Shown: positions 1 to 40,911 of the stretch, piece after piece
How positions within the stretch are numbered: the first letter of the stretch is position 1
Layout of the letters: the number at the start of each line of letters is the position of its first letter
Assembly (NCBI GenBank): GCA_000310025.1
Contig: FN647684.1
Location: 482,319 to 523,229, forward strand
DNA: 40,911 bases
Source: Ectocarpus siliculosus
Taxonomy: Eukaryota > Sar > Phaeophyceae > Ectocarpales > Ectocarpaceae
Direction of reading: 5' to 3'
The notes under the pieces: model-generated
What the model was told of the DNA's origin: nothing
The model's database searches: none
Seen by the model: only the letters and a program-made list of their open reading frames with translations
Made by a program: the position numbers and the translations under genes

Positions 1-277
1 GGTTTTTTGAAAAGACTTCGGGTTCCCGGAGGAGCCCTTAAATTTTTCAAGGGGGGGAGGTTTTGAAAGGGGGGGGGGGGGGGGGCGAAAGTTCGCGAAG
101 AAATTCAAAGGACAAGCTACTACTGCAGCTAGCTGTGTGTGGCTACGAACCCAAAGCATATACATGCACTTTCAGAGCACTCTCGAGCGTGCCGCATATA
201 TACAGTTTTCACACCAATTTAGCGTAGCGTCGCATCGCCTGCTCTTGCTAATTCCCGGCATGTAAAGTAGCAATAAA
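1..277. other. Left end, no gene seen
   Basis: There is low-complexity sequence with G runs (about 49-56 and 69-85) in the first 90 bases, then ordinary AT-balanced sequence. No coding signal is visible. The homopolymers resemble the edge of an assembled contig. The rest could be promoter or 5' UTR of the gene that may start at 278. Confidence 0.5.
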
Positions 278-2563
278 ATGGTACTTCGAAGTATACATTT
301 GCCGAATGGCGTCCACTACAGCAACACACCGACACCCCCTAGCCTACTCACAGTAGTTCATCATTTTCAAGGAGACGCTGCCGTGCTGGATTTGGGCGTG
401 CTGGAGCCTCCGTGTGTCCGGCTGAATGTAGCTAGCTATGTTGGTACGTTAAAGACACAACGGTACGTAATGAATAACGATCGGCTTCTACATGCTCCCG
501 AAGATATAAAGTTCCGCGTCCCGTGGTGCGTTCTCCAAGTTCTGCTTGTAGGTCAAGAAGCGGATTTTCTGCCGTAGCCAATATCGCGCTTCTTCCAAAC
601 ATGAGCCCCTCCCCCCCCAAAAAAAAGAAAAGGAACTGCCGTGTTTTCTCTGCAGGCTTTGACCTGCCGAACCTCAATTTTCTGATTAGAACCTCGCCAA
701 ACACTTGTTGTTGTTGTTGCTGTGCCGCATCACCCACGCGCGGCACACACACGCCAGAAACTTGGCAACCGAGAGCGCATCCCGGCAACGCGTGCTGGCG
801 ATATAGGGCCGGATCGTTTCTAGACCTGCCCGCGGGAGAGAATGTCGTGCACGGTTTCGCAGGCTACGACGCGCACGTGTACCCGGTCGACCTCTACCCG
901 GCCTTGCGGGACCACTTGAGAGCCGCCTCGGAGGGGTCGCAGGAGCTGGTGGAAGCAATGAAGCAGGGGGAGTGCACCTTCGGGAAGAGCGACTTTTTCC
1001 GGCCGTCGATGATGCGGAGAAAAGCCGAAGACCCCGAAAAGCAACAGCTGTTCCGGCGGGAGATGCAGTACAATCTCATGGCAACGTTCTTGTGGTGAGG
1101 GTTGCGCGCGCGGCGAGTAAAAAATAGGCGTGCTTCAAGTTTGGAGAGAGGGGTAGAGGGGCGGACGAACCGGGGTTGGTTGCTTATAAAAAAATAGAAA
1201 ATCAATGCCTGGTCACCCCCCCCTCCAAAACCCCGACACCAACGGACTATAGCTGTGACAGGTAAACCAACTGCTGCGTAGGTAGTAGGTGGTTTTGATT
1301 TTTCCCAGGGTGCCACTGCGTCTAAACCAGACGCCAACGAAAAAACGTGCGCACGAACACGAGGCAGAAGAACCCTTTCGACAAGAAAGCATGTGCTCGT
1401 TCGTGTTTTTCATCCCACAATACGATTGACGACGTGTTTTCATCGGTTAGCCGGTTCACACGGTCGATGCTTACAACATCGACATACATACACACTACAA
1501 CCACTTGGCATATGAAGCCTTTTGCAAGGGTATTTTCGACGACGAAACAGCCTTGCTTCGCCTAAAGGCTTGTCATACCAACAGGATTCGGAGACGGATT
1601 ACCTTCGAGCTGGCTCGTTTTCTATCCGTACGAACTCGTGATGTTTTCAAACGTCATGGACTACGTCTTGATCAGTTCCCACCACGGCCAATAGGTTGGG
1701 ATCTCGGTAGCAGTGCAGATAGAAATGACCAGGATGGCAATGAGGGGGGTTCGTTTGGCAGCGATGAAGGAGGAGGAGAGGGAACGGGAGGAGGACAAGA
1801 CAGAAACCAAAGCAGCAGTCGAGGAGGGAATAATGGCGTGGAAGAGAGCAAGAGTTTCGAGCCAGATGACCTTCCCCACCACAAACGACGCAGGCCTAGA
1901 GAAGAAATGTCGAGAAGTTGCTGTGAAAACGACCATGAGAACGATGGAGTTGGAAGGAAGGAGGATGACGGTGAAAGCACTCCAAAACGAACTCGCGTGC
2001 AAGGTAGCAGCCTTCGTAGACGTGTGCACTCTTCTTCTGTTGCTACCGTTTCTGGCTTTGATCCGGAGAATACGTTAGTCTCCCCCATGCCGCCCCCTCA
2101 CGGGGTCCCAGTTCATAGCAGGCATTTAGAAGTGTTTTGTGTTTTCAACCGCACTGAGACTGGCGCCTTTTTATTGGTCAGCCGGTTAGCGCGGTCGATG
2201 TAAATAATAAAGACACACACACATACACGTACCGATCAACCTCGCCCACCCCGTTGACGCGAAACGCCTCCTCCGTCTCTTCCTCCTCCTCACAATAATC
2301 GCAACCAACAATGAACAACAAGGTATCGCATGCACGACAGTATCCACTGGAGTGCGATCGACCCTTTGGACCTGACCCCCGACGAGTGGATGACCGATCC
2401 GGAGAAGTATCGGTCCTGGTCCTGCAATCTCGGCGCGGGTCGCGGGCTCCCCGCGATGCCCGCCGCTGCCGCCGAGATGTTGAGGGAAAAGATACTCGAT
2501 ACCGGCACGGTAGCGGCTTGTGAGGGACTGGGGGCTAGTTTGAGTGGCCAGGATTCGCAGTAG
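278..2563 (+). CDS. Unrecognised protein, three-exon model (about 219 aa)
   Basis: I do not recognise the family. The model joins exons 278-443, 824-1094 and 2341-2563. All introns are GT-AG and the phases fit: G|AC at the first junction and TG|T at the second. The total is 660 nt ending in TAG. The middle and last exons look most like coding sequence. They read LPAGENVVHGFAGYDAHVYP, then an Arg/Lys/Glu-rich stretch, then IHWSAIDPLDLTPDEWMTDP and a Gly/Ala-rich tail. There is no signal peptide or membrane segment. The first exon (ATG at 278, donor GTACGT) rests only on phase and plausible composition; the true start may lie further left or off the window. Intron 2 holds the repeat-derived ORF at 1505-2203. 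The gene is convergent with ZPR1. A GCT microsatellite starts directly after the stop codon. Confidence 0.45.
1445..2230 (+). repeat. Direct-repeat-flanked element, copy A
   Basis: Imperfect direct repeats of about 53 bp lie at 1445-1498 and 2176-2230. Both carry GGT(T/C)AGCCGGTT, then CGGTCGATG, then an ACATACAC-rich tail. They bracket an uninterrupted 232-codon ORF. The 5' part of the unit (about 1515-1760) is clearly similar to 10075-10345 inside ZPR1 intron 8, so it is dispersed. It lies in an intron of the upstream gene, on the same strand. The layout resembles a small non-autonomous retroelement with terminal direct repeats. No reverse transcriptase, integrase, primer-binding site or polypurine tract is visible, so the class is open. 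Confidence 0.5.
1505..2203 (+). CDS. ORF inside repeat copy A, function unknown (232 aa)
   Basis: This is an intact single-exon ORF. The N-terminal 65 residues look like real protein, with the stretch FDDETALLRL, then [16 protein letters not shown], then VRTRDVFKRHGLRLDQ. It continues into a Gly/Glu/Asp/Ser-rich low-complexity segment and a basic patch HHKRRRPREE that could act as a nuclear localisation signal. The stop (TAA 2201-2203) falls inside the right flanking direct repeat. The related copy at 10075-10345 keeps the block [10 protein letters not shown] followed by [16 protein letters not shown] but has indels after it. I cannot assign a family. It could be an element-encoded protein, a captured gene fragment, or a chance ORF kept open by GA-rich composition. 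Confidence 0.3.
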   Translation: MAYEAFCKGIFDDETALLRLKACHTNRIRRRITFELARFLSVRTRDVFKRHGLRLDQFPPRPIGWDLGSSADRNDQDGNEGGSFGSDEGGGEGTGGGQDRNQSSSRGGNNGVEESKSFEPDDLPHHKRRRPREEMSRSCCENDHENDGVGRKEDDGESTPKRTRVQGSSLRRRVHSSSVATVSGFDPENTLVSPMPPPHGVPVHSRHLEVFCVFNRTETGAFLLVSRLARSM

Positions 2564-2586
2564 GCTGCTGCTGCTGCTGCTGCTGC
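2564..2586. repeat. (GCT)n microsatellite
   Basis: About 7.7 perfect GCT units begin one base after the TAG stop of the upstream gene, in its presumed 3' UTR. Comparable CTG/AGC runs recur at about 11913-11934 and 14290-14313. Confidence 0.85.
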
Positions 2587-5005
2587 ACCGCCGGCTGCTG
2601 AAGTTGCCATCGCCACGCCAGCGGGGGCTGGTCTGGTGGGGGTGTCCGTGCGTTTTCTTGCTGTGTGATATCATCATAGGAAGGTCTACAGACCTGTTAC
2701 TCATTCTTCTTGTAGTTCTTTAGTCTGTTATTGTGATAACAACTCGACGAGTATCGTCGCGTTGCCTGTCTGAAGCTTTCCAGTTTTTTAGCGGTTATTA
2801 AAGTCGAGGGCGAACACCGCGACACGCTCGCCCACCGAGCACGACAAAGAGTTCGGTACACAGAGTAGAGTAGATTACATAAGATATCACACCCCCTGAG
2901 CAATTTTTTAATTTTCAAGCTCGATTACTCCACAGCAGAAAGCGTGGCCGGGCGGCGTTGGCACCGATAGCTTTCCGAAACAAACGTACGTACGTATCGT
3001 TTGACATCCTCGTCGTTGTGGACTAACATTATTAGCTGTGAATATCGATGATGCGATATTTTATGTCACCTACTGCCGGTACATGCCATGCATAAGAACA
3101 AGGAGCACCCTCCATACTCCAGTAAGTTATGGTCGTGTAGTTGAATTGAAACCTCTCATTATACCCATCCATGAAGAATTTGTTTTATACACTAATACTC
3201 TTCATAGTATAGGTGCTGCAAAAAATATCCATGGACGAACCCAGCAGTTCCGTTGTTGTTGTCTTCACAATTAATTACAAAACCGTTCGTTCTGTTCTCT
3301 CTACCCAGTACCTTCTTCGTTTGTCCGTACTACTAGGTATGATAGTCTGACACTTGACGCGGTCGATTCCCGCCGCCGTGGGCTAACTTACCCAAAACAG
3401 TTATACGAAAATAAAACTGATCCGAAGAAGGGTCCGCAAGTCAACGACAGATTAGTCGAGGACCCTCCGGTCGCTTCAATACGCTTGCGAGGTAGTAACC
3501 ATAGACGGGACAATACACCAAAAAAAAACACAAAATAATATTAGAGGCGACCTCACGCGCACCCGAAAAAACCGCCAGTCAGTGTTCGATCGACACTTAC
3601 TTCTCTACACCCATCCATGCGCATGCACTTTTTTGTGGCGAGGAACTCCATGCTTTCAAGAATGCCGCTAATCATCTCGTTGATCTGTTTTCTTTCGTTT
3701 ACATACATGTAGTACGCACGTCACACCCGAATGAAAAGGAGACCACACCAGAACGCGCTCTCCGCACGCTGGGAAAGAATCCGGGACTATATGAATGAAT
3801 GCGGACCCCAGAAGATGCGCTTTTCACAGCAGGTTCCTCTCCGAAACGAAAGAACCGGACGGGAGAGAGGGAAAAAAGAAAAAAGCAGAGGCGTAGTACG
3901 CGTTCCCCGTCATGGACATTTCATAAGAAGAGTCGTATTGTGGTAGTGGCAGGAACCTCTCTCTGCGATCAGGTCAGAAGGCCACCAGTCTTCTGTTGCA
4001 CCCACCCATGGACGCAGCAGTAGTAGCGCATGTCATGTAAGTAGACAACTACGCTGAAAATATTGGAGACCATGAATCATACCGACAGGTAGGTCGTAAT
4101 AGGTGGGCGGGGGACCCTAAAAAACAGTCGGACTCAGCCAGTTTATATTTATTTTATTTACATCCTTACAGCAGTTGTCGGCTGTACAAGAAGGAGAGGG
4201 AAGTGTACATGACTGAGCTGGGAAAAATACAAGGGACGTACAGGTAGATGTTTGAGGCATGGAACAGAGAGGAGAGGACGGCAGCTGTACTGGGGAGTAG
4301 GAAGAGGTTTGAAAAGGCGGGAAGGGATATCGTTAGGATATAGACAACCTAGGGAAGACATTTTGAGCCACCTTTGGCAAAGTAGGAAGGAACGATTGGC
4401 CATCGGTGATCGGTCCTGTGGGAACAATGCTCCGTCCTCTCGAGGACGCGTGGTCAATGGTCTAACCGCTAAGGTATGCAAAACATAAGAGTACGCCCCC
4501 TTACAGCAGTTTCTTGCAAGCAAGAACGAAGGGCGGGGATACTTTCTTTCTTTATTTTTCTGGTGTGAAGTGGCAACAAAGAAGAACACGACTATCTTGT
4601 TGTGTAAATCCCTTAAGGTGACACACGACATCTCTCGCCTGAACCAGCCCTCCTCGACAACGGAAAGAAACATTATCACCCCATGGCGTTAACTCCACGC
4701 CTTGGTAACAACAAACGAATAACGCCTGCCAGGTTAGTGACAACCCCAACGTGCTTGCTGCTCCGTTCAGTCTCCGTCTGTTGGTGGATTTCGCGCGGCG
4801 GAGGGTCTAACGCATCCACAACATGGACACACAAAGAAAAAACATGGCACCTCACAACCGGAAGGGTTATTTATCCTGACCCCCTCACCCTCCTTCACCT
4901 CCCCGAAAATCGTACACAACGAGTCCATCACTGAGTCAAGACCTTTTCAGCCAAACACGAAAGAAAGCTACTGTATCCCGAAACCTGGAGAAAAAAAAAA
5001 ATGCT
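2587..5005. other. Convergent intergenic region
   Basis: This lies between the stop of the unknown (+) gene and the stop of ZPR1 (-). About 2690-3560 is noticeably more AT-rich and probably holds 3' UTR. From 4165 to 4511 there is a full retroposon-like copy with its target-site duplication, listed separately. No ORF here has protein-like composition or splice-supported neighbours, and I see no RNA gene. Confidence 0.5.
4177..4499 (-). mobile_element. SINE-like retroposon, copy 1
   Basis: This is 323 bp, read on the minus strand. It begins GGGGCGTACTCTTATGTTTT and ends near CTTCTTGTACAGCCGAC. It is bounded by an identical 12-bp direct repeat CTTACAGCAGTT at 4165-4176 and 4500-4511, as expected for a target-site duplication. 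By eye it is about 90% identical over its whole length to 10561-10897 on the other strand. Near the 5' end it carries CCTTAGCGGTTAGACC, which resembles a shortened tRNA A box. No B box and no poly(A) tail are evident. It has no long ORF, so it would be non-autonomous. It sits downstream of the ZPR1 stop. Confidence 0.7.
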
Positions 5006-8000
5006 TCATGGGGAAGCAAATGCCCCGTCGGTAACGGTGTCATCCGCCTCCTCCTGCCCCTTCGTGAAGGCCGTGGGATGGTCGGTTCCTACCCGGTGCG
5101 GGATGAGATGTGTCGCACCCTCCCCCCCGCCCTCCTGTCCCGGTGCCCCTGAGCTCCCCGGCTGCGCGACCGGGGGGCGGACGTAGCCCTCCGGGAGCGT
5201 CTCGAAGTCGTCGGTGTTCATGTCGTTCAGCCCCAACTCCTCATTTTCTTCGAAGGTCCTCTCGAACCACTCCACCTTGGGTTACAATTACACCACCACC
5301 ACCACCACCACCACCACCACACGAAACGTTTCCACCAGCAAGCACACGGCACGCAGATTAGCGGTGTGTTGTGGGCTTAGCGTTCACAACGGCACTTTGC
5401 CGCGTCGATTCGATGCCGTTGGTCGTGTGTGTGTGGCGTTGGCTTTTTGGCCTTGGCTGGTGGTTTTGTCCCGGTTGGCTGGTTGTTGGTAGGGGAAGAC
5501 TTCTCTCCCACATTCCATGTTTGGTGTCTTTCTTTCCATTCATACCGTTTGTTTTGTGGTTACCCAGCAACCGGAGGCCCCGGCGGTTCGTTCTCGGTGT
5601 CTCTAGGACCACTGGAGGGTTTGTCGAGGTATACTGGATGTAAAGATCAGGACGGTTTTAATGCTTCAACACCAACAACATGAACCACAGCAAAACAACA
5701 CAAGTGGGAGTGAGTGGTCATAAATGACTCAACACAGGGCACCTACCTGTGCCTGGTCCTGCAACAACACCCATGGTGTAAAAAAAACGGCTTGTTGTTT
5801 CGGGACAGCGCGCTTGCAGTTGCCGCATCATGAGCAGGGCAGGTAATAATACTACTCTAAACGAAAAATGGGTTGGAAGCATGTACGAGGGAAGACAAAC
5901 CACTGGAAACAAACCGTGTGCTGAAAAAACAGAAATAATTGAAGACGAAAGACGCCTACGCCAGAACACGTTCCACTCAAAAACAAAAAAAAATCGTTTC
6001 GTCCAACACGGAACATACCAGGGCTTTCGTGTTGGGATGGTTTTCCCGTTGAAATGGGATGAGAATATGAGGAAATGGGGTGGAAACCCGTTTTCTTTTG
6101 TCCCACCCCCAGTTACCATCCCATCACCATCACCAAACTTTATGGCACCAGAGACATACCATACCGTCTCTCGCAGCTGCTCCCAATCGACCCAACTCGA
6201 AAATACAACAAAAGGTGCGAACAAGAAGACCGCTGAAAAAGAGTCTCGTGAAACTGCTCGATCGAGCTGTTCCAAAATCTTTCGGGTGACATCCACATGA
6301 GGTTCCTTCCTCGTACCTAGACCACAGAGACCGATCTCTCCCACGCGGTTCACACCACACAAGCGAGGAACGATAGTGTAGCGACCTTCTGAACGCACCA
6401 ATACCGTAGGATGCGTAAGATAAAGATACCACACACCCCGGATCGGAGTTCAAAGCCCGACTACACCACAATGACGAGGATTCCAACATCAAATCGCACG
6501 TTCTTGGAATGCTCTCGACGTGAAGGTCCCACCACCACCATTTTCAGCACAGCAGTCAGCCTTTGTGCTGCATAGAAACCGGGAATTGAAAACAAGTCCA
6601 GGGGGTGTGACGTCTTTTGCAACCTACGGTACTCCACAGAGAACCGGCCGGGGGGGTCAAGAGGACCCTGATATCAGGTCACAAAAGTGACAGAGGCCTG
6701 TATTTCGCTACGATCGTGGTGAACATTCAGTGCTGGGTCGAAAAACTGCTGTGCCTCCCTTACAAGTTTACACCCGGGCGGGTTGGAAAAAAGTAAGTCG
6801 AGGATGGCAGCAAGTGGCTCCATATGCTAAGATCCCAGCCCCCGTGTGCTGCTGACGCAAGCTGCTGGCGGCCAGGCTACAGGAGCAAATGACAAAAAAT
6901 GGAGGCAAGCAACGACCACAACCCCTCTCTCCGAGAAACCCAAAACCAGACGACCGAGTGTATGCATACGTACATTGACAAAATTCCCTCACCCGCGCAA
7001 GCGTTCAACGAAAGCACCCGCCCCACTCTACCTCGGCATCCGCACTCAAGGTACAAACCCGAAGCGCAAAAGGCTAGAGCGCCCCTCCCGCCCGAAATTT
7101 AGTTAGAACAGTCGCTCACCGTCATCTGGGGGTCGTCGGCAGGGTTCTCGTGCTCGGACGATCCGATGAAGCTGTTACCCAGGGGGTCGCGCACCACCAG
7201 CGTGAACGGGAGGGATTCGCCAGCGATCAATGCGCCAAACCTACGAATAGGTGTAAGACAAACGCACATTCATCATTTCGATGTGTTCTGGTGCTTCGGC
7301 ATAGTTTTCTCTCGCGACTGCGAATCTTTCCTCACGCTTCCTTCTCAGGGGCAATGCCGCGCACGCCCGACGACCGCCAGGCATCCGTGGCGCGTGCAGC
7401 CCACGCCTAGAGTCGCAGGGACTGGCTCTATGCTTGGGGACGCGTTCCGCGCCACCAAAGCCTTCGCAGGAATTACGCAACAAATAGTGTACATTCGTCC
7501 GCACAAACAGGAGCGCTTTGACTGCTGCGCAAGACACACACGTTCCCACACACCATGAGCAACGCGGTACAATACATAAGAGAGAGGATCTGCGGCAAAG
7601 ACGCCGCTATTATAGTCCAAAAGCACACACACGCCCACGCACTCCCGAAAAAGTCACGGTGAGAAAAGAAAAACTCCCCCTCGCACATGACGGGATGCGA
7701 GATATACGCCACAGGTTGTACGGGGCCTGGCACTACCGAACTTTAAGACACAAAGGTACAACCGTGACAACTTTGGTCACGTCCTCTTGCGGCGCCCCCG
7801 GGAGACAAGCCACCGAAATCCCAAAGGGGAGCCTTGTGGGAATATGTTTATTCTTCATCCCCAGCAAAATCCGGCTGAGGACAGTTCTTCGAATAAAGTT
7901 GTACGAAAAACCCTCATTCTACGCAATCTACGTATTCAACTTTTGCTCTTTCCAAAGCCAAGTCGGACACCTTAAGGGATGGCAGACAGAGAATTTTGAT

Positions 8001-11000
8001 GCTGATTAAATTTGAAAACAAACGCAAGAGCACCAGAAAACACACAAGAGACACACAAGCCCAGTCGGAAGGCATCGCGAAAAACAGAAATCGTTGATTC
8101 TCGAACAGGGCGGCCGTAGAGGCTGCTCAAAACATACATTTCACGCGTCTACTTCCACACGCCTCCTTTGAAATCAAGATAAAATTTCACCCTATTATAA
8201 ATTCAAGTCAAAAAGCGCCAATACGGCAGGCGCTCAAATAAAGTCGGTGTTGCCAGAAACCTGGTGCATAGTACTATCGTAACTATCGCCAACCACTTGG
8301 CATATGAGAACTTTCTTTGTTGGATGTACTCACAGCATTGGCAGATTACGGCAAGCAGAGAACCTTCCCAGAAGATGGAGCGCGGAGAGTTTGGGGGTTC
8401 AGGCAGTTTCTTGTAAGGTTCGGAAATCCAGTTCAAAAATGTGCAACTTCCCATTCGAAAAAAAGGAACAACGTGTCGGTCAAGACGCTTCTTATAGTGC
8501 AGTCATTTTTCTTTTCACTGCTGGCTAGGAATGCGGCCGTTGGTATTTTTCCATTTGCTACCCCCGTACCACCTCATCATCCGGTCGGTTTGGTTTATCG
8601 GGGATCTCTGTGCACTGGGTGACACAACAGCAATAGCAAAGTCATCCGACGGTAGCTGTGCGTATGGTGCCTCAAGGTTGCTACAGACCGTGAGGCGCTG
8701 GGTGGTTGAGAATTGAAGTTGGCGAGAGGGGCAACTGCTGTTCGAGAAAGACCCCCCGCTCGAACGAACATCTTTTGACAGATTTTTGCTCCATCACAGC
8801 TTTGGTTTCGTAGCGACCCCTCTTCACTGGCCGAACCAACAGAAACCACAAGGCCATCCGCCCGTAGCTGTGTGTATGGTGCTTCTTGTGTGATGTGGTT
8901 TCCAGAGACCGTGACGCGCTGGGAGGCTGAGCAACGAAGTTGGCAAGGATCGACTGACTTCTGTGTTGTTCGAAAAATGACATCATCACCATGCCGCTCA
9001 CTGCTGTACAGGTTTCTTGCCGTGTCACCGGTGGCGCTGTAGCTATCCCTCTCCATTGACCGAACCAACAGCAATGACACAGCCCCTCGGACAGAGAGCA
9101 GTTGATGGAGCTCACATCCTGGCACATTTCAGCAGGAGGGGTGATCTAGCGAGCGAGAAAATGAACATATCGTCCATCGATGTGTGTGTAGGGATGATGC
9201 TGCGTTTCTTTGAGGGTCTGGGCAAGCGGTAGGTGTGTCAGCTGGCCAACATTTTGCTTTGAGCGCGCCTGGCCACACAGGACCCACATATAAACGGCTG
9301 GGATGACAGCACAGTGCTCCGAGGGTTGCTCGGAGCCCTTGGTGAGCTGGCTACGACCAGTACTTGTTGCGCAATCGATGGTTTTGCTCCCGTGTGGTGC
9401 GCATTTCCAAACGCAAAAAACAAACGCGCTATCCGATCGAAAATTGTTATCACTTCCAAACGCATGACCGGTTGGAAACGTCAAATCGAAAATGTGCAGC
9501 CGGACAAGTGCCATTCTGATCTTATAATATAAGAAACAGTTTTTTGTCCGGAATCGGAAATGCACATTTTTGAACTGGATTTCCGAACCTTTTGAGAAAC
9601 CGCCCCATCAGATGATATGTATTGGGCTTGGCGGTACCAACTTTACCGCATATTATGGAATTCTGGGTGTAGGGCGTGTGTGCCTACAAGGAGTTTGTTT
9701 TGGTGCTTTGTGGACCCACTTGTCGCCCTTGTTCTGTCGTCTCTTTCCAATCACGGCTTCCGGCCATCACGATAGGGCTACCACGCCCGTGTCCTTACTA
9801 TCCAGCGGCTATTACGCTCAGGGCTATCACGCCCGTGTCCATGCTACCTGTCCAACGGCTATCACATTGCCAGGCGATCACGACTCTAGGCTATCACGCC
9901 ATCACAAAGCTATCACACCACCAGCGTCAACACATCAGAGCTATCACGCTCCGGAACATCACAGATGCTGGTTACCACTCCCGCGGGCAGTTTTCTGTAT
10001 TTTATCGTTGCCGGCAAACTCGCCGCGAGGTTCTTTTATTTTTGCCGTCTACAACTGCGCCGGGCGCACCAAGCCATCCAACAGCATTTTGCAGGGGGGA
10101 TTTCGACGACGAAGCAGCCTTGCTTCGCCCAACGGCTTTTCATACCAATAGGATTCGGAGACGGTTTACCTTCGAGCTGGCTCGTTTCTGTCCGTACGAA
10201 CTCGTCACGTTTTCAAACGTCTTTCATGGACTACTGATTGATCCATTTCCACCACGCACGGCCAATAGGTTGGGGTCTCAGTAGTAGTAGCGCAGACAAA
10301 CACAATGATGATGGCAATCAGGGGGATTCGTTTGGCAGCTGTTGGTGCATCTCCCTTCTTGAAAATGGCAGAGCGGTACTATTGTACATAGTACGTACAT
10401 ACATACGGAACTTTACAGCACTGTCTCACCTCTCCAGGAAAATCCGGAACTTGCGCTGCACGTCGCTCTCCTTCCCGTGGTGTGCCGTGGCCGAATCACC
10501 GCTGAAAAAAGGGTTTCCCTCCACGAGGCTTGTGCGTGCCTGGTTCGGGGGGGGGGAGGGGGCGTACTCTTATGTTTTGCATGCCTTAGCGGTTAGACCA
10601 TTGACCACGCGTCCTCGAGAGGACGGACATTGTTCCCACAGCACCGATCACCGATGGCCAATCGTTCCTTCCTACTTTGCCAAAGGTGGCTCAAAAATGT
10701 CTTCCCAAGTCTGTCTATCCTAACGATATCCCTTCCCGCCTTTTCAAACCTCTTGCTACTCCCCAGTACAGCTACCGTCCTTTCCTCTCTATTCCATGCC
10801 TCAAACATCTACCTGTAACTCCCTTGTATTTTTCCCAGCTCAATCATGTACACTTCCCTCTCCTTCTTGTACAACTGACATTGCGCGACTATTTACATGG
10901 TTCGGGGGGGGGGGAGGGTCGAATCGTCCAGGGTTACACAGAAAATCTGTGCAATCTTTCTCTACGACTACCGGTCAGATTGATGTCCCTCAAATGCAAT

Positions 11001-14000
11001 TACACGTGAGGGCTACATAGTGTAGGGCTAGGGTCTACAGCAGTCTCGCTGTCCACACAACCAGCCATCGCCAACACCGTCACTACCACCACGTGGAAAC
11101 ACCAATCAACACGCCGTTCTGTCCCTTGTTGTTAGATACGAGCCCGGGGAGGGGGCAGCGGTGGACGGGAGGCGTACAGTACCTCCCAAAACTGTTCAAT
11201 GTATGCATAGGAAAGTTTTCTTCTTAGCAAATGGTGGGAATGTACTCCCTCTCGGTATGTTTTTTTAGGTGTACTGCTGTACCCCCTTTAGGGTAGGTTT
11301 GCCTCAACATCTTCTGTCGTCACACCTACGGTGGTCTGCGGTGATACACGCTGGTTTCGTGGTCTGCGGCGCGACAAGCAGACAGCAGTTACAGAGACAT
11401 GGTGGTCTGCGGTTGCCATTTTGGCAGTCCGCAGGAGCGTCACCACTGAACAAAGAGGGGTACGCCTTGAACATTATGGGGTATATGTTTGAGAACAGCG
11501 GGGAACTAGACAAACTTTTAGCAGAGAGGGGTGCACCCCGCGGTTTCGTGAACAAAATGGGGTCCTCGAACAAGCTCCCCTCTTACAGGTCCTAGTTAAC
11601 TCTGTTCCTGTGGGTGAAACAAAAAAAAGGTTGGGCGGCCTTCCTAAGGACCTGCCGCATGGCGCTAGAAGGCGGTTTAAAGGCGCCTACCCGGCGTCAG
11701 GCGTTGCGCCCCACACCGAAAAAAAGTAGAAGAATACCCTATTTTGTGCCTAAACACGTGGGGTATACCCCATTTTCTCAATTCCCTTCAAGGTTTAGTT
11801 TGTGACTAGTACCCTTTGGGCGGTTTAGGTACCATGTATCTCATAACCGAAATCGTGTTAATTTCCCTGTGGGAAAAGCACCCAGGCAACACCTCGGCAA
11901 AAGGCAAAAACAAGCAGCAGCAGCAGCAGCAGCATTGATTCAAGTGGTGATTCGTCGGTAGCTACGCTGAGAGTCGCTTTTTCCACCAATCAGGGCACTT
12001 TCTCAGCACTTCGATAAGAGGCTATTCTTGACGAATACAAGGAAAGATAGCATTGTATGCGTAGATACGCTACACACCGGACGCTAAACAGTGACTCAAC
12101 AACACGACAGGACCATCACCTCCTATGCGACGGACCGTTCCCTGAACCGTTCCCTGAACCGTTCCCTGAACCGTTCCCTACGGCAGTAGTGGTCCCTGTG
12201 CAAGTGAGAAGGGATTTGGCCTACCTTACATCCAGCACCCCAGAGCAAGAGACAGGTGGAATACTCCCTATCTGTGTCACGCGATTTCACCGGCCTTACA
12301 CAGGGCGATCCGGTCCATGTTCATGCGGCCTCGTGCAGGAATCAGACACTGCCTTAGATGCGCGCACAGGGGAGACAACCATCTCGTGTTTCTGTCTCAT
12401 TTTTTTTGCCTTGAGTTCTCCTCGAACGGAAACAAAAAAGTTCCATAGCCAGCCGTGTGTCCGTCTCAACCGTTTGTTGTTATCTCTTCCGGAACGGAAA
12501 AAAAAAACCCGACCTTCTCAACACCCAGCTGGCCTCGACCGCGCGACAATACCTTCTCGAGGAGACCCTCCACCGTCGTGTACATGCTGCCGAGCGTGCC
12601 CATCTCCATGACGAGCTCGAGCTGGGGGATCTCGAGCACGGCGGTGTCCGACTTGAGCACGTCTCTCCTGAAGTCGTCCTTCGAGACGGCCTCCAGGGTG
12701 TACGCCGTGCCCTTCGGCGGGATCGCTCCCCCACCCTTGACCTTAAAAAAAAAAAGGCAAAAATAAGTTTTTTGCACGCCCGGGCCGGTCAACACATACG
12801 ACAACGACGCCTCCTCCAAAAAAACGCTAAATAGTAAAAAATAAATAAACAACGGTTGGGGAACAAAAGCCGGACCTGCCGGCAAGTAACCCGGAATTAA
12901 GCTTGGCGAACCCCCGCGCAGCAAGTCATCACGCCCAACCATGGGTACGCTTGAAAGAGAACCTGCCGCCTCTCGCGGGTACGGGGTGGTTTGCATCCTA
13001 TGGGGCAGGCGACCGGACTCAAGCAGAGCACACTTGGCGAGATGCAAGCAAAAAAAAAAAGGCGAGGATCTGTAGCGGAAGGGTCACATACCACTGGTAC
13101 ACGCTAAAACAGCTGCTGATATCGGTCTCTCGAGGTAACAGAAGTGTGGAGCGGGTTGAGCGCCCTGGCGAGGGCGCGAGTGAGACACCGGGAGCCGGGC
13201 GGCTCGGTCACATGGTCGCTGAGACCAAGACTCGCTAGACGTTATGGCAGATTTTCTTCGAGCTGGCCAAACGCAAGGAGTGACGACTGGTGAGAGAGCG
13301 GTGCGTGATGGCTGATGAGAATCTACCAGTGTACACGTACGTACATGCGTGCTCGTTCACGAGGACACACCTCGAGTCGGCCGGCCGCATAAAACGTTTC
13401 GAGCGCATCGTAACGGTTTTAAGAGTCGATCGCCACACACACACTCCAAGTATACCCGCACTAGACGTTTTGGTTTCCCTGTTGCGAGACTGGCGTGCTT
13501 TCATTGGTCGAACGCAACAAAAAAGTGCTCCAGTTGTGTACCTTTTCACTGCTGCACAGCAGGACGGAAGTTTGCAAAAGAGATCAACTCGACATGTACA
13601 AGAAGAAAAGGTGCCATTAAGTTGCAAATGTCGATATGGTGCTTGGCCGATAAAAAACAAACAGCAACGACGTCTGGCCGAAAAACAACACACAACAGCA
13701 ACAGCAGTAACAGCAACAGCAATAATAACAGCCGTCTCCACGACAAAAAACACCCCATCACCTCCGAGCTCTTGAAGCCGCACGACTCGCAGTTGAAGGC
13801 CATGATCACGACCTCCTTGAAATGCGGAATTTCGGCGAGGCACGTCAACGAGTGCCCCGGAGCTCCGCAGGCCGGGCAGCAATCGGGCAACCGCACCGCC
13901 TCCCTACGCATGAAACTCCCCCCCTCCTCCTCCTCCCCCGCCTTGCCGTCGCCTTGACTTGCGCCAACGCCCTAGGAGGAATTGTTCAAGCAGTGAGGGG

Positions 14001-17000
14001 GGGTAGGTTGCCGAAATCATGTTGTTGTGTGTTGTGTGTAGCCGTCCCTTCTGCTTGCGTGATCTGTGAACAAGGTGCGGTGGTCTAGTTGCTGGCCCGA
14101 GAGAAAACGCATGTATTCGTTGGAATCCCTCCTTGCCTCGCCCTCTCTTGATAAAAACTGAAACAATAAGCAGCGGTGTTTGATTCTAGCCTCCCCTCCC
14201 CTACCCCAGCTTTATCTTTGCCTGGGATCCGTTTTAGAGCCTAGCTACTGTAGGCTTCAGCTGAGTCCCCCTGTCCACAAGCGGCTAGCCTGCTGCTGCT
14301 GCTGCTGCTGCTGCCGCTCCACACTGCATGCGTCCGACCTTCATATCTCTGGCGCACGCGACTGCGCGCTCGAACACACCCCAAACACACAGAAAGCATG
14401 ATACTTCCGTTATACATACAACACCTTCAAACATAAACAGACTACACTCGTACCTTCTCCTTAGTCACCGCCCTTCTCCATCTCACCCGAAGAGGTGTCT
14501 AGAAAACGACGGATGAATGCTAGACTACCACGTTCAGAAACACTCGGAAAGCTTGGTTTCTTGATCGATCCCGGACGTTCTCCGCCATGGGGAAAACGGC
14601 AATCGATAAAAACCATCCACGTGAGGCAGCGATAGCGCGGTTTTGTCCTCGGTTCCGTGTGCTAACCTAGCTTGTTAGTGCTCGTGCTGGCGCTGGGTGC
14701 TATTGAATCGGTTTCAGGAACGGGAAGCTGTTGTGTGTTTGGCAGGAACTTGCGAGGTGCTGTTTCGGTGTGCTGATTTGGATGCTATCATGCGTCGATT
14801 CCACTCGTGTGTCCTGTTTCCCGACTCAATAAGCGTGTACTCGGGTGGGGAAATCCGTGCGCTTATACAAAGCAAACCGTAATAGAGCACTCAACCACTG
14901 TATGCCAGACAGGGCCCCACGCATATACACGCCACACAACGCTCCCGGCTACATCTACGCATACGCACCTTGCTCATGATCCTGGCCATCAGAGCCGCGG
15001 TCCCCTCCATCTCGCGCGGCGCGGGCCTCGCCGCGGAGCTAGCGTCCACGGTCCCCGCTGCCAACGCCTCGTTGGACGGCTGCAAACCCAGAGACATGTC
15101 CTGCTGGGCCGTGCGCGTGAAGTGTGACGTCTGCCGTGACATCACGTGCGGCGTGGCGTGGTGTCGCGGACGCGGCGGAGGTGATCAGAGGATCGGACGG
15201 GGGGGGCGAGGAGTCGGGGGCGGCTGCAGCATGCTGTCGTCTAGACAAAGGAGTGCACGCAGACCCTTGCTGGGCGTGACGGTGTGATTGTCAGGGTCGA
15301 TAGCCCTTGAGAATGCTGGTGCTAACCTACGGCAGTACTGCAGTCGGGGGACCTCCAACGACGGCGCACGAACCCGTGCGATTTGTTCCCTTCGCCGCAA
15401 GGATTCATTCCTGCTGTTGCGGTTGTTCGGTGTCACGTAACCTCATGTCCCGAACAATAGCAATCAACAAATCCATCAACGTAGGCACACCTCACGCGGG
15501 AGGGCAGCGTTCTCAACGCCCGTTTTGTCAGCACTGCCTTGTCCGCCCCTTACCTTAAGGGCGGGGTCTTTGTTCGGCGCGGAAGGGTTTTCGACGAAGG
15601 AGTTGCCGGACGGGTCGTCCACCACCATGGTGAACGGAAGCTCAGAGTCAATTCCGGTGCTCATGAGCGCCAGCCGCGCGATGACCCCGGCGATCTGGGC
15701 CCCGACCTTGCGGGTGTTAAAAAGATGAACACGCGACGGACGTCTTTTGCTAAGGGCCGACCGTGGGGTGGTTAGATTCGGAGGTGCGTATGTAGACGTA
15801 GACGAACTGATCGGGGAGATGATAGGCGTGCTTCCGGTTGCGCTGGTCGAGAGGAGCAAACTCGATCCAAAGCGTCACGAGCGACTCATGTAGATAGTTC
15901 CGCACCTATTCGGTGGTGTGCTTTGGTCCCGCCTTCTTCCTTCTTATTCCCTCTCCCTCTCTCCCTCTCTCTCGCCCTGTTCGTCTGTCTGTCGGTCTGT
16001 CTGTAACTGTCTCTTTCTCTCGATCTCTCTCGAACACAAACGGGCCAGCATACAAACTCCGAGTGCTTTACTCGCACTTGTAGCATACTGCGACATCTTT
16101 ACGGAAGACTACATCTAGCAAAGAGCGCAACGAGCGCACCGGTCCTCCCAGACGCTCTCTGGGCTTTCCCTCCCTGTCCCTGTCCCTCGTAAATATTGCT
16201 TCCACAAACCAACACCACGCAAAGGCCTTGGTTCTCTCCCAAACACCCTCGCTAGAGCCACCCACAGCATACCGAGTCAACAAATCGCAAACGGCACACA
16301 ACAGCAGTACACACACGCTCGAAAACTACGCGGTGTCCAGACCCCCCCCCCTCCTCTCCCGCCACATATTTCTGCGCTTTCTGCCCCTTTTTCTCTGCCC
16401 TCCGTACCTTACCCCGACTCCTGCTACCCTCCCACCCCCCCACCCCCACCCCCCGCCCCACTGCTTCTCTTATCGTCACCTCGGGCGACCTCTCCATGCG
16501 GAGATCCTGCGCCTCTCCAAGCTTCTCGGCGGCCGTCCTCAGCAGCCCCTCAACCGTGGTGACCTCCCCCCGCTGCCTCGGCGGGATCTGGAACTCCATC
16601 TCGCGGAACGTTACTGTGGCGAAGTCCGACTTGATCACCTGCCTGCAGGGAGTTGGAGTCGGAGAGCAGTTGGTCAAGAACAGCGGGGGAAGGGTGTGTG
16701 CGTGCCGTGGAGTTACCGTGCGTTGCTTGCAAGCGTAGGAAGAGCCGGCCGGACCAACAGAGCAAGATGGTGGTCGGCATCATATGTATCAACCAAAATT
16801 CTCTTCGTTCGAGGGAGAATGCTTTCGGCAGAGCCGAAATTCGTGTCATCAGCTCGACAACAACAACAGGAGCAGCAGTAGGAGCAGGGTGCAGAATGGT
16901 GCTTGTCGCGGACCGGAAAAACATCTTCGCGGACCAACCCGCAAAGCTCCCCACCAACACCAACGACACTATTAAGTCGCAAAAAAATGTCGAAAGCTCC

Positions 17001-19241
17001 TGTCTGATGGTGTAGTACACGCCTAGAGTACCTGTTAAGGTCTTCGGCGTTGTTGACCGTGAGCTCGAAGATGCACCCTTTTTCCTGCAGCTCGCCTCCA
17101 AATACCACCTACACCAAGAAGCAGTCAGCAGCAGGGAGGACAGTTGGCAGGGAGCCGGGCGTAAGCAAGTGGCGGTGCTACGCACGAAACATACTTGTAG
17201 GCCGAGTTTAATGCCAGGAACGTCGTCGGATTATCGTCGAACGGTCGTTGCTGAGTGATTGAAACCACCATGTTCTTTATAGCCAATATGTGTGTCCTAG
17301 CCACCAAACCGCACATAGCGCAAAGGCGTCGTCGTACGAAAGCTTGTAAAATGATACTACCCGAAAGTGTTGAAGTCGAAAATGTACAAATAAACGACTT
17401 CTGAATAGCCCCAAGAACAAATACCTCTGAAAGACGTCACGTGATTGCGGGCAAACGCTGGCAGCAACAACAACCAACCCCCTAGGGACTTTAAAAACGC
17501 AAACCTTCAAGGAAACACATGGTCGTCGACGTCGTTGTTGTTATTGTTGTTGTTGTTGGTGGTGGTGGTTGTGGCGTTATGTTGGCTGTGGAAGAGTTCT
17601 GCTGATGCATTTTGGCTTCGTGCCAAAAGTTCCAACGAACAGGGATATGCTCCCCGCCGCACCCGACCGCGGGCTGTCGACATACGAGGAAGCAGAACTG
17701 AAAACTCTTCGCATACATATTATTGTGTAGGTTCAGTCAAAGCCGCGAATTAAAATCACTTTGTTCCACGGCTCCACTTCATGGCACAAGCGCACCGTCT
17801 GCGTGGTGTGTGCACTAAACACAAGATGAACAAAAACTACACAGGTTCGGACCGGGGCTCCGATTTTTCGATTTTTCCATATAAACAAGCAGATTCAAGG
17901 ATAAGCACGTTTCCTGGAAACTTCGCGCAGGCAAACATTTGCAGATTTAAGGCGGCTTCATGTGATTGACTGTGGGGCAACAGTCCTCCTAATATTCGTG
18001 GCCGCGCTGCGCGACCGCTGCACCTTGACAGCGCTCCCACAGCTGTTGAGTGTGTGCGGCGTGCATGCGTGCGCGCGTCTGTGTCGCTCGTTCAACCCCA
18101 GCACACGAAATCGCACCAGTACGGAGACAGGAAGTAATAGTGCTGGCCGGCAGCCTCTGAATGACGTGCTATGTCGCGTTCTAAGCGTTCGGAGAGGAGT
18201 TTTGGGAGGGGCACATCCAACTCAAACGCTTCTAGAAAGCAGAGATAATCCTCTTGCGCGGGGAAAGACTCGCCCGTCTTCGCCAGCATCAAGTCCGAAC
18301 TGGGAGGCCACTTCGTGATCCTCCTCCTGCTCTGGTTTGCTCGCTGGTGCTTCCATCACCTCTTCGTCGTCGTTGCCTCCACGTCCTTCCTAACCGTGCG
18401 GCCTCCCTCTGTTCATGTTTGTGGCGCGCCAACGCCAGGGCCTGTTCGCTGGGCACTGAGTTTCTCTTTGACCGCGCCACATGCTCTTTTGACTGCTGTG
18501 TGTGTGTGTGTGTGTGGTGCCAGGTGTGTCACTTCGAAGAAGTTGTCTAAACCGAAAAGTTGTGAACAATTTTCCACAAAACGAGCCAACCTCCGCTCTT
18601 GTTGTGAATTTTTTATCCTTGCTGTGGGAAATGGCGAGACTGTCAGGAGCATTCCTCAGAACGATGGGTAAAATCAAAATCTGACGAATTTGTTCGCCTG
18701 AATTTGTCTATTTACTTACAGTAAATTCGTTTGCAGATTGGACTTTCCCCACGACTCAAGCCCAAGCCGAGTCGAGCACAAAACTCATTCTAGTTTTTAC
18801 TTTCACCGTGCATCGATCGTAACGTGTCCATAGTCCGTAGAAAAGGTGCGTTCTGCTGTTGTGCTCGTGTGATTCTAGCTGATCGCCCATCCATTCGTGC
18901 CTGCTGTATAGACGCTGCTGGCTTTTTAGTCTACACGGCCTAACACGCTACACGCCCACCTCGTTGTTCCTCCAGTGGCAATCGTCGCACTCGAAGGAGC
19001 TGAGGATAACTTCCCGAAAGAAGGGGATCTTCGTCGTGAGCATCCGCGTCGTGCCGTCGCCGCCGCAGACCATGCACATCGACCCGGTGATCTCGTCCGC
19101 TCCGGCGAACTCGTCCCCTGCCCCTGCGTCTTCGCCGCCCCCCACAGCTTCCCCGATGGTGGGCACTCGGTACTCGCCATTGGACGATGTTGCCTCGGGC
19201 TCGGCAGCGGGGGCGGCGCTGGAATCATCACGTTCGGACAT
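5006..19241 (-). CDS. ZPR1: ZPR1, double zinc-finger eEF1A chaperone
   Basis: Ten exons (minus order): 18960-19241, 17032-17108, 16480-16642, 15554-15706, 14969-15130, 13762-13971, 12553-12741, 10430-10539, 7120-7240, 5006-5275. They join in frame to 1737 nt, 578 aa, and all introns are GT-AG. The protein has the family's two-module layout. C4 finger 1 has C56-x2-C59 and C85-x2-C88, with [15 protein letters not shown] between the pairs. A ZPR1 domain follows, with [13 protein letters not shown] (about 203-215). An acidic linker leads to finger 2 (C311/C314, C340/C343, [16 protein letters not shown]) and a second ZPR1 domain with RDPLGNSF. The end reads [15 protein letters not shown], then an unusual tail of about 70 residues rich in Pro, Gly and Glu. 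ZPR1 is known to bind and help fold eEF1A in the cytoplasm and nucleus. The start is taken at MSERDDSS; an in-frame ATG at 19361 would add 40 residues. Family members are usually near 460 aa. Confidence 0.95.
5291..5320. repeat. (CAC)n microsatellite
   Basis: About ten CAC/ACC units lie 15 bp outside the 3' splice site of ZPR1 exon 10. On the gene's strand this is a GTG run just upstream of the branch/acceptor region of intron 9. Confidence 0.85.
8402..9604. mobile_element. 1.2-kb element with terminal inverted repeats
   Basis: The two ends are inverted copies of each other over about 50 bp. The left end begins GGCAGTTTCTTG. The right end, reverse-complemented, begins GGCGGTTTCTCA. A perfect core of about 30 bp (8415-8445 against 9561-9590) contains AAGGTTCGGAAATCCAGTTC. 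Similarity stops outside these points. The interior holds diverged tandem repeats but no transposase-like ORF, so it resembles a non-autonomous DNA transposon or foldback element. No convincing target-site duplication is visible. It lies in ZPR1 intron 8. Confidence 0.6.
8607..9080. repeat. Diverged tandem repeat, period about 215-225 bp
   Basis: Two full units and the start of a third are seen. Unit starts near 8607, 8820 and 9046 share CTCTnCACTGG followed by CCAACAGnAA. The first two also share GTAGCTGTGnGTATGGTGC, then GACCGTGA(G/C)GCGCTGGG and GAAGTTGGC. Divergence is high (roughly 25-30% by eye). The array lies wholly inside the inverted-repeat element. Confidence 0.6.
9755..9975. repeat. 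Degenerate minisatellite, GGCTATCACGCC-like units
   Basis: Around nine variants of GCTATCACGC recur at irregular spacing of about 10-35 bp (for example CCATCACG, GCTACCACGCC, GCTATTACGCT, GCTATCACGCC, GCTATCACACC). Two copies are followed by CGTGTCC. It lies in ZPR1 intron 8, between the inverted-repeat element and repeat copy B. Units are unequal and there are no fixed-length unique spacers. Confidence 0.6.
10075..10345 (+). repeat. Dispersed repeat, copy B (decayed)
   Basis: Similar to about 1515-1760. Shared blocks are TTTCGACGACGAA, then CAGCCTTGCTTCGCC, AGGATTCGGAGACGG, ACCTTCGAGCTGGCTCGTTT, CCAATAGGTTGGG and GATTCGTTTGGCAGC. Indels break the reading frame that is intact in copy A. It ends 85 bp from the donor side of ZPR1 exon 8, in intron 8 and antisense to ZPR1. 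The flanking direct repeats of copy A are not seen here. Confidence 0.65.
10561..10897 (+). mobile_element. SINE-like retroposon, copy 2
   Basis: This is 337 bp in the opposite orientation to copy 1, starting GGCGTACTCTTATG. It is flanked by direct repeats of form TGGTTC-G(10 or 11)-AGGG at 10541-10560 and 10898-10918, a 20-21-bp target-site duplication. The 3' end carries about 18 bases more than copy 1 after the CTTCTTGTACA block. The left duplication abuts ZPR1 exon 8 (10430-10539): on the gene's strand it supplies the C-rich tract and GAACCAG acceptor. The element therefore lies antisense in intron 7, starting about 22 bp from the exon edge. Confidence 0.7.
11325..11780. repeat. TGGTCTGCGG short repeats and GGGGTATA(CCCC) motifs
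   Basis: Three copies of TGGTCTGCGG lie near 11332, 11360 and 11402. They are followed by related GGGGTATATG (about 11478) and the palindrome GGGGTATACCCC (about 11760). The stretch is in ZPR1 intron 7. It may be a decayed repeat; no coding signal is seen. Confidence 0.35.
12132..12179. repeat. 12-bp tandem repeat, four units
   Basis: GGACCGTTCCCT is followed by three exact GAACCGTTCCCT units, in ZPR1 intron 7. The unit is near-palindromic at its core (GAACCGTTC). Confidence 0.85.
14290..14313. repeat. (CTG)n microsatellite
   Basis: Eight perfect CTG-phase units in ZPR1 intron 5. A similar AGC run lies at about 11913-11934 in intron 7. Confidence 0.85.
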
Positions 19242-19603
19242 GCTTGTCGTATCAGTCGGTGCTGGGGCAGAGGGGAGACTCACTGCTGCAGCAGCGAGAG
19301 GTGCGTGGAGAGACAGCAGGTCGACCCAACCACGCAAATCAGTGAAAACGCCACCGTCCATTTTTTTGGGGCTGTCTTCAGCAGTCGCGGTGATCGTTGG
19401 CTCTTCCTGGCGCAGGCCAGCTTGATGGCATCGACCTGCTCGGGACGTTGTTTCCTACCATTCTCCCCGAAGGAGACCGAGCCGTTCAATTGATGATAGC
19501 ACTCATCACACGAGCTCATTTCGTCGGGCGTGTTGCTGCCCTTGCTGCTGCGGGAGCACTGTCCGTCACCAGCACCTCATCCCCCAAACACCCCTGCGCC
19601 GAA
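19242..19603. promoter_or_regulatory. Shared divergent promoter region, ZPR1 / DUF547 gene
   Basis: There are 362 bp between the preferred start codons of ZPR1 (-) and the DUF547 gene (+). Both genes have earlier in-frame ATGs (19361 and 19397), which would shrink the gap to 35 bp. I therefore favour the inner ATGs, with this stretch as 5' UTRs plus a bidirectional promoter. No TATA box is evident. Short CTG/GCA runs occur (19283-19295, 19538-19552). Confidence 0.45.
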
Positions 19604-22074
19604 ATGGCAGGTTCTTCTGCCCCCGACTACGCCGCGTGGGACTCGGTTGTTAAAGCGCACGTCAAGACCTCAGAGATACGGGGGATACCGCTGAACGTGG
19701 TTGATTATCAAGGTGTGTGCTGCTGCCGCTGTGTGGAGTGGTAGACGTACATGCCGCCCGTGATGGGCACCGAAACAGCGTTCTCAACTACCACGCTCGT
19801 CCCTGTGCCTTTTTGACCACTGCTGCTGCTCTGCTGCTGCTGCTGGCACCCGCAGCAGACGCGACTCAGCAGCCGCTGTTGTGTGCAACTGCCGGTCACT
19901 GCTTGCCGTACAAACACGCATCGTGCGCACGAAAAAGAAGCAGCTTTGACCATCGTCAACACCTTTGGCGTGCACGCGATTCCGGGCCCGTCCTAGACAA
20001 CAACAACCCCCCGCCCTGCTGACTACCTGGTACTTCCGTGTCTAGACTGCAGGAGCAGCAGCAGTCGACACCATTCGGTCGGTTTTGGTACATCAAACTT
20101 CAAATTTCCGTCTCAGATCTTGGCGCAGTCCCACAAGCTGGACGTTTCGCTCACGGCATGCCTGACTTGATTCGAATTCGTGCCTGACTTGATTCGAAGC
20201 GAATTCGATTTCAACGACGACGAGGAAAACGGATGGCTTAACGCCATGAAAATGAAGGAAAGCACGGCAGGTGTGGTGGCAGCAGAAGTACCTGACTCCG
20301 GTGGATGCCTCCAGATAACGTAAAAAGTTTGTTGGGGTACATGGAACATGGAACTGATCTTCTGGTCTGACCCGAACTGACATGCGGGTTAACCGAGCGG
20401 GTCGGACCCGTTGGGCCGGAGGAGGTCAGTTGGCGGGTCAGTAAAAGATACCCCGTGAACCACACGTATGTCACCTGACCCGCTGTCTGATATCGACATA
20501 CTGTATTGACATTCCGTATCCTTAAGTATTGGTGACAGTTACTTTTAAACGAGACCCAATCGGCCCGGATCGGCAAACGGGGGGGGAACCGGAGGCACCG
20601 CCCGAGGCAAGCTACAGTAAACGAGTGTTGCACAATTGCTTGATTTCTCCTTGAGACTCGCCCAAACTACACCTCTGGAACCTGGTAGGTGAGAAGGTGT
20701 TGAACCTACTCTTTGAAGTAGTCGCTGGTTCGATGTAATATGCAAACCTTGCTTACATCCGCTCGTTCGTGCGCTTTCAACCAACCGTCGATGCCTCGCC
20801 AACTCAAACGACCAGGGGTCCGAGATGACCCGAACTTCGAGACCTTCGTCGAGTCGCTCAAGAACGCGCCAACATCCGGGCTGGGCAAGGACGCTGAATA
20901 CGCCTTGTGGATCAACACCTACAACGCCCTGGCTATAAAGATGGTGACAGACAACCCGTGCAAGAAGAGATTGTTTCGTACCAAGAGGATAACCAGCATC
21001 AAAGGTATGAAAAACGATTCGCCAGGGGTGGGGCAGCCGGGAAAAATAAACAGCCACGAGCTTTGTCCAACGTGTGCCGCTTGTTTGACATGTACTGCTC
21101 AATAAAAATTGACAAACGTAAACCTCACACACGAAGGACCAGGAGGGATACATAATATGCGGTGATACGTAGAAGTACGGTAGAGGGCGCGCTCGAAAAG
21201 GATTTGGATGTCGCCAAAAAATGTATGGTACTCTTTTAGACAGGAATGAATGATTTCGTCTCAAAAGCCTCAAGAGACGAAGGCCAGCAATAGATGACCC
21301 TTCCCCCGTCCCTTCCGATTCCCATCCCAATCTTCTTTCAGATATCGGGAGTGTGGTGGCGCCGGTGTGGAAAAAGCCCGCGGGGGTAGTCGGGGGCGAA
21401 ACGCTGGCTCTGGATGACGTCGAGAACGTAAAATTGCGGGACCCCAAGGTGAGATTTGGGTCGGCCTTCGCTGGGAGGGGGGGGAGGGAGGTGTACCCAT
21501 ATTTGTCGTTCGACCATTGACCTCGCATCCCTACAAAGCCGGGACGGAGCACGCCGGGTTCTCACCGGACCAGGCTCTCACATCACCAAGCGCGAAGCAC
21601 CGTGAGGTATTCGGCGAGTCGCATGAAGGGTGCGCTGCATCCTGCTACAGCTGTTCGGCATCTTGTGCTTACTTCCTTGCGTGCGGATGACGGCTGCGAA
21701 TGACAAAATCTACTCGACCACCATTATGGTTACTGCCGAAGAAAAAAACAGAGGCAAAAAAAAGCGGTCACCTGGTTGCCGAGCTCACGAAGTGATCGGC
21801 TTGTTCTACGACGTCGTTGCCAAGCAACGCAAACCCAACCCCGATGGCAAAACACCGAGGGGGGGGCAGGAGGGACGGGGGGAAAGGTACAGTAGGTATG
21901 TAACTCCGCTTTGTTTGCTAGAAGGAGAAAGGGCCCCTTGCTTCGTTTGCTGTGATGTCCCGTTTTTCCGACGGCGAGCTTCGGAGCTCGCGGCGTCTGT
22001 CACCGAGGGTAGCTGGAGCCTTTTACCGTCGTCGCCGTTCTTTGATCCATTCTGTTATTTTTTAAGATCGCTGC

Positions 22075-22136
<62 letters not shown>

Positions 22137-23022
22137 TCCTCTTCCTCTTCCTCTTCCTCCCTTCCTCCCTCCCTCCCTCCCTCCCTCCCGCCCGCTCTCT
22201 CGGTGCAAACGCGAACGGTTTCATGCCTCCCACGACAGGACTACCCAGCGGACCCTCTCCTGCACGCATGCATCGTGTGCGCTTCCGTTAGCTGCCCGGA
22301 CGTCGCCCTGACCGCCTACAAGCCCGAGACCCTGCAGGCGGACATGGAGGCCAACATGAGACTCTTCCTGACCAACCCCAAGAAGGGCCTATCGCTCGAC
22401 AAGGCCAAGGGAGTCATCAAACTTTCCAAGGTGAACTGCCGGTCCCGCCGTGAACACTGCCCACGACTGCACCAACACCGTGATTAGGAAAAGTTCCGTG
22501 CGAGTTTTGTGCATCATACGAGAGCTAATATATGTACGTAGCGGGGCCAACCAGATGTACAGCACCCTATTGTTGTTTTTGTTCATTTGCTCGGCTTTCG
22601 GGGTATTCGTGGCGTCCGTGCATGTGTCGCAGTCAGTGCAAAAAATAAGCCCCACAATATCAGCTGCTTGCTGCATTGATCTCGAGAACCCGCTAGCGTG
22701 CCAGGCGGCTAGACACCGTTGTCTTCCTCTAGGAAGAGCGCCTCCTTTCCTCGTTTTTCTGCTGCACGCTCTGCTCCGTATGCTTGACTTGAAATTTTTT
22801 TTTACCCTTTGTTGTTCGTAGATATTCCAGTGGTTCGAGGGTGACTTTACCACCAAGATAGGAAAGGACTCTGTCCTCGACGCCCTGCTGCCCTACATGC
22901 CGGAAGACGTCCGCACGTACGTGAGCGAGAACAAGGGCAGCTTGAAGGTGGACCACTTCGAGTACGACTGGGGCGTCAACGGCTCTTCTCCTGGCGCACC
23001 TGGGAAGGGTGGAAAATGCTGA
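19604..23022 (+). CDS. DUF547 domain protein
   Basis: Five exons: 19604-19712, 20816-21004, 21342-21448, 22239-22430, 22822-23022. They join in frame (798 nt, 265 aa) with GT-AG introns in phases 1, 1, 0 and 0. The product is essentially one DUF547 domain (PF04784): DYAAWDSVVKAHV at the N-terminus, ALWINTYNALAIKMV (about 67-81), VGGETLALDDVENVKLRDPK (116-135), then HACIVCASVSCPDV with cysteines at about 146, 149 and 154, TAYKPETL, and IFQWFEGDF to FEYDWGVNG near the end. The C-terminus GKGGKC is unusual. DUF547 proteins are widespread but have no settled biochemical role. Plant relatives often carry an N-terminal coiled coil, absent here. An upstream in-frame ATG at 19397 would add 69 residues of uncertain value. 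No membrane segment is visible. Intron 3 carries a long CT tract. Confidence 0.88.
22081..22196. repeat. (CT)26 tract passing into (CTTCCT)n and (CCCT)n
   Basis: A perfect CT dinucleotide run of 52 bp is followed by CTTCCT and CCCTCCCT units. It ends about 43 bp before exon 4 of the DUF547 gene and is pyrimidine-pure on the sense strand. It may act as a very long polypyrimidine tract for that 3' splice site. Confidence 0.9.
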
Positions 23023-26000
23023 TTTTGGCCGTTTTTTCTCTCGAGCAACGGACAGAAGAGGGTATTCCCTTGTTCCGCCGCCCAAAACGAAGTACGGTTT
23101 AATTGCACCCATGGCCGCCTGGCTCTTATCTTTCACGGGGGCCTGGAGTATGTCCCATGCACAGCGACTGGGACTACCCCACGTACAGTGATGTAGGACC
23201 TGGTCCGCACCGGGATATAGGCGATACTGCGCGGCACGCCCGCGCCCTAGTGTTCCCAACTTGCAGTAACCTCTGGTGAGTGTGAAGCGTCAGTGCTCGG
23301 GGTCGGGGTTCCTAGAGGGGTCTCCGAGCCAGCAAAGGCTGGCCAGGCCTCTTCTCGGCGGGTTGCTATGGCGTTCGTGCCCTTTGATGTAAGCGCTATT
23401 ATAGTCTGCCGGTGTTTGAGTGCGCTTGCTCCCAGTGCCGTGCTCCATGGGCGCGCGCAAGGTAGCGCGGCGGGGGGGGGTGCGGGATAGAAGGGGCGCG
23501 AGCTCTTGGTGTCAGTTGTGCATTTGTTGTAGCTGCTGAGCAGCATGCGTTCTGGTCAGCTACGCCAAGTGGTGTTGGCCACCCCTGGCCGCAGTCCCCT
23601 TGCGTCACACAAGACGGTGCTGTCTCCGCCCCCATGTTTTTGACGCGTATGCTTTTGAAGTGGGGCGCAAGAACGCAGCCCGGTGCCCGTGTTTTTGAGG
23701 AGCCAGAACATGCCCTGTATTTGTGTTTTGAATCTCAACAAACCGTTGGAGGTTGTTCCGCGTTTTCGTACAATAAGTGTGCCGTAGTGCCGTGGGCTCA
23801 AGTCGATATTGTTACCGTAAGGTTTGTGGCTTTACATGTTTGTTGCCGCATGATGCGCACGAGAAAGGGACACCCAACCGCAACCGTCACTAGGGTACCT
23901 ACACAGGCAGGGGGTGGGGGGTGCCTGCTGCCTTCGGCGGGGGCTGCCGCGTTTTGGGAGGAAAACGATGGGCTGGCTGACGCCCAGCCATGTGGCACGC
24001 GTACAAACCAGGCGTTTGGATTGCGATGGCGGGCAAGGAGTAGGTCAAGGGAAGGGGGAGGCCAGGGATCTTGCCGTAGGTGTATACTGCGAGCGATGGC
24101 AAGTAGGTAAGATTGACCTAGCACAAATCAAACGCTTGAGGTGTGGCTTCGATGAGGAAGGCACCGATGTGTGATCCATCTGTTTTATCTGATGGGATCT
24201 TGGATTCAGGACTATAATAGCAGAGCCGGGAGCGACAAGCGAAACATCGTGGCTCACGTGCATGTGCACGGCAGCATGCAGCCCCTGTTTGTAGATAAAG
24301 AAACATTTCACGGACTTCACACCCTCATTTAGCATCTGGAAGGTGTTGCCTTAACAGGAAGAATTGAGGGAGACCTGCTGGAAGATGTTATTTGACCTTG
24401 TTTTGAGTTTCGGTTGAGCCGGGTGGATGCCGAGTCGGTGTCGCCCCCGTGGTGACTCCGTACGCGACAAAAACACCACGCCACCCACCAGTGTTGGAAT
24501 TTCGACCATTCATGAAAAATCATACAATAGTTACGGGTGCTTTCTCCCGGCGTTTACAGAATGGAGACGCGCTTTGCGACCGCCCCCGTGACGCAGTTGG
24601 TAAACGTAGCAATCATCGGCGACGTTGGGACGTGAGTTCTCGGCGCAGTCAAACTAGCCGGGTCCCTTTTCTCCCGTCATGTGCCCGGTCCAAACTAACG
24701 TGGAGAAAAGAGTCATTTCATGGCTCCATGAAAATCGACTTTCTTTTCATGGTCCACCAGGCTGAATCGTTCTGGCGATTAAAACAAAACAGTAAGCACG
24801 GTAAAACGGGTCGAGAAAAAAAAAATACCCCGACAACTGTGTCCACATAGATAGATTACTTGTTCCCCAACGGTGTAGTCTAACGTTCAACAAACAGGTG
24901 GGAACGCCACAAAAGGAAAAACAGAGACCAGCGCGCTTCCGTGAGACCCACAGTTGCGGTCGACTACCATCATGGTGGTCGGTGGTAGCACAGCACTCGC
25001 CGACTCGTAAGTTCACGTACGAACAATGATCCAGGTCACGACCAAAACCAAAAAGTGTCTCACGGGAAAAGCGCGTAGCAAAAGTCTTTTCTCTTTCATT
25101 TTCTGGGGAATGTTGGCCGCCGGCTCAAACTCTCGCTCTTGGACCTGCCCACCTTTCCCCGCGCGCAAAACATGAAAAGGGAATCCCTGACAACGTCATA
25201 CGGGAGAGAATCGCACGTTCCTGCTGCTCTTCCCCACCCCTCAAAAATGAAAAAATCATGAAATGATGTACAACACTCGACGCGCTGCTCTCCCAGTCGC
25301 AAAGGGCGCGTGGCTCTCCAACAGATGTACACTCTCCGACAACGCCCTTGACAAAACCTAAAACCACGGACAGCTAAAACATAACACATGGCAAACGCAA
25401 CAAAAACAAACGTCGGAAAAGGGCGCGCGACTGCACATTTCCGGCGCTACGGAACCAAGACGCGTCCCCCCCCCCGCGTGCCCCCCAGCACAACCTTGTC
25501 GCCCTTCTCCTTCGACTGCCGCCCCTGGCTCCCCCCCTGTAAAGCTCGAAGCTGCCATCCCAACAATGCGAAGAGATCAGCTGCCCAAGTACACCGCGCG
25601 AACGGTTTTTATTTCACAGCCAACCCGTTCCTTCAACGTGAATGGATACCTCACGGCGCTTCGCACTGGGTGCCCCCACTGCCTGCCGGGCGAGCGAAAC
25701 ACCGTTCAACTCCGTGCCGACAGCAGATCAGGGGTACGAGACGGCCTAGGATACACCCAAATACGGCCAGCAAAAGAGTTTACACCCCCTGCCCATTCCC
25801 CTCACGAGGCACCTCGCTCTTGGGGGGACAGTGGGGCTTCCCTAGCGATACCAGCTGCGACAACGACATGCCGCCGCCGCCGCCGCCGCCGCCGCCGTCG
25901 CAACCGCCTACCCCTAAACACCTCGCACAGAACAACCTTCTAACCACTGCCTGCTCGTGGCAAAGCAACGGTTCCTTCCGCGCGAAACCCACCACCCTGC

Positions 26001-26143
26001 CTCCTACGACCGACTAATAACCTACCTACGAGAGCCCGGTCCGTCTCTAGGAGACCCCCTCCCCCCCTAAACGTGCGACGTGTGCTTTCTCTGGTCCCAG
26101 ACAACGCAGAGCCAACAACCCCCCTGGACCATGGCCCCACCCC
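23023..26143. other. Convergent intergenic region, no gene supported
   Basis: This lies between the stops of the DUF547 gene (+) and the Ariadne gene (-). Several open frames exist, the longest at 25388-26017. They are Pro/Arg-rich, include a (CCG)n run at 25870-25898, and lack conserved motifs or splice partners. The region probably holds both 3' UTRs. I see no RNA gene and no clear mobile element. Confidence 0.5.
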
Positions 26144-29100
26144 CTACACCGATCCCTGGAGTCCGTCCTGAACGCTCTGCAGGAGGCTCTTGCAGAAGCG
26201 GTCGGTGCAGCGGGTGTAGTTGATGACGTTGGTGCGCTCGATCTTCTCGAGGGGAGACTCGGACAGCTCGTGCAGGCGCTCCGTGTACTTCTCGAGGTTC
26301 TCCTGGTGGTGCTCGAACAGCTCCTTCGCCGGAGTCTTCTCCTCGATGTAGTAGCTCATCACGTACGTGTACCTGTGGCGGCAACGTTTTTTTGTGGCGT
26401 GTTTTATTCGCAAGTGGAACCGTTGAGAGAGAAAGAGAGAGAGAGAAGGCACGCAGTACGCAAGACAAGGCAACTGCTGTGTAATGAAGGCTTGCACCAG
26501 ACGGGGGCAGGCCATGGCGTCGCACTCGCGCACGGTGCTGCTGCATGCCAAACACCTACAGAGGCCTCGGAGACAGGAATCCCACGGACCACTACAACGA
26601 TGCCTTAACAAAACAAGAGCCAGTGGGCACCCAACATGTGAAGCTTTCGGAGTCCTTGAACAAGCCGCCAGAGGGATCGGAGCTGCAGTAGGCGGCCCAT
26701 GTGCTACTACTTACTTGAGCACGCGGCGGCACTCGATAAGCTGTTCCATGGCCGTCTTCAAGAACTGAACGTCGATCCACGCGCTTCCCGCCGAGCTTTC
26801 CTGCAGCTCCACCATCCGCCGCTCTGTCGCGTCCTGCTGCTTCTCCGCGATCTGCTGCGACGAGTCGTGCGCCTGATACCTGAGGGTGAAATGGGGGTCG
26901 CGAACAAGGTGCGGTAGGGGGGGGGGGGTCATACGTGTCGCTACCATAGCGAGGTGGGTACGAAAGACCAACGTGCCCCACGATCAACGCGTCCAACGGT
27001 TTTCGTCCTCAACTTCCGAGCAACTAAAGCTTCAAAGCGCCAGTGGGGACTAGACTGTCAGAGGTTAACCAATCGGGGGGGGGTGGGGCGAGTGTGCGAG
27101 AGTTGGCATGCCGTCAGGCCCTGCAGCTGTTGGTTTCTACACGCCAGCAACAGGGAAACCACGGCATGCCACCGCCAGCAGCACAACGCCACCAAAATGA
27201 AACATGTCGGCAGCTGTCGTCGTGGCCTTCCGTCGAAGCGCCGCTAACGCAACCGGTGAGCCAAACAAGCGCGGACACGTTCATGCCTCTGGGCGACATG
27301 AATTCGGTGCGCCTTCCCACAAAAAACAAAAACAAAAAAAGGCACACCCTTTCCGCCCCGTCAACATATCTAGTAAGCCAAAAAAGAAAAAAGTAAGCGA
27401 AAATAGTAACAACAACAACAACAACAACAAGAAAAGGGGGGACGGGACAACTCACCTCTTGTAGTAGTGGAGGTACCGATCCAACTCCGCCTTGGCCTTG
27501 GCGACGTCGTTGTCCCCGTCTCCCTCCTTCGCCTCGTACTTGTTACACTTATAGTAACCTCCCGAGCTAGACCCGTGCTCGCTCCAGTCACCCATACAGA
27601 TCCAGCAAAACTCCGCCTGATCCACGCCGAGGGCAAGGGAGGGATGGGTGGGGAAAAGACGAATGTACATGAGAGGACGACAGGGAGACGGGGCGCAAGT
27701 TCGGGCAAAGGAAGGCGTTTTCGACCAAAAACACAATGACCCGACAGCTGCGGACACGACAGCTGCGGCAAGAAGGAAGAAAAGGAAATACCACGGATGA
27801 GGTGCTCCCTTTGAAGCGGAGATGCACGGGGGCTCCGTGACTGCTGCTGCTGTCGGTGTGCTTTCGCCGTGGTGACCGCGACACCGTCGTACCCGGCACA
27901 AAACACGCGAAGAAAACAACAAAGCCAGCCGCTCGGACAAACAGATCCAACGAAACTCTTACAACCATACAACAACTTCCGGCCGGCCACACGCAAACGC
28001 TCAAACACACCGCGACACACCTTGCATTGTCGACACGACATGTGGTTGCACCCCTGGTTTTTCTCGATGCGCGTCTTGCACTTGGGGCACTGCTTGGTGT
28101 TGGCCAGGATCCAGTTGGCCGTCTCGCTCTCGTTCTGGCACTTCTCCTTCCACATCGCCAGCTCCTCACACGAAGCCGGGTCGTGCGCCTCCTCCCCGCA
28201 GCGGAAGCAGAACACCGACCCGCAGTTGCACCGCACGCTCCGCGGGTAGCTCAGCGGCGCCTTCACCACCATCCCGCAGTCCTTCCCGGGGCAGAACCGG
28301 AGCATCTTGTTGATGTCCACGAAGCTCGTCAGCGAGAAGGCCTGGTAGCGCTTCAGGTCCTCCGCAGACAGGAACTCGGAGAAGGTGCTCTCGCTCGCGA
28401 TCTGGGGGCATTTGTGCTCCGGGCACGTCGTGTAGACGGACGTCGGACCCTCCTGCACCTGCAGGCAAGCAACGCGGTCACAGGCGTTGCGATTGCGTTT
28501 TATTACGGTGGGATATAGCGCGGGAGGGATGGCGGGAAATCCGTGTCCGAACGTGAACGATGTTTTTATCGGCAAGCCGGTTTTTTCCGACGCCACGCCG
28601 GGGACTCGAACTCACCACCTCCCACCACCAAATCATCTTGGACCCGTGGACGGACCAACAAAATTCGGGTTGCAAAAAGTGACTTCCAGTACAGCAGCGA
28701 GCCCTTACGGAGAAACAAAAGGTGTGTGTGTCGAATGAAGTCTTTGAAGTGAGTGCCACTGCCGTGCGTGGAAAGGGAGCTAGTGTTTTTTCAGCGGGTG
28801 CCCGCTTTAGGGCGGGTGAAATTGGCTGACACAGATGGAATATTCGAAGACCGTTACAAATACATTGAATAGTGCGGGTGCCCGCTATTGGGCGGGGTGA
28901 ATCCGTCTGGCGCATACCCGCCTTATGGAGGGCCTACGACTGTACAATCGCACAGCCGGTCGAGGTGACACCGCAGTAGTCAGTCAGTCCAAGGGTGGGT
29001 GTGTTGAATCAAGTCTATTGTCTTTTTTTTTGCAGTTTGAGCGGAGCTTTTGCTTTTGCTTCATACCTTTGCGCCCAGGTACGCAGCCCAGCACCCTCGG

Positions 29101-32099
29101 CAGAAGAAGTGTTTGCACGCGAGCGCGTACGCCTCTTTGGCGGTGAACTCTTCGCAGCAGATCCGGCACTCGAGCTTCTCGCCGTCCTTGAGGGAACCGG
29201 TCTTGTGCCCGCCGGCGGCGATGCCGACCTTCTCCATCACCGACTCCGGCGACGTGTAGTACTGCAAGACGCGGGACGCGTGGCGTGCGGGGAAATAGAG
29301 AGGCATGAGGTGCGTGCAAATAAGCCGGGCGGCGTGGTCGATGCCAACCATAGGAGAACCACAGCACGGCTTAAGACGGTGGGTGTGATTCTACGAGAGC
29401 GAGAAAAGGACGCGCATCGACAGAGGAGCGGTGGCACAGCCGGGTCAGGCCCAGTTGGTGCTAGAAAAAACAAGGGAGACGATTTCAACAAAATATTAGA
29501 CACATCGCGACCCCTGAACGCGCCGTCGCCGATATTCGGACGCCGAAGAGTAGTGAGGAGGAGAGACGAACACCAAGCATGTTTGCGACAAAGCTTGGCT
29601 GTATCCCTGCGCGGCAACGCCTGCCAGTTTGTAACGAGAGTGGATTATACAGACAAAAAGCTCGCCCAGGGTTGTCTCCAAAACAGCAGTGCTGTCGTGT
29701 TGGATATTGTCTCCCCGCTAAAAACCTAGTCTGACGTTCATCGAATACCTCCTGTTCCCCACGACTGAACACGAAGAACAAATACCTTGGCTGCCAAGAG
29801 GCCATCCACAAAGAAGGCAAAACCCAAAATCAAAGCAGCGTTAAGACCTGGACAATCGTCAAGAACGCTTTTTCACAAGACACAAACGGAAAACAGCCAG
29901 TGGTAACGCTGCGTGTACTATGATACACACGTACTTGGTCGAACAAGCGCTCGCGATTCCAGGAAAAATGTCGAAGCAATGCCGTCGCAGCTTCCGCAGA
30001 AATGTTCACAGTCTCGCTGTTACCGGTCGTACCGACGCACACATGCAAAAAAGTGCGAGGGGGGCGGGGGGCGGGGGGGGGGGGGGCGGTGAAGGTCAGG
30101 GGTTACAAACCACACGAGGCAGAACGACACGAGTCAATGGAGGGGACGAGGAGGGGGTGTATACTCTCATGCTTTGCATGCCTTAGCCGCTGGACTCTGT
30201 ACCACGAGGGAAGGGGGAAGGGGGAAGGGGCTTTTTACGTGCGGTGAGCTTGGTTTGCCTTGCCCTCTCGCGTCTGCGCCCAAGGTGCATACAGGGTACT
30301 ACTGTAACACGGGGTACTAGTTAACCTTACCCTAAGCAAGCACAATATGCAATACTGCTGTACAGGGTTAAGCTTTTCGGAGAGGACACCCAGCAATGCC
30401 TTGAAGCAGCGCACGCCTTCTCTCCAGCCCGCGTGTTTCGAAATTGGCCAGGCATTATTTGGTAGCACTCGCTTTTGCTTACCCGAAAACGTTCAATCGT
30501 TTGCCCCCCATCCGTGCCCTTGAAACAGGAAATGTGGGCTGCTTTGCCCCTAGCAGCAACAACCTGGCTGAAAGTAACCCAAATCACAAACGACTCCCAG
30601 CGGCTGCCTTTGAAACAATGTAAACAGCCACCGCGATATTATCTGCTCTGCAACACACGTCCCCATGCCTTGTGTTGATTTTCCGGCATGGGTGGAAACC
30701 TCAACCTTCTCAAATGTTTTCGTCACGCGCGTTAGACTTATCGTTGCGGCTGATCGCCCGCCCCGCGTCATCATGGCGGTGTCACCTTGGTCTTGACCGC
30801 AAGAACCGCTCGCGAGGAAGGGCCTCAAGGTAAGGGGTAGGGGGGGGGGGGTATGCATGTAGCACACAACACGGGCCTCCCTCCGGAGAGGAGGCGCGAA
30901 ACCGCCGGGTTTGCTTCCACACTGCACACGAAAAATCGTCGCTGCTTCGAATGCCCGGCACCAGTGGCAGCAGCAACCAGCAGTGGAGCGGCAATCCAAC
31001 ATCGGTTCCACTCACAAAGCCTACGCTGTGCGATGGACTAAGTGGTCTGTGAAAGGGCAAGCACCCGCTCTTGGATAGGGCGGCCGCCAGCAGCTTTTGA
31101 CTTGAGTTTGCCGGCGATGTCTGTCGGTCAAGACTTGCGGGAAGTCGATGCACTACTGCTGCGACGCTGGCGTAGGGGGGAGGTTTTCCCGCTTCGAGGT
31201 GTAACAAAACGCGCTTTCGGTATGCCGCTTTTTAATATTCTTGGGCGACCGACGTGCCCGACGCATGGAACGAGCAATAGAACTGTTGTGTTTGAAGGAG
31301 GCCGGAAAACAAAAGGGGACGCTGGGGTAACATAGCCGTGTGGTGGTTTTCCAACATGGATAAAAACTCTTTCGCTGCTGCTGTTGTGTACCGATGCCTC
31401 TCTCCATCGGTGGCTGAGAACTCCACCGACTTCAAGCCTGCAACCACGAGAGGGGTTCCGGTGCTGCACCGTGCGTAGGGTCATCTGCGGCGGGAGCGGC
31501 AGGGGCCAACAAGCGGGGAAGGGCTCCCGGCCTTGACGTTCATCCGCAGCTATAATAGCTGTTGGACGACCGCTGCCCCGCTGTGGTTATGTCGCGGCTT
31601 GCTTCAACCAACACCCCAACGCCCGCGCTACGGCCAGTTTCGTCTCCACTGCAACAGCCGCCCAACGCAAATATGTGTTTTTTAGCACCAAGCCAAAGTC
31701 GCGATAATAATATTAACATACCGCGTCCCGCTGGGACGCGACAAAAATCAAACACCGAGAGAGCCGGCCCTGCATGAAGCAGCAGTTAAGTGTACGACAC
31801 AGAGTTACCTACCTGATGTCAGAGACGACCTTGGACATGAGCACCTTGAGCTGCGCCTGGTCGATGAAGGCCACCGCGGTGTCGTCCCTGAGGGCTAGGT
31901 CCACCTCCGCCTCGGCGGCGGACGAGCCCCCCCCGCCCCGGGCGCCCTTCCCTGACCCCCCCGCCGCGCCGCCGCCGCCTCCGCTCGCGCTGCTGCCGCC
32001 TCCGGAGTCTCCACCGCCGGCCGCCATGTCATCGTCATCGATGTCATCGTCCTCGTACTCGTAGTCATACTCGTTGTCGCTCCCCTGGTCGTCCTCCAT
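26144..32099 (-). CDS. ARI: Ariadne-type RBR E3 ubiquitin ligase
   Basis: Seven exons (minus order): 31813-32099, 29935-30016, 29067-29261, 28021-28458, 27456-27616, 26715-26879, 26144-26372. They join in frame to 1557 nt, 518 aa. Ariadne layout: acidic Asp/Glu/Tyr N-terminus, a Gly/Ser linker, and a UBA-like segment AEAATALLRHFSWNRERLFDQ-like (about 103-123). RING1 starts at CRIC155-158 and includes ACKHFFCRGCW. The IBR contains CPGKDC (244-249), RCNC and FCFRC (272-275). RING2 is CPKC (312-315), NQGC325NHMSC330RQC, FCWIC338-341. Cys325 aligns with the catalytic cysteine that accepts ubiquitin from E2 in RBR ligases. A helical Ariadne domain follows (WIDVQFLKTAMEQLIECRRV, TYVMSYYIEE). Family proteins are about 500-560 aa, so it appears complete. 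Known partners are UBE2L3-like E2s and, for ARIH1, neddylated cullin-RING ligases. Intron 3 carries hairpin repeats and a tRNA-like B box. Confidence 0.95.
28794..28925. repeat. 80-bp tandem pair built on GCGGGTGCCCGC
   Basis: GCGGGTGCCCGCT followed by a GGGCGGG block occurs at 28794 and again at 28874, a period of 80 bp. A third, reduced form (CGCATACCCGCC) lies near 28912. The 12-mer is self-complementary at its ends and could form hairpins. It lies in Ariadne intron 3. Confidence 0.6.
30147..30205 (+). mobile_element. Diverged 5' fragment of the SINE-like family
   Basis: TACTCTCATGCTTTGCATGC followed by CTTAGCCGCTGGACTCTGTA matches the first 40 or so bases of the two full copies (TACTCTTATGTTTTGCATGC, then CTTAGCGGTTAGACCATTGA). 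Similarity ends soon after. It sits in Ariadne intron 1, just downstream of a long G run (about 30055-30087), antisense to the gene. Confidence 0.45.
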
Positions 32100-34460
32100 C
32101 TCTTGCTGTTGCGGGTCCGAGGCGAAGGCCGGGTCTTCGGGGGAAGGCGGCGGCGGAGGGCTGACCTTCTGGCGCTTTTGAGCCCTCGTGGTGCTTGTGT
32201 TTCCGGAAGGGGGCCGGCTAATCGAGGGGGAGGATGCTGCTGGCTGCTTGACTGCTGTTCAAGTAGAGGAGAGATTTTTTTAGGAGCAGGAGAGCCGGTT
32301 GAGGAACGAGTGAGTATCGTATCATCGTATCAGTTGAGTGACCAAAATAAACTCCACCCGGGTAGACGCGAGGAGCGCAAGACATACGGGGCCCACACCA
32401 GAAGAGCACCTGCTGTTCATGAGGCATGCGATCACTACATTCGCCTGTGGGAGGGAGGGGCGCAGGCTTCGTTCTACACAGCAGGCGAGGGCCGAAACAA
32501 ACGGAGAAACCTCATTTCAATGCTGCGAGAGAAGACGAAAGAGGCGTGGCCGTGGTCACGATTGGAGAGAGTCAGAGGGCCACTAGCAGGATGGGATGCG
32601 AGATAAGAGGTCGAAGGTGCGAATCTACGCCTGGTCGCCTGGTCCTCTGTACCAGCGCGCCTCCCTGCAGCGTCTGTTGGCGTATCAACTCGGCATACTA
32701 TTATTGCTGCTACTACCTGCTGCCCAGAGCACTCTGGAAGGGAGATTGAAATAAAGGTTGAATCGCCACGCGACCCGTCAGCTAGAACGGGTCAAGAGCC
32801 TGCAACACGAACGAATCGACTGCGTAATAGCACGATCCCTGTCACCTGTGGGGGGCGGTCAGCTGGCCCTCTCCGGAGAAGGGCGGGAAGTGGAGCGATT
32901 GCGTGAGCAGGAAGCGATTCGGTGCCGGCGATTCCAAGCAGCAATTTCGCGTGTCGTCAGGACGAGAGGCTCCGCAGAAGGGTCCCATTTCGATCACCCT
33001 GGTATAATATAATACTATCTGTGCAGACCCAGCATTCGCTGGTGGGTCGGGCCGTGCCTGCTTGTGGCCACATTTCCAGGGCAGGCACGTGTGCTGGACA
33101 GACGAAGGTGAGGCACTCGCGGGTGGAGGGGGAAAGAGCAAGAGCGTTGGGCGACACGGCTTTGCGGAGTTCGGAACAAGAACCGACAGCTGCCAATCAT
33201 GTCGCTTTGGATGAGGAGTGGATAGGAGCAGAGAGGGTTCGTGGTTATAGGGGTTTTGGTGGTTGACGCTCAGCGTTAGCTCGGCAACCTCCCTCTACAC
33301 CCAACCCCCTTACCTTTTTTTATGCCAGTGGGGAGGGTGCTGATCGATTGAACCTCTAGCGGTGCGGGTGCTCTGATGCGTCGTGAAGGCGTGTATTCGC
33401 TCGTTGTAACCTTGAAAATCTTGGTGGCGTATCTCTTTATTTTTGTGTTGTCTGAAGACAGCAGCGTGAGAGTGCACCCCTACAAGACGCACAAGACGAT
33501 CGGAGAGGCGTCGCCACACAGGTTGCAATCGCCAAGCCTCGTTCATCCCAGGATTTCACGGAGGCTGTGGGATGTGTTGACGTTCTGTTGCTAAAGAAAC
33601 TGCTGTTAAACGCTTACGGAGGACACGCCTTGTTTAGCACTTGTGTGGGAAATTGTGCACTTCGCTCGTCCGAAGCCATCAAGGTAGCGCACTACTGCTG
33701 CTGTAGACAGCAGCAGCCTCGCGAGGCACGCAACGCCATCATTGAATCATTGAATAATTGCTAGAAGTACTTGCGTGGTGCCTGGCGTTTACACTGCTGC
33801 TGACAGTAAGACCATTTGCTGCTGTTGCTACTTTTGTGGCTATTCCACCTCGCCCGCTCGCGCGCGCTCCCCGCCATGATTGATCGTTGGTTCATAGCAA
33901 AGGATACAAGACCGTTTCGGGTGCACGCGATGTCCCCTTTTAGACTAGTAGAGGATATTCCCCTCACAGCCGCGACGCTCACTCGCTATTCAAGCGTAAC
34001 TGCTGTAGCCGTACGGAAGTGCTTTTGTAAACGCTCTGTTTCGGCAGGTAGCCGTTCTCTGTGTAGGCTACTTTGTCGAGAGCACCAACCGCGTAGATTC
34101 AGGCCAGAGTTGGACAAGTCTGCCCACGCGATGCATACACCCTGCTTTGTTGCGCCGGATGCGTATGCGGCACGAAAGCAATGCCGTTCGACGACAGCCC
34201 TCACAAGATGCCGCCAACACCCTCAAATCTCGACGTTTACACACTGACCCCGCTGCGCACACACTGCATCTTACTGCTCGTCAGCTTTCCCGTGCAAGTC
34301 GCAGCTCACGCGACCCGTTTTGTCTCGCCGCTTCTCTCTGCCTCGCTCCGTCTCCCTCTCTTTTGGCGTCGGCTTTGTTTTCGGCTGGCGGGGACATGCT
34401 TTTTTCTCACGCCGGATGAACGAATCAACCGATGTCAACTCCACACACTGCGGTTAGAAG
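32100..34460. other. Divergent intergenic region, Ariadne / eL34
   Basis: 2.36 kb between the Ariadne start (-) and the eL34 start (+). It should contain both promoters and 5' UTRs. A pyrimidine-rich stretch with TTTTTTCTCAC lies near 34399-34408, 53 bp before the eL34 ATG, in keeping with the pyrimidine-rich leaders common in ribosomal-protein genes. No coding exon is supported; open frames here lack motifs or splice partners. Confidence 0.45.
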
Positions 34461-36501
34461 ATGGTTCGCGGGGACGGGCGCATAACCTACACCAGGCGCC
34501 ATGCCTACCACACCAAGTCCAACAAGGCCAAGGCCGTGAAGACGCCCGGGGGCAAGCTTGTGGCCCACTACCTCAAGAAGTCCGCCAAGGGCGTCCACTG
34601 TGCCGACGCCAGCTGCAGCGTCGCTCTCCCGGGGGTGAGTTGTTTTCGGCGGTCACGCTGCCTCGGGTTGACACTGCCGCGTGTTTTGTCGGTGTGTCAG
34701 TGGCATCCGTGCCGGTGGAAGGTGTACATATTCATTGCAGCATTCGAGACGGAGAACAGGAAACCAGAGGCGGCTAGCTTTCGCGAGGATAAGGGTCTCA
34801 TCAACGGGACGCTGTAGTGGCAGAAAAATGGGCTGCTGTTGCGGACGTTGATTTTGTTATTGGCCACCACTGGCGAGGAGTTGCGGTGCAGTTCACCACC
34901 GTTTTAGAAACGTCAACAGGGAACACGTTTCGTGGAAGTTTTCGTGTACGGGGAAGACGGTTTCCGAGTCCCGGATGTACTACAAGCGAGAGCTGAACGG
35001 CTGCGTTTGGGTGTGTCGGGGGGACAGGCAACCTTCTGCCCCGTCATATTCTCCGAAATGGCGTTGTTCTTGACGCTCCTGCAATGCGATGCGAGGATGC
35101 AACGCCCTTGTTGTTGCTGCGAGTTTTTTTTTTGCGCATGTGCTCCCATTGTGCGGCCGTGAACGAAATCTGCTCTGTTAGCGGCTCAAACAAGTACCCT
35201 TTGTTGTCGGCACATGGATACCCCATCCTCCCATCTGGCTCGGAAAAGTTGTGGCTGTGGGTCCTCTGCGTCTCCCCTCCCCGTCTTTGACCTAACGCCT
35301 CAATTCGTTGCGTCGGTGTGTAGTAGTACCAACCCCGCACAGCTGTGTCGTTGCGAATTGTCGCGCAGGCGAGCAAGGGCGTCTCGGGCGGTGCAGGTTG
35401 ATGCTGGGATGTCATGTCCTCTGACAACCCCCATGGTCTTGCCTCCCTGCTTGCTCTTCCTCTGACCCTTGTGTTTCTCGCCCTCTGCTCGCCGCAGATA
35501 AAGCACATGCGCCCTAAGGAGTACAAGAACCTTAAGAAGCGCCAAAAGACCGTGTCTCGCGCGTACGGAGGGTCGCTTTGCGCGCCCTGCGTGCGGCAGC
35601 GGTGAGTGACGAAGCTTCTTTGTTGGAAGCAAAACCACTCTGTGTGTTGTGTATGTTTGTGTCTTTGTTACGTCCACGGCGCTAACCGGCTTACCAATGT
35701 GGAGAATCAGTTTTAAGTTTGTGTATGTCGATACAAGAAGGGTTTCGGTGCCGAAGTGGCGATCGTGAGACGCGTGTGGGCCTTGGTTCTCTGCAAATGG
35801 TTGGGGGCGTATAAGATGGTGCGTTTATTTTTTCTTGTCTGCGGCTGATGACAGCATTCCAGTAGCAGGGTACGCAGTTCCGATGTGTTTACCTACCCAA
35901 GGGTCACGCGGCAGTTCTCTCATTGTTGTATGAGTGGTACGGTTGCGACGGAGCAGTGTTCATCGCCGAACGCTGTGGTTCAACGCTGTTGTTCTAGGAA
36001 GATAAGTCCGTTCAAAGGTTTCCGCTGCTGTAGAACGTGCAACTTTCTCGTGGAAGAAGTGCCCACCTTGTTACTTCTTGACTCACAACATTGTCCCCAA
36101 CTCCTGTGTCCGTGTTTGAGCGAAGGTTGTGTACGGGGCAAGCAAGTGCCCACCTTGTTACTTCTTGACTCACAACATTGTCCCCAACTCCTGTGTCCGT
36201 GTTTGAGCGAAGGTTGTGTACGGGGCAAGCCATCAGCTCTCGGTGATTTTGTTTTCTCTTAATTTACTGACGAGAGGAGCGTGCTTGTTACATTTTCTGT
36301 GATTGCTTGTCCACCGACCGACGTTTGGCGTCTACTACCTCACAACCTCTGGCCTTTGCGCTGCTGTTTGCTGCCCTGTTTCGTGTGGTGCTCTGGTGCA
36401 ATTGTTTTCCTCTCGTCAGGGTCGTGCGCGCTTTCTTGATCGAGGAGCAAAAGATCGTGAAGAAGGTGCTTCTTGAGAAGCAGAAGAAGAAGAAGGCCTA
36501 G
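34461..36501 (+). CDS. RPL34: 60S ribosomal protein eL34
   Basis: Three exons (34461-34634, 35498-35601, 36420-36501) join in frame to 360 nt, 119 aa. Introns are GT-AG: 863 bp (phase 0) and 818 bp (phase 2). The sequence follows the eukaryotic eL34 family end to end: ITYTRRHAYHTKSNKAKAVK, then TPGGKLVAHYLKK, MRPKEYKNL, KTVSRAYGGSLCAPCVRQR, RAFLIEEQKIVKKVL and a Lys-rich C-terminus. Length matches the usual 115-120 aa. It is a structural protein of the large cytosolic subunit that binds 28S rRNA. The zinc knuckle's second pair is C86-x2-C89. The first pair is C47-x4-C52 instead of the usual C-x2-C. Intron 2 carries a perfect 87-bp duplication. The ATG sits in a purine context (AAG before ATG). 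Confidence 0.97.
36057..36230. repeat. Perfect 87-bp tandem duplication in eL34 intron 2
   Basis: Bases 36057-36143 are repeated without a mismatch at 36144-36230. The unit begins AAGTGCCCACC and ends GGTTGTGTACGGGGCAAGC, with one extra CA at the end of the first copy's junction form. The lack of divergence suggests a recent duplication or an assembly artefact. Confidence 0.9.
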
Positions 36502-37820
36502 ATATTTTCTTGGTCTGGCCGATCTTCACTTCGTACTGCTTTTCTTCGAAGGAGCGTGACTCCGCCTTGTTGATCCTCGGTTGCTGTACCTGTCGCTAGC
36601 GAACCTGCGGTTCCTTGTGGTGGAACGGGTCGTAGCCGACCAAGGTGCAGAATTGGGCGATGCCAACTTGTGACGGTGTCCGGCCGGTAGGCTAGCTCTC
36701 GAGAGTTTGCCTTACGCCGTGTGTGCCTCAAATGGAAATAAAAAAATCATAGACGTCGGAGGTTCGGCGGGACGTGCTTTTTTCCCGTTCCCTCTTTTTC
36801 TTTTTCGACGTGCGCGGTCCGTTCGTGAATCCTGTATGCGATGCTTTCACGTGTCGATGGGAACTGCCTGCAGCATGCAGCGTTCAGTATTGCTTGAGTC
36901 TGGCCGCCATCCGCTCTGTCGTCGGGATGAAACATGCGCTGTAAAGTGCGCGTGTGTGATCTGACTCCTCACCACGTGTTTCGTGGTTGATGCCGAAGGG
37001 GTGGCTACAAACCTTTCGCGGGGAAGGAGGAGCAGGAACACATCCACACGGTATTCTGTGCTTGCGTGTGCCAAAAGTGTCTGCTGTGAAAGTCTGGCTG
37101 ATGCTCCCACATTGCACGCAGATGGGCTCGTCCTGAGAAGCTACTCGCTCTGTGCCCTGATGGCAAGTGGGCAAACCTCAAAGATAACACTTGCCTCGCG
37201 AGGTCAGCGAGCAGCCCCATCTACCTATCTATAGACTACGTGTACCGTTTCTTGAGAAAAAAGTCTAACAGCAGTGGTCAGGGGAGACTTGAACTCTTCT
37301 CTGACAAGGGACGTAGTGGTGCGACGTCGTTGTAGTACCGATTTCTATCGACACCGCCCGGAAAACTTCTAGCGTGACTTTCGCTGGACAACGTACAGCA
37401 TGGCTACAATAGACTCCCTTGCTGGGCCAACAGCGGATTTTTTCCGTGAAGGAATCGCCTCCAAGACACTTCAAAGCAGTACAATATCACTTCGAAGTGG
37501 CTTTAGGATGCCATACCAAACAACAAAAATTAGACACAAACCGTTGTGATGGGTAACGGCGGTAGACGCCTTTCAAACGTTTGGTCGTGCGATCATGTTT
37601 TCGTGTGTTGTGGACACGAGCCAACATCAGGGAGAACATCAGGGACATGACTAGGGTACCACAGCAGTAAGTTACGCCGTGGCACCACCGAAGGGGGTAC
37701 GCAATCGAGAACTGTACTCAATGGGGGGTATGAAATATGAGCATGGAGCCGATCATCGGCAGTCGGCCAGCTGCCAGCTGTCAGGTCACCAGGTTGACCG
37801 TTCCTTCTCTCCTGTGTAGG
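36502..37820. other. Intergenic region, eL34 to plastid-protein gene
   Basis: This holds the eL34 3' UTR and the promoter or leader of the next (+) gene. A TTCTCTCCTGTGTAG acceptor-like tract ends one base before the ATG at 37821, so a 5' UTR intron is possible. No coding exon is recognised. Confidence 0.45.
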
Positions 37821-40683
37821 ATGCCGAACTCGAGCGCGGCTAGCGTCACCGCCGTGGTATCGGCCCTAGCGGTATGCTCGTTGTCTGCGGACGCGTTCTT
37901 CACAGCGGGTCGCCTGCCGTCATCTGGCGGTAGGGTAAGCTCATCAGCAAGGCAATCAACATGCGAGTCGTCCTCGTGGGGTCGAGCATCATCGCTGAGA
38001 TTTTCTAGCTCGGCAACGCAGGCAGCGGCACGAAACAGGGGCTTGACATCCGTGCAATCAGGTGCAGCGTATGGCTCCACTTCGAAGTTGCCGTGCCGTT
38101 CGTTGGCTGATGGGTGTGCTATCTACGATATGTACCGCGTGTGGGAGATGTGCATACCTTGATTCGCCTTCAATTTGGGAAGTGATGCGGCAGGTATGCT
38201 ACACGACATCCCACGGCAGTGCTGTATATGCTGAGGATGGGCGGGATGAATGCCGGTTGCCAGCTGGAACGGGTATGTAGTAGTGCCTGAGAATTGACAA
38301 CAGAAATGCGCGCACAGAAGGACACACACTCAGTGCCCTGTCACACGAAGAGCCAGTTTTTTTTCTTTCTTTTTTTTCGGTCACCGAAGGATCACCCCAC
38401 GTTTCCACCGTTTGTGCGCTCCCACCTTACGATCTTGACTCTGTCCAGTCCGACAGCTACGATCCGGGATGTAACTGCTGCCCGGGATGTAGCTGCTCCT
38501 TCCTGATCCGTTCGCGTTCAACGCGAGATGCCGGTCTTTGTGTCTTTGTTCGTCTTGGGCCGGGATTTGTCCTAAACAGCAGTAAATGCTCGAAATGATC
38601 TTCACACAGCAGTCCTGCTGCCTTGACAACCACAGCAGAAGATCGTTCCACGTTTTGGAACACAGGGAAGCTACGCATATGGATATGCCAACTTCGGCCC
38701 AGTGCTCGTATGCATGCGCAACAGTTTAAGAGGTTCGCACATTCATCCCGCCTGCCTGCCGCGTGAGAGCGAAGGAAACGTCGTACAGCAGTATACAGTC
38801 AGTATAAGAGCAGGTTGCACGTCCGTACACCTCAACCTTCTCTAGTTGGCATGTTTGGGACAAAGTTAGAGGTAGTGTGGCGAGTGTGCTGGTATCGCAG
38901 GATACGCCACCGTTGCTGAATGGTTCCTGTTTACCTTGCGTGTCGAACTTGATCCTCGTAATGGCGATCCAAAATGGTGCAACCTATGTATAATAGTTAG
39001 GCCCTTCTCTACCGGGGTGTCTAAACAGCCCGCAGCCAAGCGCGTACGGGCTACATGATCTATTATTCTGCGGGACCACGGTGAACGCTCGAAGGTCGTC
39101 TCGTGATACAGTAGCCTTGCGGCACCTCTACATACTCCGAAGTCGGCGTTGTTTCAAGCTACCTTCGCGCAGCGTTTCTCTTAACAACTAAGAAAAATGG
39201 CACACACAACTCCGCTCTCGGGGAGTGAAGCACGGAATCATAATCATACTAAAGACCTCCTCGTCGTTCTTCATGCTCGCGCGTGGTCTCTGGCGCGGCG
39301 ATGATGAAAACGTGACGAACGGCCCCATTGGCGGTAAAATCGATATCTGGCTTCCCCTCGAAACAGCAGATTGTTATGTTTCCTAATGCTGTGGCACACG
39401 AGTTGTGGATGCCTCCTCTCCCGTTCTCTTCTTCCATTCGCGTTTGCTCGCCAACCCCTGCACCGCCCGCGCTCCGTGCTCATCCTGTCCATACCAGCAT
39501 CGACGACGACAACAACCTCCGAACAAGCAGCCACCCACGGTAGCGTCACCTTCCTGCCAGAGAACGACGAGCTTGCCGCGGAGGAGACCGTGGAGATCAT
39601 CTACACCCCCCCCACCGGGCTGTTCGAGGGTGCGGACTCCCTTCTCTACTGCGGCGGCTTCAACGGCTGGGACGGCGAGGAGGACGGGGTGACGATGCCC
39701 ATGATGCCGGCGGGGGACGAGGGGAACTTCCGAATCAGCATCAACGTGCCCAACTTTGCTAGAGTAAGTAAAGTTTTTGGAGGAGTCTAAGTCAAGCTTT
39801 TGGAGGACTGTTGACATAGAAGGGTCCTTGCTTACATACACAGGCACTGGCGCTCTGCGCGTGACGACTCGTGACGAGTTGTTGTACTTCGTGACTTCGG
39901 CGAGGTGCAGGTATCCGTTAGACCCAACCTCGTGATTTGTTTGGTCGGCGGATGCAAGTAAGGGAGATTCGGTGTAGTCTGTTCGCGCGCTTCCTGGGTG
40001 TGCCGTGCTCATCCATTTCATCCCCAACACCGGTGTGTAACCTCACATCGAACAGCAGCCTTGTGCAATGCATACACCATATATTACGTCCTGTGGTAGT
40101 AGATGGCGTCTCCCGAATCGCACGCTTTTCTCCAATGCGTCGGCGAGAATGTGTATGCATTCCTGCTGTTTCGGGTTGGGCTCTGGAAAAGAGCTTGGCT
40201 CATTAACGACTTGCCCCAAGTGCAACACTGTTGGTACAACGCTGTTGGCCTTCACAGCAGTAATCTCACTTCTCTCGAGTACCTCAGCGGACTACCATGC
40301 GGTTGTTGTGTGTGAAGAGAGAGGAATAGCGAAGGGTAACGGATTCAGCAAATTACCGGCCCTGTCATGCGCCGCCCGGCTACCACCCGCACCGCCGCGA
40401 CCGCTTGCTATCGACGCGTAGTGCTGCTATTAATGCCTTACACTCTTTGTGCCCCACCTCGCTATCTGTCTATCTCGCTGTCTATCTCCTTGGGATGAGG
40501 CAGGTTCTAGACTTCGTGGTGACGGACGGCGTTAGGTACGACACCGGCCCGGAGGGTCTGTTCTACCACGCCATGGTGACCCACGTACGGGAGGCGGATA
40601 AGGCGGGGAACATCATCACCTACCGCCAGGAGGCCGACGGGACGCTCATCAAAACCGGGATGATCGAGAAGGTCGACCCGCAG
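37821..40683 (+). CDS. Plastid-targeted protein with CBM53-like domain (3' truncated)
   Basis: Three exons are modelled: 37821-38061, 39531-39763 and 40504-40683 (218 aa). The gene continues past the window: exon 3 ends at a GTGTGT donor. Phases fit (G|CC, then 0). Residues 1-25 look like a signal peptide (VTAVVSALAVCSLSADA). Cleavage before F26-F27 and a Ser/Arg-rich stretch follow, which is the bipartite presequence type of heterokont plastid proteins. Exon 2 has VEIIYTPPTGLF, then LYCGGFNGWDG (about 119-129) and FRISINVP. Exon 3 starts VLDFVVTDGVRYDTGPEGLF and continues YHAMV. This matches the CBM53/CBM25 pattern of starch synthase III repeats (GGfN.W ... mDfVFsd ... yDnn.g.DYH). A catalytic domain, if any, lies beyond the contig. 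Exon 1 could instead end at 37934 (AGG|GTAAGC), so the exon 1-2 join is the weakest part. Confidence 0.6.
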
Positions 40684-40911
40684 GTGTGTTGTTGGTGGCG
40701 TGGTAGGGGTGACAGCATCGTTTCCTGGTGCTGCCATGACTCCTCAGGCTGCCACACATACCCACAGCAGTACCGGCACCTAACACTCAACCCAACATTT
40801 ACGCATTCATTTCACCCCCGACTCCCTCCGACTCCCTCACCTTCACACGCACCCCACACCACAACCCTACCGGCACACCCCTGCCCCCCCCCCCCCCCCC
40901 CCAAACTATTC
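40684..40911. other. Right end: start of an intron, then C run
   Basis: After the donor at 40684 the sequence becomes strongly C-rich (ACCCCACACC, then about 18 C residues at 40887-40904) and stops. This is the beginning of intron 3 of the plastid-targeted gene, probably at a contig edge. Confidence 0.5.

Follow-up and report, generated by a model that had tools for sequence, protein, structure and literature searches.

A 5ʹ-truncated LINE at the C-rich tract of a probable ZPR1 3ʹ splice site in Ectocarpus siliculosus

The closest known event to the one described here is the merle SINE of canine PMEL, where a retroposon flanked by a 15-bp target duplication sits at the border of an intron and an exon. 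As outlined in PMC7349775, this SINE lies in reverse orientation and brings a poly(T) stretch together with a cryptic acceptor, and splicing varies with the length of its tail. Two further groups of elements bear on how such a site comes to be chosen. For L1, nicked target DNA primes reverse transcription, with T-tract targets used within the poly(A) tail, according to the account in PMC3649969. Non-LTR retrotransposons with simple-sequence targets, as treated in PMC4640811, include the (TG)n-specific Togen and some microsatellite-specific HERO families. Among the titles and abstracts listed for the open literature, no LINE that targets C homopolymers and no targeting of pyrimidine tracts by a LINE was found.

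The DNA considered here, termed the window, is the whole analyzed stretch of 40,911 nucleotides from E. siliculosus (contig FN647684.1, positions 482,319 to 523,229). It is highly probable that a LINE inserted here at the C-tract of a ZPR1 acceptor, that a 20/21-bp duplication resulted, and that splicing survived with either a LINE-borne or the old branch site.

The ZPR1 acceptor and its insert

The gene lies on the reverse strand, and the features are as follows; negative numbers count upstream from the exon.

12553..12741, reverse strand: ZPR1 exon upstream of the insertion (exon 7 in an earlier sequence-only reading), ending ...GLLEK, then GTATTG, phase 0
10540-12552, reverse strand: intron carrying the insert, between the exons at 12553..12741 and 10430..10539
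10898..10918, reverse strand: distal target-site duplicate CCCTC11GAACCA, then T, without acceptor AG (direct reading)
10561..10897, reverse strand: 3ʹ end of a 5ʹ-truncated LINE (copy 2), from own-genome matches and long copies with RVT_1
10592..10596, reverse strand: CTAAC in the LINE, candidate branch site by prediction, branch A at 10593 (-54)
10567..10571, reverse strand: LINE-borne AAGAG with AG at -30 and -28; GAG would add YAPSPPPNQ
10541..10560, reverse strand: exon-proximal target-site duplicate, C-rich pyrimidine tract CCCTC10GAACCA (direct reading)
10540..10542, reverse strand: probable acceptor CAG, CA within the exon-side duplicate and G just beyond; use predicted from the protein join
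10430..10539, reverse strand: ZPR1 exon downstream of the insertion (exon 8 in the same reading), ending ...FLER, then donor GTGAG
4177..4498, forward strand: copy 1, same LINE family, 5ʹ-truncated, with duplicates CCTTACAGCAGTT at 4164-4176 and 4499-4511

Four separate exons match the Pfam ZPR1 models (zinc ribbon 1e-19 and 9.3e-17; jelly-roll 4.5e-14 and 1.4e-7), and the exon at 12553..12741, which gives the jr-ZPR1 match of 4.5e-14, also matches mouse ZPR1 at 2.4e-23. The exon at 10430..10539 alone had no match in the Pfam search. Because the phase-0 join of 12553 to 10539 aligns across the junction to mouse ZPR1 (2QKD; E 1.4e-12) with a one-residue gap, 10540 is very probably the ZPR1 acceptor; the gene-strand junction reads CAG (10542-10540) followed by GCACGC. 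An own-genome search for the ZPR1 zinc ribbon returned two matches, both inside the window, and ZPR1 is apparently a single-copy gene. The intron flank is present once in the genome, where no second or empty allele of the insertion site was found.

Direct reading of the window places a 337-bp insert between TGGTTC-G10-AGGG (10541-10560) and TGGTTC-G11-AGGG (10898-10918), the same repeats that had been assigned to copy 2 from the sequence alone. On the gene strand, the exon-side duplicate reads CCCTCCCCCCCCCCGAACCA and is followed by the G that completes CAG, whereas the distal duplicate reads ...GAACCATGT with no AG at its end and is followed by T, so the earlier observation that only the exon-proximal duplicate carries the full acceptor stands. 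The proposal of a retroposed copy with a target duplication at the ZPR1 3ʹ splice site also holds: the local alignment score of the duplicate pair is 36, and this score with at least five non-C bases is reached by 3 of 50 testable copies, the ZPR1 copy included, versus 1 of 2450 mispaired flank pairs, which places it beyond chance. The distance from element to exon, previously put at about 22 bp, measures 21 intronic bases. LINE homology extends to about 10891 and is followed by junction filler of ~6 bp (10892-10897). The insertion split the ZPR1 intron just upstream of the pyrimidine tract, and when the flanks are joined to rebuild the empty site, a single tract and the CAG remain.

A LINE family and its preference for C-tracts

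An own-genome search with the insert, in which the best 40 of 2336 candidates were scored, listed at least 41 matches including the query copy, 40 of them at 94-100% identity over nearly the full query. The 189-Mb genome contains 282 occurrences of an exact 23-mer from the LINE 3ʹ end, versus 0 of its reversed control. Long copies with the same 3ʹ end run upstream into open frames with reverse transcriptase, with RVT_1 at 1.9e-34 in copy L092 (profile positions 3-205 of 205) and 3.4e-16 in L002. Upstream of the reverse transcriptase in L092 lie Exo_endo_phos (1e-4; 22.6 bits, Pfam cut-off 24.5) and Exo_endo_phos_2 (1.6e-4; 22.0 bits, Pfam cut-off 27.4), both below cut-off. Since longer copies with the same end continue into reverse transcriptase frames, the insert can be identified as the 3ʹ end of a 5ʹ-truncated LINE, or non-LTR retrotransposon, in the sense orientation of ZPR1. 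The earlier term retroposon is thus right as to retroposition and is narrowed to a gene-sense LINE 3ʹ stub.

Of the 87 copies that were read, 50 have their 5ʹ end in the available sequence; 30 extend beyond it, and N interrupts the other 7. These 50 testable copies end about 43 to 1776 bp from a constant 3ʹ end, a constancy that is partly due to the sampling of copies by that motif. Reverse transcriptase, 5ʹ truncation and target-site duplications, all features of APE-type non-LTR elements, are found in the family. Copy 2 differs from the family majority by 4.5% over 331 bases, versus a median of 2.4% for 58 long copies, which places it outside the youngest of the long copies compared.

Several other repeats lie in the window. 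At 4150-4176, the 5ʹ duplicate of copy 1, CCTTACAGCAGTT, comes after a T-rich stretch, an arrangement that also resembles a 3ʹ splice site; downstream, no evident coding exon was seen by eye. At 30150-30206, 57 bp with 75% identity to the LINE 3ʹ end adjoin a G-rich run, a likely stub left by a sibling family of LINEs. About 250 bp are repeated at 1516-1762, within a 250-aa open frame, and at 10083-10339, downstream of the ZPR1 exon, with pieces at 79-92% identity, and a perfect 87-bp tandem duplication occupies 36057-36230.

Target preference was read from the LINE-sense 3ʹ flanks of the 87 copies. These comprise the two in the window, 25 of 29 other loci from the insert search (four were left out because the exact end motif is absent) and 60 of 100 listed places of the 23-mer, drawn from the first 71 of that listing with 7 duplicates and 4 places without an extracted locus omitted. 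Two flanks were dropped for N. A C-run of at least 6 within the first 20 flank bases is present in 69 of 85 copies versus 799 of 81,782 window 20-mers (about 1%), and when the first 3 flank bases are skipped it is still present in 54 of 85. The sampled LINE 3ʹ end (GAGTACGCC, the last Cs being ambiguous) joins the 5ʹ edge of the C-tract. Informative target duplicates were found in 14 of 50 testable copies versus 47 of 974 mispaired controls, and in 13 of these 14 the C-tract lies in both duplicates, at the duplicate start. By the strict rules, the other 36 testable copies yielded no duplicate that is informative; for several of them the reason is that the string common to both sides consists almost entirely of C. 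The copies therefore share a target type as a preference, not as an absolute rule: a C-run of 6 is absent from 16 of 85 flanks, and the target of copy 1 was CCTTACAG.

Two other origins for the insert and its tract have to be weighed against this evidence. That the insert is a tRNA-derived SINE or another independent short retroposon would fit its shortness and a candidate A-box-like string near one of its ends. A tRNA-derived SINE is nevertheless ruled out, since ARAGORN reports 0 tRNA genes in the window and long copies with the identical 3ʹ end extend into LINE open frames, and this whole class of origin is hardly credible. The second alternative takes the C-tract for a poly(C) tail belonging to the element, so that the pyrimidine tract arrived with a LINE that had landed immediately before the exon. 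It draws on the C-runs that follow most sampled copies and on L004 and L039, where the run on the 3ʹ side exceeds that on the 5ʹ side by 1-3 bases. In L005 and L067, however, the 3ʹ run is the shorter one; the tract and shared non-C bases also stand on the 5ʹ side in 13 of 14 informative duplicates; and the ZPR1 site itself reads CCCTC10-11GAACCA on both sides. Duplicates that carry the tract on both sides rule out a long poly(C) tail, and a tail origin for the ZPR1 tract is very unlikely. Some copies may carry a tail of one to three Cs, as the C-runs to the left and right of one and the same copy can be unequal by a few bases.

The C-tract is accordingly read as the target and not as a long tail, because each of the paired duplicates contains it in 13 of the 14 informative copies. 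As the family inserts at existing C-tracts, the tract at ZPR1 was there before the insertion as its landing site, and the duplication added a copy of it upstream. The suggestion in the sequence-only reading that the duplication formed the pyrimidine tract is contradicted by the family's flanks and duplicates.

Related LINE-like elements seem to have used one another's C-tracts as landing sites, forming stacks: in the 5ʹ flanks of L024, L033, L039, L055, L070 and L085, the LINE adjoins C-tracts behind related LINE-like ends (e.g., ...CTACGGCATGCACGACTATGAGTACACCCC). In at least 6 copies (L003, L019, L022, L034, L046 and L072), the LINE end is closely followed by another repeat (about GGTGTTTGCCATCGGGGTTGGGTTTTCGTCGCTTGGCAACGACGTTGTAAAACAAGC).

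Splice acceptors and branch sites

C-rich acceptor tracts are available to such an element. In 29 conserved AAA and chaperonin exons, an acceptor was called automatically for 27, and the final 45 bases contain a run of 6 or more Cs in 6 of these 27, versus 86 of 3328 random window anchors (p about 7e-5); the same caller was run at the random anchors because it favors pyrimidine-rich AGs, and some of the 27 calls are doubtful. Among window 45-mers taken every 5 bases, 364 of 16,348 contain such a run. Because C-runs appear enriched at the sampled acceptors, C-rich pyrimidine tracts can be counted among the available LINE targets.

Two further copies appear to be placed like the one in ZPR1. L050 ends 26 bases before a CAG and an open frame that matches a nucleotide-sugar transporter in Pfam (and EamA also), and L088 ends 45 bases before a CAG and an EsV-1-7 frame (Pfam). 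In L029, a NifU exon (Pfam) lies >100 nt from the LINE end. Open frames of at least 45 residues in the flanks gave 8 Pfam families at E <=0.01 in sense (150 longest of 190) and 4 in antisense (150 longest of 205); the frames behind Peptidase_M1_N, DUF1294, VIT_2 and Ribosomal_60s were not found among 17 further sense copies checked. L041 and L061 presumably resemble FAN1 and BIG/ARFGEF; a Pfam search of the two returned no match. An exon candidate at L056 was dropped as LINE-like coding sequence by eye. At L026 (G000:C40:160015-163345), the target duplicate CCCCACCCCCCCAG stands on both sides, and if this is a splice site, each duplicate holds a complete acceptor.

A crude codon-bias exon scorer (1487 training codons, log-odds >=5), which chose the wrong AG even for ZPR1 and did not detect L088, the EsV-1-7 copy, called an acceptor plus exon in 6 of 78 LINE flanks, 3 of 78 antisense flanks and 66 of 2194 random window stretches (LINE versus random, p = 0.03). 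It did so in 14 of 78 C-tracts in loci picked for their AAA/CCT exons and in 2 of 44 other window C-tracts, and by this scorer LINE flanks are not richer in acceptor plus exon than other window C-tracts (p = 0.40). No acceptor enrichment beyond C-tract targeting is seen, because 6 of 78 LINE flanks compare with 2 of 44 window C-tracts.

The likely main consequence at ZPR1, on which the sequence-only reading was silent, concerns the ancestral branch-point region. In the reconstructed empty site this region has CTGAC at -78 and CTCAC at -110; the insertion has moved it 358 bp further from the acceptor. Between -10 and -140, yUnAy is now matched by a single string, the LINE-borne CTAAC at -54. 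Of the 82 copies that reach 60 bp, 67 contain this string; as these copies are close relatives, the count is no proof of selection.

Three AGs that the LINE also adds, at -46, -30 and -28, lie downstream of CTAAC, and for this reason a sole usable acceptor at the exon is only a prediction. Splicing might have switched to a LINE AG (AAG at -30 or GAG at -28), partly giving a ZPR1 with nine extra residues. These AGs lie 24-26 nt downstream of CTAAC, which is a usual branch-to-acceptor distance, and use of the GAG at -28 would preserve the frame and add the nine residues YAPSPPPNQ. AAG and GAG are weak acceptors, however, and both stand upstream of the C-tract, and the protein obtained with the join at CAG aligns to mouse ZPR1 with a gap of one residue. 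A switch of this kind is unlikely, and the CAG beside the exon remains the predicted acceptor.

Proposed mechanism and comparison with known systems

A 5ʹ-truncated LINE inserted in gene sense at the C-rich pyrimidine tract of the ZPR1 3ʹ splice site. G-run primers, which C-tract targets would supply, could pair with the CC(C) end of the LINE RNA, and second-strand cleavage beyond the tract would then duplicate it. The 20/21-bp duplication left a complete tract with CAG beside the exon and an orphan tract upstream. Splicing would have survived since tract and AG stayed together, and either CTAAC at the LINE end (-54) took over as branch site or the old one, now 358 bp further off, continued to serve. 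Insertions at acceptors would come to lie in gene sense, since it is the C strand of the tract that sets which way the LINE points.

The type of event is known, and the landing preference of this LINE can explain how splice sites get hit: a high-copy LINE that prefers C-tracts can reach C-rich acceptors, always in sense, which is the likely cause in the ZPR1 case. If the other acceptor insertions are confirmed, they would serve as natural experiments, with the same element and genome, on the tolerable distance between branch point and acceptor. A bolder extension holds that the landing pad coincides with C-rich acceptor tracts and that, as the element carries its own CTAAC ~33 nt from the junction, sense insertions at acceptors rebuild branch site, tract and AG together. 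We regard this as improbable; if true, sense insertions would be nearly invisible to splicing, the family would lead a self-buffering life inside genes, and intron ends would be steadily rewritten.

Like the Togen and HERO elements of PMC4640811, the ZPR1 LINE family appears to have simple-sequence targets. A C homopolymer is not among the targets named for those elements in the relevant part of that paper, and the preference of the ZPR1 LINE is strong, not strict. The family also resembles L1, as portrayed in PMC3649969, in being a LINE with tract-like targets and, in the proposed mechanism, priming at the RNA 3ʹ end; unlike L1 with its T-tracts, it would use G-run primers against a CC(C) end. 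With the merle insertion, as far as it is detailed in PMC7349775, the ZPR1 case shares an original acceptor that stays beside the exon and an element that parts the acceptor from the branch point, and at ZPR1 the kept acceptor is accompanied by a duplicate upstream. Whereas the merle SINE lies in reverse orientation (PMC7349775), the ZPR1 insert is a sense LINE stub at a C-tract.
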